Below are positions 1 through 64,000 of a stretch of 64,000 nt of DNA, one piece after another. Source of the stretch: a bacterium. GTDB taxonomy: Bacteria; Pseudomonadota; Gammaproteobacteria; Pseudomonadales; Moraxellaceae. Under the pieces are notes generated by a model. It worked only from the letters and a program-made list of their open reading frames with translations, ran no database searches and had not been told where the DNA came from. The DNA lies in the NCBI GenBank assembly GCA_029945725.1, contig JAQSDB010000001.1, forward strand, positions 186,001 to 250,000. The letters run 5' to 3'. Every line of letters starts with the position of its first letter. Position 1 is the first letter of the stretch. The position numbers and the translations under genes are program-made.

Positions 1-1547
1 GAGACCAGCCGCTTTTTGATATTAATCAGCATGCGCTTGAAGATAAAGCTGCCGCCTATCATCAGGTTGACAACAGGATAGATGCGCAGCAGGCGTAACA
101 GGCGAGGTGGGTGCAGATAGAAGCGCGCGAATGCATTTCCCATGATGCGGTGCAGGTCGTGGCCATAGGCGCGCGAATACCAGGGCTCCATGGACGCATA
201 GGCTCCGTTGTCGCGTTCATCCTGTGCAGCTCCGGTGGTAGCCGCTACTGACTCCTGCATGGCGAGTGAGTAGATCGGAGTATTTGATTGCGGCACCACT
301 GCAAAGAAAAATACATGGGTCAGCGGGCTGCTGACAGCGTAGGCAATGGTTGCTTCTATTTCTTCAGGGGTTTCGGTGGGAAAGCCCAGCATGAACGCCC
401 CCTGTACAATTACACCGTGACGATGGAACTCCTCAATCGACCATTTTGCCTTGTCAATATCAAGGTACTTTTCCACCAGGGTTTGCAGGCGTGGTGTTAC
501 GGTTTCTATCGAAATAGTCGCGTGGTAGGTGCCACCTTCCACCATGGCGGCGATGGTTTCTGCGTCGAGGATGTCGCCCCGCAATCCGTTCGGGAAGGCG
601 ATGTAGAGCTTGCCTGGCCAGCGTTTTCCAATGGCACGCATGATTGATTGCGCACGCGGCTTATGCAGATTGAAAATGTCATCAACAATATGAAATTCGG
701 TTACGCCATAGTCTTCATAAAGAATCCTTATTTCTTCAAGGACGCTTTCTTCGCCGCGGTAGGTAAAACGTTTGGTGAAGACATCGTGGCAATAACTGCA
801 AAGGTAAGGACAGCCTCGGGAGGTGAACAGGTAGGCGTAACGGCGTTCATCAATGTTGGTGATGATGCGCTTGCGGTCACGCTTTCGATAGCGCTCGAAG
901 TCGAGCATGTCCCAGGCAGGCAGTGGCAGTTCATCCATGTCGCTGATGATGTCCTGGCCGTGGTTATACACCACATCACTGTCGCCCTGACGGTAGCTGA
1001 ATCCGGCAATGTCACTGCCAAGTGGCTGGTTTGAGAACTGACGCTCCAGTGCCTGCAGGAATGTACGATCCGCAGCGCCCTCAAAAACCCAGTTGAAACA
1101 GCTTTCGGAAAAAATCAGGGGTGCCTGGCGCAACGTGAAAGGGCCGCCCACTACGGAGATGGAATTGGCATTCCATGCTTTTACGATGCTGGCAATTTTG
1201 TAGCTGGCAGCGGCTTCGCAGTTGAGGGCTGAAATGCCCACGACATCCGGTTTGTATTCATCAAGCTTGGCAGCGAGAGCCTTTGGTTCGTCGTTGTAGA
1301 GTTTCATATCCCAGAAATGCACAGTGACGGCATTGCCGAAATGTTTTCGCACTCCGGCAATGAGCGTCAATATGCCCAGTGGTGGACCATAGGCATCATC
1401 ACGGGTTTTCTGATAGGGCTTGATGAAAAGCAGGGTGAAAGGCTGGATGGCACGATCAGGAGCTGTCGATGCTGTGACCTCACGGTAGCTTGATACGCTT
1501 ATGCCGGGCAGGTTTTCGACGCGGATTTTCGGGGAGCGGACGCTCAA
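1..1547 (-). CDS. B12-binding-type radical SAM protein, C-terminal end cut by window edge
   Basis: The frame stays open without a stop from 1547 to the left edge (about 515 residues), so the C-terminus is missing. Residues about 35-170 look like an N-terminal cobalamin-binding-type Rossmann domain (YGPPLGILTL, DVVGISALNC, VVGGP). The radical SAM cluster motif CxxxCxxC is at C246, C250 and C253 (RGCPYLCSYCHD). It is followed by a strand with VDDIFN and a later GAFMLGFPTET segment typical of this class. I chose a TTG start at 1547 because AAGGA lies 9 bases upstream and no ATG fits. Family members methylate or rearrange unactivated carbons, and the substrate cannot be told here. No gene partner is visible on the left. 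Family assignment is strong; specific function is unknown. Confidence 0.85.
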   Translation of the reverse strand, partial: MSVRSPKIRVENLPGISVSSYREVTASTAPDRAIQPFTLLFIKPYQKTRDDAYGPPLGILTLIAGVRKHFGNAVTVHFWDMKLYNDEPKALAAKLDEYKPDVVGISALNCEAAASYKIASIVKAWNANSISVVGGPFTLRQAPLIFSESCFNWVFEGAADRTFLQALERQFSNQPLGSDIAGFSYRQGDSDVVYNHGQDIISDMDELPLPAWDMLDFERYRKRDRKRIITNIDERRYAYLFTSRGCPYLCSYCHDVFTKRFTYRGEESVLEEIRILYEDYGVTEFHIVDDIFNLHKPRAQSIMRAIGKRWPGKLYIAFPNGLRGDILDAETIAAMVEGGTYHATISIETVTPRLQTLVEKYLDIDKAKWSIEEFHRHGVIVQGAFMLGFPTETPEEIEATIAYAVSSPLTHVFFFAVVPQSNTPIYSLAMQESVAATTGAAQDERDNGAYASMEPWYSRAYGHDLHRIMGNAFARFYLHPPRLLRLLRIYPVVNLMIGGSFIFKRMLINIKKRLV

Positions 1548-1745
1548 TGGGTATTCCTTTCCAGTTAACGTGATAGATAACCGGCAAGGGCATTGAGGAT
1601 AGTGGTCACTATTGGTACGAAAGTGCCTTTTCGTATCCCGTACGTATTAGCTTGATACGTACAACTTATTGTTGTCAGGCTAGTTTTTTGTGATGACTGA
1701 GGTCAATCAAATTCGGATGGAAGGGATTCAGCGGTCCAATGAAAT

Positions 1746-1771
1746 AAAAAGGCCGCTTGCGCGGCCTTTTT
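1746..1771 (-). terminator. Rho-independent terminator of gltA
   Basis: A perfect GGCCGC/GCGGCC stem (1751-1756 and 1761-1766) with a TTGC loop is flanked by five A and five T. It lies 14 bases after the gltA stop on the minus strand and could also work in the other direction. Confidence 0.85.
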
Positions 1772-1784
1772 ATGGTGATGCTGA

Positions 1785-3065
1785 TTAACGCTTGTCCAGC
1801 GGCACGATGTCGCGCTGGGTCGCACCCGTGTAGAGCTGGCGCGGACGTCCGATCTTGTACGGTGCTTCATGCATTTCAGTCCAGTGCGAAATCCAGCCGA
1901 CAGTACGAGCGAGGGCAAAAATCACGGTGAACATGGAGGTTGGAATGCCGATGGCCTTGAGAATGATGCCCGAGTAGAAGTCCACATTCGGGTAGAGCTT
2001 GCGCTCGACGAAATACGGATCGTTACGGGCGGCTTCTTCCAGTTTCATGGCCAGTTCCAGCTGCGGGTCATTGATGCCCAGCGCTTCCAGCACTTCGTCG
2101 CACGTCTCTTTCATGACCTTGGCGCGAGGATCGAAATTCTTGTACACGCGGTGACCGAAGCCCATGAGCTTGAACGGATCATTCTTGTCCTTGGCTTTGG
2201 CCAGGAACTTGTCGAGATTGTCCACGGAGCCGATCTCGTCGAGCATCTTCAGTACGGCTTCGTTGGCGCCGCCATGTGCCGGGCCCCAGAGTGCGGCGAT
2301 ACCGGCAGCGATACAGGCGTAGGGGTTGGCGCCGGTGGAGCCGGTCAGGCGCACGGTGGACGTAGACGCATTCTGCTCGTGATCCGCATGCAGGATGAAG
2401 ATGCGGTCCATGGCCTTGGCCAGGATCGGGTTGACCACGTACTCCTCGCAAGGCACGGCAAACATCATGCGCAGGAAGTTTTCGGCATAACCAAGCTTGT
2501 TGTCCGGGTACACGAAAGGCTGGCCGGCGTTGTATTTGTAGCTCATGGCGGCAATCGTCGGCATCTTGGCGATAAGGCGGATGGCGGCAATGCGGCGATG
2601 TTCCGGATTATTGATGTCCAGATTGTCGTGATAGAAAGCGGAGAGTGCACCGACCACACCACACATCACGGCCATGGGATGGGCGTCACGACGGAAGCCG
2701 CGATAGAAGAACTGCAGCTGTTCGTGAACCATGGTGTGCTGCGTAACGCGCTCCACGAAATCGGCTTTCTGCTCCGCATTTGGCAGTTCGCCATTGAGCA
2801 GCAGGTAACAGGTTTCGAGATAGTCGGATTCGGTGGCCAGCTGATCAATCGGATAGCCGCGATGCAGGAGAATGCCCTTGTCGCCATCAATGAAGGTGAT
2901 CTTGGATTCGCAAGCCGCCGTAGCCATGAAGCCGGGGTCGTAGGTGAAATAGCCCTGGGCGAGTACGTCTTTTACATCAATAACGTCCGGGCCAAGCGTG
3001 CCGGAGGAAACGGGCAGGTCAATCGACTTGTCGCCGATCGTGAGAGTTACTTTTGTGCCCGACAT
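1785..3065 (-). CDS. gltA: Citrate synthase (type I, hexameric type)
   Basis: Condenses acetyl-CoA and oxaloacetate to citrate, the entry step of the TCA cycle, in the cytosol. The 426-residue length and the beginning [12 protein letters not shown] match gammaproteobacterial type I enzymes. Active-site segments seen include the His-containing [11 protein letters not shown], the [14 protein letters not shown] block and the later arginine-rich C-terminus ending VPLDKR. The start at 3065 is preceded by AAGGAG with a 6-base spacer; the open frame extends 28 codons further but without support. It is transcribed away from sdhC, so the 530-base region between them should hold both promoters. The type I family is usually NADH-sensitive; that is inferred from family, not seen. 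Confidence 0.97.
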
Positions 3066-3433
3066 GGCAGTCTCCTTAAACAGAGGGTTCAGCGCGACCA
3101 AAGCAATTTGCGGACCTGAGCAGCGAGAAACCCGCTGCCGGTGCATCAACTTGTCATGAAAACACTTTGGGGAAGGCGCGCTAGCTTAAATTGTAAGACG
3201 GCTTTGTCAATCAAAGTACGCTGGTTCCGGTATCGATTCTGCCGGAAAAACACATGCTTAGCGCAGGTCATCAATGACTTCGGGGTCAGTGCGAGGTGCC
3301 GGACTGGTCTGCGCACTCCCGGGCTTTCCATTTTGCTCCAGCATGAGGCTGTTTGTGCTCAAAAAAACAACAGCCGCCTCATGGTGGCGCACGCAACTGT
3401 TTGTCTTGCCGGGATTTTACTGGCGTTACGGGT

Positions 3434-3462
3434 TTGTAATTGAATTTCTGCGGGATTATACT
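3434..3462 (+). promoter_or_regulatory. Probable sigma-70 promoter of the sdh-suc operon
   Basis: TTGTAA (3434-3439) and TATACT (3457-3462) are separated by exactly 17 bases. It would give a leader of roughly 125 bases before the sdhC GTG. It is the best-scoring match by eye in the gltA-sdhC gap. Confidence 0.6.
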
Positions 3463-3488
3463 TCCGGCCCGGTTTTGAGTCGACCGAG

Positions 3489-3512
3489 AAAGCCTTGTAA
3501 TTTCAAGGCTTT
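3489..3512 (+). promoter_or_regulatory. Terminator-like hairpin in the sdh leader (possible attenuator)
   Basis: A perfect 9-bp stem AAAGCCTTG/CAAGGCTTT (3489-3497 and 3504-3512) with a 6-base loop ends in a short T run. It lies about 20 bases after the expected transcription start and 85 bases before sdhC, where a read-through decision could be made. Confidence 0.4.
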
Positions 3513-3597
3513 TCAATGGCTTGCCGCAATATCCGCTTTTTCCCTTAGGTATTGGCCCAGGCCCACAAGCCTCCGGGCTCCCCACAGGAACCGCTCT

Positions 3598-3990
3598 GTG
3601 AAAAGCAACCGACCTGTCAATCTCAGTCTGTCCACGGTGCTGGCAGTCAATCTGAAATCTCCCGTTGCCATCGCTTCCATTTTGCATCGTATTTCGGGTG
3701 TGCTGATTTTTCTGCTGATTCCCGTGCTGCTTTATGTGCTTCAGGAGTCTCTTGCCTCCGAACAGGCTTTCGCTGCCGTCAAGACTGACGTGCTGGGTGG
3801 CCTGATTGGTGGTTTCCTGGTGTTTGTGGCCCTTGCAGGCTTCATTTTCCATATCATCGTTGGCGGCAAGCATCTGGTGCAGGACTTCGGTATTGGTGAG
3901 TCGCTGCAAGGTGGCCGCCTGTTTGCCTGGCTGGCCCTTGCCGCTGCGGCCTTCTTTATTGTCGTGGCGCTTGCCTGGATGGTGCTCTGA
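3598..3990 (+). CDS. sdhC: Succinate dehydrogenase cytochrome b556 subunit
   Basis: Membrane anchor of complex II; with SdhD it binds haem b and ubiquinone in the inner membrane. The 130-residue protein has the family signature SILHRISGVLIFLLIP near residues 25-40 (family haem/quinone region) and three hydrophobic segments, the last ending in LAWMVL. A GTG start at 3598 is chosen because AGGAA lies 7 bases upstream and the protein then begins MKSNRPVNLSL, as in homologues; the open frame runs about 108 codons further upstream without homology. The stop overlaps the sdhD start by one base. First gene of sdhCDAB. Confidence 0.95.
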   Translation: MKSNRPVNLSLSTVLAVNLKSPVAIASILHRISGVLIFLLIPVLLYVLQESLASEQAFAAVKTDVLGGLIGGFLVFVALAGFIFHIIVGGKHLVQDFGIGESLQGGRLFAWLALAAAAFFIVVALAWMVL

Positions 3991-4358
3991 TGAGAAACAG
4001 TGCAACGAGCTTCAGCCGCTCCGGTGTTTCCGATTGGCTGGTACAGCGTGTCAGCGCCTATATCCTCGCGGCGTATTTTTTTGTCATCGTCGGCTTTCTG
4101 ATCTGCCAGCATGATGCCGGCTATGCCCAGTGGTATGCCTTCATGACCTCGACGGCCATGCGCATTTTTACCTTGCTTGCACTGCTGGCGCTTGCCGGAC
4201 ACGCCTGGGTGGGTATGTGGACGGTTCTCACGGATTACATCACGGAACGCCAGTTGGGCCCCAAGGCCACCTTTTTGCGTCTGCTGCTTCAGGTTGGCAT
4301 GGCAATATTCATTTTTGTGTACGTGGTCTGGGGCATCCAGATCCTGTGGGGGAACTGA
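3990..4358 (+). CDS. sdhD: Succinate dehydrogenase hydrophobic anchor subunit
   Basis: Second membrane anchor of complex II, 122 residues with three predicted membrane helices (YILAAYFFVIVGFLI, LLALLALAGHAWVGM and the C-terminal VGMAIFIFVYVVWGIQ). The conserved HAWVGMWTVLTDYI region carries the His typical of the haem-ligand helix and an aspartate-tyrosine pair near the quinone site. Its ATG shares one base with the sdhC stop and it ends three bases before sdhA, so translation is very likely coupled. Confidence 0.94.
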   Translation: MRNSATSFSRSGVSDWLVQRVSAYILAAYFFVIVGFLICQHDAGYAQWYAFMTSTAMRIFTLLALLALAGHAWVGMWTVLTDYITERQLGPKATFLRLLLQVGMAIFIFVYVVWGIQILWGN

Positions 4359-4361
4359 TCT

Positions 4362-6179
4362 GTGGCTAGCGAAATCAAGGCAAGCAATATTCCCACGCTC
4401 ACGTTTGACGCTGTGATTGTTGGTGGCGGTGGCTCCGGTATGCGGGCCTCGCTGCAGCTGGCACGTGCCGGCCTTAAAGTGGCAGTGCTGACCAAAGTGT
4501 TTCCGACGCGTTCGCACACCGTGGCGGCACAAGGCGGTATCGGCGCTTCCCTCGGCAATATGAGCGAAGACAACTGGCACTATCATTTTTATGACACTGT
4601 GAAGGGTTCCGATTGGCTGGGTGACCAGGACGCCATCGAGTTCATGTGTCGCGAAGCGCCCAAGGTCGTGTACGAGCTCGAACACATGGGCATGCCTTTC
4701 GACCGTAATGCCGATGGCACGATTTACCAGCGTCCTTTCGGCGGCCACACCTCCAATTACGGTGAAAAACCGGTGCAGCGCGCCTGCGCGGCAGCGGACC
4801 GTACGGGGCATGCGCTGTTGCACACGCTGTATCAGGCCAATCTCGCCGCCAAAACAGAATTTTTTGTCGAGTGGATTGCGCTGGATCTGATCCGTGATGA
4901 AGAAGGCGATGTGCTCGGCGTGACGGCCATTGATCTGGCAACGGGCGACATCACTGCTTTCCAGGCCAAGTGCACATTGTTTGCCACGGGTGGTGCAGGT
5001 CGTATTTACCAGGCCTCGACCAATGCCTTTATCAATACCGGTGACGGCCTTGGCATGGCGGCGCGTGCCGGCATTCCGCTGGAAGACATGGAGTTCTGGC
5101 AGTTCCACCCGACCGGTGTGGCCGGTGCCGGTGTGCTGCTGACGGAAGGTTGCCGTGGTGAAGGCGGTCTCCTGCGCAACAAGAACGGCGAGCGCTTCAT
5201 GGAGCGTTATGCCCCGAACCTGAAGGATCTGGCGCCGCGCGATTTCGTGTCCCGTTCCATGGATCAGGAAATCAAGGAAGGCCGTGGCTGCGGCCCGAAT
5301 GGCGATTACGTCGTACTTGATCTCACGCATCTTGGTGCAGAAACCATCATGAAGCGTCTGCCTTCCGTGCATGAAATCGGCAAAAACTTTGCCAATGTCG
5401 ATTGCACCAAGGAAGCGATTCCGGTGGTGCCGACCATTCATTATCAAATGGGCGGTATTCCCACGAATATCCACGGTCAGGTGGTGGCGCCGAAAGACGG
5501 CAACCCTAATGCCGTGGTCAAGGGCTTCTACGCCATTGGCGAATGTTCCTGCGTGAGCGTGCATGGTGCCAACCGTCTTGGCACCAACTCGCTGCTGGAT
5601 CTGATTGTCTTCGGCAAGGCTGCGGGTGAGCACATCATCGAACAGGTGGCGCTGGCTCCTGCCTCGCACAAGTCGCTGCCGCAGGATGCCCTGGAAAAGA
5701 CGCTGGCCCGAATTGCTAAACTGGATAATTCGACGTCCGGCGAGTATTGCCAGGATGTGGCCAACGATATGCGTCGTGCCATGCAGACGCATGCCGGCGT
5801 GTTCCGTACCCAGGCATTGCTGGATGAAGGCGTGCTGAAGATCATGGAAATCGAAAAGCGCATCGGCAACATCCATCTCAAGGACAAGTCCAAGGTCTTC
5901 AATACCGCACGTATTGAGGCACTGGAGCTGGAAAACCTGATCGAGGCCGCCAAGGCCACCATCGTCTCCGCTGCTGCCCGCAAGGAATGCCGTGGTGCAC
6001 ATACCGTGGTGGATTACGAGCGCCCGGTGACCGATCCGGATCATCCGCTTGGCCGTAATGATAAAGAGTGGATGCGTCACAGCTTGTGGTACCGCGAAGG
6101 CAATCGCCTGGATTACAAGCCGGTCAAGCTGACACCGCTGACGGTTGAGTCGGTTCCTCCCAAGCCCCGTACGTTCTAA
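4362..6179 (+). CDS. sdhA: Succinate dehydrogenase flavoprotein subunit
   Basis: Oxidises succinate to fumarate with covalently bound FAD; peripheral on the cytoplasmic face of complex II. The 605 residues include the dinucleotide motif VIVGGGGSGMRA (about 19-30), the FAD-linking His52 in RSHTVAAQGG, the substrate loop FHPTGVAGAGVL, GCRGEGG, and the C-terminal RKECRGAHTVVDY and NDKEWMRHSLW segments. A GTG start at 4362 follows a GGGGGA ribosome site. It is fourth-to-last in a tight sdhCDAB cluster, 35 bases ahead of sdhB. Confidence 0.98.
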   Translation: MASEIKASNIPTLTFDAVIVGGGGSGMRASLQLARAGLKVAVLTKVFPTRSHTVAAQGGIGASLGNMSEDNWHYHFYDTVKGSDWLGDQDAIEFMCREAPKVVYELEHMGMPFDRNADGTIYQRPFGGHTSNYGEKPVQRACAAADRTGHALLHTLYQANLAAKTEFFVEWIALDLIRDEEGDVLGVTAIDLATGDITAFQAKCTLFATGGAGRIYQASTNAFINTGDGLGMAARAGIPLEDMEFWQFHPTGVAGAGVLLTEGCRGEGGLLRNKNGERFMERYAPNLKDLAPRDFVSRSMDQEIKEGRGCGPNGDYVVLDLTHLGAETIMKRLPSVHEIGKNFANVDCTKEAIPVVPTIHYQMGGIPTNIHGQVVAPKDGNPNAVVKGFYAIGECSCVSVHGANRLGTNSLLDLIVFGKAAGEHIIEQVALAPASHKSLPQDALEKTLARIAKLDNSTSGEYCQDVANDMRRAMQTHAGVFRTQALLDEGVLKIMEIEKRIGNIHLKDKSKVFNTARIEALELENLIEAAKATIVSAAARKECRGAHTVVDYERPVTDPDHPLGRNDKEWMRHSLWYREGNRLDYKPVKLTPLTVESVPPKPRTF

Positions 6180-6214
6180 GCGGCTACTAAGCAGATTTTT
6201 GCGAGGCACACCCC

Positions 6215-6922
6215 ATGAGTGAAGTGCGTATTTTTGAAGTTTATCGCTACGATCCGGACAAGGACGAAGCACCGTATATGCAAACCTACGAGCTGACGCT
6301 CGATGGTTCCGAACGCATGCTGCTGGACGCGCTGATCAAGCTGAAGGAAGTGGATGAGTCCCTGAGCTTCCGTCGTTCCTGCCGTGAAGGTATTTGTGGC
6401 TCTGACGGCATGAATATCAATGGCAAGAATGGCCTGGCCTGTCTCATCAACATGAAGACATTGCCGAAGAAGGTGGTGATTCGCCCGTTGCCCGGCTTGC
6501 CTGTTATTCGTGATCTCGTTGTGGACATGAGCATGTTCTATAACCAGTACGAAAAAGTGCAGCCGTACCTCATCAACAATACGCCAGCTCCTGCCAGGGA
6601 ACGCCTGCAGTCGCCGGAAGATCGTGAAAAGCTGGACGGGCTGTACGAGTGCATCCTGTGCGCCTGCTGCTCCACGTCCTGCCCGTCATTCTGGTGGAAT
6701 CCGGAAAAATTCCTGGGCCCGTCAGCACTGGTTCAGGCCTACCGCTTTCTCGCCGATACACGGGATACCGCGACGGCCGAGCGTCTGGCCCGGCTGGATG
6801 ACCCGTTCAGTGTCTTCCGCTGCCGCGGCATCATGAACTGCGTCAGCTCCTGCCCCAAGGGACTCAATCCGACCCGGGCGATTGGTCATATCCGTAATAT
6901 GTTGCTGACTCAGGGCACCTGA
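6215..6922 (+). CDS. sdhB: Succinate dehydrogenase iron-sulfur subunit
   Basis: Carries electrons from FAD to ubiquinone through three clusters. The 235 residues show the 2Fe-2S motif CREGICGSDG, the 4Fe-4S motif CILCACCSTSCP and the 3Fe-4S motif CRGIMNCVSSCPKGLNP, in the normal order. Length is normal for the family. The last of the sdh genes; a terminator-like hairpin follows 30 bases after the stop, then a structured gap before sucA. Confidence 0.98.
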   Translation: MSEVRIFEVYRYDPDKDEAPYMQTYELTLDGSERMLLDALIKLKEVDESLSFRRSCREGICGSDGMNINGKNGLACLINMKTLPKKVVIRPLPGLPVIRDLVVDMSMFYNQYEKVQPYLINNTPAPARERLQSPEDREKLDGLYECILCACCSTSCPSFWWNPEKFLGPSALVQAYRFLADTRDTATAERLARLDDPFSVFRCRGIMNCVSSCPKGLNPTRAIGHIRNMLLTQGT

Positions 6923-6952
6923 AGACGCTCCGTCAGCACCCTGCCGTATCAA

Positions 6953-6985
6953 CAAAGCCTCTGCAGTATTGCAGGGGCTTTGTTT
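6953..6985 (+). terminator. Terminator-like hairpin after sdhB
   Basis: CAAAGCCTCTGCA (6953-6965) pairs with TGCAGGGGCTTTG (6970-6982), one T-G wobble-like mismatch, 4-base loop, followed by TTT. The short T tract suggests partial termination, which would leave some read-through into sucA. Confidence 0.65.
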
Positions 6986-7006
6986 CAAGCAGGTATTGAG
7001 ACATCG

Positions 7007-7111
7007 TCGGCAGTCCTCGTCTGCCGATATTCAGCCGGGTAGCGGAAGCTTGCTGCCCGGTGCAGAATACCGGCCGCGCCGCCGGTATTGCTTCAGGTAC
7101 AACGCTGTACC
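7007..7111 (+). repeat. Four consecutive stem-loops in the sdhB-sucA gap
   Basis: Stem 1: TCGGCAG/CTGCCGA (7007-7013, 7021-7027). Stem 2: CCGGGTAGC/GCTGCCCGG (7035-7043, 7052-7060, one wobble). Stem 3: AATACCGGC/GCCGGTATT (7066-7074, 7081-7089), perfect 9 bp. Stem 4: GGTACA/TGTACC (7096-7101, 7106-7111). All lie within 105 bases and none is inside a gene. Confidence 0.75.
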
Positions 7112-7331
7112 GAAACAGGCTGTGCCAATGATGGCATCGCCATCCTGCTTTTCTGCCAGCAACCCTGGCGAAAGGCAGCCGTTTTAGCATTCAGCGGTTA
7201 CACTCAGTAGCTGGATGGATGAAGGTCGTGACGCCTTACAAGGGCATCGCGGGTCAAGGTAAAGAGAAGGCGAAACAGCATCCGTACGCAACAACATAGC
7301 GGCGGACTTCTCTTCAGCGGGAACATCAAAA

Positions 7332-10163
7332 ATGCAAGATGGCCAAATGTTGCGCCAGTGGAGCACCTCCCAGCTCTCGGCGGAAAACGCCGCCTATGTT
7401 GAAGATCTGTACGAACAATTTCTTGTCTCCCCCCAGGCTGTGCCGCAAGACTGGCGCAGCTATTTTGAAAAACTGCCTCGTGTTAATGGCGTTGCCCAGG
7501 ACACCCCGCACAAGGGTGTGCGCGAGCAGTTTCTGCTGCTGGCCAAGAACTCCTCGCGGGCGCAGGCGCTGCCGACCAGTCGTGTCAGTACCGAGCATGA
7601 GCGCCGGCAGGTTGCCGTATTGCAGCTGATTGCCGGTTATCGCAACCGCGGTCATCAGCGTGCCAGGCTTGATCCGCTCGGTTTGATGCAGCGCGAGCAG
7701 GTGCCTGATCTGGATCTTGTCACCCATGGCCTGACTCAGGGCGATCTCAATACCGTGTTCAATACCGGCAACCTTGCCATCGGCAAGGAAGAGTGCACGC
7801 TGGGTGAAATGGTGCAGGCCATGGAGGCCATTTATTGTGGCTCCGTCGGCGCCGAATACATGCATATCGTCAATACGGCTGAAAAGCGCTGGATTCAGCA
7901 GCGTCTGGAAAGCGTGCGCGGCAACCCGAATTTCTCGGTTGATACCAAAAAGCATGTGCTGGAGCGCATGACGGCCGCTGAGGGCCTGGAAAAATATCTC
8001 GGCACCAAATACGCCGGCGCCAAGCGCTTTGGTCTTGAAGGCGGGGAGTCGATGATTCCGCTGGTGGATGAGCTGATCCAGCGTGGCGGCTCCTACGGCA
8101 TCAAGGAAATCGTCATCGGCATGGCCCATCGTGGCCGCCTTAATGTGCTGGTGAACATCCTCGGCAAGAACCCGGGTGACCTGTTCAACGAGTTCGAAGG
8201 CAAAAGCATTACCAAGCACGGCTCGGGTGATGTGAAGTATCACCAGGGTTATTCCTCGAACGTGATGACGTCCGGTGGTGAAGTGCATCTCGCCATGGCC
8301 TTCAATCCCTCGCATCTGGAAATTGCATCTCCGGTGGTCGAGGGCTCGGTGCGTGCGCGCCAGGACCGGCGTCGCGACGCCAAAGGTCGTCAGGTGCTGC
8401 CCATCAGCGTGCATGGCGATGCGGCCTTTGCCGGTCAGGGCGTGGTCATGGAAACCTTCCAGATGTCGCAGACACGGGGTTTCCATACTGGCGGCACAGT
8501 ACACATCATCGTTAATAACCAGGTTGGTTTTACCACCAGCCGCCAGGACGATGCGCGCTCCACCGAGTACTGTACCGACGTGGCAAAAATGGTGCAGTCG
8601 CCGATTTTCCACGTTAACGGTGATGATCCGGAAGCCGTGTTTTTTGTGACGCAGCTGGCGCTGGATTTCCGCATGGAATTCAGCAAGGACGTGGTCATTG
8701 ATGTCGTTTGTTATCGCCGCCGCGGCCATAACGAGGCTGATGAGCCATCCTCCACACAGCCATTGATGTATCAGGTCATCCACAAGCTCCCGACTACGCG
8801 CACGCTGTATGCCGATCGTCTGGTGGAGGCTGGCGTGGTGACCAAGGTGCATGCTGATGACATGGTTGATGAGTACCGCAAGAATCTGGAAGCCGGCCAG
8901 CATGTGGTGAAAGCGCTGGTGCGCGAACCCAATAAATCACTGTTTGTGGACTGGTCTCCTTATCTCGGTCACGCCGTGGTCGATGAGTGGGATACCAGCG
9001 TGCCGCTGAAAACCCTGCAGGAGCTTGGCAAGAAGCTGGAAAGCCTGCCGGAAACCTTTGTGCTGCAAAAGCAGGTGCAGAAGGTGATGGAAGATCGCGC
9101 GCGCATGTGGGCGGGCAATCTGGAGTTCAACTGGGGTGCCGCTGAAACACTGGCGTACGCCACCATTCTGAACGATGGTTTTTTTGTGCGCCTGACCGGC
9201 CAGGATGTTGGGCGCGGCACCTTCTCGCATCGTCATGCCATTCTGTACAGCCAGAAAGACGGCACACCCTATGTGCCGCTGCAGAATGTCGATCCTGCGC
9301 AACCGGTTTTTGATATCTACGATTCGCTGCTGTCGGAAGAGGCGGTGCTGGCTTTTGAATACGGCTATGCCACGACAGCACCGAAGTCGCTGATCATCTG
9401 GGAAGCGCAGTTCGGTGATTTTGCCAACGGCGCCCAGGTGGTGATTGACCAGTTCATTTCCAGCGGTGAAACCAAGTGGGAGCGTCTGTGTGGTTTGACA
9501 CTGCTGTTGCCGCACGGATTTGAGGGGCAGGGGCCTGAGCATTCCTCGGCGCGCCTCGAGCGCTTTCTGCAGCTGTGTGCCGAACACAATATGCAGGTGT
9601 GCACGCCCACCACGCCGGCACAGATTTTCCATCTGCTGCGGCGTCAGGCCGTGCGCCCCTTGCGCAAGCCCTTGATCATCATGTCACCGAAAAGCCTGCT
9701 GCGTCACAAGCTGGCCGTGTCGACGCTGGAAGAGCTGGCTCATGGCCAGTTCCAGACTGTTATTCCCGAAATCGATGCGATCAAGCCTGAAGCAGTCACG
9801 CACGTGATTCTCTGCGGCGGCAAGGTGTATTACGACTTGCTGGAAAAGCGTCGCGAGATCAAGCGTGATGATGTCGCCATCATTCGTGTTGAGCAGCTCT
9901 ATCCTTTTCCGGAGAAGAGGCTTGCGGAAGTGCTGGCGCCATACAAGAACGTGAAGAGTGTGGTGTGGTGTCAGGAGGAGCCGATGAATCAGGGCGCCTG
10001 GTATTGCAGCCAGCATCATATTCATGCCGTGGTACGAAACCTGAAAGAGCCGTTGCGCGCACGCTACGCCGGTCGTCCACCGGCAGCAGCTCCGGCCTGC
10101 GGTTCCATGTACCTGCATGTCAAAGAACAAGCGGCGCTGGTGGAAGACGCTTTCAACAGCTGA
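7332..10163 (+). CDS. sucA: 2-oxoglutarate dehydrogenase E1 component
   Basis: Thiamine-diphosphate decarboxylase of the 2-oxoglutarate dehydrogenase complex, cytosolic. The 943 residues start [15 protein letters not shown] and include the E2-docking start, [14 protein letters not shown], the substrate loop [12 protein letters not shown], the thiamine-binding [11 protein letters not shown]...NNQVGFTT region and the C-terminal transketolase-like domain with [10 protein letters not shown] and [17 protein letters not shown]. The length fits the family. It leads sucAB-lpd-sucCD, 47 bases ahead of sucB, and is separated from sdhB by a structured gap, so it may have its own promoter as well as read-through. 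Confidence 0.98.
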
Positions 10164-10210
10164 TTCCGGAAATTTGGCAAAGAAGAAAACGACACAAGGA
10201 ATTTCATAAA

Positions 10211-11422
10211 ATGGCCATCGAAATCAAGGCACCGGTTTTCCCTGAATCTGTCGCGGACGGTACTGTGGCGACCTGGCATAAAAAGCCGGGTGAAGCGGTT
10301 GCGCGTGATGAACTGATTGTTGATATCGAAACCGACAAGGTCGTGCTCGAAGTGGTGGCACCGGCTGATGGTGTGATCAGTAAAGTACTGAAGAATGAAG
10401 GCGACACCGTGCTGTCGCAGGAAGTGCTGGCTTTTTTTGAGACGGGCGCTGCGGCAGCAGCTCCTGTTGCGAGTGTGGCGGCTGCCGTTGCTGCACCAGT
10501 CGCAGTGGCTACTGTGGCAGATGAGGCGCTGAGCCCGGCCGTGCGCAAGCTGGTGGCAGAGAATAATCTTGATCCGGCCAGAATCACGGGAACCGGCAAG
10601 GGAGGGCGCCTGACCAAGGAAGATGTCGAAGCCTATCTGAAAAAGCCTCCAGCGGTGTCGGCTCCTGCACCGGCCGCAGCGCCTGCACCAGCCGCACAGG
10701 CAATTGCCGTTGCTGTGGGTGAGCGCGTGGAAAAACGCGTGCCGATGACACGTCTGCGTGCCAAGGTGGCCGAGCGTCTGCTCGAAGCCAAGCAATCCAC
10801 GGCCATGCTCACCACGTTCAATGAAGTGAACATGAAACCGGTGATGGAGTTGCGCAAGCAGTACGCCGAAAAGTTTGAAAAAACGCATGGCGTACGTCTG
10901 GGCTTCATGTCTTTCTTTGTGAAAGCGGCCGTGGAAGCGCTCAAGCGTTTCCCTGCTGTTAATGCCTCGATTGACGGTACCGATATTGTCTATCACGGTT
11001 TTTACGATGTCGGTGTCGCGGTTTCTTCGGATCGCGGTCTGGTTGTACCCATTCTGCGTAATGCCGAGCGCATGAGTCTGGCCGAGGTGGAAAAATCAGT
11101 CGGTGAATATGGCAAGAAGGCAAAAGACGGCAAGCTCACCATTGAAGACATGACGGGCGGCACTTTCACCATTTCCAATGGTGGTGTGTTTGGCTCGCTG
11201 CTTTCCACGCCGATCCTGAACCTGCCGCAAACCGCGATTCTGGGTATGCACAAGATTCAGGAGCGTCCCATGGCCGTGGATGGCCAGGTGGTGATTCTGC
11301 CCATGATGTATCTCGCCCTGTCGTATGACCATCGCATGATTGATGGCAAGGAAGCCGTGAGTTTCCTCGTGGCCATCAAGGATCTGGTGGAAGATCCGGC
11401 TCGTTTGTTGCTGGAAATCTGA
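10211..11422 (+). CDS. sucB: Dihydrolipoyl succinyltransferase (E2 of 2-oxoglutarate dehydrogenase)
   Basis: Core of the complex; transfers the succinyl group to CoA. The 403 residues comprise a lipoyl domain with the modified Lys43 (ETDKVVLEV), an Ala/Pro/Val-rich linker, a peripheral-subunit-binding domain ([15 protein letters not shown]...[14 protein letters not shown], about 110-145), a second Ala/Pro linker, and the catalytic domain ending with [12 protein letters not shown], which carries the active-site His and Asp. The ATG at 10211 has AAGGA 10 bases upstream and gives the canonical [13 protein letters not shown] beginning; the frame extends upstream inside sucA without meaning. Confidence 0.97.
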
Positions 11423-11500
11423 CGGCGTCTGCACGGGCAATCTGATGACTCACGCCCTGCTTCATGGCGGGGCGTATTCATCCCGAATCAACTGATATGA

Positions 11501-12949
<1,449 letters not shown>

Positions 12950-13108
12950 GTTTGCAGGAGCGATTCCGCCAGAAAAGTCCTGTAGTGGTTTTACGGCTGA
13001 TGAGTTCCTGTGAAGTGTCAAGACTATCCGGCAGCCAACGCGGGTTCCGGACAACGGTGACGCAGCGATCCTGCGCCAGACAGCAACAAAGAGAGTGGTA
13101 ATCACACA

Positions 13109-14269
13109 ATGAATCTTCACGAATATCAGGGCAAACAGCTCTTCGCTGAATATGGCTTGCCGGTTTCCAAAGGCTTTGCCGCATCGACACCGGAAGAGGC
13201 TCGCGCCGCTGCAGAGCGCATTGGCGGTGATAAATGGGTGGTCAAGGCACAGGTACATGCCGGCGGTCGCGGTAAAGCCGGTGGCGTGAAGCTGGTAACA
13301 ACGCTGGATGAAGTTGAGGCTTTTGCCAAAGCCCAGCTCGGCACCAATCTCGTTACCTATCAGACGGATGCCAAAGGCCAGCCTGTCTCCAAGATTCTGG
13401 TGGAACCCTGCACGGATATTGCGAAAGAACTTTATCTTGGTGCGGTGCTGGATCGCGGCACGCGCCGCATCGTTTTCATGGCGTCTACCGAAGGTGGCGT
13501 GGAGATCGAAAAGGTTGCCCACGAAACACCGGAAAAGATTCACAAGGCCACGATTGATCCGCTGATTGGCGGCCAGGCTTATCAGGGGCGTGATCTCGGT
13601 TACAAGCTCGGCCTGAATCATGACCAGGTAAAGCAGTTCGTGAAGATTTTCACCGGTCTTGCCAGGATGTTTGTGGATTTGGACATGGCCCTGCTGGAAA
13701 TCAATCCGCTGGTGATTACCCCGGAAGGCAATCTGCATTGCCTCGATGCCAAGATCGTTATCGATTCCAATGCGCTGTTCCGTCATCCCAAGCTCAAGGC
13801 CATGTATGACCCGAGCCAGGAAGATGAGCGTGAGCGTATTGCGGCCGAGTGGGAACTTAATTACGTGGCACTGGAAGGCAATATCGGCTGCATGGTGAAT
13901 GGCGCCGGTCTGGCCATGGCCACCATGGACATCATCAAGCTCAAGGGTGGCCAGCCGGCCAACTTCCTGGATGTGGGCGGTGGTGCAACCAAGGAACGCG
14001 TGACGGAAGCGTTCAAGATCATTCTTTCGGATGATTCCGTGAAGGCGGTGCTGGTGAATATCTTCGGTGGCATCGTCCGTTGCGACATGATTGCCGAAGG
14101 CATTATCGGTGCGGTAAAGGATGTGGGCGTGAAGGTGCCCGTAGTCGTGCGTCTGGAAGGCAATAATGCCGAACTGGGGGCGCAGAGATTGAGAGAAAGC
14201 GGTCTCAACATTATTTCGGCAGCCTCGCTTAACGAAGCGGGTGATCTTGTCGTGAAGACCGTGGCCTAA
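13109..14269 (+). CDS. sucC: Succinyl-CoA synthetase, beta subunit
   Basis: ADP- or GDP-forming succinyl-CoA ligase, ATP-grasp subunit. The 386 residues begin [18 protein letters not shown] and include the nucleotide-binding [15 protein letters not shown], the metal-binding [12 protein letters not shown] region, the [11 protein letters not shown] segment and the [13 protein letters not shown] and [11 protein letters not shown] loops of the C-terminal domain. It follows lpd by 159 bases (no clear hairpin there) and precedes sucD by 14 bases, as an obligate pair. Confidence 0.98.
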
Positions 14270-14283
14270 GGGGAGCAAAAGAA

Positions 14284-15162
14284 ATGAGCGTATTGATCAA
14301 CAAGAATACCAAGGTGATCTGTCAGGGTATCACCGGCTCGCAAGGCACGCTGCACACGGAACAATCCATTGCCTACGGCACCAATATGGTGGGTGGCGTG
14401 ACACCGGGCAAGGGTGGCACCACACATCTTGGTCTGCCGGTGTTCAATACCGTGCAGCAAGCCGTGGACGCCACCGGTGCTGATGCTTCCGTGATTTACG
14501 TGCCGGCGGCCTTTGCCAAGGATTCCATCCTGGAAGCGGTGGACGCCGGCATCAAGCTGGTGGTGTGCATCACCGAAGGCGTGCCTGCCATCGACATGCT
14601 GTTCGTCAAGGAATACATCGTGCGCAAGGGCGGTGTGCGTCTGGTCGGCCCGAACTGCCCGGGCGTGATTACGCCGGGTGAATGCAAAATCGGCATCATG
14701 CCGGGCAATATTCATCTGAAGGGCAAGGTTGGCATCGTGTCGCGTTCCGGCACTCTTACCTATGAAGCGGTACACCAGACCACGGCACTGGGCTTTGGCC
14801 AGTCCACCTGTATCGGCATCGGTGGTGATCCGATCCCGGGCATGACCTTCATTGATGCGCTGGAGCTGTTCCAGAATGATCCGCAGACCGAAGCCATCAT
14901 CATGGTGGGTGAAATCGGCGGCTCGGCTGAAGAAGAAGCTGCAGCCTATATCAAGGCTCACGTGACCAAGCCAGTGGTGTCTTACATTGCCGGTGTGACG
15001 GCTCCGGCCGGCAAGCGCATGGGTCACGCCGGTGCCATCATCTCCGGTGGCAAGGGCACGGCAGACGAAAAGTTTGCGGCGCTGGAAGCGGCGGGCGTGA
15101 AGACGGTGAAGAACCCGGCAGAAATGGGCAAGGCACTTGCCGAGCTGACTGGCTGGAAGTAA
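14284..15162 (+). CDS. sucD: Succinyl-CoA synthetase, alpha subunit
   Basis: Binds CoA and carries the phosphohistidine intermediate. The 292 residues include the CoA-binding [14 protein letters not shown] and GGVTPGKGG motifs, [30 protein letters not shown], and the active His in the segment [24 protein letters not shown] ribosome site sits in the 14-base gap after sucC. It ends the operon and is followed by a strong bidirectional terminator. Confidence 0.98.
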
Positions 15163-15191
15163 TCCTGCTGATACGCTTGGTGCTCAGACAT

Positions 15192-15219
15192 AAAAAAACC
15201 GTCTTGCGACGGTTTTTTT
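15192..15219. terminator. Bidirectional terminator between sucD and fadH
   Basis: ACCGTC/GACGGT stem with TTGC loop, extended by seven A and seven T, symmetrical between two convergent genes. It can serve both strands. Confidence 0.92.
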
Positions 15220-15237
15220 ATGTGCGGTACGTTTTGC

Positions 15238-17286
15238 TTAAAGACGGGAAGCGAGCTCGGCACCTTCATAAATGGCACGTTTGGCATCCAGCTCACCGGC
15301 GAGTTTGGCGCCGCCGATGACGTGGAAATGCGGATCACTGACCTTGCCGTCTGCATCCACTGGCAGCAGTTCACGCACAGACTCCTGACCGGCACACAGA
15401 ATCACATTGTCGACATCGAGAATCTGTTCTTCGCCACCGACACGGATGTGCAGGCCAAGATCATCAATCTTCACGTACTCCACTCCGCCCAGCATTTTTA
15501 CCTGATGATGCTGCAAGGCAAGACGATGGACCCAGCCTGTTGTTTTGCCGGGCCCCTGGCCCATTTTTTTGCCGGCTTTGCGTTGCAGCAGCCAGACTTC
15601 GCGCAAGGGTTGTTCACGTTTGGGCGTACGCAGGCCGCCGGGCTCGGCGACATTGAAATCCACGCCCCATTCTTCCAGCCACTCCTGCAGTGGCTGCGGT
15701 GAGTGTTCGGCGAGCAGGAATTCACTGACATCAATGCCAATGCCGCCGGCACCGATCACGGCCACCTTGTGGCCGACTTTTTTTCCGTGGCGCAGCACAT
15801 CGGGATAGGAAAGCACCTTGGGGTGATCGATGCCGGGAATGCCGGGGGTGCGTGGTTGTACGCCGGTGGCAATCACGATTTCATCAAAACCGGCCGCTTT
15901 CAGCTCAGCGGCCTTTACCGCATGATTCAGTTTCAGGCTGACACCTGTTTTTTTCACATGGTTGCGGAAATAGCGTACGGTTTCGCGGAACTCTTCCTTG
16001 CCTGGCACATTCATGGCCATGGTGAACTGGCCGCCGATGTCATCAGCGGCTTCGAAAAGCGTGACATGGTGCCCGCGTTCCGCTGCCACGGTAGCGCAGG
16101 AAAGTCCCGCCATGCCGGCGCCGACGACGGCTATTTTTTTCGGGCGTGCGGTTTTTACATACACCAGTTCGGTTTCAAAACCTGCCTGGGGATTGACCAG
16201 GCAGGTGGCTCGCTTGTAGGAAAAGGTCTGGTCCAGGCAGCCCTGATTGCAGGCGATACAGGTATTGATTTCTTCCGGCTTGCCGGCGGCCGTCTTGTTG
16301 ACGAAATAGGCATCGGCCAGCAGCGGGCGCGCCATGGAAATCAGGTCGGCATCACCGCTGGCAATGATGGATTCACAATCTTCCGGCGTGTTGATGCGGT
16401 TGGAGGCCATCACCGGAATGGTCAGTTCCTTTTTCATGCGCCTGGTGATTTCGCGGAAAGCCGCGCGCGGCACCGAGGTGACAATGGTGGGGACGCGGGC
16501 TTCATGCCAGCCGATTCCGGTATTGAGCAGGGTTATGCCGGCGGTTTCCAGCGCCTTGGCAATTTTTACAATCTCGTCCCAGGTATTGCCGCCCTCGACC
16601 AGATCAATCAGTGAAAGGCGATACGCAATAATGAAATTAGGGCCGACCTCCTGGCGCACACGCTTGACGATTTCCAGCGGCAGCCGCATGCGGTTTTCCA
16701 GGCTGCCTCCCCATTGGTCCTTGCGGTGGTTGGTACGGTTACAGATGAACTGGTTGAGCAGATAACCCTCGCTGCCCATGATTTCCACGCCGTCATAGCC
16801 GGCGAGTTTTGAAAGTTTTGCGCAGCGGCCGTAATCCTTGATGGTGGAAAGGATTTCGCTCTCGCGCATGGCGCGCGGCTTGAACATCGAGATCGGGGAT
16901 TTCCAGCTGGAGGCCGACACCACAAACGGGTGATAGCCATAGCGGCCGGCATGCAGGATCTGCATGAGAATCTTGCCGCCTTCCCTGTGCACGGCATAAG
17001 TCACGCGGCGATGATTCAGTACATCAACATGAGAATTCATGGTGCCGCCGAAGGGGAGTAACCAGCCCTGACGATTGGGGGAAATACCGCCGGTGATGAG
17101 CAGGCCGGTGCCGCCACGGGCACGCTCGGCAAAATAGGCGGCGAGCTTGCCGTAATTATAAAAACGGTCTTCCAGACCGGTGTGCATGGAGCCCATCACG
17201 ATGCGGTTTTTCAGCTGGGTAAAGCCCAGATCCAGTGGTTGCAGCATGTGGGAGAAGGCGCTGGCGGTCGTTGCTGTGGCGGTCAC
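15238..17286 (-). CDS. fadH: NADPH-dependent 2,4-dienoyl-CoA reductase
   Basis: Auxiliary beta-oxidation enzyme that reduces dienoyl-CoA from unsaturated fatty acids. The 682 residues comprise an N-terminal Old-Yellow-Enzyme-like barrel binding FMN (LKNRIVMGSMHTGLED; substrate-site YDGVEIMGSEGYLLNQF), the 4Fe-4S motif CIACNQGCLDQ with a fourth Cys at RATCLVNP, then a FAD/NADPH-binding half (VVGAGMAGLSCATVAAERG and VIGAGGIGIDVSEFL). Length and order match FadH. It is divergent from a TetR regulator 70 bases away with a shared palindrome, so local repression is likely (inference). Confidence 0.95.
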   Translation of the reverse strand: MTATATTASAFSHMLQPLDLGFTQLKNRIVMGSMHTGLEDRFYNYGKLAAYFAERARGGTGLLITGGISPNRQGWLLPFGGTMNSHVDVLNHRRVTYAVHREGGKILMQILHAGRYGYHPFVVSASSWKSPISMFKPRAMRESEILSTIKDYGRCAKLSKLAGYDGVEIMGSEGYLLNQFICNRTNHRKDQWGGSLENRMRLPLEIVKRVRQEVGPNFIIAYRLSLIDLVEGGNTWDEIVKIAKALETAGITLLNTGIGWHEARVPTIVTSVPRAAFREITRRMKKELTIPVMASNRINTPEDCESIIASGDADLISMARPLLADAYFVNKTAAGKPEEINTCIACNQGCLDQTFSYKRATCLVNPQAGFETELVYVKTARPKKIAVVGAGMAGLSCATVAAERGHHVTLFEAADDIGGQFTMAMNVPGKEEFRETVRYFRNHVKKTGVSLKLNHAVKAAELKAAGFDEIVIATGVQPRTPGIPGIDHPKVLSYPDVLRHGKKVGHKVAVIGAGGIGIDVSEFLLAEHSPQPLQEWLEEWGVDFNVAEPGGLRTPKREQPLREVWLLQRKAGKKMGQGPGKTTGWVHRLALQHHQVKMLGGVEYVKIDDLGLHIRVGGEEQILDVDNVILCAGQESVRELLPVDADGKVSDPHFHVIGGAKLAGELDAKRAIYEGAELASRL

Positions 17287-17323
17287 GTGGTAGTCCTCGC
17301 AATGTCCTGAAGCGGACGTTAAA

Positions 17324-17338
17324 CTTAACGGCGTTAAG
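17324..17338. promoter_or_regulatory. Palindromic operator between fadH and the TetR gene
   Basis: CTTAAC-GGC-GTTAAG is a perfect 6-3-6 inverted repeat. An overlapping imperfect CGTTAA...TTAACG arm (17317-17330) lies beside it. It sits midway in the 70-base divergent gap, the expected place for a TetR-family site. Confidence 0.7.
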
Positions 17339-17356
17339 ATACGTGGGCGACAATGA

Positions 17357-17992
17357 ATGTCAAGACAGAAAAGCGTGACAAAAACGGCCTATCACCACGG
17401 TGACCTGAGCCGGAATTTGCTGGAGGAAGCGATTGCCATGGTCCGGCAGGACGGGCTGGATGCCTTGAGCATGCGCAAGCTGGCCGAACGGGTTGGTGTG
17501 TCGCAGACAGCCATCTATCACCATTTCAGTGACAAGCAGGCCTTGTTCTGTGCCATGGGAGAGGAGGGTATACAGCGGTTCTCCGCACTGTTGCAGGAGG
17601 GGCTCGCGGGTGAGGCAACACTGGAGCAGCGTTTCGAGCGCTTTGTATCCATCTACGTGCGCTTTGCCCTGGCCAACCCCGAGCTTTATGAGCTGCTCTT
17701 TGGCCGCACCACCTGGAAGGGTGAGGGCGAGGCCAGCGAGACTTTCAGGGGTAAGGCGCGCGCTGCTTTTCGTTCCTACGCCGAAATCATCATGGACTTG
17801 CAAGCGGATGGTTATTTTTCCTCAGACATCAATCCGTTGCGTCTTGCTCAGGTAATGTGGGGCACGCTGCACGGTCTTTGTCGCATGTATAACGACGGTC
17901 TGGCATTTACACCGGAGGATGTGGAGGAGATCAGTCAGTACGCACGAGGCCTGCTGCAACGCCTGCATGCTCGTAAAGGTACACCGCCCTAA
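17357..17992 (+). CDS. TetR/AcrR-family transcriptional regulator
   Basis: The 211 residues begin with the helix-turn-helix region AYHHGDLSRNLLEEA...LSMRKLAERVGVSQTAIYHHF (about 10-55), a form common in TetR proteins with the WHG-type C-terminal domain. The remainder is the helical ligand-binding half. The ATG at 17357 lacks a clear ribosome site (a GTG 20 bases on is possible). Divergent to fadH with a palindromic site between, so it probably represses fadH and itself, perhaps in response to an acyl-CoA; ligand and targets are inferred from position only. Confidence 0.88.
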   Translation: MSRQKSVTKTAYHHGDLSRNLLEEAIAMVRQDGLDALSMRKLAERVGVSQTAIYHHFSDKQALFCAMGEEGIQRFSALLQEGLAGEATLEQRFERFVSIYVRFALANPELYELLFGRTTWKGEGEASETFRGKARAAFRSYAEIIMDLQADGYFSSDINPLRLAQVMWGTLHGLCRMYNDGLAFTPEDVEEISQYARGLLQRLHARKGTPP

Positions 17993-18029
17993 ATAGCGGG
18001 TGCATTGCCGGCAAACCGGAATCGCGGGC

Positions 18030-18058
18030 AAAAAAAACGCCTGCCATGTGGGCAGGCG
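18030..18058 (-). terminator. Rho-independent terminator, minus strand, with no assigned gene
   Basis: GCCTGCC (18039-18045) pairs with GGCAGGC (18051-18057) around a 4-5-base loop. Read on the minus strand the stem is followed by a run of at least seven T. On the plus strand no T run follows, so it does not look like the terminator of the TetR gene. Confidence 0.75.
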
Positions 18059-18361
18059 TCACTGGTTCAGAGAGGGGGTAGACGGCGATTTGGTACCACG
18101 AAATCATCAAACCTGGCCGGTAGTCCAGCGCAATAACATGCGATCAGACTGAGGAGGCTTCACGCAAATACGAGCTACCGGGGTTTGCATCTGTGGCATC
18201 ACCGTCACTGCAGAAAAATGCATCACTCATCACGAGTCATGTCTGCAGGAACCAGTTGCCAAGAAAGATAGCACAGCCGTTCCATATTGGGCGCATGATT
18301 GTCGGACGATATTGAAAACCCTGGTGAGCGGCAAGTCAGGTAAGCACGCAGCATCAGATAT

Positions 18362-18392
18362 AAAAAAGGCGGCCACCTTGGCCGCCTTTTTT
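18362..18392. terminator. Bidirectional terminator after the FKBP gene
   Basis: GGCGGCC/GGCCGCC stem (18368-18374, 18380-18386) with a 5-base loop, flanked by six A and six T. It lies just past the stop of the minus-strand FKBP gene. Confidence 0.9.
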
Positions 18393-18405
18393 ATATGGCA
18401 GGGGC

Positions 18406-18888
18406 TCAGTGGTGATGGCCGCCGGCGCCATGTACATGGCCATGCTCCAGCTCTTCTTCGCTGGGGGCACGGACTTCAAGCACTTTCACATCAAAGTGCA
18501 GGTTCTGGCCGGCGAGGGGATGGTTGCCATCCACGGTGACCAGATCGCCTTCCACGGCGGACACGGTAATGACCTGCATGCCGTGATCGGTCTGGGCATG
18601 GAACTGCATGCCGGCTTCAATGACGTCCACACCCTGGAACATTTCGCGTGGAACCTGCTGCAGCATGTCGTCATTTTTTTCGCCATAGCCATCGGCCGGG
18701 GCAATGCTGACCTTGAAGGCATCACCCACTACCTTGCCTTCCAGTGCGGCTTCCAGGCCAGGAATGATATTGCCGGCGCCGTGCAGATAGGCCAGCGGTT
18801 CGCCGCCAGCCGAAGAGTCGATGACATTGCCCTGGTCGTCGGTCAGCGTGTACTCAATGCTGACGACAACATCGTTTGCGATTTGCAT
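18406..18888 (-). CDS. slyD: FKBP-type peptidyl-prolyl isomerase, SlyD-like
   Basis: Prolyl isomerase and chaperone with a metal-binding tail. The 160 residues start MQIANDVVVSIEYTLTD, with the FKBP core GEPLAYLHGAGNIIPGLEAALEG, an insert-in-flap domain (about 70-125) and a His-rich end EHGHVHGAGGHHH, shorter than the E. coli SlyD tail. The start at 18888 gives the canonical N-terminus; AGGA lies 8 bases before it. A TACAAT -10-like element is at 18930-18935 (minus). Nickel or zinc handling is inferred from the His tail. Confidence 0.9.
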   Translation of the reverse strand: MQIANDVVVSIEYTLTDDQGNVIDSSAGGEPLAYLHGAGNIIPGLEAALEGKVVGDAFKVSIAPADGYGEKNDDMLQQVPREMFQGVDVIEAGMQFHAQTDHGMQVITVSAVEGDLVTVDGNHPLAGQNLHFDVKVLEVRAPSEEELEHGHVHGAGGHHH

Positions 18889-19018
18889 GATGAAAGTCCT
18901 GAGAGAGGGCGGTAATACCGCGGCGCGGCATTGTACCGGAAGTCTGGCGCCGCGGCCTGTCAAATTGCTGATGGTCTGTATCTATCCGGTCAGGCCATCA
19001 GCCAGCTCGGGAAGGCCT

Positions 19019-20917
19019 CTAGAAATAATGCAGCCAGGACAGTTCGGCCAGTGCGCTGTGGTCGCTGCCGTGCTGCAGGCGGCCGAGTTCAAGCCGCAGC
19101 CCTTGCCCCGGCAGCAGGTCAAACTGGGTCTGCAGGGTGGCACGGGTTTCCATGCCTTCGATATCGTTATGGTAGCGACTGTCGGCTTGCAGTTTGAGGC
19201 GCCAGCGCGCGGCATGGTAGAGGCAGCCGGTGCGGGGGCCGGCACCTGCCCGCCAGCCTTTCTCCAGGGCGGGGCCACCCTCCGTGGTAAGCGCCATCTG
19301 CAGATAGCATTCCATTTGGTCTGTCAGGGCAAAATCGGCTCCGGCGCCGGTATCCAGATACGCCACGCCATGACTGCCTTCGATGCTGAACTGTCCGTGC
19401 TGGTTGATGGCGGCCTGATGCTGGCCGACGCTGAAAAACCAGGACCAGGGGTGGAAGAAGGAGTCCCAGGGGGCCAGAGAGTCAATGTCGATCAGCTTGA
19501 GTGATTCAAGGCGCAGGTTCTGGCGCTCGTCATCCACCCGCAACTCGCCATCAAGAAAGTCGATATGGGCACCGGGCCGGTAGCCGCCGGCAGGGTCGAG
19601 CAGATCGTGATAGGCCGGGCGCAGGCGCAGTGCGGTATACGTGGCATCCCGGGCGTGACCGGCAGCGATGGCGATGCGCGCGGTGTCGTGGCCACGGGCA
19701 GGATCAATGGCGGGTTGGGCGGGCGGTGTGCGCAAGTCAGCTTGAGGAATTTGTGCGCGGCGCAGTAACAGTTCGCGCAGATCGTGGCGGGTGTCTGCAC
19801 GGGTATCGCCTGCCGTGAAAAGGTAGTAGCGCAGGTCATACGCTGTTTCCAGCGCGGCGGCCTCTTCCCCGGCGGAAAGGTCGACAGATGCTTTTGGCTG
19901 CTGTGCCAGCACACGCGCCGCACGGCTTACGGCCGGTGAATTGTCACGGGCGTCCTGTAGCAGTCGACGCTCTGCCGCAGGCCGGTAGACCAGTTTGCGC
20001 AACATGCCGGGTTCCTGCAGCACGCGGCGCAAGGTGTCGGTGGGAATGGCCTGTACCGGAAAGCTGCTGCGCATTTCCAGGCCCGGACGCGCAATCTCAA
20101 GCAGGCTGAGCAACTGGTAGGAACAGTTGCGCGTGAGGAAGTAATAGGGGAAATCGACGCCGCGCAATTCCCAGAGGTGGGCGAGCAGGCGCCGCAATTC
20201 TTCGGGCGTGAAGTTGAGCTGGTATTCCCAGAGATCGCGGTTTTCCATATCGCTGTACTCCCTCACCTTGTCGTAATAAGGCTGAAGGGAGAACTGGCCG
20301 GGATAGCCACCGGTCAGACCATTCCAGGCAAAGCTGACCGGGTTGCTGCTGTTGACGTTGGCGGCGTAATTGACGGCATAGGCCAGGAGTCGGGTGTCTT
20401 CGGTTTGATCGACAGTGTCCAGTCGCAAAAAGGTATGACCAAACATGGATGACGGGCTGTTGAGATAGTCCGAGGCAAAAATCAGCGTGGCCTGATGCGG
20501 GCGGATCAGCGACTGCCACTCCATGAAGGCCGGGCATGCGGGTGCCGGAATGCCTGGGCCCAGCTGCTCGCGCAGCCAGGCGGCGCGTGCGGGAAAGCGG
20601 CAGGCGGCGGCATGGTTGCCGGATTCATCAGCCGGGTCGGAAGGGGTGTACAGCGCATCCAGCAGGGCATGCAGCTCGGCATCAGGATGGTCGGCGCCTT
20701 GCGGGCTCAGGAAAAATTCCGGGTTACGTGCTTCGCTGCGCCAGCCTGATGTCGTGTGGGCGGGTCTGTCGTGGCGGAGCGAGTGCCAGTAGGGAGATGA
20801 TGCCAGCCGAAGGGCATCCGCTTGCTGGTGCAGTGTCGCTGGGGCGGCAGCCTGTGTGGAGGTACAAAAAAGCAGGCAGCAAGCCATTAACAGCCGGCGC
20901 GAAAAGGCTGAATTCAT
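19019..20917 (-). CDS. DUF4105 (Lnb N-terminal periplasmic domain) protein
   Basis: The 632 residues begin with a signal peptide (MNSAFSRRLLMACCLLFCTSTQAAA). The middle has the family signature FASDYLNSPSSMFGHTFLRLD (residues about 145-165) with the later NCSYQLLSLLEIARPG, the His and Cys residues typical of this papain-like periplasmic domain. The C-terminal 250 residues alternate short strands and loops ending WLHYF, as in a small beta-barrel, so it may be outer-membrane linked. The role is not established. It lies downstream of the DUF3015 gene but behind a terminator. In other Pseudomonadales the two families are also found close together, as I recall. Confidence 0.85.
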   Translation of the reverse strand: MNSAFSRRLLMACCLLFCTSTQAAAPATLHQQADALRLASSPYWHSLRHDRPAHTTSGWRSEARNPEFFLSPQGADHPDAELHALLDALYTPSDPADESGNHAAACRFPARAAWLREQLGPGIPAPACPAFMEWQSLIRPHQATLIFASDYLNSPSSMFGHTFLRLDTVDQTEDTRLLAYAVNYAANVNSSNPVSFAWNGLTGGYPGQFSLQPYYDKVREYSDMENRDLWEYQLNFTPEELRRLLAHLWELRGVDFPYYFLTRNCSYQLLSLLEIARPGLEMRSSFPVQAIPTDTLRRVLQEPGMLRKLVYRPAAERRLLQDARDNSPAVSRAARVLAQQPKASVDLSAGEEAAALETAYDLRYYLFTAGDTRADTRHDLRELLLRRAQIPQADLRTPPAQPAIDPARGHDTARIAIAAGHARDATYTALRLRPAYHDLLDPAGGYRPGAHIDFLDGELRVDDERQNLRLESLKLIDIDSLAPWDSFFHPWSWFFSVGQHQAAINQHGQFSIEGSHGVAYLDTGAGADFALTDQMECYLQMALTTEGGPALEKGWRAGAGPRTGCLYHAARWRLKLQADSRYHNDIEGMETRATLQTQFDLLPGQGLRLELGRLQHGSDHSALAELSWLHYF

Positions 20918-20961
20918 GTGTCAGGAAATCGGTAGTGATGGTTGAGACAGGGCAGAAAAGA

Positions 20962-20985
20962 AACACCCGGCCGGAGCCGGGTGTT
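20962..20985 (-). terminator. Terminator after the DUF3015 gene
   Basis: A perfect 10-bp stem AACACCCGGC/GCCGGGTGTT (20962-20971, 20976-20985) is followed on the minus strand by TCTTTTCT. It falls 14 bases after the DUF3015 stop and 45 before the DUF4105 start. Confidence 0.8.
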
Positions 20986-20998
20986 GTGCAGCAGGCGA

Positions 20999-21481
20999 TC
21001 AGGCCTTGGCGTAAGGAGCCAGGGTGGCGTCTGCAGCCATGACTTTTTCCAGTGCTGCCAGAATCTGGCCAGCGCTTTCATTTTCCGGCGCGAAGATGGT
21101 GCCGAAGTTGGTTTTGGTGGCCTGGAAGAAATGAGCCTTGTCGGCGCTCTTCACACCCATGAGATCAGCCAGCACATTCAGGCTTTCGCCCTGGCCAACT
21201 GACATGTCACGGGCCAGATGTTCAATATTGGAACCGGTGAACATGCTCAGGCGAGCGCGTGAGGTGATGGCGCCGTTGCTCTGGCAACCCAGCGTGCCAG
21301 TGGTAATACCAAAGGTCTGGTTACCGAACGTGCCATTGGTGGTGGCAGCAAACGCCTTGAACAGCGGGCCGGACTGGCCTGCCCAAACCATGCTGCCGAG
21401 ACCGCAACCTACGTCCTGGTCAGCCATGGCGATGTTGGCGGAGCCGGCAATGAGGGCAATTGCGAGGAGTTTCTTCATCAT
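20999..21481 (-). CDS. DUF3015 family periplasmic protein
   Basis: Small exported protein of 160 residues. Signal peptide MKKLLAIALIAGSANIAMA, then the family start DQDVGCGLGSMVWAGQSG, a second Cys in TLGCQSNGAI, and a helical C-terminal half. The first ATG (21481) has AAGGA 10 bases upstream. The two conserved Cys probably form a disulfide. Function is unknown for the family. Divergent to htpG across 170 bases. Confidence 0.88.
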   Translation of the reverse strand: MMKKLLAIALIAGSANIAMADQDVGCGLGSMVWAGQSGPLFKAFAATTNGTFGNQTFGITTGTLGCQSNGAITSRARLSMFTGSNIEHLARDMSVGQGESLNVLADLMGVKSADKAHFFQATKTNFGTIFAPENESAGQILAALEKVMAADATLAPYAKA

Positions 21482-21595
21482 GATGGTGAATCCTTCTTGT
21501 CGATGAGGGGAAGTCTGCTTATTCCAAGCAGTGAGCCCGAGTGTAGCCGGTCTGTGAGCGCTGTACAGCCACCCTGATCAAGGTGGAATAAAAGA

Positions 21596-21621
21596 CTTGA
21601 ATCGATGCGCCAAGGCCCAAT
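21596..21621 (+). promoter_or_regulatory. Heat-shock (sigma-32 type) promoter of htpG
   Basis: CTTGAA (21596-21601), a 14-base spacer and CCCAAT (21616-21621) closely match the RpoH consensus CTTGAA / CCCCAT. The expected start is about 25 bases before the htpG ATG. htpG is a known RpoH target in other gammaproteobacteria. Confidence 0.75.
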
Positions 21622-21654
21622 ATAGGAAACAGTTTCATCCTATGGAATAAGGCA

Positions 21655-23571
21655 ATGACGACACCCGCACAGGCATCGACCCAGAAAGAAACCCGTGGTT
21701 TTGAGACCGAGGTCTCCAAGCTGCTGCACCTCATGATTCACTCCCTCTACAGCAATCCCGAAATCTTCCTGCGTGAGCTCGTGGCCAATGCTTCGGATGC
21801 GGCGGACAAGCTGCGTTTTGAGGCACTCGCCAATAGCGCGCTGCTGGAAAACGATACTGATCTTGGTATCTGGATCGAGACGGATGCGGCGGCCAGGACC
21901 ATAACCATCCGCGATAACGGCATTGGCATGAGCCGGGAAGAAGTGGTGGCCAATCTGGGCACCATCGCTCGTTCCGGTACAGCCGACTTCATGAAGGGTC
22001 TGACCGGTGACCAGAAAAAAGACAGTCAGCTGATCGGCCAGTTTGGTGTCGGTTTTTATTCCTCCTTTGTCGTGGCTGATCGTGTCGAGGTGTTTACCCG
22101 TCGCGCCGGTTCCGCTGCCGCAGAAGGCGTGCACTGGGAGTCGCAGGGCGAGGGCGAGTTCACGATTGAAACGGTGGAGCGCGCACAACGCGGTACCGAA
22201 ATCGTGCTGCACCTGCGCGAAGCGTCGTCCGGGTTTGCCGATGCCTATCGCCTGCGCGGCATCATTCATAAATATGCGGAACACATTTCTTTGCCGGTGC
22301 ACATGCACAAACAGGTCTTTGGTGAGGAAGCGGTGAGCGACGCGCCGGAATACGAAGTGGTCAACAAGGCCTCAGCCTTGTGGACGCGCCCGCGCACGGA
22401 GATCAGCGATGACGACTACAAGGCCTTCTACAAGCATATTTCCCATGATTTTGAAGACCCGCTGGCGTGGAGCCATAACAAGGTTGAGGGCAAGCTCGAA
22501 TACACGTCCCTGCTCTATGTGCCAAAGCGTGCGCCTTTTGATCTTTACCAGCGTGATGCAGCCCGTGGCTTGAAGCTCTATGTGCAGCGCGTCTTCATCA
22601 TGGATAACGCGGAGCAGTTCCTGCCGCTTTATCTGCGTTTTATCAAGGGCGTGGTGGACTCCAGTGATCTGCCGCTGAATGTCTCGCGTGAAATCCTGCA
22701 GGAAAGCGATGCTACGGAAAGCATGCGTACGGCCCTGACCCGGCGTGCGCTGGAAATGCTGGCCAGGCTCGCTGATAACCAGAAAGACGATTATCAGCTG
22801 GTCTGGAATGCTTTTGGCCAGGTCATGAAAGAGGGTATGGCTGAAGACACGGCTAATCGTGATCGTATTGCCAGACTGCTGCGTTTTGCTTCTACATACA
22901 GCGCTACGGCGACGCAGGATGTGTCACTGGCCGGTTATGTTGCGCGCATGAAAGCCGGCCAGGCAAAGATTTATTACGTCACTGCCGACAGCTTTACCGC
23001 CGCCAGCCAGAGTCCCCAGCTGGAAATATTCCGCAAGAAAGGCATTGAGGTGCTGTTGCTGCCGGATCGTCTGGACGAGTGGCTGATGAGCTATCTCACC
23101 GAGTTTGACGGCAAGTCCCTGCAGCATGTTGCCAAGGGTGAGCTGAATCTGGGTGAGCTGGACTCGGCAGAAGAAAAAGCTGAACAGGAGGCACAGGAAA
23201 AAGCGGCGCAACCAGTTCTGGAGCGAATGAAGGCTGTGCTGTCGGAGCGTGTGAGTGCGGTGAAGGTAACGCATCGTCTCACCGATTCACCTGCCTGTCT
23301 GGTCTGGGCTGAGCACGATGCCGGCCAGGGGCTGCGGGATTTGATGGCGGCGGCCGGCCAGAAACTGCCGGACTCAAAACCGGCGCTGGAAATCAATCCT
23401 GCCCATGCGCTGATCCGGCGCCTGGAAGCGGAATCGGGCAGTGAACGCTTTGCTGCCTTGTCGGCGCTGGTGCTGGATCAGGCGACCCTTGCGGAAGGCG
23501 GTGTCTTGCCGGATCCGGCTGCCTATGTACGCCGCGTGAATGACTTGCTGCTGGAGTTGTTGTCGCATTGA
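21655..23571 (+). CDS. htpG: Chaperone HtpG (Hsp90)
   Basis: Cytosolic ATP-dependent chaperone. The 638 residues show the GHKL ATPase elements [16 protein letters not shown], the DNGIGM motif, and [12 protein letters not shown], followed by the middle domain with the catalytic-loop region [12 protein letters not shown] (conserved Arg) and a C-terminal dimerisation domain. The N-terminal [10 protein letters not shown] extension is slightly longer than in E. coli. Single gene between a sigma-32-type promoter and a bidirectional terminator. Confidence 0.98.
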
Positions 23572-23669
23572 TTGGTCAGCAGGCATGCTCCGGATCATTT
23601 CGCCGCAAGTGCCGGTGTGTGAGTGGGATTGCTGTCGGCAAGTCCTGCGCCTGATCAGTCCTTTTCTGG

Positions 23670-23697
23670 AAAAAGCCACCGCAAGGTGGCTTTTTTT
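23670..23697. terminator. Bidirectional terminator after htpG
   Basis: GCCACC/GGTGGC stem with GCAA loop, five A before and seven T after. The T run touches the stop codon of the convergent minus-strand gene. Confidence 0.9.
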
Positions 23698-24020
23698 CAG
23701 GGGACGGTCAGGCTTTCCTGACGATGCTGGAGTAGCAGCGGCTTGATGGGTGGTGACGGCAGCTCGGTGGGGGGAGGGGGGATGTCCGGGTTGCCAAGAG
23801 CCGGACTGGTATTCAGCTTTTCGGCATCACGCAGGGCTTTTTCTGTCACGGCGCGTGATCCTGAGCCTGGTTTGCAACCCCTGGGGAGTTTTTTGTTTTT
23901 GCCCGGCAGGCAGTCACCCTCCCCGGTAATGTAGGCATTCCCGAGCTTGGCGTTGTTCAAGGGCTCTGCTGCCATCAGTGTGGCCGGCAGCAATAGCAGT
24001 GTAAGGATGAGGTGGCGCAT
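23697..24020 (-). CDS. Small exported proline-rich protein, unknown function
   Basis: A 107-residue protein with a signal peptide (MRHLILTLLLLPATLMAAEP). The mature part has two Cys about 12 residues apart in a Gly/Lys-rich stretch (GDCLPGKNKKLPRGCKPGSG), a short charged helix (RAVTEKALRDAEKLN) and a proline-rich end (PDIPPPPTELPSPPIKP). The ATG at 24020 has AGGAG 5 bases upstream, so the upstream part of the frame is not used. Codon use is like its neighbours. I recognise no family. The exported, Pro-rich form suggests an envelope role. Confidence 0.7.
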   Translation of the reverse strand: MRHLILTLLLLPATLMAAEPLNNAKLGNAYITGEGDCLPGKNKKLPRGCKPGSGSRAVTEKALRDAEKLNTSPALGNPDIPPPPTELPSPPIKPLLLQHRQESLTVP

Positions 24021-24109
24021 GGATGCTCCTGTGCAATATGGGTATTGTCTTGTGATTAGACCATTCAGTCGGCGCTGTCCAGTCTGGCGGTCAGGGGCGC
24101 GCTGATCGT

Positions 24110-24115
24110 TATAAT
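24110..24115 (+). promoter_or_regulatory. -10 element of gpsA
   Basis: A perfect TATAAT 16 bases before the first gpsA ATG; no good -35 at 16-18 bases. The predicted transcript start is only about 8 bases from that ATG, so translation from the later ATG codons (24140, 24143) should be considered. Confidence 0.5.
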
Positions 24116-24130
24116 CGCCCCCTGCTTTCA

Positions 24131-25177
24131 ATGAGAATAATGATGACCAGCTCTTCTGTATTGCGTGTGGCCGTTCTGGGCGGTGGCAGCTTTGGTACTG
24201 TACTGGCGAATCTCTCTGCTGAAAATGGTCATGCGACCACGCTCTGGTTGCGTGATGAGGCGCAGCTGGCCGAGATGAATGCCTCGCGCGAGAACAGCCG
24301 CTATTTGCCGGGCTTCAGGCTGGCAGAGGCTTTGCGCTTCAGCTCGGACCTGGCTGCCACCGTCAGTGCGGCTGATATTATTTTTGTCTCCATCCCCAGC
24401 AAGGCCTTCCGCTCGGTTGTGCAGGCCGCGAAGCCTTATCTGCGTCCCGAGCAGATTCTGGTCAGTACGACCAAGGGTATCGAGAAGGACAGCTTTACCC
24501 TGATGAGCGAGATTCTGCGTGAAGAGTCCGGACTCAAGCGGATCGGGGTGTTGAGCGGCCCCAATCTGGCCAAGGAAATTGCCGCGCGCATGTTGTCCGG
24601 CACGGTTATCGCCAGTACCAGTCCGGAAGTGCGCGAGCGTGTGCACGAGGCGCTTTCCAGCAAGTATTTCCGGGTCTTTGCCAATACCGACATCTATGGT
24701 GTGGAGCTTGGTGGTGCCCTGAAAAACATTTACGCCATTGCGGCTGGCATGACGGCGGCCCTCAAGCTTGGGGAAAACTCCCGCAGCATGCTGCTCACCC
24801 GTTCCCTTGCAGAGATGAGCCGTTTTGCCGTGCAGCTCGGCGCCAATCCGCTGACTTTTATTGGTCTTGCCGGTGTCGGCGATCTGATTGCGACCTGTTC
24901 ATCACCGCTTAGTCGTAATTACCAGGTGGGTTTTGCATTGGGTTCGGGGCAGTCGCTGGAAGACATCATCGAAGACATGGAGCAAACGGCCGAGGGGGTG
25001 AACACGGTGCAGATCGTCAAGCACAAGGCTGATGAACTGGGCGTGCACATGCCCATTGTCAGCGGGCTCTATGAGGTTATTTTCAATCAGCGTTCCCTAG
25101 AAGAAGTGATGTCCGGCCTGATGCATGGCGAGCAGACCAGTGATGTGGAGTTTGTGCTGCCGAGAATACAGTCATGA
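24131..25177 (+). CDS. gpsA: Glycerol-3-phosphate dehydrogenase [NAD(P)+]
   Basis: Makes sn-glycerol 3-phosphate from dihydroxyacetone phosphate for phospholipid synthesis; cytosolic. The 348 residues show the dinucleotide fold VAVLGGGSFGTVLANLSAENGH, the SGPNLAKEIAARM segment, the catalytic-Lys region GGALKNIYAIAAGM and the substrate-binding NSRSMLLTRSLAEM and GLAGVGDLIATCSS motifs. Three in-frame ATG codons lie within 13 bases (24131, 24140, 24143); which is used is unclear. The end overlaps sixA by 4 bases, so the two are co-translated. Confidence 0.96.
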   Translation: MRIMMTSSSVLRVAVLGGGSFGTVLANLSAENGHATTLWLRDEAQLAEMNASRENSRYLPGFRLAEALRFSSDLAATVSAADIIFVSIPSKAFRSVVQAAKPYLRPEQILVSTTKGIEKDSFTLMSEILREESGLKRIGVLSGPNLAKEIAARMLSGTVIASTSPEVRERVHEALSSKYFRVFANTDIYGVELGGALKNIYAIAAGMTAALKLGENSRSMLLTRSLAEMSRFAVQLGANPLTFIGLAGVGDLIATCSSPLSRNYQVGFALGSGQSLEDIIEDMEQTAEGVNTVQIVKHKADELGVHMPIVSGLYEVIFNQRSLEEVMSGLMHGEQTSDVEFVLPRIQS

Positions 25178-25647
25178 AGCTGGTGCTGGTGCGGCATGGC
25201 GAGGCTGAACATGTTCACGGCGGTGATGCCGAGCGTGCCTTGACGATGACGGGCCGGGAACAGGCCGTCAAGACCGGGAAGTGGCTGAAGAAAATTCTTG
25301 CGGATGAGGGACAAGTGCGTCTGCTGGCGAGCCCTTATCGTCGTGCGCGTGAAACGGCTGACATCATTGCCGGTTTTCTGGGTGCGGAGCCTGTTGAGGT
25401 GGCAGCGATTACCCCGGATCATGATCCCCGTATCGCCTTGACAGCTGTTGCTGCCGCCGTGGATTGCGAATGCGTGGTGGTCGTTACGCACATGCCTTTG
25501 GTGGCAGCAATGGCTTCCTGGATTGAAAGCGGAACCCTGTTGGCTGCCCAGCCTTTTGCGTTGGCAGAGGCAAGGCTTTTTGATGTGTCGGTGCTGGCGG
25601 TGAATGCCGCATCAGAGCAGTCACGTTATGTGCCAGCCTTGGCTTGA
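25174..25647 (+). CDS. sixA: Phosphohistidine phosphatase SixA
   Basis: Histidine-phosphatase superfamily member of 157 residues. Catalytic LVRHGEAE at the N-terminus, the SPYRRARETADII arginine loop and the second His in VVVTHMPLVA are all present. SixA removes phosphate from His-containing phosphotransfer domains or PTS proteins in E. coli; the local target is unknown. ATGA overlap with gpsA suggests one transcript. No terminator was seen in the 13-base gap to the convergent gene. Confidence 0.9.
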   Translation: MKLVLVRHGEAEHVHGGDAERALTMTGREQAVKTGKWLKKILADEGQVRLLASPYRRARETADIIAGFLGAEPVEVAAITPDHDPRIALTAVAAAVDCECVVVVTHMPLVAAMASWIESGTLLAAQPFALAEARLFDVSVLAVNAASEQSRYVPALA

Positions 25648-25660
25648 GCGCGCTGCTCTG

Positions 25661-25873
25661 TCAGGTCGTTATATAGCGGCGCAGGGATATGCCGCTGACA
25701 CTGCACATATTGGCTTTGATGCCGCGTTTCTCGAACTCTTCCTTGAGTTCGTTCATGACGATGCGCTCGACCTCCCCCTCGATATCCGTGACCAGCTTGC
25801 CAAACAGCGCGGAGAGGGCCCCCCGGTGTTCTTTCACCAGTTCATCAAGGTTGGTCACTTCAATGGTAATCAT
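25661..25873 (-). CDS. Small conserved-looking cytosolic protein, unknown
   Basis: About 70 residues from the ATG at 25873 (MITIEVTNLDELVKEHRG), or 92 from an upstream ATG at 25939; neither has a good ribosome site, and the shorter form starts with a clean beta-strand. It looks like a strand, a helix (LVKEHRGALSALFGKLV), a long charged helix (IEGEVERIVMNELKEEFEKRG) and a short C-terminal strand. No signal peptide or membrane segment. It faces sixA tail to tail. I do not recognise a family. Confidence 0.6.
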   Translation of the reverse strand: MITIEVTNLDELVKEHRGALSALFGKLVTDIEGEVERIVMNELKEEFEKRGIKANMCSVSGISLRRYITT

Positions 25874-26115
25874 TGTCTGCACTTTTTTTGAGGAGATTTT
25901 CTCATCATACCCACAGATCAAATAAGCGTATAGCGTCATGCCGGTCTGCCGGAAAGGCCAATGCAGGGGCTTTTTAACCGGTCAATAATCGCGCCTGTTT
26001 CTTGCGAAGAGGTGACAGCTTCAGGGAATGAGTTGCTACAATCAAAAATATAAGGGTGAGATATGAGTAGGCTAATGCCGGCCAGCCTTGTGATCAACGG
26101 GACAACGGAGTCTCC

Positions 26116-26436
26116 ATGCTTGAACCGATAATTGTCATTCTCGCCACGGCGCTGCTTTCCAGTGCCATTACCCTGCTTTGTGCCTGGCTGTGGCTGCAGC
26201 GTGCCTGGCGCCGGGAAATGGAGCAGCGTTTGCGCGACTTGCACGATGATATCGGGCGTACTGTGGAAATGCGCACGCGCCGTGCGGTAGCGGATGCCCT
26301 TGCTGATATCAATACCGGGGATGTTTTGCGCGAGGCGACCTGGAAGGCCGCGCGTTCGGGTTCTGATTTTCTGAGTGATGGCCTGACGGCCATATTTGGC
26401 AAGCGTCGTCGCGAAGAGAGTGAAAGCGATGAGTAG
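26116..26436 (+). CDS. Small single-span membrane protein, unknown
   Basis: A 106-residue protein: N-terminal membrane helix (IIVILATALLSSAITLLCAWLW), then a charged amphipathic helix (RREMEQRLRDLHDDIGRTVEMRTRR) and an acidic end (RRREESESDE). A good GGAG lies 7 bases before the ATG. It resembles the unnamed helper-type membrane proteins found near lipid-handling genes, but I cannot assign a family. It is convergent with the SCP2-like gene 20 bases away; T-rich sequence but no hairpin lies between. Confidence 0.65.
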   Translation: MLEPIIVILATALLSSAITLLCAWLWLQRAWRREMEQRLRDLHDDIGRTVEMRTRRAVADALADINTGDVLREATWKAARSGSDFLSDGLTAIFGKRRREESESDE

Positions 26437-26456
26437 TTTTTTCTTGTTTTGATTTT

Positions 26457-27215
26457 TTATTGTCGCAGTCGTGACAATACCAGCGCCAGGCCCGTCGCCA
26501 GCAGCAGGATTCGTTCGCCGCCAAGACTTGTCAGTGCCTCTGTTGAAAAGCTGCCTGTGAGTCCTGCCAGTAGCGCAAGAAAGGCCAGTGCCAGAAAAAC
26601 AATATCGCGTACGCGCTGTTGTTGCGTACTGTTGCGATAGCGCTCGAACTCCTCCTGTTGTGCCTTCAGATTCTGGTTGAGCAGCCGCAATTCGCCCAGT
26701 GTTTCGCGCATCAGGCTGGGCAGCGGCAGGAAGTCCTGCAGCCAGCTTGGATCGTGATTGCTGATCTTTTGCCAGAGTGTGTCGAGGTTCAGGTGTCCCC
26801 GCAGCCATTCCTGAGCACGCGTACGCAGATTGAAGTCATGCAAAAGTGCTTCAAGGGTGGCTACGCTTTCGGCATCACCCCAGACACGTACGCGTGGGCG
26901 CCCGGAGGCTGACAGCGGGGTGGCACCCAGCAGGGTGCGCATGAGATCAAACAGGCGTGCATTGATGCGTACGCGCGCCGGTGATGGTGCTACCTCGCAG
27001 ACCTCGATACCTTCCCGGGTGAAATAGAGATAAAAGGGCAGATAAGGGTCCAGTACCTTTACGCGGACGACCAGTCCGTGCAAAGAGGCAACACGCTCGC
27101 GCGTGGGCTCATCCAGATCAATAAAGGCATTGATCAGGGCTTCTATGCTGCCAAGCCACAAATACTGGGCAAGGGGGCGGCCGTCGTTATTCTTGTTGTC
27201 AGAGCCAGCCATCAT
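26457..27215 (-). CDS. SCP2-like (UbiJ-related) lipid-binding protein with C-terminal membrane helices
   Basis: The 252 residues begin with an SCP2-like fold (helix IEALINAFIDLDEPTRERV, strands VVRVKVLDPYLPFYLYF and IEVCEVAPSPARVRINARLF, and the VRVWGDAESVATLEALLHDF block), the same order as in UbiJ. A coiled-coil follows (ELRLLNQNLKAQQEEFERYRN, about 175-195), then two hydrophobic segments (VFLALAFLALLAGLTG and LLLATGLALVLS). UbiJ itself has no membrane tail, so this is a relative, not an orthologue. A role in binding a hydrophobic ligand at the membrane is inferred. Confidence 0.6.
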   Translation of the reverse strand: MMAGSDNKNNDGRPLAQYLWLGSIEALINAFIDLDEPTRERVASLHGLVVRVKVLDPYLPFYLYFTREGIEVCEVAPSPARVRINARLFDLMRTLLGATPLSASGRPRVRVWGDAESVATLEALLHDFNLRTRAQEWLRGHLNLDTLWQKISNHDPSWLQDFLPLPSLMRETLGELRLLNQNLKAQQEEFERYRNSTQQQRVRDIVFLALAFLALLAGLTGSFSTEALTSLGGERILLLATGLALVLSRLRQ

Positions 27216-27428
27216 GTATGCATTAATACTCTGGTTTCCGGCCAGGGATGGTCCGGAAAAGTGATTCTAGCGACTCGGCCTCTTTGTACAATGCGTGTTT
27301 GTCATTAGTGGTATGTCATTGAGGCCAATTGTCGTTTAAAGCGGCTTCGGTCGTCTCGTCTGCAAAGACCATTGCCTGAATATCTGGGTATACTCCCTGA
27401 TCGTCAAATTTTCTCATTGCGCCCCCTC

Positions 27429-28640
27429 ATGCCCCATGTACCTGATGCCCTGTGGTTGCCCCCGGATTTCTGGTTTTTGCTGGCCATGCCTTTGGTGGCC
27501 GCCGTACTGGGTGGTTTAAGCAACTATCTGTCCTGGCACTTGCTGTTTGGCTCCCTGCCGGTGAGTGGCAACTACCGTAACGGCATTCTTTCAGCGCATG
27601 CCAATGTCGTGGCGGGCCGGCTTGGTGATGCCTTGTTGCCGCTGGTGCGACTCTCCGAGTTGTTTCACCTGATGGAGCCGGAAAAAATAGCCGCGCACGT
27701 CAGTGATGCGGTACTTGAGCATCTGGACGACTATGTTGATGCCGTCATGTCGGAAAAGAACGGTGTGCTTTGGGATAATCTCCCGGCGACGGTACGGCGT
27801 CGGGTCTATGCCCGGGTGCGGCGACAGCTGCCTTCGATTCTTGACAACTTTGTCGATGATCTGGCTGAGAATATTGAGCAGTTGATTGATATCAGAAGCC
27901 TGGTGCTTGAGGTACTTGATCATCAGCGCCCGTTGCTGGTGCGGCTGTTTCAGGAGGCTTTACAGGCAGAGGGCCGGTTTCTCCTGCAGGCCGGGGTTCT
28001 GACGGGACTGTTGCTCGGCATTGCCGAGCAATTCATGTGGAGGCATCTGCCGGATCCGCGCATGTTGCCCTTGTTCGCTCTTGCCATTGCGCTGACATGC
28101 CAATGGTTGCCGCGCCAGCTTTTGTTCCGGCCGGTGACTGCCGTGACGCTGGGGGCTTTTGTCTGGCAGGCCCGGGTGCAGCGCCACCGGCTTCGTCTGG
28201 GCCGCCTCCTGGCGTTTCGTCTGGGTGAGGATGTGCTGAGTTTGCGTGGCCTGATGCATGCGTTGTTGTCAGGCTCACGCGCCGGACGTACCCGGGCGAT
28301 GATCAAGCGCCATATGCGGCCGCTGATGGAGGCGGGCATGGTACGGACTTCGCTCCAGCTTCTTCTGGGGGCATCGGCTTATGTTCACATCAAGCAGAGG
28401 GTGGTTGACCGTGCGGTGATTCTGACCATGGATGCGCTGTCCGATGCGGATCTCAATCTCCAGTGCGCCACCCAGATACAAGGTCTTTGTGCCGCTCGTC
28501 TGGAGTCTGCAAGCCCCTTCGAGCTGGCCGGGCTTTTGCGCTCGGTGCTGGAGGAGGGCATGGGGTGGCAGTGGTTGGTGATTGCTACCGTCGGTACCGT
28601 GTTCGGCTTGATCCAGTGGCTGGCGCTGGTCGTGTCCTGA
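27429..28640 (+). CDS. DUF445-like membrane protein
   Basis: About 403 residues. An N-terminal membrane segment (FLLAMPLVAAVLGGLSNYLSWHLLFG) resembles the signature of DUF445 proteins, followed by a long helical soluble part with repeated amphipathic helices (LEHLDDYVDAVMSEKN, ILDNFVDDLAENIEQLID), further hydrophobic segments around residues 195-240 and a C-terminal membrane anchor. The start is uncertain: an in-frame TTG at 27372 would add 19 residues, but a TATACT element at 27389 would place the transcript start after it. Function unknown; it precedes the phasin gene. Confidence 0.65.
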   Translation: MPHVPDALWLPPDFWFLLAMPLVAAVLGGLSNYLSWHLLFGSLPVSGNYRNGILSAHANVVAGRLGDALLPLVRLSELFHLMEPEKIAAHVSDAVLEHLDDYVDAVMSEKNGVLWDNLPATVRRRVYARVRRQLPSILDNFVDDLAENIEQLIDIRSLVLEVLDHQRPLLVRLFQEALQAEGRFLLQAGVLTGLLLGIAEQFMWRHLPDPRMLPLFALAIALTCQWLPRQLLFRPVTAVTLGAFVWQARVQRHRLRLGRLLAFRLGEDVLSLRGLMHALLSGSRAGRTRAMIKRHMRPLMEAGMVRTSLQLLLGASAYVHIKQRVVDRAVILTMDALSDADLNLQCATQIQGLCAARLESASPFELAGLLRSVLEEGMGWQWLVIATVGTVFGLIQWLALVVS

Positions 28641-28721
28641 TTGTAGGACGTGAAAATGGCTCCAGCGGAGAGTGATCGCTAGAATCGACACTAATTAGAA
28701 GCTTCAGGTGAAGGTGGCAAC

Positions 28722-29144
28722 ATGGCGGGTCTTAAAAAGGCAGGGGAGAAGAGCAAGCTCAAACTGGCTCCAGGCAAGGATTTGCGCAAATATACCCAGC
28801 AAATATGGCTGGCCGGTCTGGGGGCTTTTTCCCGTGCCGAAGAGGAGGGCGGCAAGCTTTTCGATAACCTTGTCAGGATTGGTGAGGATCTTGAAAGCAA
28901 GACCCGCGAAATCGCGGATACCGCCGTCGACGAGGTGCGGGGACGCATGCTGGAGAAGGCCAGCGACACCAAGGAACGCGTTGAAAAGGTCTTTGATGAC
29001 CGTATTACCACGGCGCTGACGCGCCTGGGGATTCCTTCGCAGCGTGACATGGACCAGATCAATCAGCGTCTTGAGCTGCTCACCGAGATTATTCAGGAGC
29101 TGCATCAGGAGCTGCGAGTGGACAAAAAGACCTCTGGAAAGTAG
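28722..29144 (+). CDS. Phasin-family (PhaF/PhaI-like) polyhydroxyalkanoate granule protein
   Basis: The 140 residues match the granule-associated protein family: the conserved TQQIWLAGLGAFSRAEEEGG (about 25-45), then a long amphipathic helix (LFDNLVRIGEDLESKTREI...) and a C-terminal helix (INQRLELLTEIIQELHQEL). The Lys-rich N-terminus may interact with DNA or granules as in PhaF. A GAAGGTGG ribosome site precedes the ATG. It implies storage-polymer formation or a stress role; no PHA synthase is in the window. Alternatively it may be a general phasin-like protein unrelated to storage. Confidence 0.85.
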   Translation: MAGLKKAGEKSKLKLAPGKDLRKYTQQIWLAGLGAFSRAEEEGGKLFDNLVRIGEDLESKTREIADTAVDEVRGRMLEKASDTKERVEKVFDDRITTALTRLGIPSQRDMDQINQRLELLTEIIQELHQELRVDKKTSGK

Positions 29145-29251
29145 GCCGGCAGCCGTTGGTGCTTTAAAACTGTGATGCCTGTCGTAAAGCGTGGCGAAAT
29201 CCGGAGTATGGGGTTCTCTCTTGTCTGGGGCGGGTGTACAAAGTTACTAAG

Positions 29252-29266
29252 TGACAAAGTTTGTCA
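29252..29266. promoter_or_regulatory. Perfect 15-base palindrome upstream of the HD-GYP gene
   Basis: TGACAAA-G-TTTGTCA is a perfect 7-1-7 inverted repeat 30 bases before the ATG. An ACAAAGTT copy lies 16 bases upstream (29238-29245 and 29254-29261), in phase over about one and a half helix turns. Reads like a regulator site; the protein is unknown. Confidence 0.5.
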
Positions 29267-29296
29267 GCTTACACGGCGTTAGCCGGGAGCAGCGAC

Positions 29297-30559
29297 ATGG
29301 CCATAGAACAAAAAACAATGCTGGTGGATGAGCTGCAGGTCGGGATGTATGTGGCGAAGCTTGATCGCCCTTGGATTGAGACCCCTTTCCCCCTGCAAGG
29401 CTTTTACCTTAAGGAACTGAGCGATATTGATCAGTTGCGCCGCTATTGCCGCAACGTGACGATTGATGTCCTGCGCAGCCGTGCGCAAATCGATCCGGTC
29501 CACCATGATCTTGGTGCGCCTGCACGCCGTCAGGAGCAGGCAGCTGCCTGCAAGGTGGCCGCGACCGCAACGACCAAAGTCAGGCGCCCCGCCTATCAGA
29601 CGACTATTTCGATGCCGCAGGAAGTGATGGCGTCAAGAGAGCTGCACAAGCAGTTTTCACAGTCGGTACTGGATGTTTATCAGCGGTTGGCAAAAGGCCT
29701 GAGCTTTGATGTCGATGCTACCCGTGAAGTGGCCAGCAAGGTTGTTGAGAGTGTGATCCGCAATCCGGATGCCATGGTCTGGTTGTCGCGTGTGCGGGAC
29801 AAGGACTCCTACAGCTATCATCATGCTTTCCGTTGTGCGATCTGGGGTACGGTACTTGGTCGTCACTTGGGGATTTCCCGGGCGGCGCTTGAGAACCTTG
29901 CGTTTGGCCTCACCATGATGGACGTCGGCAAGGCTCGTTTGCCTGATGGCCTGCTCAACAAGAATGGTTTGCTGACTGCCCATGAGCGCATCGAGTTGCG
30001 TAATCATGTGGGTTACAGCCTGGAAATTCTCTCGGCCATGCCGGGTATTCCTTCCCAGGTCATGCAGATGGTGGCTGAGCATCATGAGCGCTATGACGGC
30101 TCCGGTTATCCCAACAGGATTGCTGGCAAGGCTATCTCCCCTTTGGGCAAGATGGCAGGGCTCGTTGATACCTACGATGCCATGACGTCCGAGCGTCCTT
30201 ATGCGCGGGCTCTGACTTCCGTAGAGGCAGTGTCAAAGCTTTATGACCTGCGTAATACCGAGTTCCAGTCACAGCTGGTTGAAGAGTTTATCCAGGCTAT
30301 CGGTGTTTATCCGACAGGAACGCTCGTGCATATGAGCAATCGCGAAGTCGGTGTGGTGATCGCACAGAATCCGGAGCGTCGTCTCAGGCCCAAGCTTCTG
30401 GTGCTGCTGGATGGGGACAAGAAACCCGTCGCCAGGCCACGTTATGTGGATATGCTGACGGCTACTCATGACAGTGCGGGTGAGCCGTTGCGGATTATTA
30501 CCAGTTTGCTGCCGGGCTCCTTTGGCATTGATCCTGCCAAGGTGCAGTTGGCTGCCTGA
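29297..30559 (+). CDS. DUF3391 + HD-GYP domain protein with altered HD motif
   Basis: Cyclic-di-GMP phosphodiesterase family. From the ATG at 29297 (GGGAG upstream) it has 420 residues: an N-terminal DUF3391 (LVDELQVGMYVAKLDRPWIETPF), a linker, then an HD-GYP domain. Seen there: the first His region YSYHHAF, HVGYSLEIL, the HHERYDGSGYPNRI signature and VDTYDAMTSERPYARA. The catalytic HD motif, normally LLHDIGK, reads TMMDVGK (Met208-Asp209), so one metal-binding His is missing. It may be inactive and bind c-di-GMP or a partner, or have changed metal use. The C-terminus adds about 80 residues after the domain. Confidence 0.88.
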   Translation: MAIEQKTMLVDELQVGMYVAKLDRPWIETPFPLQGFYLKELSDIDQLRRYCRNVTIDVLRSRAQIDPVHHDLGAPARRQEQAAACKVAATATTKVRRPAYQTTISMPQEVMASRELHKQFSQSVLDVYQRLAKGLSFDVDATREVASKVVESVIRNPDAMVWLSRVRDKDSYSYHHAFRCAIWGTVLGRHLGISRAALENLAFGLTMMDVGKARLPDGLLNKNGLLTAHERIELRNHVGYSLEILSAMPGIPSQVMQMVAEHHERYDGSGYPNRIAGKAISPLGKMAGLVDTYDAMTSERPYARALTSVEAVSKLYDLRNTEFQSQLVEEFIQAIGVYPTGTLVHMSNREVGVVIAQNPERRLRPKLLVLLDGDKKPVARPRYVDMLTATHDSAGEPLRIITSLLPGSFGIDPAKVQLAA

Positions 30560-30574
30560 GCGGGCGGTGCTGAT

Positions 30575-30603
30575 AAAAAGGCCGGCTTTATGCCGGCCTT
30601 TTT
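30575..30603. terminator. Terminator after the HD-GYP gene
   Basis: Perfect GGCCGGC/GCCGGCC stem with a 5-base loop, five A before and five T after. Confidence 0.9.
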
Positions 30604-30675
30604 ATTGCTTCCTGCCGCACTATTGCGGCTTTTGCTGTAATTTTGAGCGCTTGGCATGACTCTGCGCTGGCGCCG

Positions 30676-30704
30676 TTGACACGCCCCCGTACCCTCCCTA
30701 GAAT
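30676..30704 (+). promoter_or_regulatory. Promoter of tRNA-Gly (copy 1)
   Basis: TTGACA (30676-30681), 17-base spacer, TAGAAT (30699-30704), followed by a GCGCCC discriminator typical of stringently controlled stable-RNA promoters. The tRNA starts 12 bases later. Confidence 0.85.
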
Positions 30705-30716
30705 GCGCCCACTTTT

Positions 30717-30792
<76 letters not shown>

Positions 30793-30813
30793 GATTATGA
30801 TGGTTAGTCTCTT

Positions 30814-30841
30814 AAAAGGCCGGCGCAAGCCGGCCTTTTTT
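30814..30841. terminator. Terminator after tRNA-Gly copy 1
   Basis: GGCCGGC/GCCGGCC stem, GCAA loop, four A before and six T after, 22 bases past the CCA. Confidence 0.9.
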
Positions 30842-30892
30842 GTTAGCGTGAGTGGGTGCTCCCAGTACTCGCATCAAACAGGCGGATATCCG

Positions 30893-31696
30893 ATGGCTGC
30901 ACAGGCCAGAAGTCCCATTGGTGTTTTCGATTCCGGCATCGGCGGCCTGACCGTGGTGCGGACGCTGATGGAGCGCCTGCCTTTTGAGGACATCATTTAC
31001 TTTGGTGATACGGCTCGCGTGCCCTATGGCGTGAAGTCGCGCGATACCATTCGGGCCTTTACGCGCCAGATCACCGAGTTTTTGCTGGCCCGGGACGTGA
31101 AGCTGCTGATTGTTGCCTGCAATACCATGGCAGCTGTGGCTATTGATGAGGTCAGGGCGTTGTCCACGGTACCCGTGCTGGACGTGATTGATGCCGGTGC
31201 CCGTGCCGCTGTTGAGATCACCCGCAAGGGGGTGGGTGTGATTGGCACGCCGACCACGATTAATTCCAATGCCTATGCCCGCAGCATTCATGCGCTGAAC
31301 CCGGCGGTGCATGTCTACTCGCAGGCCTGCCCGCTCTTTGTGCCGCTGGTGGAGGAGGGGTGGCTGGACAATGAAGTGGCTCGTCTCACGGCTCGTGAGT
31401 ATTTGAAGCCGGTTCTTGAGGAGCAGATTGATACGCTGGTATTGGGCTGTACCCATTATCCCTTGCTGAAGCCGCTGCTGCAGGAAGTAGTCGGCCCCGG
31501 CATACAGCTGGTTGATTCGGCCATTACCGTCGCCGAACAGACGGCAGCAGCACTCGACAGGCTGGGCTTGCACAACCCGCAGCGTGTGGCACCGCATTAT
31601 CAGTACTATGTGACCGATGTACCGTTACGCTTTCAGACCATAGGCAGCCGCTTTCTCGGGCGTGAGCTGACACATCTGGAGCAGGTACGCTGGTAG
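30893..31696 (+). CDS. murI: Glutamate racemase
   Basis: Supplies D-glutamate for peptidoglycan. The 267 residues show IGVFDSGIGGLTVVRTL, YFGDTARVPYG, and the two catalytic Cys in VACNTMA (Cys76) and LGCTHYPLL. A start at 30893 with GGCGGA upstream is chosen; the open frame extends 32 codons further but into the tRNA terminator. It follows tRNA-Gly behind a strong terminator, so needs its own promoter, which I could not fix. Confidence 0.95.
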   Translation: MAAQARSPIGVFDSGIGGLTVVRTLMERLPFEDIIYFGDTARVPYGVKSRDTIRAFTRQITEFLLARDVKLLIVACNTMAAVAIDEVRALSTVPVLDVIDAGARAAVEITRKGVGVIGTPTTINSNAYARSIHALNPAVHVYSQACPLFVPLVEEGWLDNEVARLTAREYLKPVLEEQIDTLVLGCTHYPLLKPLLQEVVGPGIQLVDSAITVAEQTAAALDRLGLHNPQRVAPHYQYYVTDVPLRFQTIGSRFLGRELTHLEQVRW

Positions 31697-31848
31697 TTTC
31701 AAGGCCGCAAGGCTTGGCGTGGCGGGTTGGTCTCGGTTATTGTCAATCCAAGAAAAGTCCATAAACCTTTGGGGTCTGTCCCTGAATCCCGGGTGCTCTG
31801 ACTGCAGGTGTCAGGGTGCCAGGCTGGCTGTTTTAAGATGGGGCTGCA

Positions 31849-32883
31849 GTGAGCGAAAAGCGTTATCAGGTTTTTGTCAGTTCGACTTATGCCGACCTTC
31901 AGGAAGAGCGTGCCGTGTTGACACAGGTGCTGCCGACGCTTGGCTGCCTGCCGTGCGGGCTCGAGTCGAATCCCGTGGAAACTGCCAGCGCCTGGACCTC
32001 CATCAAGAAGCTGATTGACGAGTCTGATTACTACATCCTTCTGAGTGGCAGCCGTTACGGTACGCTCTCCCCCTCGGGTGTCAGCTACACGCATATGGAA
32101 TACGTGTATGCCGCGACCAAGCAAAAGCCCATTCTGGTGCTGATGCATGAGGCGCCAGAAACCCGTCCAGTCGAGCTTCAGGAGAAAACACCGGAAGGCC
32201 GGCGCCAGCTCAATGATTTCCGGCAATTGCTGCAAAAAGGTTTTGTGGCGCGCTGGAGCGATACCCGTGATCTTGATACCGCCGTGCGCCAGTATCTGCC
32301 CCAGCTTATCAGGGCGCGCGCCATGCCAGGCTGGGTACGAGCCAACGGCGTCAGCAACCCTGAACTGACTCGTGAAATTGAAACGCTCAAGCTGCGGCTG
32401 CAAGGGTTGGAGCAGGAGCGCGAGCAGTGGCTGAACCAGCAGGCCGCCAGTCTGGGACCCTTGTCGATGGGCCAGGATGACTTCGAGATCATGTATCGCT
32501 GCAAGGCTTATGCGGCGGGTAATTGCGAAGATGTGCCTGTGCGTTCATCGTTGAGCTGGAACGCGATCTTCATGAGCTTTGCGCCTTATCTGAGTCAGCC
32601 TCAGCATGAAGACTTAATGGCGGCAAAAATTGCCGAACGCGTGCAGGAAACCGCACTCAAGGACGTACAGACGCATCGTCCGAAGACACATGCCGTCACC
32701 GACATTGTGCTTGCTCCCCTTGGCTTCAATACCATCAAGATACAGTTCCGTACGCTGGGACTGATCCGTCGTGCGCCACGCCCGGACGACAATCGCACCT
32801 GGTGGCAGTTGACCGCCGCCGGCGAGCAGCATCTGGCCGCACTAATGACGGTGCGACGGACTACAGCGGCTCGCCCCGCATGA
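31849..32883 (+). CDS. DUF4062 protein with C-terminal winged-helix-like region
   Basis: The 344 residues begin with the DUF4062 domain (KRYQVFVSSTYADLQEERAV, about 3-110; DYYILLSGSRYGTL; SYTHMEYVYA), a TIR-like fold often in stress or defence proteins. A coiled coil follows (LTREIETLKLRLQGLEQEREQ, about 171-192). The last third ends with a strand-helix unit (KIQFRTLGLIRRA... WWQLTAAGEQHLAALM) that looks like a winged helix. GTG start at 31849; a GGGG run upstream is the only ribosome-site candidate. It is a lone gene between murI and the glycerolipid cluster. Its role is unknown. Confidence 0.82.
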   Translation: MSEKRYQVFVSSTYADLQEERAVLTQVLPTLGCLPCGLESNPVETASAWTSIKKLIDESDYYILLSGSRYGTLSPSGVSYTHMEYVYAATKQKPILVLMHEAPETRPVELQEKTPEGRRQLNDFRQLLQKGFVARWSDTRDLDTAVRQYLPQLIRARAMPGWVRANGVSNPELTREIETLKLRLQGLEQEREQWLNQQAASLGPLSMGQDDFEIMYRCKAYAAGNCEDVPVRSSLSWNAIFMSFAPYLSQPQHEDLMAAKIAERVQETALKDVQTHRPKTHAVTDIVLAPLGFNTIKIQFRTLGLIRRAPRPDDNRTWWQLTAAGEQHLAALMTVRRTTAARPA

Positions 32884-33029
32884 ACCTCGCTGGTTTTTGC
32901 CTGTCCTGAGCGGCTGTCTGGCCAGTTCACCGATGCACCTGTCTTTTTTTGTGATGCAGCCGTCGCGCTGTGTCATCGTGTCTGCCACTTTCCCTGCTAG
33001 CCTATGCGCCTGAACAGACGAGGTGTGTC

Positions 33030-34649
33030 ATGCGGAAATGGAACGGCTGGGGGGATGAGTCTACGGACTTCCCTGCGAACCCTGGCGTGCAGTCTTTTTT
33101 AAAGCAGGTTATGGGCGAGTCGCGCCCCTTGCCGGATGCCACTTATGAATCGGTGCTGGCATCTGTTCCGGTTTCACGCCTGCCGGCCCATCCCCTTGTC
33201 AGTACCCGTGCCGATATCCGGCTTTTGCATGCGCGTGGCCAGAGCTTGCCGGACTGGCTCGCCCTGCGTTCGGGGGCAATCGGTCTTTTTCCGGACGGGG
33301 TTGCCGAGCCTGAGTCAGGTGCAGACGTTCGCACCTTGCTGGATTTTGCCCATACCCATGATCTGGTGGTTATTCCCTACGGTGGCGGCACCTCGGTGGC
33401 TGGACACATCACCCCGCTGGCCGACCGCCGTCCGGTACTGACACTGTCGCTGGCGAAAATGAACAAGCTGCTGGCGCTGGATGTCGAGTCACAAATTGCC
33501 ACGATAGGTGCGGGTGCCAATGGCCCCCAGGTTGAGGCACTGCTTAACGCGGAAGGTTACACGCTCGGCCATTTCCCGCAGTCCTTTGAGCTTTCCACAC
33601 TGGGTGGCTGGGTAGTGACGCGCTCCAGTGGCCAGCAGTCCATGCGCTATGGTCGCATCGAACAGATTTTTGCCGGCGGCACGCTGGAGACCTTGCAAGG
33701 CACACTGGATATTCCCACTTTCCCGGCCTCCAGTGCCGGCCCTGACCTGCGCGAAATCGTGTTGGGTTCTGAAGGCCGTATTGGTGTGCTCACGGAAGTG
33801 AAAGTACGCATTACCCGCTTGCCGGAGCATGAAGAGTTTCATGTGTTTTTTATGCCGGGCTGGGATGCCGCCAGCTCTGCCATTCGCGAGCTGGCACAAC
33901 GCAAGCTGCCGTTTTCCATGCTGCGTCTCAGCAATGCCGAAGAAACGCGTACGCAATTGATTCTTGCCGGTCACGCAAAATCACTGGCGCTGCTGGACCG
34001 CATGTTGCGTATACGTGGTGCCGGTGATGGCCGCTGCATGATGACGGTCGGCCTCACGGGTTCAAAAGCGACGGTGAAGTTTGCCTTGCGCGAACTGAAA
34101 AAAGCGATCAAGCCCTACGGTGCCGTGGGCACCGGGCAATTGCTTGGCCGGAAGTGGGCCGCGAATCGTTTCAAGGCACCGTATTTGCGCGAATCGTTAT
34201 GGCAGCTTGGTTACGCTATAGACACGCTGGAAACGGCGGTGGACTGGCCGAAGGTAACGCCGACCATCAATGCGATAGAGGCGGCCTTGCGTGAAGGCCT
34301 GCAGGCTGAGGGTGAAAAGGTGCTGGTTTTTACCCATCTCTCGCATCTTTATGCCCAGGGCTCCAGTATTTATACGACCTATGCCTATCGTGCCGGCCCT
34401 GACTACGCGCGAACGCTGGCGCACTGGGAAAAGCTGAAGCGTGCTGCTTCGGACGTGATTGTCCGCATGGGCGGCACGATCAGTCACCAGCATGGCGTCG
34501 GTCGTGACCACGCGCCGTATCTGCCGGCTGAGAAAGGCGAGCTGGGCATGAGCGCCTTGCGTGCGCTGTGCCACCATTTTGATCCGGATGGCCGTCTCAA
34601 TCCGGGCAAGCTTTTGCTGGAACCTGTGCAAGACAAGGAAAATCATTGA
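33030..34649 (+). CDS. Alkyldihydroxyacetonephosphate-synthase-like FAD-binding oxidase
   Basis: VAO/PCMH-type flavoprotein of 539 residues. FAD-binding PP-loop VIPYGGGTSVAGHIT (about 130-145), the second FAD region STLGGWVVTRSSGQQSMRYG, and the C-terminal HFDPDGRLNPGKLLL are present. The ADPS family makes the ether bond of alkyl lipids in eukaryotes and some bacteria; related bacterial forms oxidise other 2-hydroxy acids. The ATG at 33030 has GAGGTG upstream. It shares one base with the G3P dehydrogenase start and leads a three-gene cluster, so substrates are likely glycerol-phosphate derivatives (inference). Confidence 0.85.
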   Translation: MRKWNGWGDESTDFPANPGVQSFLKQVMGESRPLPDATYESVLASVPVSRLPAHPLVSTRADIRLLHARGQSLPDWLALRSGAIGLFPDGVAEPESGADVRTLLDFAHTHDLVVIPYGGGTSVAGHITPLADRRPVLTLSLAKMNKLLALDVESQIATIGAGANGPQVEALLNAEGYTLGHFPQSFELSTLGGWVVTRSSGQQSMRYGRIEQIFAGGTLETLQGTLDIPTFPASSAGPDLREIVLGSEGRIGVLTEVKVRITRLPEHEEFHVFFMPGWDAASSAIRELAQRKLPFSMLRLSNAEETRTQLILAGHAKSLALLDRMLRIRGAGDGRCMMTVGLTGSKATVKFALRELKKAIKPYGAVGTGQLLGRKWAANRFKAPYLRESLWQLGYAIDTLETAVDWPKVTPTINAIEAALREGLQAEGEKVLVFTHLSHLYAQGSSIYTTYAYRAGPDYARTLAHWEKLKRAASDVIVRMGGTISHQHGVGRDHAPYLPAEKGELGMSALRALCHHFDPDGRLNPGKLLLEPVQDKENH

Positions 34650-36223
34650 TGAAGCGTGAACACCAGTCGCGTGCGCAGGCGTGGAGCCGCATCACGCAGG
34701 AAAACTGGGATCTGATCGTGATTGGCGGTGGCATTACCGGTGCCGGTGTTGCCCGCGAGGCCGTTCGCAAGGGGTTGAAAACACTATTGGTGGAGCAGCG
34801 TGACTATGCCTGGGGTACGTCCAGCCGCTCTTCGAAAATGGTGCATGGCGGCCTGCGTTATATTGCCCAGGGTGATATCAGGCTCACCTGGCACTCACTG
34901 ACCGAGCGCGAGCGTCTGCTGATCGAGGCGCCGGGACTGGTGTCGCGCATGGGCTACTGGTTTGTGCACTATCAGCATGTTTTCCCCGGCCGGATTGTCT
35001 TCGGTATTCTGCTCACGCTCTACGACATTCTCGCTGGTGTGCGTGATCATCGTTATTTCCCCGGGGCCGCTTTTCTCAAGCATATGCCGGGTTATCGTGC
35101 CAGGGATCTGAAAGGTGCTTCCCGCTATACCGATGCACTGGTGGACGACTCACGTCTGGTGATGCGCGTGCTGGACGAAGCGCAGGCGGATGGTGCCCTG
35201 GCGCTGAATTACGTGAAGGTGGAATCCCTGCTGATGGAAGAGGGCAGGGTGGCTGGCGTCAATCTGCACGATGAAGTTGCGGATGCTGCCGCCGCGGTGC
35301 GTGCGACGGTGGTGGTGAATGCGACTGGTGCGTGGGCGGATCGACTGCGCGAGAAACTCGCTGGCGAGAAAAAAGTACGTCCGCAGCGTGGCAGCCATAT
35401 TGTGCTGGCGCCGGGACGTCTGCCGATTTCCGAAGCCGTCATTTTCATGCATGCAGAAGACGGCCGCCCCCTGTTTATTTACCCGTGGGAAGGTCGAACC
35501 ATCGTCGGTACTACCGATATTGATCATCAAGATGATCTGGATGTCGAAGCAGCCATTACCCGGCGCGAGTTTGATTACCTGCTGAGCGGCGTCAATACAC
35601 AGTTCCCGGCTGAGAAAATTACACGAGACGATATTATTTCCAGCTGGAGTGGCGTGCGTCCCATCGTCGCTTCCGGTGGTGGCGTCAATCCTTCTGCCGA
35701 ACGCCGCGATCACAGCGTCTGGGATAATTCAGGCCTGATTACGGTTACCGGCGGCAAGCTCACTACGTTCCGCCTGATTGCGCTGGATGTTTTAAAAGCC
35801 GCGGAAAAATATTTCCCCGGTCTTGATGCCGGCGATAAAAAGGGACGTGTTTTTCGCGCCGTCGACATTATCAAGACCACCTACCCAACAGCTGATTTGC
35901 AGCGCCTGAAAGGCCGTTTCGGTTTTCATGTGGCGCAGTTCCTGGGTGAGGCGGACAGCGCCGAACTGAGCGCCATTGCCGAGGTGAAAACCCTGTGGGC
36001 TGAGTTGCGCTGGGCCGCACGTTATGAGCAGGTCGAGCATCTGGATGACCTTTTGCTGCGTCGCACACGTCTTGGCTTGCTCTTGCCCGAAGGGGGTCTG
36101 CAGCAGCTGCCGGGCATTCGTCCGGTCTGCCAGCAAGAACTGGGATGGAGTGATGCCCGCTGGGAAGAAGAGGTAGTGCGTTACCGTGATATCTGGCAGC
36201 GCCATTACAGTCTGCCTGCCTGA
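34649..36223 (+). CDS. FAD-dependent glycerol-3-phosphate dehydrogenase (GlpD/GlpA family)
   Basis: Oxidises sn-glycerol 3-phosphate to dihydroxyacetone phosphate, membrane-associated and feeding quinone. The 524 residues show the FAD motif LIVIGGGITGAGVAREAVRKG, TSSRSSKMVHGGLRYIAQGD, the TTDIDH segment, SGVRPIVASGG and the TVTGGKLTTFR block of this family. The ATG at 34649 overlaps the previous stop by one base. It differs from stand-alone GlpD in being fixed between an ADPS-like oxidase and an FGGY kinase, so it may be dedicated to that pathway. Confidence 0.9.
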   Translation: MKREHQSRAQAWSRITQENWDLIVIGGGITGAGVAREAVRKGLKTLLVEQRDYAWGTSSRSSKMVHGGLRYIAQGDIRLTWHSLTERERLLIEAPGLVSRMGYWFVHYQHVFPGRIVFGILLTLYDILAGVRDHRYFPGAAFLKHMPGYRARDLKGASRYTDALVDDSRLVMRVLDEAQADGALALNYVKVESLLMEEGRVAGVNLHDEVADAAAAVRATVVVNATGAWADRLREKLAGEKKVRPQRGSHIVLAPGRLPISEAVIFMHAEDGRPLFIYPWEGRTIVGTTDIDHQDDLDVEAAITRREFDYLLSGVNTQFPAEKITRDDIISSWSGVRPIVASGGGVNPSAERRDHSVWDNSGLITVTGGKLTTFRLIALDVLKAAEKYFPGLDAGDKKGRVFRAVDIIKTTYPTADLQRLKGRFGFHVAQFLGEADSAELSAIAEVKTLWAELRWAARYEQVEHLDDLLLRRTRLGLLLPEGGLQQLPGIRPVCQQELGWSDARWEEEVVRYRDIWQRHYSLPA

Positions 36224-36274
36224 ACCGGCATCCAGAAGCCTGCCGGAAAAACAACAGGAACGGGTGAGTGTGCG

Positions 36275-37825
36275 ATGGAAACCCTGCTGGCCATTGATAA
36301 CGGAACACAAAGCGTGCGGGCCCTGCTGTTTGATCGCGACGGCCAGCTGCTGGCGCGTTCGCAGGTCAAGTTTGATCCGGCCTACCACGCGCCAGAGCCG
36401 GGCTATGCCGAGCAATCGGCCGACTATTACTGGGAGTGCCTGGTCCGTGCAGTGCGCGGTTTGTGGTTGCAGGGGGCAAAGCCTTCAGAGGTGGTCGGTG
36501 TTTCCCTGACCACACAGCGCGGCACCGTGGTGCCGGTCGATCGCGAGGGCGTCGCGCTCAGGCCGGCCATCACCTGGCTGGACCAGCGTGAAGCCAAAAA
36601 CATTCCCGTGCTTTCCCTGCACTGGCAGGCGGTCTTTCGTGCCATCAATGCCACCGATACGCTGATGCATCTTTGTCGCCAGGCCGAGGCCAACTGGCTG
36701 GCTGAAAACGAAAAAGAAACCTGGCAGCGCATGCACAAGTTTTTGCTGCTCTCGGGTTATCTCACGCATCGCCTTACCGGGCAGTTTCGTGATGCGGTGG
36801 CCTCCCAGGTGGGCTATGTGCCCTTTGATTTCCGGCGTCAGGAGTGGGCGCGCTCTTGGGACTGGAAATGGCAGGCGATAAAACTCAGGCGTGAGCATTT
36901 GCCTGATCTGGTACCGGCGGGGGGGAAGCTGGGGGTGATCACAGCAGCGGCGTCTGCCGTGACCGGTATTCCGGAAGGTCTGCCCCTGTTTGCCGCTGGT
37001 GCCGACAAGGCCTGTGAAGTGCTGGGTTCGGGCAGCCTCACGCCAGGCATCGGTGCGCTCAGCTTCGGCACGACCGCCACCATCAATACCATCAGCCGCC
37101 GTTACGTCGAGGTCACGCCCCTGTTGCCGCCGTATCCGGCACCCGTGCCCGGGCATTACTGCACCGAAGTGCAGACCCTGCGCGGGTTCTGGATGGTGAA
37201 CTGGTTTCGTGACCAGTTTGGTGCCGATGACGTGGCGCGAGCCAGGGTCGAAGGCGTGCCCGTGGAAGCCGTTTTCGAACGGCATTTGCACAACACTCCG
37301 GCGGGGAACATGGGTTTGATGCTGCAGCCCTACTGGTCGCCCGGTGTCCGTGAGCCCGGTCGTGAGGCCAAGGGCGCCTTGATCGGCTTTGGCGATGTGC
37401 ATCAGCGCGAGCATGTGTATCGCGCCATTGTCGAAGGCCAGATGTATGCCCTGCGTGAGGGTGGCGAGCGCATTGAAAAGCGCGCCAGGGTGAAGCTGAA
37501 AAGCCTGCGCGTCTCCGGTGGGGGTGCCCAGTCTGATGGCGTAGTGCAGATTGCTGCCGACGTTTTCGGTCTGCCGGTGGAGCGGCCGCATACCACGGAA
37601 ACGTCTGGTCTGGGCGCTGCCATTTGCGCCGCCGTGGGCCTCGGCTTGCAGCCTGATTTTCCGACCGCGGTGGCACGCATGACGCGTGTTGCCAGCACGG
37701 TGCGTCCGGATCGCGAGCATCAGGTGCTTTACGAGAAGTTGTTTACCCGTGTCTATCGTCCCCTCTACGCGCAGTTACAGCCGCTCTATAAAGAGATTCG
37801 TAGTATTACCGGCTATCCACGCTAG
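36275..37825 (+). CDS. FGGY-family carbohydrate kinase
   Basis: The 516 residues match the FGGY fold: the phosphate loop AIDNGTQSVRALLFD at the N-terminus, TTQRGTVVPVD and the ITWLDQRE segment, the middle GADKACEVLGSG with GALSFGTTATI and the C-terminal ATP site SGGGAQSDGVVQIAADV...ETSGLGAA. Related to glycerol and xylulose kinases; the substrate is not clear, glycerol or dihydroxyacetone is suggested by the neighbours. It follows the G3P dehydrogenase by 51 bases, probably in one operon with both genes before it. Confidence 0.9.
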   Translation: METLLAIDNGTQSVRALLFDRDGQLLARSQVKFDPAYHAPEPGYAEQSADYYWECLVRAVRGLWLQGAKPSEVVGVSLTTQRGTVVPVDREGVALRPAITWLDQREAKNIPVLSLHWQAVFRAINATDTLMHLCRQAEANWLAENEKETWQRMHKFLLLSGYLTHRLTGQFRDAVASQVGYVPFDFRRQEWARSWDWKWQAIKLRREHLPDLVPAGGKLGVITAAASAVTGIPEGLPLFAAGADKACEVLGSGSLTPGIGALSFGTTATINTISRRYVEVTPLLPPYPAPVPGHYCTEVQTLRGFWMVNWFRDQFGADDVARARVEGVPVEAVFERHLHNTPAGNMGLMLQPYWSPGVREPGREAKGALIGFGDVHQREHVYRAIVEGQMYALREGGERIEKRARVKLKSLRVSGGGAQSDGVVQIAADVFGLPVERPHTTETSGLGAAICAAVGLGLQPDFPTAVARMTRVASTVRPDREHQVLYEKLFTRVYRPLYAQLQPLYKEIRSITGYPR

Positions 37826-37874
37826 AATTCGCGCCAGCCTGTTACCGCTCTTTGCGCTTCAAAGGATGCCCCCC

Positions 37875-38720
37875 ATGATTCTGACGCGACGTCTTCGCTT
37901 TCTGCTTCCGCTGTGCCTTCTCCTGACCGCCTGTGCCAGCACCACCCAGGAGGGCGCGACCGGCATCAAGCGCAAGCAGTTCATGCTGCTGTCCAGCTCT
38001 GAAGTGGACAGCATGGCCCTGCAGTCCTATCAGAGCGCTCTCGGTGACGCTGGCAAGGCTGGCACGCTGAACAAGGACAAGGTCACGCTCGAGCGTATCC
38101 GTGTCATTGGTGATCGCCTGATTCCGCAGACATCAGCTTTTCGCCCGGATGCCCTGCAGTGGCAATGGGAAGTGAATCTGGAGTCGAAAAACGAACTGAA
38201 TGCCTATTGTGCCCCGGGCGGCAAGATCATGTTTTTCTCCGGCATCATTTCCCAGCTCAAGCTCACAGATGACGAGATCGCGGCCATCATGGGCCATGAA
38301 ATTGCGCACGCCTTGCGTGAGCACGGCCGCGAGCGCATGTCGCAAGCCTACGCCCAGCAGATGGGCTTGCAGATTGGTGGCAGCCTGCTCGGTATCGACA
38401 GCAATCAGGCGCAGCTGATCCAGCAGGTTGCCACGGTTGCCATCAGTTTGCCGCACAGCCGCGAACAGGAGGCCGAGGCCGATATTCTCGGGCTGGAGCT
38501 GATGGCACGTGCCGGTTATGACCCGCGCGCTGCGGTTTCACTCTGGGAGAAAATGGGGCAGGCATCGGGTGCGGGCGGACCGGCTTTTCTCAGTACCCAT
38601 CCATCCGGACCGCAGCGCATCAGCGGCATTCAGTCAAAGTTGCCGAGTGTGATGCCGCTCTACGAACAGGCAAAATCCGGGCTGTCTAAAACGCCTGCAC
38701 GTGTGGTACCACGCACCTGA
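37875..38720 (+). CDS. M48-family metallopeptidase, lipoprotein
   Basis: Zinc protease of 281 residues. Lipoprotein signal peptide with lipobox LTAC (Cys about residue 20), then the LERIRVIGDRLI segment, the zinc motif in MGHEIAHALREHGRER and the third ligand region SREQEAEADILGLELMARAG. The ATG at 37875 has AAAGGA 8 bases upstream; an in-frame ATG 9 bases earlier is less likely. Resembles LoiP/BepA-type periplasmic quality-control proteases, acting on outer-membrane proteins; the specific substrate is unknown. Confidence 0.9.
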   Translation: MILTRRLRFLLPLCLLLTACASTTQEGATGIKRKQFMLLSSSEVDSMALQSYQSALGDAGKAGTLNKDKVTLERIRVIGDRLIPQTSAFRPDALQWQWEVNLESKNELNAYCAPGGKIMFFSGIISQLKLTDDEIAAIMGHEIAHALREHGRERMSQAYAQQMGLQIGGSLLGIDSNQAQLIQQVATVAISLPHSREQEAEADILGLELMARAGYDPRAAVSLWEKMGQASGAGGPAFLSTHPSGPQRISGIQSKLPSVMPLYEQAKSGLSKTPARVVPRT

Positions 38721-38726
38721 ATCAAT

Positions 38727-38756
38727 AAAAAAGCCGGCATTCCTGCCGGCTTTTTT
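38727..38756. terminator. Bidirectional terminator between the M48 protease and the ferritin-like gene
   Basis: GCCGGCA/TGCCGGC stem with a 4-base loop, six A before and six T after, between two convergent genes. Confidence 0.9.
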
Positions 38757-38779
38757 ATTTCCTGTTGTCTGCCGGGTTT

Positions 38780-39871
38780 TCAGGCCGCATAAAGCGGCTT
38801 GGACAGTTCCACCCAGTCGATGTCGCCATCGCTCACCGCATTTTCGTATTCCAGAATTCCCAGCGCTTCAAACTTGGGGCGCACGGTATCGGTCAGCAGG
38901 CCGATGCGGGCCAGATTGGGGATGATGCGCGAAAACAGGAACTTGCGGAAATACTCCATGATAGAGGCACTCAGCACGCGCTCGCGTGCTGCCGCAACGT
39001 CCCAGCCAAACTCCTCAAAGACTTCCGTGGCAATCAGGCGCTCACGCATCACTACACAGGCTTCATAGGCAAACTGGGCGCGCTCTTCAATTTCCTCGGG
39101 AGACAGTTGCTTGACGATGTACTCAAGATAGTTAACACCAAACGTGACATGACGGGCTTCGTCACGAACCACCAGATAAATCAGTTTTTTCAGCAGCGGA
39201 TCCAGCGACACCATTTGCATGGTATTGAAGGCAGCCAGCGCCAGCCCTTCAATGATGATCTGCATGCCGATGAATTTCAGGTCCCAGCGCGGGTCGGTCA
39301 GGATCTTGTCCAGCAACAGTTTCAGGTTGGGGTTCACCGGGTAGGTGAAGCCGACTTTTTCCTGCAGATAACGGTTGAAGGTTTCGACATGGCGGGCCTC
39401 ATCAAAGGTTTGCGAGGCGGCATAGAGCTTGGCATCGAAGGTAGGGGCACAGGATGCCAGTTGGGAGGCCACCAGCAGCGCTCCCTGCTCGCCATGCAGA
39501 AATTGCGACAGCGTCCATGACTGGTTATGCCAGCTGAAGCGCAGCTTTTCCTCGTCACTCAGTTTTTCAAACGGTTCATAACCGACAAAGGGATTGAAGC
39601 CCTGATCCACGGGCGGTTCGGTTTTGGGGTAGGTCTGGTTCCAGTCCAGATCCATTTCCTGATTCCAGTTCAGTTCCTTGCCCAGCTGGTAGAGCTTGCG
39701 GATACGGCCGTCGCTGCTGCTGTAGTCCCAGTTGTAGCTGCCAGTGAGCGGCGTCTGGAAGACCTCGGCCACATCCTCGATATCTTTTGCCGTCATGCCT
39801 GCTGCGGGCTCTCCCGCTTCCGGAAAGTACTGGATGGCGGTGGGCGTTTTCTCAATGAACTTGATGGACAT
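38780..39871 (-). CDS. Ferritin-like di-iron carboxylate protein
   Basis: The 363 residues form a four-helix ferritin-like domain with two copies of the DEARHV motif. Putative iron ligands are E128 (HGEQGALLV), E158 and H161 (FDEARHV), E208 (IIEGLALAAF) and E238 and H241 (RDEARHV). This ligand set (E-ExxH-E-ExxH) is that of di-iron oxygenases, oxidases and R2-like proteins. The ATG at 39871 has GGGAG upstream. It has no gene partner. Members of this family are common in Pseudomonadales, but I know no proven reaction; an oxygenase acting on a lipid or aromatic amine is possible. Confidence 0.8.
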   Translation of the reverse strand: MSIKFIEKTPTAIQYFPEAGEPAAGMTAKDIEDVAEVFQTPLTGSYNWDYSSSDGRIRKLYQLGKELNWNQEMDLDWNQTYPKTEPPVDQGFNPFVGYEPFEKLSDEEKLRFSWHNQSWTLSQFLHGEQGALLVASQLASCAPTFDAKLYAASQTFDEARHVETFNRYLQEKVGFTYPVNPNLKLLLDKILTDPRWDLKFIGMQIIIEGLALAAFNTMQMVSLDPLLKKLIYLVVRDEARHVTFGVNYLEYIVKQLSPEEIEERAQFAYEACVVMRERLIATEVFEEFGWDVAAARERVLSASIMEYFRKFLFSRIIPNLARIGLLTDTVRPKFEALGILEYENAVSDGDIDWVELSKPLYAA

Positions 39872-40032
39872 AATGCAGGTCTCCCGGGTTTTTATAGGGG
39901 ATGAGGCTGGGGCATCAACGTCTGGTGCAGAAGTTAGAATAAATACTCTGGTTTGCGCCAAGGCAAGTCGTGATCAGGCCATTCCAGCGCCGGTCATCAG
40001 CCGACAGCCTGCGATTAGCCCGCATGAGGGCG

Positions 40033-40038
40033 TATAAT
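40033..40038 (+). promoter_or_regulatory. -10 element of bolA-trhO
   Basis: A perfect TATAAT 29 bases before the bolA ATG, followed by CGCCGCCCC. No good -35 was found at 16-18 bases, so activator dependence is possible. Confidence 0.55.
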
Positions 40039-40066
40039 CGCCGCCCCATCGTCTGCCGAGGTTGCC

Positions 40067-40375
40067 ATGTCGCGCCAGCAACTCATTGAAAGCCGCCTGC
40101 GTGAGGCTTTTCCGCTGCAGCATCTGGAGGTGCTCAATGAATCCCACAGGCACAGTGCCGGGCAGGACACCCATTTCAAGCTGGTCGTGGTGAGTGAGGT
40201 TTTTGCCGGGCTGCGCCCGGTGGCCCGCCACCAGAAAGTCTATGCCCTGCTGCAGGATGAGATGTCCCGTGGCCTGCATGCCCTGGCCCTGCATCTCTAC
40301 AGTCCGGAAGAGTGGGCCGTGACGGCCGCCGCGCCTGACAGCCCGGCCTGCCGGGGAGGCAGCAAGCATGACTAG
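40067..40375 (+). CDS. bolA: BolA family protein
   Basis: Small regulator or iron-sulfur trafficking partner of monothiol glutaredoxin. The 102 residues begin with the BolA fold: [33 protein letters not shown], and [20 protein letters not shown] (C-terminal [13 protein letters not shown]). The HSAG...HFKL pattern with the conserved His is clear. GAGG lies before the ATG. It overlaps trhO by 8 bases; the pair bolA-trhO hints at a shared role in stress or tRNA modification, unproven. Confidence 0.93.
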
Positions 40376-41318
40376 TACAGTGACAGAAATGATGAGTACC
40401 GTTGCGACAGAAAAGGGGGGCGGGCCAATGGTGGTTGCCGCTTTGTATCTGTTTGCAGCCTTGCCGGATTTTCGTGAAAAGCAGGGGCCCTTGCGCGAGC
40501 GCTGCCTCGAGCTTGGCATACGCGGCACCCTGTTGCTGGCAGAAGAGGGCATTAACGGCACCATCTCCGGTTCGCGGCAGGGCATTGATGCCATTCTGGC
40601 GTTTATTCGCAGTGATGAGCGTCTGGCTGCGCTTGAGCACAAGGAATCGTTCAGCGCTACGCACCCGTTTCGCCGTCTCAAGGTGAAACTGAAAAAAGAG
40701 ATCGTCACGCTGGGAGTGGAGGGTGTTGATCCGAACAAGGTGGTCGGCACCTATGTTGAGCCCGAAGACTGGAATGCCCTCATCAGCGATCCGGAGGTAG
40801 TGCTCATCGACACCCGTAACGATTATGAAGTGGTGCTGGGTACGTTCAGGAATGCGATTGACCCCAAAACACAAACCTTCCGTGAATTTCCGGACTATGT
40901 GCGCGAGCATTTCAATCCGGAAAAGCACAAGAAGGTCGCGATGTTCTGCACCGGCGGCATTCGCTGCGAAAAAGCCTCCAGCTTCATGCGTGCCGAAGGT
41001 TTTGCCGAGGTCTACCACCTCAAGGGCGGCATTCTCAAGTATCTGGAAAGGGTGCAACCGGAGGAAAGTCTGTGGCAGGGCGAGTGCTTTGTGTTTGATC
41101 ACCGCGTCGGCATTACGCACGGTCTTGGCGAAGGTGATGCCGAGATGTGTTTTGGCTGCGGTCATCCGGTGACGGCGCCGGATCGGGAATCACCGGCTTA
41201 CGAGTACGGCGTCAGCTGTCCGCTTTGTATTGATGTACTGACGGATGACAAGCGTGATCGCCTGCGCGAACGCATGCGCCAGATCAACCTGGCCCATGCG
41301 CGCGGCGAGTCACACTGA
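40368..41318 (+). CDS. trhO: tRNA uridine(34) hydroxylase (rhodanese-family TrhO)
   Basis: Hydroxylates U34 of certain tRNAs on the way to (methoxy/carboxymethoxy)uridine. The 316 residues start with the acylphosphatase-like domain ([21 protein letters not shown]), then a rhodanese domain ([20 protein letters not shown], with catalytic loop [14 protein letters not shown]) and a Cys-rich tail (CFGCGHP... CPLCIDVL). The MTSTVTEMM start is 8 bases inside bolA. Formerly named YceA. Its last codons and stop fall in a strong inverted repeat. Confidence 0.95.
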
Positions 41319-41345
41319 CGGCGTTGTCATCAGTGTGACTCGCCG
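41303..41345. repeat. Perfect 16-bp inverted repeat across the trhO stop codon
   Basis: CGGCGAGTCACACTGA (41303-41318) pairs exactly with TCAGTGTGACTCGCCG (41330-41345) around an 11-base loop. The left arm contains the last codons and stop of trhO. No T run follows, so it is a protective or bidirectional hairpin rather than a standard terminator. Confidence 0.85.
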
Positions 41346-41360
41346 GCAAATGCAGCCGGC

Positions 41361-41927
41361 TCAGATGGTTTTCGGTGCGTGAAAGTGCAGATAGATTTCG
41401 GTCAGCACATCGGGAATCTGCTGGGCGAGATCCTTCGACAGCTTGGCATCACGACGCAGCTGCTGCAGATCGGGGTCATCAATGAGATCGGACAACACCA
41501 TCATGGGCAGGGTGAGGTCGGCGATCAGGTCTTCATCATCGCTGTACCAGCTGGATTCTTTCAGGAACATGCCTTCCATGAATCCCATGCACCAGTCGTT
41601 GAGCTCGGTGGATTCATTGGCCTTGAGGGCGAGCGTGCAGGGCAGGGCAAGCGGCTGGCCATGATAGAGCGTGGCATGGATTTCCTTTTGCCAGCCTTCC
41701 AGAGCGTTCTGGATTTGCGCGGCCAGGGCGGCATCGGCAGAGACGGGCTGGTTATCAAACAGTGCCGGCAGCCAGACGGAGGATGGCGGTACCTCAGGTC
41801 CCACCGTGAGCGCGGTCAGAAAACCGTGGGTGGCAATGGAGTCGAGGCCGTCGGTATTGCTCTCGTTATCGAGAAAGTCTTCGAGTAACAGGCGGGTTTC
41901 GGCGGGAAGGGCGTGAAGTTCGTGCAT
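41361..41927 (-). CDS. UPF0149 (YecA/YgfB-like) family protein
   Basis: The 188 residues show the family pattern: N-terminal LPAETRLLLEDFLDNES, HGFLTALTVGPE (about 34-45), a middle helix, and the LNDWCMGFMEGM signature with Trp, Cys and Met (about 108-120). No SEC-C zinc tail is present. Family members are linked to ubiquinone or RNA-related processes; the function is not settled. Convergent with trhO, ending 43 bases past its stop. Confidence 0.88.
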   Translation of the reverse strand: MHELHALPAETRLLLEDFLDNESNTDGLDSIATHGFLTALTVGPEVPPSSVWLPALFDNQPVSADAALAAQIQNALEGWQKEIHATLYHGQPLALPCTLALKANESTELNDWCMGFMEGMFLKESSWYSDDEDLIADLTLPMMVLSDLIDDPDLQQLRRDAKLSKDLAQQIPDVLTEIYLHFHAPKTI

Positions 41928-42033
41928 GGATGTGCTCCTGAATGCAGGGATTGTAGTCGACCTGCGGATGGGGCTGAACCGGAATATGCAAACCCGGGCC
42001 TTAATGTCATATCAGCTGGCGGGCTGATGCAGG

Positions 42034-42063
42034 CTGACAGCTCCGGGGCCTTCCCCCATAATC
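42034..42063 (+). promoter_or_regulatory. Probable promoter of recQ
   Basis: CTGACA (42034-42039), 18-base spacer, CATAAT (42058-42063). The predicted transcript start falls within a base or two of the recQ ATG at 42071, implying a leaderless message or use of a later in-frame ATG (42086). Confidence 0.5.
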
Positions 42064-42070
42064 GCCCGCT

Positions 42071-43924
42071 ATGACCATACCTGCCATGACCCCTTCAGTT
42101 ACGACCACGGCTGCGCCAGCAACCCCCTCTCCCGCCCGCGACATCCTGCAAAGTGTTTTTGGTTACGAATCCTTTCGCGGGCCGCAGGAAGCCATCGTTG
42201 ATACGGTCATTGCCGGTAATGATGCGCTGGTGCTGATGCCCACCGGTGGTGGTAAATCCCTCTGTTTCCAGATTCCGGCACTGGTTCGCCCGGGTACGGC
42301 CGTGGTGATTTCACCGCTGATCGCGCTGATGCAGAACCAGGTGGCCGCCCTGGTGCAGTCGGGTGTGCGTGCCGCCTATCTCAGTTCGACACTGGACTGG
42401 CAGCAAACCCAGGCGATCGAGTCGCAGCTGCTGGACGGTCGTCTCGACCTGCTTTATATCGCGCCAGAACGCCTGGTGACGTCGCGCATGCTGGATCAGC
42501 TGTCGCGCGTGCAAATCGCCCTGTTTGCGATTGACGAGGCGCATTGTGTGTCGCACTGGGGTCATGATTTCCGTGTCGACTATCTCGGCTTGTCGGTTCT
42601 GCAGAACCAGTTTCCTTCAGTGCCCCGCATTGCCCTGACGGCCACGGCAGACCCGCGCACGCGGGCAGATATCGCGGTGCGTCTGGGGCTGGAAAAAGCC
42701 GAGGTTTTTCTCAGCAGCTTTGACCGCCCCAATATTTTTTATCGCATTGCCCAGAAACAGAAAGCAATGGATCAGCTGGAAGCCTTTATCCGTCGCGAGC
42801 ACTCCGGTGATGCCGGCATTGTCTATTGTCTTTCGCGCAACAAGGTGGAGAAAACCGCCGAGAGTCTGAATCAGCGCGGTATCAAGGCCCTGCCTTACCA
42901 TGCCGGTCTGCCGGGACATGTGCGCGAAGAAAACCAGACGCGTTTTCTGCGTGAGGAAGGCATGGTCATGGTGGCGACGATTGCCTTTGGCATGGGCATC
43001 GACAAACCCAATGTGCGTTTTGTGGCGCATCTCGATTTGCCGAAAAGCATTGAATCCTACTATCAGGAAACCGGCCGTGCCGGCCGTGACGGCCTCGCTG
43101 CCAATGCCTGGATGGTTTACGGCATTGCCGATGTCATCAAGCTCAAATCCATGATGGATCAGTCCGAGGCGGCGGGCGAGTTCAAGCGTGAGGAAAAGAA
43201 CAAGGTCGACGCCATTCTGTCGCTGTGCGAAAGCGTGCAATGCCGGCGCCAGCTTCTGCTGACGCACTTTGGCGAGCATATGCCGGAGCCGTGCGGGCAC
43301 TGTGATAACTGTGTCGAGCCGGCGCCGACCTGGGAGGCCACGGAGCCTTCGCGCCTGGCACTGTCGGCGGTGTATCGCACCGGCAGCCGTTATGGTGTCG
43401 AGTATCTGGTTGAGGTTCTGCGTGGCGAGCGCTCAGAGCGCGTGGTTGCCAAGGGGCATGACACTCTGGCGGTTTTTGGCAAGGGCGCTGATGTCAGTGA
43501 AAAAGAGTGGCGCTCGATCTTTCGGCAATTGTTGGCGCGCGGTCTTCTCTTGCCGGATATCGAGGGTTTTGGCGCGCTGCGTCTTGATGACAGCTGCCGC
43601 CCGCTCTTGCGGGGGGAAGAAACGCTGATGCTGCGGCGCGAACAAAGCAAAACTGCTGCGTCGCGCAAAACCGGCGGCAAACCGGCGCTGGATATTGCTG
43701 CTGAGGATCGCGTGCTCTGGGAGGCGTTACGCGCCAAGCGCCGCCAGCTTGCCCAGGAGCAGGGTGTGCCGCCCTATGTGATTTTCCATGACACGACGCT
43801 ATTGGCCATTCTTGAGGCACATCCCGTCAGTCTGCATGAAATGCGGCATATTGCCGGTATTGGTGAAAGCAAGCTTGAGCGTTATGGCGAGGACTTTCTC
43901 GCAGTAGTCACCGAATATGCCTAA
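42071..43924 (+). CDS. recQ: ATP-dependent DNA helicase RecQ
   Basis: 3'-5' helicase for recombinational repair. The 617 residues show [20 protein letters not shown], the Walker [38 protein letters not shown], a zinc-binding RQC region ([13 protein letters not shown]... CGHCDNC), and a C-terminal HRDC domain ([21 protein letters not shown]). No ribosome site is visible before the ATG. The end overlaps the YgjP-like gene by 8 bases. Confidence 0.97.
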
Positions 43925-44669
43925 GCGCAAGACAAGCCCCGAGGAGTGGCGGGAATACCGGCACGATAACGGGGAGATACTGAGCTTCCGCTTTATTCGC
44001 AGCGCCCGGAAAACGCTGGCGCTGCATGTGCATCGCGATGGTTCTGTGCTGGTGCGGGCGCCTCTGCGCGTATCTCTCTCCTATGTTTTTCTGTTTATAC
44101 GGGAGCGCTGGGCATGGCTTGAGACGCAGCGATCCCGGTTCCTGGAGGAGCCTGCAGCCACGCCTTTTGAATACAAGGATGGCGAGGTTTTCCTGCATAT
44201 GGGCGAGCACTTGCTGCTCCGGATTGATGTTGCTGCCCGCAATCATGCCCGCCTTGTCGATAATGAGCTGCTGGTGAGCATTACACCTGAATGTATGGTG
44301 CAACCCGGGGGTATTCAGGGTGTTGTCGTGCTCTGGCAGCGACGTGAGGCAAAACGGATTTTCCCCTTGCGCCTGGCGGCCTGCTACGAGCTGATGCGGG
44401 ATTTGCAGCGGCCTTTTCCGGCATTAAAGATTCGCAAGATGCGCTCGCGCTGGGGCAGTTGTGCAAAAGATGGCGTTATCACCCTCAATCTGGAGTTGAT
44501 AAAAATGCCGCTGGAGTGCATTGATTACGTGGTGACGCACGAGCTTTGCCATCTTGTCGAGTTTAATCACAGTGCGCGATTCTATGAGCTGCAGTCGCGC
44601 TATATTCCTGACTGGAAAGTACGTCGACAGTCTCTTGAATTGTTGGCGCGCCAACAATATGGCTTGTGA
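43917..44669 (+). CDS. YgjP-like (DUF45/SprT-type) zinc metallopeptidase
   Basis: The 250 residues end in the family core: [23 protein letters not shown] then the zinc motif [19 protein letters not shown] (HExxH with a third His). The first half is a beta-rich domain ([16 protein letters not shown]). It overlaps recQ by 8 bases, so is likely co-translated; SprT-type proteases repair DNA-protein crosslinks in eukaryotes (Spartan), so a role with RecQ is tempting but unproven. Ends 1 base before the convergent kinase stop. Confidence 0.9.
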
Positions 44670-44670
44670 G

Positions 44671-46083
44671 CTATTCAGGTTTTTCACTGGCATGGCCGGG
44701 CTGTTGCAGCGGCAGTGTCAGAATGAAAGTTGTGCCTACTTCGGGTGTACTGCTGACTTCAATACGGCCGTGATGGCGCTGGCTGATGATGAAGTGGGAG
44801 ATTGACAGCCCCAGTCCGGTGCCTTGTCCAACCGTTTTGGTGGTGAAGAAGGGGTCAAAGATCTGCCGGCTGGTGTTGATGTTCATGCCAATGCCATTGT
44901 CTTCAACACGAATTTCCGCGTAAGGAGGAATGTGCCGTGTGCTGATCTGGATTAATGGCTTTTCCCGTTTTGCTTCCTGAATGGCTTGTGCAGCATTCTT
45001 CAGAAGATTCACCAGTACTTGCTGCAACTCTATGCCGGACGCCGGGAAGAGTGGCAGGCGATTATCGTAATCTTCCTCAATGACCAGTTTTGCATGCAGT
45101 GCGGGCATGGAGAGTTCAATGGCATTGCGCATGAACTCAACGCTGGCATGCGCAACGGTATTGAGGTTGGTGGGTTCCAGTTGCCTGCTGGAGCTGCGCG
45201 AGAACTCAAGCATATGCCGCACGATTTCGGCGGCGCGATGTCCGGCAGTTTCCATGCCGGCCAGAAAGCGGTTGATGTCGCGTGCTTCCAGATAATTGTG
45301 CAGCAGCTTCATGTCAAGGCCGAGGGCACTTGCTGCCGCCTGATTGCCGGGTTGTTGCGGGCTCAGACGGCGCTGCACGTTTTGCAGGCTTTGCAATATG
45401 GCGGCGAGGGGATTGTTGATCTCGTGCGCCATGCCGGCTGCCAGCTCGCCCAGCGATTTAAGTTTTTCATTCTGCAGCATCATGCTGTCGAGTTTTTGCC
45501 TGAGGGTGACATCGTCTACCCGAATGACGGCGCCAGTGAGCTCCAGCGAGTGCAGCGGATATACCGTGATATCGACGTATCGCGTGCTGTTCATGTGCTC
45601 GACTTTCACGTTTTCCTGCATGCGCGGTTCGCTGTTGGCAATCGCCTCATCAATCATTGCTGTCGTAACGGGAAGATCCGGATGAATTTCATGCAGACGA
45701 AAACCGAGGGCCTGCTTTTCGCGTATGCCGGTGGCAAGCTCGGCAGCAGCGTTCCAGTGCGTCACATGGCCGCTTGGGGTAACCCCGATCATGATGGATG
45801 GCATCGAGTTGATGATGCTGTTGAGATACTCCTTGGTTTCGTTCAGCAGGGCTGTGGTGATGCGATGGCGTTGTTCCGCTTGCTCCAGTGTGTCACTGGC
45901 CTGGCGCCATGATTCGGTGCGCGAACTGAGGCGTTTCTCAAGAAGTTCCAGTGTGGCGCGGAGGGAATGCAGCGCTTGTCTGCGCCGGCGCCGATTACGC
46001 AAGAGAATAAGGATGATGATGCTTTCGAGGGCGGCAAGGACAAGCGCAGCGAGCAGCAAATGTCTATCCTCCTTGGCTTGCAT
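44671..46083 (-). CDS. Membrane-anchored PAS sensor histidine kinase
   Basis: The 470 residues have one N-terminal membrane segment (LLLAALVLAALESIIILILL), a basic linker, a coiled coil (about 45-85), a PAS domain (SIINSMPSIMIGVTPSG... about 90-195), a DHp helix with His220 in AAGMAHEINNPLAAILQ, and an HATPase domain (QQVLVNLLKNAAQAI, EDNGIGM, TGLGLSIS). No receiver is fused and no regulator is next to it. The ATG comes 6 bases after the T run of the pbpG terminator, with no ribosome site. Lacks a periplasmic sensor domain, so senses inside or in the membrane. Confidence 0.9.
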   Translation of the reverse strand: MQAKEDRHLLLAALVLAALESIIILILLRNRRRRRQALHSLRATLELLEKRLSSRTESWRQASDTLEQAEQRHRITTALLNETKEYLNSIINSMPSIMIGVTPSGHVTHWNAAAELATGIREKQALGFRLHEIHPDLPVTTAMIDEAIANSEPRMQENVKVEHMNSTRYVDITVYPLHSLELTGAVIRVDDVTLRQKLDSMMLQNEKLKSLGELAAGMAHEINNPLAAILQSLQNVQRRLSPQQPGNQAAASALGLDMKLLHNYLEARDINRFLAGMETAGHRAAEIVRHMLEFSRSSSRQLEPTNLNTVAHASVEFMRNAIELSMPALHAKLVIEEDYDNRLPLFPASGIELQQVLVNLLKNAAQAIQEAKREKPLIQISTRHIPPYAEIRVEDNGIGMNINTSRQIFDPFFTTKTVGQGTGLGLSISHFIISQRHHGRIEVSSTPEVGTTFILTLPLQQPGHASEKPE

Positions 46084-46088
46084 TGATT

Positions 46089-46121
46089 CAAAAAAACAAA
46101 GCAGGGCAATGCCCTGCTTTG
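46089..46121 (-). terminator. Terminator of pbpG, touching the kinase start
   Basis: A perfect 11-bp stem CAAAGCAGGGC/GCCCTGCTTTG (46097-46107, 46111-46121) with a 3-base loop; on the minus strand seven or eight T follow. The next gene starts 6 bases later. Confidence 0.88.
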
Positions 46122-46146
46122 TCTGATGGTTGCCGCCTGCAATGTT

Positions 46147-47241
46147 TTACAGCGTGGCTTCGGGGCCATTCATGGCGGACTCCAGCCATTTTTTCACACG
46201 GTTAGCATCACCAATACGAGTGTAACGGCCAGCAGAGTCCATCAGCACAATGACAACCGGTATCGACTTGATGCGAGCCTGCATCACGAGGCACTTGCCG
46301 GCCTCGTTAATGAATCCGGTTTTTGAGACCTCAATGTTCCAGGTGTCATTTTTTACCAGTGCATTGGTGTTGCGATACTGAATACTGCGGCCACGACTGG
46401 AAACCATATGCTCGGTTGTTGTCGTATCCTGATGAATCTCGGGGTAAGAGCGTGCGGCCTTGACCATGCGTACCAGATCACTGGGCGAGGCGCTGTTTTC
46501 ACTATGCAGGCCGGTGCTGTCCAGAAACTGTGTGTGTGCCATGCCCAGTTCGCGGGCTTTGCGGTTCATTGCGGCCACAGCCGCTGGAGTACCGCCGGGA
46601 TAGGTGCGTGCCAGTGCCGCAGCGGCGCGATTCTCGGAGGCCATCAAGGCCACCAGCATCATTTCACTGCGGGGGAGTGTTGTGCCAACAGCAAGTCGTG
46701 AGCTGGTGTGGCGAAGATTATCGACATCAGCTTCCGTAATGGTGATGCTTTCATCCATGGGCAGTCGGGCATCAAGCACCACCATGGCGGTCATCAGCTT
46801 GGTGATGGAAGCGATTGGCATGGTGCGGCCGGGATTCTTGCTGTAGAGCAGTTCGCCTGTTTCCGCATTCATGACAACGGCGGCGCGCGACTCAAGCATG
46901 AGAGCTGACTGGGCGTTAGAGCTCTGGAAAATCTCGGTAGGGCCAATACGATGCGGCAAGTTGGCCAGAACAGCAAGCCGCTGCTGTTCTGTCGCGCTCA
47001 GGTGTGCAATCGGGGCACGATGCTTGCCGTACCGCGACACCTTTCGGCTGGCCTGTTTGTGGCTGGCATAGCTGTGTGCTTTCGCGCTGTTTTTGCGAGC
47101 ATCGGACTTTTTCTTCTGCAGGCTGCTTTTGCCAGGTGTGTCGGCAGTGCTTTTGGCAGTCGCAGCTACAGGCAGGCTGAGCCCCAAGGCAATGAAGCCG
47201 ATGAGCAGGGAGCGCAAGGTATAATTCAGAATCTGTCGCAT
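46147..47241 (-). CDS. pbpG: D-alanyl-D-alanine endopeptidase (PBP7/8 type)
   Basis: Cuts peptide cross-links in peptidoglycan, periplasmic. From the ATG at 47241 it has 364 residues: signal peptide (SLLIGFIALGLSLPVAATA), a Lys/Ser/Arg/His-rich linker of about 70 residues (SSLQKKKSDARKNSAKAHSY...), then the S11 peptidase core with the SxxK motif ASITKLM, the SxN-type MASENRAA and the KTG motif SKTGFINEAG. The basic linker is longer than in E. coli PbpG. An ATG at 47307 would add 22 residues without a signal peptide. Confidence 0.9.
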   Translation of the reverse strand: MRQILNYTLRSLLIGFIALGLSLPVAATAKSTADTPGKSSLQKKKSDARKNSAKAHSYASHKQASRKVSRYGKHRAPIAHLSATEQQRLAVLANLPHRIGPTEIFQSSNAQSALMLESRAAVVMNAETGELLYSKNPGRTMPIASITKLMTAMVVLDARLPMDESITITEADVDNLRHTSSRLAVGTTLPRSEMMLVALMASENRAAAALARTYPGGTPAAVAAMNRKARELGMAHTQFLDSTGLHSENSASPSDLVRMVKAARSYPEIHQDTTTTEHMVSSRGRSIQYRNTNALVKNDTWNIEVSKTGFINEAGKCLVMQARIKSIPVVIVLMDSAGRYTRIGDANRVKKWLESAMNGPEATL

Positions 47242-47588
47242 AAGCTGGGGTCTCGGTTTGCTGGCGCCGCAGCTAGTGCGGCGCTTCAATACACAAACAC
47301 AATCCATTGAAATATATGATTATCAAGGTAACAGTATATCAAGTGTTTGTTAACGCTTCCTGTGCGGCTCTTAACAAAATTGACATTTAGATAAAAACCT
47401 GGTGAATTTATTGTAACTGTATGATTTTCATTGTTTTTATTTTTTGTGTCAATAAGTGGGCGATGGAGCTGGCGGAGGGGCCGCCCCGGGCCTTCAGTAA
47501 TTGCCGCTGCTTCTCTGTGGAGGCTGCCCGTATTAACCTGTCCGGGTTGGCTCGATTCCCGGGCCGCTACGCATCTGGGAGTTAAAGT
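47242..47588. other. Divergent promoter region between pbpG and gacA
   Basis: Noncoding, with an A/T-rich left half (47300-47450) and a G/C-rich right half. A TTGACA (plus, 47380-47385) and a TATACT (minus, 47333-47338) occur, but neither pairs with a partner box at normal spacing. Nothing else was recognised. Confidence 0.5.
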
Positions 47589-48233
47589 GTGATCAAGGTT
47601 CTGGTGGTCGATGACCACGATCTGGTGCGCATGGGTATTACCCGCATGCTGGCGGATATCTCCGGCCTCAAAGTGGTTGGTGAGGCTGCCAGCGGCGAGG
47701 ATGCCTTGCGTCTGGCTCGCGAGCTTTCTCCCCAGGTGGTGCTGATGGATGTCAAGATGCCCGGCATTGGTGGGCTGGAGGCTACCCGCAAGCTGCTGCG
47801 CCAGGATCCGGATATACGGGTGGTGGCCGTGACAGTGTGTGATGAGGAGCCCTTTCCTTCGCGACTCCTCAAGGCTGGGGCTGCAGGCTATCTGACCAAG
47901 GGGGCGGCACTTGATGAAATGGTGCGTGCCATTCGTGTTGTGGCCAGTGGGCAGCGTTATATCAGCCCGGAGATTGCCCAGCAGTTGGCTATCAAGAATC
48001 TTGACAAGGAAAAGGCATCTCCCTTTGAGGCGCTCACCGAACGTGAAATGCAGATCGCCATGATGGTCGTGGGCTGCCAGAAAGTGCAGGAAATATCGGA
48101 CCGGCTTTTCCTTAGTCCGAAAACGGTGAATAGTTATCGCTACCGTATCTTCGAAAAACTGGCCATAGACAGTGATGTCGAGCTGACCCTGCTTGCTGTT
48201 CGCCATGGCTTGCTGAGTTCTGATCTCGTCTGA
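47589..48233 (+). CDS. gacA: Response regulator GacA/UvrY (LuxR/FixJ type)
   Basis: Output regulator of the GacS/GacA system, controlling Rsm/Csr small RNAs. The 214 residues comprise a receiver (VVDDHDLVRMGI, phospho-acceptor Asp54 in VVLMDVKMPG, Lys in LTKGA) and a LuxR-type helix-turn-helix (LTEREMQIAMMVVGCQKVQEIS... SPKTVNSYRYRIFEKL). GTG start at 47589. The order gacA-uvrC-pgsA-tRNA-Gly supports the assignment; the cognate GacS kinase is not in the window. Confidence 0.95.
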   Translation: MIKVLVVDDHDLVRMGITRMLADISGLKVVGEAASGEDALRLARELSPQVVLMDVKMPGIGGLEATRKLLRQDPDIRVVAVTVCDEEPFPSRLLKAGAAGYLTKGAALDEMVRAIRVVASGQRYISPEIAQQLAIKNLDKEKASPFEALTEREMQIAMMVVGCQKVQEISDRLFLSPKTVNSYRYRIFEKLAIDSDVELTLLAVRHGLLSSDLV

Positions 48234-48249
48234 CCCTCCGGACTTCTGC

Positions 48250-50091
48250 ATGACCTCTGCCCCGGCTGATCCAGCCGAGCATCTTTCTGCCATTCTCAAT
48301 ACCTTGCCCGCTTTGCCGGGTATTTATCGCATGCTCGGGCGCGATGGCGCTATTTTGTATGTGGGCAAGGCACGCAATCTGAAAAACCGCGTTAACTCGT
48401 ATTTCCAGAAGAACATTCCCAGTCCCAAGACGCGTGCTCTGGTTGAGCGTATTGCGCATATTGAAATCACCATTACAGCCTCTGAAACCGAGGCTCTGCT
48501 TCTTGAGCAGACGCTGATCAAGGAGCTGAAGCCCCCATACAATATTCTTCTACGCGACGATAAATCCTATCCCTATCTGTTTCTTTCAGATGCGGATGAA
48601 TATCCTCGCTTGGCATTTCATCGGGGCACAAAAAAAGAAAAAGGCCGGTATTTCGGACCCTATCCCAGCTCACAGGCGGTGCGTGAAAGTCTGCAGTTGA
48701 TGCAAAAGCTCTTTCAGGTAAGGCAATGTGACGACAGTTTTTTTCGTAATCGTGAGCGCCCCTGCCTGCAATACCAGATCAAGCGCTGTCGCGCTCCCTG
48801 CGTAAAGCTGGTCAGTCCGGAAGATTATGCTAATGATGTCGGGCATACCGTACTTTTTCTGGAGGGACGGAACGAGGAGGTCATGTTGGATCTTGTCGGA
48901 CGTATGAGCGAGGCATCAGAGAAGCTTGATTTTGAAACTGCCGTTGTTTATCGCGATCAGCTCACGACATTGCGGCGAGTCCAGGAGCAGCAATTTGTGA
49001 CTCGCGATGCCGGACAGGCTGATGTGATCGGTGTCGCCGCCCAGCCTGGCGGGGTCTGTGTGCATATATTGTTTGTGCGAGAGGGGCGGGTACTGGGTAG
49101 CAAGGCGTTTTACCCTAATATGTTTGGTGAAACATCGGTGGCGGATATTCTGGCGGAATTTCTGCCCTCTTTTTATTTGCAGACGGAGAGTGGCAGGGAT
49201 GTTCCGGATGAAATCATCCTGAGTGAAGCCTTGCCTGATGCGGAGGTCTTGCGCGAGGCGATTCGAACCCTGCACGGCCGCGACGTACAGATCAAGCATC
49301 GTGTGCGCGAAACCCGTCAGGCATGGATGCAAATGGCCAGGATGAATGCCGAGCAGGGTCTTGCGGCCAGCCTTGCCAACCGCATGAATCTCGGGGCGCG
49401 GTTTGTAGCCCTGCAACAGGCACTGGGCCGTGATGCCCCGATTACCCGCATGGAGTGTTTTGATATCAGCCACACCATGGGCGAAGCCACAGTGGCTTCC
49501 TGTGTGGTGTTTGATGAGAACGGGCCGCGCAAGCAGGATTACCGTCTCTTCAATATTGAAGGCATTACCCCTGGTGATGACTATGCCGCCATGCAGCAGG
49601 CCCTGAGGCGGCGTTATCAGCGTTTAAAGAGTAGTGAGGCTCGCTTGCCCGATATTCTTTTCATTGATGGCGGTAAGGGACAGCTTGCCCAGGCGATTGC
49701 TGTACTGTCCGAGCTCGACATTAACGGGGTGACGTTAATTGGTATCGCCAAGGGGGAGGGGCGTAAACCTGGCCTTGAAACCCTGCATTTTGCAGATGGC
49801 GCTGATTTGCAGCTCCCGGCAGACTCCCCCGGTGCGCACCTGACCCAGCATATTCGCGACGAAGCACATCGCTTCGCCATTACCGGGCATCGAGCCCGTC
49901 GTGGCAAGCAGCGTAATCGTTCGTCACTGGAAGATATTCCTGGCGTTGGTCCCAAAAAGCGCCGGGATCTCATCCTCCATTTTGGCGGTTTACAGGAGGT
50001 GGCCCGTGCCAGCATCAAGGACCTCGCGACGGCGCCGGGGATTAGTTTAAGATTGGCCGAAGCCATCTACGATGCCATGCACAGCCATTGA
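48250..50091 (+). CDS. uvrC: UvrABC excinuclease subunit C
   Basis: Makes the two incisions of nucleotide excision repair. The 613 residues show the GIY-YIG domain (LPGIYRMLGRDGAILYVGKARNLKNRV), a Cys-rich segment (CLQYQIKRCRAPC), the UvrB-interacting UVR helix, the RNase H-like C-terminal nuclease (FDISHTMGEATVASCVVFDE) and a helix-hairpin-helix end (LEDIPGVGPKKRRDLILHFGG). It starts 17 bases after gacA and is probably co-transcribed with it. Confidence 0.97.
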   Translation: MTSAPADPAEHLSAILNTLPALPGIYRMLGRDGAILYVGKARNLKNRVNSYFQKNIPSPKTRALVERIAHIEITITASETEALLLEQTLIKELKPPYNILLRDDKSYPYLFLSDADEYPRLAFHRGTKKEKGRYFGPYPSSQAVRESLQLMQKLFQVRQCDDSFFRNRERPCLQYQIKRCRAPCVKLVSPEDYANDVGHTVLFLEGRNEEVMLDLVGRMSEASEKLDFETAVVYRDQLTTLRRVQEQQFVTRDAGQADVIGVAAQPGGVCVHILFVREGRVLGSKAFYPNMFGETSVADILAEFLPSFYLQTESGRDVPDEIILSEALPDAEVLREAIRTLHGRDVQIKHRVRETRQAWMQMARMNAEQGLAASLANRMNLGARFVALQQALGRDAPITRMECFDISHTMGEATVASCVVFDENGPRKQDYRLFNIEGITPGDDYAAMQQALRRRYQRLKSSEARLPDILFIDGGKGQLAQAIAVLSELDINGVTLIGIAKGEGRKPGLETLHFADGADLQLPADSPGAHLTQHIRDEAHRFAITGHRARRGKQRNRSSLEDIPGVGPKKRRDLILHFGGLQEVARASIKDLATAPGISLRLAEAIYDAMHSH

Positions 50092-50142
50092 GCAGGATCG
50101 CAGGCAACGGCTCTGCCGTTGTAGCTGTTACTGGAGACTGTA

Positions 50143-50736
50143 TTGAGCGCTTCTTCTGTGTGGAATATCCCGAACGCGCTTACCTTGTTGCGTATAGTCC
50201 TTATTCCGGTGCTGGTAGCGCTGGCCTATATTCCGTTTGTTGGCGGCTCGGTTGCCGCCGAGCTTCCTTTCGAGTGGCGCTATCTCACGGCAGCCATCGT
50301 TTTCCTGATAGCCGCACTGACTGACTGGTTTGATGGCTATCTTGCCCGCACGCTGAACCAGACCTCTGCCTTTGGCCGGTTTCTGGATCCTGTGGCGGAC
50401 AAGCTCATGGTGGCGGCAGCGCTGATCATCCTGGTGCAGTGGCATTCCAATAATGTCCTGATGGTGGTTTCTGCCATCGTGATTGTGTCCCGGGAAATCA
50501 CCATTTCTGCGTTGCGTGAATGGATGGCCGAGCTGGGCAAGCGTGCCAGCGTCGCGGTTTCCTATATTGGCAAGCTCAAGACGACCATGCAGATGACGGC
50601 AATCACGGTTCTATTGTTGCATCATCCAGTGCTGGATCAGGCGGGCTTTGTCCTGCTTATTGTGGCGGCAGCGCTCACGCTGTGGTCTATGTGCATTTAT
50701 CTGAAGGCGGCTTGGCCGTATTTGCGTCAGCCCTGA
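50143..50736 (+). CDS. pgsA: CDP-diacylglycerol-glycerol-3-phosphate phosphatidyltransferase
   Basis: Commits CDP-diacylglycerol to phosphatidylglycerol, inner membrane. The 197 residues carry the CDP-alcohol transferase motif in LTDWFDGYLARTLNQTSAFGRFLDPVADK, and four or five membrane helices. TTG start at 50143 with GGAG 6 bases upstream. The slightly long second loop (VGGSVAAELPFEWRY) is the form of Pseudomonadales enzymes. It follows uvrC by 52 bases. Confidence 0.95.
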   Translation: MSASSVWNIPNALTLLRIVLIPVLVALAYIPFVGGSVAAELPFEWRYLTAAIVFLIAALTDWFDGYLARTLNQTSAFGRFLDPVADKLMVAAALIILVQWHSNNVLMVVSAIVIVSREITISALREWMAELGKRASVAVSYIGKLKTTMQMTAITVLLLHHPVLDQAGFVLLIVAAALTLWSMCIYLKAAWPYLRQP

Positions 50737-50756
50737 TTTTTCTTTTTTGCAGTGCG

Positions 50757-50784
50757 TTGACAGGCCGAGTCTCATCAGTACAAT
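50757..50784 (+). promoter_or_regulatory. Promoter of tRNA-Gly (copy 2)
   Basis: TTGACA (50757-50762), 16-base spacer, TACAAT (50779-50784), with a GCGGCC discriminator. The tRNA begins 58 bases downstream, so a leader is removed by processing. Confidence 0.75.
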
Positions 50785-50841
50785 GCGGCCTCCACTCTGC
50801 AGGCATGTTCTTGAAGAAGGCGTCTGAAGGCAAAGTGGCTT

Positions 50842-50917
<76 letters not shown>

Positions 50918-50930
50918 GATTAAAAACATC

Positions 50931-50956
50931 AAAAAGCCGGCTGCTGCCGGCTTTTT
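50931..50956. terminator. Terminator after tRNA-Gly copy 2
   Basis: GCCGGC/GCCGGC stem (50936-50941, 50946-50951) with TGCT loop, five A before and five T after. Confidence 0.88.
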
Positions 50957-51053
50957 GTTTTGTGCGGATTTTGTGCGGTGAGGGCAGCCGGCCTGTTCAA
51001 GGCTGGCGCCGGCCTTTACCATTGTCAGCCTTCTGAGAACGGCGGAGATCAGC

Positions 51054-51932
51054 ATGATTAGCGGCAGTCTCGTTGCCCTGGTGACCCCTATGCATCGCGA
51101 TGGCGCGGTGGACTGGGATGCCTTGCAGCGTTTGGTTGAGTGGCACGTCGCCGAAGGCACAAATGCCATCGTCGCCGTTGGTACCACCGGTGAATCGGCC
51201 ACGCTGAATGTGGACGAGCATCTGGCCGTGATCAAGGCTGTTATCAAGACCGCTGCCGGCCGCCTGGCAGTGATTGCCGGCACCGGTGCCAACTCCACCT
51301 CGGAAGCGATTGCACTGACTCGTGCAGCGGCCGAGATTGGCGCGGATGCCTGCCTGCTCGTCACTCCCTATTACAACAAGCCGACCCAGGAAGGCCTGTT
51401 CCAGCATTACAAGGCAATTGCGGAAGCAGTCGCCATTCCCCAGATTCTCTACAACGTGCCCGGTCGTACGGGTGTGGACATGCAGAATGCTACGGTCGCC
51501 AGGCTGGCCGGCACGCCCAATATCGTGGCGATCAAGGATGCCACCGGTGATCTTGAGCGTGGTCGCGAGTTGATCGCTCTGGTCGATGGCAGGATGGCGG
51601 TCTATTCGGGTGATGATGCCACTGCCCATGAGCTTATTCTGCTGGGTGCCAAGGGTAATATCTCGGTCACCGCCAATGTGGCGCCGGGCATCATGGCCAG
51701 GGTTTGTGCTGCTGCCCTCAAGGGGGATGCCGAAACGGCCCGTGCCCTGAATGCGCCACTGGTCGCCCTGCACCGGGATTTGTTTATCGAGTCCAACCCC
51801 ATTCCGGTGAAGTGGGCCCTGCATGAAATGGGGCGCATTGATACGGGCATACGCCTGCCACTTACCGTATTGTCCGAGTCTTGTCGCGAGCCCGTGCGAG
51901 CCGCATTGCGCCAGGCCGGAGTATTGTCCTGA
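51054..51932 (+). CDS. dapA: 4-hydroxy-tetrahydrodipicolinate synthase
   Basis: First step of the diaminopimelate/lysine branch: condenses pyruvate with aspartate semialdehyde; cytosolic tetramer. The 292 residues show GTTGESATLNVDEH, the catalytic-triad region LVTPYYNKPTQEGLFQHY, ILYNVPGRTGVDM, the Schiff-base Lys in IVAIKDATGD and YSGDDATAHELILLGAKG. The stop shares a base with bamC. No lysine riboswitch was seen in the 135 bases upstream. Confidence 0.97.
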   Translation: MISGSLVALVTPMHRDGAVDWDALQRLVEWHVAEGTNAIVAVGTTGESATLNVDEHLAVIKAVIKTAAGRLAVIAGTGANSTSEAIALTRAAAEIGADACLLVTPYYNKPTQEGLFQHYKAIAEAVAIPQILYNVPGRTGVDMQNATVARLAGTPNIVAIKDATGDLERGRELIALVDGRMAVYSGDDATAHELILLGAKGNISVTANVAPGIMARVCAAALKGDAETARALNAPLVALHRDLFIESNPIPVKWALHEMGRIDTGIRLPLTVLSESCREPVRAALRQAGVLS

Positions 51933-52597
51933 TGATTTTGCGTCGCGTGTTTTGTCTGGCTCCCTGTCTGGGGCTGGTAGTGGCATTGGCGGGTTGCAGC
52001 AGCTTATTTCGTGACCGTGCCAGTGATTACCGCATGGCTCAGGAGTTGCCGCCCCTGACCCTGCCGCAGGGTCATGAAAGCCGTCCGATCAAGCCGCTGT
52101 ATCCCATTCCAGCTGGCGGTGCCAGTACCAAGGCCGAGTGGCCGAAGAAATTCGAAGCCCCCCAGCCCAAACCGCTGATGCTCTCCGCTGAAGCGGCAAA
52201 TACGGCAGCCCAGCCGGACGCTACTACGGCTGTCCCCGAAAAGCCCGTATTGACGCAGGATGGCAACGCCTATCCCGTACTCAGCATTACCGGTGATTTC
52301 AACTCCGTTTGGGATCGTCTGGATATTGCGCTGCGCACGGGCAATGTGAAGGTGGATGACCGCGATCAGCGCACCGGGCTTTATTACCTTGATATGCCAG
52401 GTCCCGATGGCAAGAAGACGATTTACCAGTTGCGAGTGACACGCAGCCAGAGCTCCTACATCCTCGCCCTGCAAAAAGATGATGACACCCTGGCGCCAGA
52501 AGCCATGACCCGTACCCTGTTTGAGTCGATTGTCAGCCACTGGCCCCCTGAATCCGGAGAAATAAATGGAAAAGCGCGAACTCCTCTACACAGGTAA
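51932..52597 (+). CDS. bamC: Outer-membrane assembly lipoprotein BamC
   Basis: Lipoprotein of the BAM complex. From the ATG at 51932 it has 221 residues: lipoprotein signal with LAGC (Cys about residue 21), the unstructured BamD-binding start [25 protein letters not shown], and a single helix-grip-type domain ([27 protein letters not shown]). It is shorter than E. coli BamC, lacking the second C-terminal domain, like Pseudomonas forms. The last 32 bases overlap purC in another frame. Confidence 0.88.
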
Positions 52598-53279
52598 GGC
52601 CAAGTCTGTTTATGCGACGGATAATGCCGATCAGGTGGTGATCCTGTATCGCAACGATACCTCAGCCCTTGACGGCAAGCGTATTGAACAGCTCGACCGC
52701 AAGGGCATGGTGAACAACAAGTTCAATGCCTTCATCATGGACAAGCTGGCGGCGGCCGGCATTCCTGTGCACCATGAAAAGCTGCTCTCGGATACCGAGT
52801 CGCTGGTCAAGCGTCTGGACATGATTCCGGTCGAGTGCGTAGTACGCAACTTCGCCGCCGGCAGCCTGGTGCGCCGTCTCGGGGTCGAGGAAGGGCTGGC
52901 GCTGAATCCTCCGACCTTCGAGCTGTTTCTGAAGAACGATGCCCTCGGTGATCCCATGGTCAACGAGTACCACGTGCGCTCCTTTGGCTGGGCGACAGAT
53001 GAGCAGCTCAACCGCATGAAAGTGCTGTCTTTTCAGGTAAATGATGTGCTCAGCAAGCTGTTTGATGCCGGCAATATGCTGCTGGTTGATTTCAAGCTTG
53101 AGTTCGGTACTTTTCATGGCGAGATCATGCTGGGTGACGAATTTTCCCCGGATGGCTGTCGCCTTTGGGACAAGGACACGCGCAAGAAGCTGGACAAGGA
53201 TCGCTTCCGCCAGAACCTTGGCAATGTGGTTGAAGCCTATGAAGAAGTAGGCCAGCGCCTCGGCATAACGTTCGATTGA
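52566..53279 (+). CDS. purC: Phosphoribosylaminoimidazole-succinocarboxamide synthase
   Basis: SAICAR synthetase of purine biosynthesis. The 237 residues start [19 protein letters not shown], with [24 protein letters not shown], and [34 protein letters not shown] ribosome site lies in the end of bamC and the ATG is 32 bases before its stop, so the genes overlap. Confidence 0.97.
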
Positions 53280-53373
53280 GACCGGATTGCCGGCTTTATT
53301 CCAGCCTGTCACACTCGAACGACGACGGACGCGGCCAGCCGCGCTGTCTGCCCATCCTCATGGAGTCTGAAAA

Positions 53374-53568
53374 ATGAACAAGAATATTCTGCGTCTCGTG
53401 GCTGTGGCGGCTCTGGCCACTTCTTTGAGCGGCTGCTTTCTGACCAAGATCGTGACGGTGCCCATGCGTGTTGTGGGTGCCGTGGTTTCCATCATCCCGG
53501 TAGCTGGTAATACCGCCAACTCGGCGATTCAGACTGCTGCCAACACCGTGGACGACATTCCTCTGTAA
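53374..53568 (+). CDS. Small lipoprotein (DUF6726-like)
   Basis: A 64-residue lipoprotein: signal peptide with lipobox LSGC (Cys21), then FLTKIVTVPMRVVGAVVSIIPVAGNTANSAIQTAAN, which resembles small Pseudomonas lipoproteins of the DUF6726 family. Located between purC and tRNA-Ser. GGAG lies 8-10 bases before the ATG. Function unknown; envelope association is inferred from the lipobox. Confidence 0.8.
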   Translation: MNKNILRLVAVAALATSLSGCFLTKIVTVPMRVVGAVVSIIPVAGNTANSAIQTAANTVDDIPL

Positions 53569-53615
53569 TTGCTCTTGTTATGGCGGGGCTGAGCCGGTAT
53601 CTTTTGCGCCCCGTC

Positions 53616-53705
53616 GGAGAGGTGGCAGAGTGGTTGAATGTACCTGACTCGAAATCAGGCGTAGGTGCAAGCCTACCGAGGGTTCGAATCCCTCTCTCTC
53701 CGCCA
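53616..53705 (+). tRNA. tRNA-Ser (anticodon CGA)
   Basis: 90 bases with the long variable arm of Ser tRNAs (GTAGGTGCAAGCCTAC), acceptor GGAGAGG/TCTCTCC (one wobble), encoded CCA. The loop CTCGAAA gives anticodon CGA, reading TCG. Confidence 0.95.
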
Positions 53706-53711
53706 GAATAT

Positions 53712-53740
53712 AAAAAGCCCCGCCGGTAGCGGGGCTTTTT
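53712..53740. terminator. Terminator after tRNA-Ser
   Basis: GCCCCGC/GCGGGGC stem with 5-base loop, five A before and five T after. Confidence 0.9.
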
Positions 53741-53817
53741 ATTGCCTGCTTTCCGGGCTTCGCCACTAAAAGCCTGTGGAAGCGGTGTTGTTCCGCAAAT
53801 AGCCGCCGCCGCCCGTG

Positions 53818-53823
53818 TATAAT
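53818..53823 (+). promoter_or_regulatory. -10 element of gltX
   Basis: A perfect TATAAT, 35 bases before the gltX ATG; the -35 is not obvious. Confidence 0.5.
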
Positions 53824-53857
53824 TTTGCCTCGTTTTCGTTTCCTGCCGGATCGCGCC

Positions 53858-55375
53858 ATGACTACAGTCCGTACCCGTATTGCACCTTCGCCCACGGGCG
53901 ATCCCCATGTCGGCACTGCCTACATAGCCCTCTTCAATCTCTGCTTTGCCCGCCAGCATCAGGGCCAGTTCATTCTGCGCATTGAAGACACGGATCAGGT
54001 GCGCTCCACTCCCGAGTCCGAGGCGCAGATTCTGAGTGCGATGAAGTGGATCGGCCTGGAGTGGCATGAAGGCCCGGATGTTGGTGGTCCGCATGCGCCG
54101 TACCGGCAGAGCGAGCGCGGCGATATTTATAAAAAGCATGCACAGGAACTGGTCGACAAGGGGCATGCCTTTCATTGCTTCTGCTCCTCCGGGCGGCTTG
54201 ATGTCCTGCGCGCCGAGCAAACCGCTGCCAAGGCAACGCTGGGCTATGACGGCCACTGTATCGGTCTGGCCCAGGATGAGGTGCAAAGGCGCCTGGCGGC
54301 CGGAGAGCCTGCCGTCATTCGCATGAAGGTACCGCGTGAAGGCGTGTGTAACGTACCTGACATGCTGCGTGGCGATATCGAGATTGCCTGGGAGCAGGTG
54401 GACCTGCAGGTCTTGATGAAGGCCGATGGACTGCCCACCTATCATCTGGCCAATGTGGTCGATGATCACCTGATGGAAATCACCCATGTGATCCGTGGTG
54501 AAGAGTGGATCAACTCGGCACCCAAGCACATTCTGCTGTACCAGTATTTTGGCTGGCAGCAGCCGGTGTTCTGCCATATGCCGCTCTTGCGTAATCCGGA
54601 TAAATCCAAGCTCAGCAAGCGCAAGAACCCCACCAGTATCACGTATTACGAGCGTATGGGCTTTTTGCCGGGTGCGATGCTCAACTACCTCGGCCGCATG
54701 GGCTGGTCCATGCCGGATGAGCGTGAAAAATTCACCCTGGATGAAATGGTTGAGCACTTCGATATCACCCGTGTATCGCTGGGCGGGCCGATCTTTGATG
54801 TGGAGAAGCTGTCCTGGCTGAACAGCGTGTGGCTGCGTGAACTGTCTGTGCCGGCACTCATGCAGGCCTTCCAGAAATGGGCGGTAAATCCGGACTATCT
54901 GGCAAAGGTCGTGGCGCAGATCCAGCCGCGCATCCAGACCTTGTCGGATGCCGCCAACTGGGCCGGATTTTTCTTTGCCGGCTCGGTCAGCCTCACCCCT
55001 GACAGTTTTGTGCACAAGAAGCTGCTTGCTGACGATGTGCGCCGCATCCTGCAGATTTCCCTCTGGGAGCTGGAGGTCCTGCGGCAGTGGAATCACGAAG
55101 AAATTGCGGCCTTGCTGGGGCGTATCAGTGAGGCGCTGGGCTTCAAGCTGCGTGATTTCATGTTCCCGTTTTTTGTCGCCATTGCCGGCTCGGCATCCAG
55201 TACGCCCGTGATGGAGGCCATGAATATTCTCGGGCCGGATATGACGCGAGCACGCCTGCGTCAGGCCATTGCCGTATTGGGTGGTGTGTCCAAGCAGGAG
55301 GCCAAAGATTGGGAAAAAGCCTGGAAAGCACAGAATGCTGTTTCGGCCGTTGACACGTTGGTAAGTGGTGCATAG
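53858..55375 (+). CDS. gltX: Glutamate-tRNA ligase
   Basis: Charges tRNA-Glu; class I synthetase. From the ATG at 53858 it has 505 residues: the HIGH-type motif [33 protein letters not shown], the KMSKS-type motif KLSKRKN and a C-terminal anticodon-binding helical domain. It lies directly upstream of tRNA-Ala and tRNA-Glu, its own substrate. The stop codon TAG is the first half of the -10 box of the tRNA promoter. Confidence 0.97.
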
Positions 55376-55378
55376 AAT
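55350..55378 (+). promoter_or_regulatory. Promoter of tRNA-Ala/tRNA-Glu inside the end of gltX
   Basis: TTGACA (55350-55355), 17-base spacer, TAGAAT (55373-55378), with a GCGCGCC discriminator. The gltX stop TAG is the first three bases of the -10. The tRNA starts 36 bases later. Confidence 0.85.
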
Positions 55379-55413
55379 GCGCGCCTCGTTCGCAGTAAGG
55401 AACGTGTAGTCCC

Positions 55414-55489
<76 letters not shown>

Positions 55490-55564
55490 AGTTTGTAAAG
55501 TCAGGCTGAAAAGCCTGATGTGTAAAAGTCGGGTTGTTAAAACCTGATTGGCAAAAGAGGTTCC

Positions 55565-55639
<75 letters not shown>

Positions 55640-55646
55640 CACAAAG

Positions 55647-55679
55647 AAAAGCCCGGTCACGCAAGTGTCCGGGCTTTTT
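55647..55679 (+). terminator. Terminator of the tRNA-Ala/tRNA-Glu unit
   Basis: GCCCGG/CCGGGC stem (55651-55656, 55669-55674) extended inward by CAC/GTG past one mismatch, A-rich start and five T. Confidence 0.85.
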
Positions 55680-55781
55680 CTTTTACGTCGCCATCGGTAC
55701 GGACTTCGCGGCCAGGGTTGCGGATAAGCCGTATTGCCCCTTCAGGACGCTTGCGATGTGTTTGGGGTGTATTTGCGGGTG

Positions 55782-55810
55782 TTGACTCCCACACCGGGTG
55801 ATTTTATTTA
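55782..55810 (+). promoter_or_regulatory. Promoter of the alcohol dehydrogenase gene
   Basis: TTGACT (55782-55787), 17-base spacer, TATTTA (55805-55810). It would give a leader of about 115 bases. The remaining sequence from 55680 to 55934 shows no gene. Confidence 0.55.
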
Positions 55811-55934
55811 AGTTGCCTGCGGCGCTGCAAACGCTACTCTCAAGGCCGTTATTCCATCCTGTTTCTTGCCGGTTTGTTCACGTGCTGGTTTTTTCGCCGC
55901 GATGAGCCGTATCGGTAAACTAGTGAGGGTTCTC

Positions 55935-56999
55935 ATGATCAAAGCTATTGCCTATGCCGCGACCGACAAGCAATCGCCGCTGGTGCCGTTTCATTTCGAG
56001 CGTCGTGAACCCTTGCCTCACGATGTGCAGATGGACATTCTCTTTTGCGGGGTTTGCCATTCGGATCTGCACGTGGTCCGCAGCGACTGGGGGCCGAGCA
56101 AATATCCCTGTGTCCCCGGCCATGAAATTGTCGGTCGTGTCACGCGCGTTGGCAGTGCCGTCAAGAAATTCAGGGTGGGGGATGTTGCGGCGGTGGGCTG
56201 CATGGTGGATTCCTGCCGCGTCTGCAGCAATTGCATGGAGGGCGAAGAGCAGTTCTGCGAGAAAGGCCCTGTCATGACTTACGGTGGGGTGGAAAAACAC
56301 ACCGGAGGCATTACCTATGGTGGCTACTCCAGCAATATCGTGGTCGACGAAGCCTTTACCCTGAAAGTGCCGGCTAATCTTGATCTCGCTGCGGCTGCGC
56401 CGCTGCTTTGTGCCGGGATCACCACGTATTCACCACTCAAGCACTGGAAGGTCGGTGCCGGCCAGAAAGTCGGTGTGGTCGGGCTCGGTGGCCTGGGGCA
56501 TATGGGCGTGAAACTGGCACGGGCTTTTGGTGCGCACGTGGTGCTGTTTACCACCTCGGAAAAAAAGAAAGCCGATGCCTTGAGACTGGGGGCGCACGAA
56601 GTGGTGATCTCGACGAATCGTGATGAAATGAAGGCACAGCGCAACAGCTTTCATTTCATTCTTGATACCGTGTCGGCTCCCCATGACATCAATGCCTTGC
56701 TGGGGCTGCTCAGGCGCGATGGCACGCTTTGTCAGGTCGGCCTGCCAGCCCAGCCCCTGTCAGTGAGTGTGTTCAGTCTCACCAGCCAGCGCCGCCAGTT
56801 TGCCGGCTCCTTTATCGGTGGTATTGCCCAGACCCAGGAAATGCTGGATTTTTGCGGTGAACACGGCATCGTGTGCGATATTGAGCTGGTACCCATACAG
56901 AGAATCAACGAAGCCTATGAGCGCCTGGAAAAAAGCGATGTGAAATACCGTTTTGTCATCGACATGGCGTCGCTGAGCCAGGCGGCCGTTCTTGGCTGA
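55935..56999 (+). CDS. Zinc-dependent NAD(P) alcohol dehydrogenase (YahK/cinnamyl type)
   Basis: Medium-chain dehydrogenase of 354 residues. Catalytic zinc ligands CGVCHSDLH and GHEIVGRV; four structural zinc Cys in CRVCSNCMEGEEQFC; NAD(P) motif GVVGLGGLGHMGVKLA; C-terminal SDVKYRFVIDM. It matches the aldehyde-reducing, NADPH-preferring YahK group; substrate in vivo unknown. The ATG at 55935 has GAGGG upstream; the frame extends 23 codons further. Lone gene. Confidence 0.93.
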   Translation: MIKAIAYAATDKQSPLVPFHFERREPLPHDVQMDILFCGVCHSDLHVVRSDWGPSKYPCVPGHEIVGRVTRVGSAVKKFRVGDVAAVGCMVDSCRVCSNCMEGEEQFCEKGPVMTYGGVEKHTGGITYGGYSSNIVVDEAFTLKVPANLDLAAAAPLLCAGITTYSPLKHWKVGAGQKVGVVGLGGLGHMGVKLARAFGAHVVLFTTSEKKKADALRLGAHEVVISTNRDEMKAQRNSFHFILDTVSAPHDINALLGLLRRDGTLCQVGLPAQPLSVSVFSLTSQRRQFAGSFIGGIAQTQEMLDFCGEHGIVCDIELVPIQRINEAYERLEKSDVKYRFVIDMASLSQAAVLG

Positions 57000-57146
57000 T
57001 GCGGCTTGCCTGGCGGCTGTTGCAAGAAAAGCTCCGCTGGCATCAGTTCATGAAATATGGAAGCGTAAGGTCTTGTAGCGTTTCCCGGTGAAAATACAGG
57101 TGTATAAACCGGCTTTACTGCTGCACAGAAAAAATACAGGGAGAGC

Positions 57147-57695
57147 ATGATGAAAAAGATGCGTGTGGCGATGATGATTCTTGTGCTGTTGTTGCTGGCT
57201 GTTTGCGGCGGCTTTCTTGCCTATGTACTGCCGCGTCATCAGGTCGTGCACATCAATGGTCATGAAGTAAAACGTGTGGATCAGCAAGGGCGTGTGGTGG
57301 ACGCACAGAATCCGGCCAGTGGCGCCACCCGTGATGTTTTTTTTATATACACCACCGATGTTGGTCAGCAGGAGGTGTATGTCTTTCGCAATGAAGATAC
57401 CGGTTTCGGGTTTCCGTGGTATCTCAAGTTTGATTCTGCCGAAGTACAGGGCCGTTCACAGCTGCTTGCGCGCAGTGATGCGCAGCTGGCACTGGTTACC
57501 TATTATGGCTGGCGCATTCCCATGTTCGGCCTGTTCCCGAATGCCGTGAATGTGGATGCCTGGGAAACCACGACAACCCCTTTTCCTGTGTTCAATACGA
57601 TTTTCCTTGGCTTGCTGGCGCTGGCGGCCTTGCTGGTCTGGTGGAAAGCCAGAAAGACAAGGCAAAAGTGGCAGACAAGGAAAGAGGTGTCCTGA
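57147..57695 (+). CDS. DUF1523 family membrane protein
   Basis: The 182 residues have an N-terminal membrane helix (AMMILVLLLLAVCGGFLAYVL), a periplasmic-type beta-rich middle starting PRHQVVHINGHEVKRVD (the family signature) with VFFIYTTD and GFGFPWYLKFD, and a C-terminal helix (TIFLGLLALAALLVWW) with a basic tail. Both ends are likely cytosolic. Function unknown for the family. Ends before a bidirectional terminator. Confidence 0.85.
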   Translation: MMKKMRVAMMILVLLLLAVCGGFLAYVLPRHQVVHINGHEVKRVDQQGRVVDAQNPASGATRDVFFIYTTDVGQQEVYVFRNEDTGFGFPWYLKFDSAEVQGRSQLLARSDAQLALVTYYGWRIPMFGLFPNAVNVDAWETTTTPFPVFNTIFLGLLALAALLVWWKARKTRQKWQTRKEVS

Positions 57696-57722
57696 CGGCC
57701 ATGGTTTGGTTGGCATAGTCAT

Positions 57723-57753
57723 AAAAAAGCCCCGGCCATAGCGGGGCTTTTTT
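57723..57753. terminator. Bidirectional terminator between the DUF1523 gene and lexA
   Basis: GCCCCG/CGGGGC stem with 7-base loop, six A before and six T after, between two convergent genes. Confidence 0.9.
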
Positions 57754-57800
57754 ATGACTATGCCGGCACCGAGTGGCCGTCACCGGAACGACCTGGTTTA

Positions 57801-58406
57801 TCAGAACCCGAACGAGTCCCGGATCAGTCCCACAAACACACCTTCAATGACCATGTCTTCGGGGGCAATCAGCATGGGCTGATAATCCGGATTGGCGGGC
57901 ACGAGCTTCATCTTGGCGCCTTCCGAGTCCAGGTATTTCACCGTCACTTCATTGTTGATGCGTGCCACCACAATCTGGCCCTTGCGTGCGATGCTGGTTT
58001 TGTAGACGGCAATCAGGTCACCTTCAAGAATGCCCGCATCCTTCATGGAGTCGCCTTTGACGCGCAACAGGTACGTGGGACGTTTTGCAAAAAGCCCCTT
58101 GGGTACGGGCAGGGCTTCGTCGTAATTCTCGATGGCTTCAATCGGCAGGCCGGCAGCGACAGAGCCGATGACGGGAATCAGGTCGGGATCACGCTCATCC
58201 AGGAGCTGTATGCCGCGTGAAAGTTCGGGGTGCAACTTGATATGGCCTTTCTGCTCCAGCGCACGCAGATGGTCTGCCGCCGCATTCTTGGACTTGAAGC
58301 CAAAGCGCAGGGCGACTTCAGCGCGCGTGGGGGCCATGCCGTTGCGCCCGATGCTTTCGCGAATAAAATCGAGAATTTCTGCTTGGCGCGTTGTCAAACC
58401 TTCCAT
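57801..58406 (-). CDS. lexA: SOS-response repressor and protease LexA
   Basis: Represses DNA-damage genes until RecA triggers its self-cleavage. The 201 residues show a winged helix-turn-helix (TTRQAEILDFIRESIGRNGMAPTRAEVA), the cleavage site Ala85-Gly86 in VAAGLP, the catalytic Ser120 in VKGDSMKDAG and Lys157 in NEVTVKYLD. A GAGGAG ribosome site precedes the ATG. Two SOS boxes lie 79-112 bases upstream, so it is autoregulated. Unlike in Pseudomonas, no sulA lies next to it. Confidence 0.97.
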   Translation of the reverse strand: MEGLTTRQAEILDFIRESIGRNGMAPTRAEVALRFGFKSKNAAADHLRALEQKGHIKLHPELSRGIQLLDERDPDLIPVIGSVAAGLPIEAIENYDEALPVPKGLFAKRPTYLLRVKGDSMKDAGILEGDLIAVYKTSIARKGQIVVARINNEVTVKYLDSEGAKMKLVPANPDYQPMLIAPEDMVIEGVFVGLIRDSFGF

Positions 58407-58484
58407 TGTCTTGTCTCCTCGGAGCAGGCCGGAAACGGCAGCTTGGGGGTGTGTGGCACTAATGGGCAGACGCTAGCATGGATA

Positions 58485-58500
58485 CTGTTCTTGTGTACAG
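58485..58500. promoter_or_regulatory. SOS (LexA) box 1
   Basis: CTGTTCTTGTGTACAG matches CTG-N10-CAG with the full CTGT...ACAG ends. It lies between lexA and the divergent MOSC gene. Confidence 0.88.
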
Positions 58501-58502
58501 TC

Positions 58503-58518
58503 CTGTTATTATGTTCAG
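58503..58518. promoter_or_regulatory. SOS (LexA) box 2
   Basis: CTGTTATTATGTTCAG fits CTG-N10-CAG; two bases separate it from box 1, centre to centre 18 bases. The second arm (TCAG) is weaker than in box 1. Confidence 0.65.
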
Positions 58519-58609
58519 CATGGCGGGTGCGCCGGCCGGAGTTGCCGGCTGGCTGCGCTACCAGCCGCTGTGTGAGACTGGCCGGTAAGTAGCGATGTAT
58601 GGGGGTTTC

Positions 58610-59413
58610 GTGCGTATCAGTGAGCTGGCGGTGTATCCGCTCAAATCAGCCCGGCAGGTGCGTGTCAGCGAAATGGCGCTGGGTGTCTTGGGGCCGGTCT
58701 GGGACCGGCGCTGGATGCTGGTGGATGCGCACGGCAAGTTTGTCACACAGCGCACCCATGCGCGTCTCTGCCTGCTTTCTGCCACCGTTGAGGGCAATGT
58801 ACTGCAGCTCGACGCTCCAGGTTGTATTGCGCTTCTGGTGCGGCCACAGGCCTGTCCTGAGCCTCTGGTGGTGACGGTGTGGGGTGATATCGTTGTGGCC
58901 GAGGCGCAGAGTCCCGAAGCCGATGCCTGGTGCTCAGACTTTATGGGTATGCCGGTACGGCTCGTCTTCATGCCCGAGACGACACAACGCTTCGTCAGTC
59001 CTGCCTTTGCCGGGGCCGATCAGCGCACGGGATTTTCGGATGGCTTTCCCCTTTTGCTGGTGACACAGCCTTCGCTGGATCATCTCAATGCTCAGCTGGA
59101 GTCCCCGGTGGACTGGCGCCGTTTCCGCCCGAATATCGTGCTGGCCGGCGCCATGCTGCCACATGCTGAAGATGGCTGGCGTCGCCTGCGCATAGGGGCG
59201 GTGGAGCTGGCGGTGGTGAAGCCCTGTTCGCGTTGCGTGATTCCGTCGATCGATCCGGATAGCGGCGTCAGGAATGGTCATATTCTGACGGTTTTGCGAC
59301 GCTATCGTGCCCGCGAAGATGGCAAAACCTACTTCGGTCAGAATGTGATTGTGACGAAAATGTCGGCATCAGCCTGTTTGCGTGCAGGTGATGCCGTGGA
59401 GGTGCTGGAATAG
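58610..59413 (+). CDS. MOSC-domain molybdenum-cofactor protein (YcbX/mARC type)
   Basis: The 267 residues start with the beta-barrel domain (RISELAVYPLKSARQV) and contain the MOSC domain with FRPNIVLAGA, the Cys of VVKPCSRCVIPSIDPDSG (Mo ligand) and YFGQNVIV. It lacks the C-terminal ferredoxin domain of E. coli YcbX (about 370 residues), so needs a separate electron donor. Such enzymes reduce N-hydroxylated bases. A GTG start at 58610 with GGGGG upstream gives the canonical MRISELAVYPLKS; an ATG at 58595 would add five residues. Divergent from lexA. Confidence 0.88.
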   Translation: MRISELAVYPLKSARQVRVSEMALGVLGPVWDRRWMLVDAHGKFVTQRTHARLCLLSATVEGNVLQLDAPGCIALLVRPQACPEPLVVTVWGDIVVAEAQSPEADAWCSDFMGMPVRLVFMPETTQRFVSPAFAGADQRTGFSDGFPLLLVTQPSLDHLNAQLESPVDWRRFRPNIVLAGAMLPHAEDGWRRLRIGAVELAVVKPCSRCVIPSIDPDSGVRNGHILTVLRRYRAREDGKTYFGQNVIVTKMSASACLRAGDAVEVLE

Positions 59414-59632
59414 GCGTCAAGGCTGTATGTTTTTTGAGCGGGAGGTGCGGTTTTGTGAAACTGCTGGCATTTCACCGTGGCAATGCCGTCGTTTTCGTTG
59501 CTCTGGCCTGTCACTTGCAATTGCATTACCGTAGGACGCTTATTGGTGTGCGCGGAATGGCCTGAGGCTGTCCGGCATGCCGCAGGCCACAGGAAGACCT
59601 TTGCCATTCAGGCAGTTCAAAGAAAAAAGATC

Positions 59633-60337
59633 ATGACGACCAGCATTCAGTACTACTTTACTTTTGATGACGGCCTCGAGCTCAAGTTTGCAGTTGACCT
59701 CGAACGCACTTTTGATCCGAAAAAAATTCCCGCCAACACGCCCGAATGGACGCGACTTGGCAATAACCAGTGCAGTAACTGCCCGTTGAGCAAGACGGAA
59801 TACACGCATTGCCCCGCGGCGGTTGACCTCAACAAGATGGCGCTTGATTTCCAGAAGCTGCCGGCCAATACCAAGGCCAATGTGCGCGTGGTTACACCTG
59901 ATCGCGAGTATGTGAAGCGCGTGGGGCTGGAGGAGGGTGTACGTGCCCTCATGGGGCTGATCATGGCCACCAGTGCCTGTCCGGTTTTCGGTGAACTCAA
60001 GGCCAATGCGCGCAATCATCTGCCGTTTGCCAGTCGTGATGAGTTCATTCTGCGCTCTGCCTCCATGTATCTCATGCGTCAGTACTTTGTCGCCCGTGAA
60101 GGTGGTACGCCGGACTGGGAGCTCAAGGGGCTGGTGAAGACCAATGAGCAATTGCAGCTGGTGAATCACGCTTTCTGGCAGCGCACTGTCAGTGCGTTCC
60201 AGAATGACTCCAACTCCAAGGCCCTGCTCAGCTTTTTCACCATGTCCTCCAGTGTCTCGTCGTCGCTCGACGCCCAGCTCGGCAAGATCAAGCCGATCTT
60301 CTTTCCGAACGGTAGCGAGGAAGCGGCCGTTTCGTGA
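59633..60337 (+). CDS. Conserved-type protein with a Cys cluster (DUF6901-like), unknown
   Basis: From the ATG at 59633 (weak AAAGA ribosome site) it has 234 residues: an N-terminal beta-sheet (YYFTFDDGLELKFAVDLERTF), a Cys cluster CSNCPLSKTEYTHC (CxxC...C, about 50-65), then a helical remainder with SACPVFGELKANARNHLPFAS. The pattern resembles proteins I recall as DUF6901; the name is uncertain. No signal or membrane helix. It overlaps the next gene by 4 bases. A metal site is possible from the three Cys plus a later Cys. Confidence 0.7.
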   Translation: MTTSIQYYFTFDDGLELKFAVDLERTFDPKKIPANTPEWTRLGNNQCSNCPLSKTEYTHCPAAVDLNKMALDFQKLPANTKANVRVVTPDREYVKRVGLEEGVRALMGLIMATSACPVFGELKANARNHLPFASRDEFILRSASMYLMRQYFVAREGGTPDWELKGLVKTNEQLQLVNHAFWQRTVSAFQNDSNSKALLSFFTMSSSVSSSLDAQLGKIKPIFFPNGSEEAAVS

Positions 60338-60789
60338 CAGCGTTTCTGGTTGCCCTGTTCCTGGTGGTGGCGTTTGTGGTCGGGCAGGCCTCCATGCTTC
60401 GGCCCAGCAGGCGAGACCTCTTTCTGATTGCTCTTCGTGCCGAAGCCCGCAAGCTGGGTATGCATCCGCGCCTGTTGGCGCCACCTGAGTGGTATCGCGG
60501 TGAGCGACCTTCCGGCGGACTGCTGGCGTGTTACTCCATTCTGGTCGAGGAGGGTCGCAAGGGCTTGCCCTACTTCCGGGCTGAGCGCCTGTCGGACGGA
60601 GAGTGGATGGTGAGGGCGGGAAGCAAGACTCTGCTCACACAGCTTGTCCTGCCCCCCGAGGCGGAGTCCCTGATTGCCATTGAGGCCCAGGCCAACGCGA
60701 CCAGCCTGTGGTGGATGGAAAGCCTGGGGCCGGCGGCCTTGTCGCCACTGCTTTCTTTGATGCGCGAAGTAACTGAAAAAAACAAGTAA
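60334..60789 (+). CDS. Small membrane-anchored protein, unknown
   Basis: The 151 residues begin with a membrane helix (AFLVALFLVVAFVVGQASML), then a mixed alpha/beta soluble part (RRDLFLIALRAEARKLGMHPRLL, LPYFRAERLSDGEWMVRAG) ending with a helix. GTG start overlapping the stop before it by 4 bases (GTGA). A counterpart with the same topology lies between lexA and topA in Pseudomonas, as I recall. No function known. Confidence 0.7.
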   Translation: MTAFLVALFLVVAFVVGQASMLRPSRRDLFLIALRAEARKLGMHPRLLAPPEWYRGERPSGGLLACYSILVEEGRKGLPYFRAERLSDGEWMVRAGSKTLLTQLVLPPEAESLIAIEAQANATSLWWMESLGPAALSPLLSLMREVTEKNK

Positions 60790-60850
60790 AAACAAGATGT
60801 TGATGGTGGTTTCTACCGGGGTTCCGGAGGCAGGGCGGGAAATGCATTGC

Positions 60851-60879
60851 TTGACCCCGCCCGACTTGCCTCTTATATA
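60851..60879 (+). promoter_or_regulatory. Promoter of topA
   Basis: TTGACC (60851-60856), 17-base spacer, TATATA (60874-60879), followed by TGCCC. Leader about 50 bases. Confidence 0.7.
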
Positions 60880-60934
60880 TGCCCACTCTTTGGCCGGCTC
60901 GGCCATCTCCATATCCTTTCGGTAGCGGACATTC

Positions 60935-63589
60935 ATGGGTAAATCGCTGGTCATCGTTGAGTCCCCGGCCAAGGCCAAGACCATCAACAAATACCTGGGC
61001 AAGGATTTCATTGTGAAATCCAGTGTGGGCCATGTCCGCGATTTGCCGGTGAGTGGTTCCGGCAAGCCGGTGGATTCGGTGGCGCGCGCCAAGGCAGCGG
61101 CTGCTACACGTAAATTGTCACCGGAAGCCAAAGCCCTGCAAAAGGAAAGCAAAGGCAAGACGGCGCTGGTGGCGCGCATGGGCGTGGACCCGGAGAAAAA
61201 CTGGGCGGCACATTACGAGATTCTGCCGGGTAAGGAGAAGGTGGTGGATGAGCTGCAAAAGCTCGCCAGGGAAGCCGATACCATCTACCTCGCCACCGAC
61301 TTGGATCGCGAGGGAGAGGCCATTGCCTGGCACTTGCGCGAAGTCATCGGCGGTGACGACTCCCGCTTCAAGCGCGTGGTGTTTAACGAAATTACCAAGA
61401 ACGCGATTACCGAAGCGTTTAAAAAGCCCGGCGTGCTCAATATCAATCGCGTGAATGCACAGCAGGCGCGTCGTTTTCTCGACCGCGTGGTTGGCTACAT
61501 GGTGTCACCGCTGCTCTGGGAAAAGATTGCCCGTGGTCTTTCTGCCGGCCGTGTGCAATCCGTTGCCGTGCGGCTGGTCGTGGAGCGTGAGCGCGAAATA
61601 CGCGCCTTCATTCCCGAAGAGTTCTGGGAAATTCATGCCGATACCGTGACCGCCAGGAAGGATTCCCTGCGTCTGGAGGTCACACGACAAAAAGATGCAG
61701 CTTTTCGCCCCGGAAACAAGGCTGAGGCCGATGCGGCGCTGGCCATATTGAATGCCGCCAGCTATGTGGTGTCCAAGCGTGAAGACAAACCCACTCGTAC
61801 ACGCCCCAATGCGCCGTTCATTACCTCTACCTTGCAGCAGGCTGCGAGTACGCGTCTTGGTTTTTCAGTAAAGAAAACCATGACGCTGGCGCAGCGTCTG
61901 TATGAGGCGGGTCATATCACCTACATGCGTACTGACTCCACCAATCTGAGTCAGGATGCGGTGGCCATGGCGCGAGATTTTATTGAAGCTAGTTACGGCA
62001 AGAAATACCTGCCGGAAGCGCCGATTGTGTATTCCAGCAAGAATGGAGCGCAGGAGGCCCACGAAGCGATTCGTCCTTCCGATGTAAATGCCAGGCCTGG
62101 TGATGTCCCGGCCCTTGAGCGTGATGCCGAGCGTTTGTACGAACTGATCTGGCGTCAGTTTGTTGCTTGCCAGATGCCGGATGCCGAATACCTGAGCACG
62201 GGCTTGACGGTCTCCGCCGCCGAGTTCGAGTTACGCACGCGCGGCCGCATTCTCAAGTTTGATGGTTTCACCAGGGTGATGGTGCCGCCACAGAAGGACA
62301 AGGAAGACACCGTGCTGCCCGATGTGAAGGTCGGTGAAGCCCTGAGCCTTGCCAGGCTTGACCCCAGCCAGCATTTCACCAAGCCCACGGCACGTTTTTC
62401 GGAAGCGACGCTGGTGCGTGAACTGGAAAAGCGCGGTATTGGCCGACCGTCTACCTATGCCGCGATTATTTCCACGATTCAGGATCGCGGTTATGTGAAG
62501 CTGGAAAACCGTCGCCTCTATGCCGAGAAAATGGGTGATATTGTCACCGACCGTTTGACTGAAAACTTTGATGATCTTATGGATTACGCCTTTACCGCCG
62601 AGCTTGAGCAGGAGCTCGATAAAGTGGCTGAGGGTGATCTGGACTGGAAAAAGGTTCTTAACGATTTTTATAAGGGCTTCAAGAAGAAGCTGGAGCACGC
62701 CGCCCAGGATGATGGTATGCGCCGTAATCAGCCGGTGACCACGCCCGAAATTCCCTGCTTGCTGTGTGGGCGGCCCATGCAGATCCGTACGGCCAGTACC
62801 GGTGTCTTCCTTGGCTGTTCCGGTTACGCATTGCCGCCGAAAGAGCGCTGCAAGGGCACCATCAATCTGGTGCCGGGCGGTGATGTGGTAGCACTGGATG
62901 AAAATGATGAAGAAAGCGAATCGAAGCAGTTGCTGTCGCGCCATCGTTGCCAGAAATGCGGCACCGCCATGGACAGCTATCTCATCGACGAGCATCGCAA
63001 ACTGCATGTCTGCGGGAATAACCCGGATTGCGATGGTCACGAGATTGAAACAGGCAGCTACCGCATCAAGGGCTATGAGGGCCCGTTGATCGAATGCGAC
63101 AAATGCGGTTCGGACATGCAGCTGAAGACAGGGCGCTTTGGCAAGTATTTCGGTTGCACCAATAGTGAGTGTGGCAATACCCGGAAACTGTTGCGCAGTG
63201 GTGAGGCGGCGCCCCCCAAGGCCGATCCGATTCCCATGCCAGATCTGAAGTGCAGCAAGTCGGATGATTTCTTTTTGCTGCGTGATGGTGCTGCCGGCCT
63301 TTTTCTTGCCGCCAGCCAGTTCCCCAAGCATCGTGAAACACGCGCACCGACGGTGGAAGAGCTGAAAAGTGTCGGTGACAAGCTGGATGAAAAATACAGG
63401 TTCTTGCTGGATGCGCCGGTCAAGGACAAGGAAGGCAACAAAACCCTGTTGCGTTTCAGTCGCAAGACGAAAGAGCAATATGTCGTGACGGAAGTTGAAG
63501 GCAAGCCAACGGGCTGGCAGGCCTTCTTCACCAATGGCAAATGGGTGGTGACGCCAGCCAAAGCCAAAGCTGAAAAAGTGACGGATTAA
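60935..63589 (+). CDS. topA: DNA topoisomerase I (type IA)
   Basis: Relaxes negative supercoils. The 884 residues show the Toprim start [19 protein letters not shown], acidic [30 protein letters not shown], the active-site Tyr330 in [13 protein letters not shown], and three C-terminal zinc-ribbon modules (CLLCGRPM..., CQKCGTAM...[19 protein letters not shown]...CTNSEC). Length and zinc modules match Pseudomonas TopA. The DUF6586 gene follows after four bases. Confidence 0.98.
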
Positions 63590-63593
63590 GACA

Positions 63594-64000
63594 ATGAAAG
63601 GTGCGATTGATACTGGAAAGCTGCGTCCCAATCAGGGACGCACTAACCAGAAGCTGTATTTCGCCAGACTGCAGCTGGATCGTATCGGGCCTTTGCTGGC
63701 TGAAAAATCAGCGTATTCGTGGGAGGCAGAAGCATTGTCCTCTCGTGAGGCCGCCATTCTGCATTTGTATGGCGCTTATATTTCTTTTTTGCAGGAACTG
63801 GTGCGTTTCTACAAACTCAGTGGTCCCTTGCTGAGCAGTGAGGCCTTGCGCCTGGCCATGAGTGCCAAAGGCCAGGTGTCGCCAGAGATTGCGGTATTCC
63901 AGAACCTGGAACAAAACAGTGAGTCCTGGCTGGCCGGGTTGCTGCGTGCCCACCAGTATTGTCTGGTGGCTCCCGATCCTGCCCCGCTGGATGCACCGGA
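63594..64000 (+). CDS. DUF6586-like protein, C-terminal end cut by window edge
   Basis: The frame runs open to the right edge (135 codons seen). It starts MKGAIDTGKLRPNQGRTNQK, with a helical body (YFARLQLDRIGPL, AILHLYGAYISFLQELVRFYKLSG) typical of the small helical protein next to topA in Pseudomonas (DUF6586). It is 4 bases after topA and probably in one operon. Function unknown. Confidence 0.75.
   Translation, partial: MKGAIDTGKLRPNQGRTNQKLYFARLQLDRIGPLLAEKSAYSWEAEALSSREAAILHLYGAYISFLQELVRFYKLSGPLLSSEALRLAMSAKGQVSPEIAVFQNLEQNSESWLAGLLRAHQYCLVAPDPAPLDAP

Follow-up and report, generated by a model that had tools for sequence, protein, structure and literature searches.

Clusters of this type have already been published: Kotecka et al. 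2021 propose a role in ether-lipid synthesis for PA3026-PA3024 of Pseudomonas aeruginosa (PMC8151288). In the available parts of that account, deletion of the operon in strain PAO1161 left growth on glycerol and on BIOLOG plates unchanged, and no phenotype is reported for the proposed glycerolipid role; alkylglycerols are not named there among the test conditions, and overproduction of GliR (PA3027) is stated to raise the expression of a phospholipase C gene and of a YegS lipid kinase gene (PMC8151288). The deletion without phenotype counts against the breakdown role proposed below. The first-pass annotation of the present locus had named a deletion without change in lipids or glycerol use as adverse to its own reading, and of this the published deletion supplies the growth part.

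A second point of comparison is alkyl-DHAP synthase, ADPS/AGPS (Dictyostelium 2uuu, guinea pig 4bby), which has its fold, catalytic Tyr, two Arg and flanking His in common with the oxidase described here. ADPS is known for synthesis. Alkylglycerol monooxygenase (AGMO) would have the same task that we assign to the three genes, cleavage of 1-O-alkylglycerol, but is a tetrahydrobiopterin oxygenase, unlike the enzymes of the trio; it has been described as the only known enzyme cleaving 1-O-alkylglycerol (in the available text of PMC7911779). Among the top-ranked titles and abstracts of the open-licence literature, neither bacterial alkylglycerol breakdown nor an alkylglycerol kinase role for the trio was recognised.

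In the window (the whole stretch of DNA analysed, 64,000 nucleotides), the trio at 33030-37825 consists of an ADPS-like FAD enzyme of 539 residues (33030..34649), a GlpD-like FAD dehydrogenase of 524 residues (34649..36223) and an FGGY-family kinase of 516 residues (36275..37825), all on the plus strand and in the order of PA3026-PA3024. The oxidase reading frame runs from the ATG at 33030 to the TGA ending at 34649, and its product begins with MRKWNGWGDE. The ATG of the GlpD-like gene at 34649 overlaps this stop by one base (TGATG), and a gap of 51 bases separates the GlpD-like gene from the kinase gene. Two Pfam domains score over their curated cut-offs in each protein: FAD_binding_4 and FAD-oxidase_C, DAO and DAO_C, and FGGY_N and FGGY_C, respectively. 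The three family assignments and the close packing given by the first-pass annotation were thus borne out, as was the likeness to PA3024-PA3026: gene order and annotation in PAO1, on which the comparison with PA3027 (GliR)/PA3026-PA3024 (PA3023) rests, agree with the accessible part of PMC8151288. The P. aeruginosa cluster differs in having a divergent AraC gene where the window has a DUF4062 gene, and in its link to YegS, of which no homologue was matched at 1e-5 in the window or in the rest of the 94 loci compared. Between 30000 and 40000, Rfam models at the gathering threshold identified nothing but one tRNA, and scans for promoters and terminators gave fewer sites than in shuffled sequences.

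We propose, with a probability of about one half, that this operon encodes three consecutive steps by which a 1-O-substituted glycerol lipid is broken down; the likeliest such substrate is 1-O-alkylglycerol derived from ether lipids.

The ADPS-like oxidase

Among proteins of solved structure, those closest to the oxidase in sequence are ADPS of Dictyostelium (E 2.5e-76) and of guinea pig (E 1.4e-56). The top 37 PDB matches of its structure model are all ADPS/AGPS, followed by D-lactate dehydrogenases as the next fold matches. R352, Y508 and R447 of the Dictyostelium enzyme are supported by mutagenesis (according to the accessible text of PMC3509576). By manual mapping on a sequence alignment they correspond to R299, Y448 and R387 of the window protein, and they are conserved in all 89 trio-type oxidases, so that the ADPS active-site residues on which the first-pass annotation had made its reading depend are present. 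The counterparts of guinea-pig H300, H615 and H617 are likewise found in 89/89, and that of T309 in 88/89; the five remote ADPS loci (L035-L039) are excluded from these counts. The guinea-pig His-His-His motif (615-617) is His-Gln-His in the window and in 86 of the 89, for which reason we call the enzyme ADPS-like rather than ADPS. Also, the trio oxidases have GHFPQS as opposed to GHxPDS in ADPS, and form a clade of their own (98/100), whereas guinea-pig ADPS groups with the remote bacterial ADPS proteins (100/100); the tree leaves Dictyostelium ADPS unplaced. Glycolate oxidase and D-lactate oxidase were ruled out as identities by model scores (NCBIfam GlcD, 112.4 bits against a cut-off of 567.9), residues and fold.

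The first-pass annotation held that kinase and dehydrogenase make dihydroxyacetone phosphate (DHAP) for the oxidase. This does not agree with ADPS chemistry, as ADPS takes acyl-DHAP and not DHAP (available text of PMC3509576). The ether-lipid synthesis that it also envisaged, and that is not new, having been put forward by Kotecka et al. 2021 (available text of PMC8151288), would need an acyltransferase encoded elsewhere to convert the DHAP to acyl-DHAP, on which the ADPS-like enzyme would exchange acyl for alkyl. A published proposal names PlsB as the source of acyl-DHAP. A search with PlsB as the one acyltransferase covered took in 31 genomes, the present one and 30 from the set of 40 trio genomes, some of them MAGs; PlsB exceeded its cut-off in 13 of these 31, this genome included, and had no match in 17. 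Synthesis is not blocked, since PlsB is present in these 13 and was the one acyltransferase covered; the conserved ADPS residues, the fold of the oxidase model and the link between Agps of Myxococcus and alkenyl-ether formation (in the accessible text of PMC11868695) are also consistent with it. We nevertheless consider it unlikely. DHAP is a central metabolite that needs no dedicated kinase, the trio kinase is unlike GlpK, and the exchange for a lipid kinase described below would be left unexplained. The 17 genomes that gave no PlsB match also count against synthesis. Among the neighbours scanned and the families listed, neither an acyltransferase nor an alkyl-DHAP reductase family was found repeatedly next to the trio. 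Two of the remote ADPS genes (L035, L036) have a short-chain dehydrogenase gene directly after them, as a synthetic operon would; in L037 none follows directly, in L038 an epimerase-type gene lies 1.5 kb further on, and the stretch of L039 ends early. Formation of alkyl-glycerol is possible, its breakdown being the likelier of the two.

The GlpD-like dehydrogenase and the FGGY kinase

The counterparts of E. coli GlpD H50, R54 and Y55 are conserved in 87/87 GlpD-like proteins, and those of H233, R317, R332 and K354 in 86/87, the remaining row being a gap. We take these seven to be the glycerol-3-phosphate site residues of GlpD, and a substrate with a glycerol-3-phosphate head is therefore expected. 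The window protein scores 285.7 bits, below the NF008899 cut-off of 360 bits, a strict one that was passed by one of 14 control genomes (10 ring). No other full-length match to the GlpD family was found in this genome, and a separate GlpD scores over the model cut-off in 19 of the 40 trio genomes. The idea that the trio protein merely replaces GlpD was rejected as a general rule, since these 19 genomes also have GlpD; the same count speaks against a role of the trio in DHAP supply. It is at odds with a remark, in the available part of PMC8151288, that glpD/glpK homologues are absent from strains outside Pseudomonas.

The kinase retains GlpK residues R83, W103 and D245 (the base Asp) in 79/79 sequences. 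In contrast, Glu84 occurs in none of the 79, Tyr135 in one and Gln246 in one (77 have Lys instead), and Phe270 falls in an alignment gap in all 79; together these seven are presumably the glycerol-contact residues of GlpK. The window protein scores 135.7 bits with TIGR01311 (cut-off 590.35), whereas a canonical GlpK encoded elsewhere in this genome scores 723.8 bits. On this sequence evidence the trio kinase is something other than a plain glycerol kinase; both the missing contacts and the separate GlpK are at variance with the DHAP supply claim.

Ordinary use of glycerol or glycerol-3-phosphate, with the GlpD-like protein as the organism's GlpD and the oxidase as a D-2-hydroxy-acid dehydrogenase, would agree with the absence of another full-length GlpD-family match next to a GlpK, with the retained GlpD site residues and with the D-lactate dehydrogenases among the fold matches of the model. 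It is improbable given the 19 of 40 trio genomes that have GlpD too, the ADPS-specific residues kept in all 89 oxidases and the growth of the PAO1161 deletion on glycerol (PMC8151288, available text).

The best matches of the kinase are the LsrK, xylulokinase and XylB models, none over its NCBIfam cut-off, and two remote relatives of the oxidase (L128, L130) lie with xylulokinase and sugar ABC transporter genes. Both observations would suit a similar three-step route that acts on a different glycerol ether or on a polyol (an aryl or alkoxy glycerol, or a sugar-alcohol derivative), in which the ADPS-like enzyme would have a non-lipid substrate and be either an oxidase or an ether lyase. We regard such a route as slightly less probable still than synthesis, since L128 and L130 form a long separate branch of the tree and have no N-terminal WNGWG part, the scanned neighbours and listed families include no transporter family that is repeatedly found next to the trio, and the links to a lipid kinase and to FadR point to lipids.

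Conservation of the gene order and exchange of the kinase

A GlpD-like gene adjoins the trio-type oxidase gene on the same strand in 87 of 89 loci and in all 87 testable ones; the two exceptions (L028, L108) end at contig ends. An FGGY gene follows the pair on the same strand in 79 loci (79 of 84 testable). In L033, one of these 79, an opposite-strand gene stands between the GlpD-like and the FGGY gene, and the stretches of L041, L090 and L116 end too early to judge. FGGY is not next in five loci (L031, L100, L104, L109, L115), of which L115 extends just 934 bases beyond the GlpD-like gene. A genome search covering three of these five gave no FGGY match at 1e-20 in one (G398) and distant ones, of at most 31%, in the other two. 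The arrangement is thus not due to chance and is strongly conserved in very different bacteria. As 80 of 586 loci from the contig scan were kept, frequencies among taxa are not estimates.

In actinobacteria (Streptomyces, Tsukamurella plasmids), clusters of ADPS-like, GlpD, TetR and YegS genes share the ADPS-like/GlpD pair beside a kinase, but differ from the trio in the YegS/DAGK-type kinase, a divergent GlpD, the TetR regulator and a retained His-His-His; we take Rv2249c-Rv2252 to be their counterpart. The set comprised 40 stretches, the 33 best matches and seven lower ones from a longer list; several end at contig ends, and genes more than about 5 kb away escape detection. In these 40, no FGGY gene was found. 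A YegS/DAGK gene adjoins the oxidase gene in nine of 12 ADPS+GlpD pairs, both Pfam domains being confirmed in all eight scanned of these nine, and in none of the 28 cases in which the stretch around the oxidase has no GlpD gene. Two plasmid clusters likewise carry ADPS-like, GlpD and YegS/DAGK genes, while six other plasmid-borne relatives have neither GlpD nor YegS. YegS is missing from three of the 12 clusters, and also from Nonomuraea; these cases, the six plasmid-borne relatives and the five trio loci without an adjoining kinase count against breakdown. Within the 94 loci the lipid kinase counts as an alternative rather than an addition, given that YegS was not matched there at 1e-5.

Neighbouring genes, called with a custom script, were scanned for 54 of the 89 trio loci (49 of 53 upstream and 41 of 52 downstream neighbours, and nine others), and the first 25 families of each were listed. 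A FadR-like gene lies within 143 bases upstream in six of the 94 loci (four by Pfam, GntR plus FadR_C, and two more by similarity), and an AraC gene takes its place in 33. No conserved downstream gene was found among the scanned neighbours, nor, among these and the families listed, a recurrent lipase or alcohol dehydrogenase gene. The lack of the latter, the absence of FadR from the window locus and the 33 AraC genes count against breakdown.

A proposed route of ether opening

The three-step breakdown fits the retained ADPS residues, a kinase unlike GlpK, the exchange for a lipid kinase and the upstream FadR, and this order is favoured because no enzyme is missing between the steps. The rise of a phospholipase C gene and a YegS lipid kinase gene under GliR overproduction (PMC8151288) and the lack of a PlsB match in 17 of 31 genomes also speak for breakdown. 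The FGGY kinase, or in actinobacteria the YegS/DAGK-type lipid kinase in its place, would use ATP to phosphorylate the free end of the alkylglycerol, giving 1-O-alkyl-glycerol-3-phosphate. The GlpD-like flavoprotein would oxidise this at C2 to 1-O-alkyl-DHAP, with quinone as the probable electron acceptor. For the last step we infer a reversal of the ADPS reaction by the ADPS-like enzyme: in the DHAP part, C1 would become bonded to the flavin N5 as the long-chain alcohol leaves, and a fatty acid or water would then close the adduct, yielding acyl-DHAP or DHAP. The alcohol could then enter beta-oxidation and the DHAP glycolysis.

Somewhat more tentatively, phosphorylation, C2 oxidation and ADPS reversal may together constitute a flavin-dependent bacterial ether opening without O2 as a reactant, a second route beside AGMO for which unrelated kinases, FGGY or YegS/DAGK, would have been recruited in different phyla. 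If the trio is catabolic, it makes the turnover of ether lipids accessible at the level of genes in Proteobacteria, Chloroflexi and Acidobacteria, and with the exchanged kinase also in actinobacteria. Surveys that identify ether-lipid producers by their likeness to Agps (E below 1e-30, 30% identity, according to the available text of PMC11868695) may then count consumers as producers.

Finally, the gene directly upstream of the ADPS-like gene encodes a DUF4062 protein (31849..32883, plus strand); such a gene occupies this position in seven of the 94 loci, every one a relative of the window, and the protein is at most accessory. The M48 metalloprotease gene (37872..38720, plus strand) starts 46 bases downstream of the kinase gene; its family occurs in three of 50 neighbours scanned, and it probably lies outside the system.

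The gene trio and its spread

The window carries on its plus strand an ADPS (alkyl-DHAP synthase)-like oxidase gene, from 33030 (ATG) to 34649 (TGA; protein start MRKWNGWGDE), a GlpD-like FAD dehydrogenase gene (34649–36223) that starts on the last base of the oxidase stop codon (TGATG), and, 51 bases after it, an FGGY kinase gene (36275–37825). ORFs and comparisons with Pfam and PDB bear out the families and geometry of this trio exactly as described in the first-pass annotation. In the 3.34 Mb source genome the trio dehydrogenase is the only full-length match to the GlpD family, the one further FGGY protein, which scores 723.8 bits (cut-off 590), is a canonical GlpK, and FAD-oxidase_C proteins number two in total. 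This type of cluster has been published and the family assignments are ordinary; new are its breadth, the ADPS-like His-Gln-His subfamily, the non-GlpK kinase and the swap for a lipid kinase.

In a class-wide sample, oxidase matches (E 1e-30) were found in 12 of 369 genomes, source genome included, and eight of the loci outside the window are of the trio type (43–60% identity). From a scan of named genomes, 80 of 586 loci were taken. Hosts among the loci listed include Moraxellaceae, Marinobacter, Vreelandella, Hahella, Shewanella, Moritella, Burkholderiales, Pseudovibrio, Anaerolineae, Acidobacteria and others. Within this set the window oxidase has its closest named relatives in MAGs of Moraxellaceae, at 81%, and in a Fluviicoccus MAG, at 66%. 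The GlpD-like gene comes next on the same strand in 87 of the 89 trio-type loci, the remaining two ending at contig ends. The FGGY kinase follows in 79 (in locus L033 with an opposite-strand gene in between), is not next door in five, and five more end at contig cuts. This linkage is far beyond chance.

The upstream gene varies with clade: of 94 loci, which include five remote ADPS loci, 33 have a divergent AraC gene, 6 a co-directional FadR gene and 7 a DUF4062 gene. Pfam identified AraC domains in 21 of the 49 upstream neighbours scanned and FadR_C in L104, L107, L109 and L115, while L108 and L116 were assigned by similarity alone. In a mainly downstream set of 50 neighbours, no family turns up more than 4 times.

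Several further features were observed. A DUF4062 gene lies immediately upstream of the trio in the window (31849–32883), as in L040, L041, L042, L044, L045 and L106, and a gene at 38780–39874 (minus strand), adjoining an M48 protease gene, encodes a diiron protein similar to AurF and to R2-like ligand-binding oxidase. Four loci from Anaerolineae-type MAGs (L100, L104, L109, L115) have ADPS and GlpD genes with FGGY not next door, and three of these (L104, L109, L115) have FadR upstream; the L109 genome gave no FGGY match at 1e-20. Two MAGs labelled Actinomycetota (L054, L061) carry a proteobacteria-like FGGY trio with a His-His-His motif, reflecting either transfer or a mislabelled bin.

Conserved residues of the three enzymes

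Mapping by hand on a sequence alignment with guinea-pig ADPS showed that the active-site residues, whose absence had been named beforehand as refuting, are mostly kept: H300, R419, R515, Y578, H615 and H617 have counterparts in 89/89 trio members and T309 in 88/89, with H616 replaced by Gln in 86/89 and D303 by Gln in all 89. Window R299, Y448 and R387 correspond to Dictyostelium R352, Y508 and R447, whose importance was shown by mutagenesis according to PMC3509576 (in the numbering found there; that of the solved chain is three lower). For an AlphaFold model of the window oxidase (mean pLDDT 83), the 37 top-ranked PDB matches are all ADPS/AGPS chains, and D-lactate dehydrogenases rank only below these. 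In a 64-row tree all 26 trio rows form one clade (support 98/100), whose sister, with support of 87/93 and so below the star mark, is an actinobacterial clade including the GlpD-linked forms. The guinea-pig enzyme falls together with the remote bacterial ADPS of L036, L038 and L039 (100/100).

All E. coli GlpD site residues checked are kept in the trio dehydrogenases, save for one row with a gap, and the substrate would therefore be expected to have a glycerol-3-phosphate head. The window enzyme scores 285.7 bits against a canonical GlpD cut-off of 360. As a general rule its role is not that of a mere GlpD replacement, since 19 of 40 trio genomes also carry a GlpD above that cut-off.

For the kinase we take R83, E84, W103, Y135, D245 (the base), Q246 and F270 to be the glycerol-contact set of GlpK, which the source genome's own GlpK keeps entirely. 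R83, W103 and D245 are kept in 79/79 trio kinases, whereas none of the 79 has E84, its place being taken by Gly, Ala, Ser or Thr, and Q246 is Lys in 77; the Y135 position holds Phe in 60, Leu in 13 and Tyr in one, and F270 falls inside a two-residue gap throughout. The changes in this set, and the fact that the window kinase best matches AI-2 kinase and xylulokinase, make it unlikely, judged by sequence, that the trio kinase is an ordinary glycerol kinase. Use of plain glycerol by the cluster is rated as quite improbable.

Lipid kinases beside actinobacterial relatives

Plasmids of Streptomyces and Tsukamurella have a YegS/DAGK lipid kinase gene (by Pfam) after the ADPS-like gene, and TetR and GlpD-like genes divergent from it. 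In a sample of the actinobacterial phylum 82 of 296 genomes gave oxidase matches, from which 40 stretches (33 best and seven lower) were inspected. GlpD lies beside the oxidase in 12, and in nine of these YegS is found 3–262 bases downstream, with YegS_C and DAGK_cat confirmed in all eight scanned. YegS was found in 0/28 stretches without GlpD, and FGGY in 0/40. The YegS–GlpD association has a Fisher p of 8e-7, with rows that are not independent by descent. Counting against a swap are the three GlpD-bearing stretches without YegS, Nonomuraea, with ADPS, GlpD and TetR and no YegS within 5 kb, and six other plasmid relatives with neither GlpD nor YegS. For P. aeruginosa, PMC8151288 reports that overproduction of the regulator GliR raises a YegS gene (PA3023) and a phospholipase C gene (PA3464) together with the trio. 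As the lipid kinase occupies the place of the FGGY kinase, the sequences suggest that the phosphorylated substrate is a glycerol lipid; a different glycerol ether or a polyol is a minor possibility.

Direction of the proposed route

Kinases and quinone-linked dehydrogenases of these families both drive towards a phosphorylated ketone. With 1-O-alkylglycerol as input, the trio provides three consecutive steps with no enzyme missing: the kinase would yield alkyl-G3P, the dehydrogenase would convert this to alkyl-DHAP, and the ADPS-like enzyme, probably with a closing partner, would exchange or cleave the ether in a reverse ADPS reaction. FadR_C regulators, of the acyl-CoA-binding type in E. coli, match a fatty-acid end product. 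Breadth, His-Gln-His subfamily, non-GlpK kinase and lipid-kinase swap together make ether-lipid breakdown the best reading, with a probability of about one half.

Ether-lipid synthesis, proposed in the first-pass annotation and in PMC8151288, ranks second and seems unlikely, ahead of the other glycerol ether or polyol and, last, plain glycerol. For synthesis, kinase and dehydrogenase would merely remake DHAP, and acyl-DHAP would be needed from elsewhere. PlsB, one candidate supplier proposed in print, is present in the source genome and 12 others of the 31 trio genomes examined, has no match in 17, and in one further genome matches below the cut-off.

Among the remote ADPS loci, a short-chain dehydrogenase gene directly follows the ADPS gene in L035 (2591–5094) and L036 (4675–7409), an arrangement that might be expected if the operon were synthetic and its second gene encoded an alkyl-DHAP reductase. 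L037 has a cyclopropane-synthase-like methyltransferase gene after it, L038 (3752–4780) an epimerase/NAD_binding_4 gene 1.5 kb beyond that might likewise suit ether-lipid synthesis, and in L039 the contig ends. HMG-CoA reductase genes lie near the ADPS genes of L035 and L039. On plasmids of Shinella (L128, 5043–7992) and Paracoccus (L130, 4878–7836), the gene for a remote FAD oxidase is clustered with those for a xylulokinase and for a UgpC-type ABC transporter, perhaps as a polyol route.
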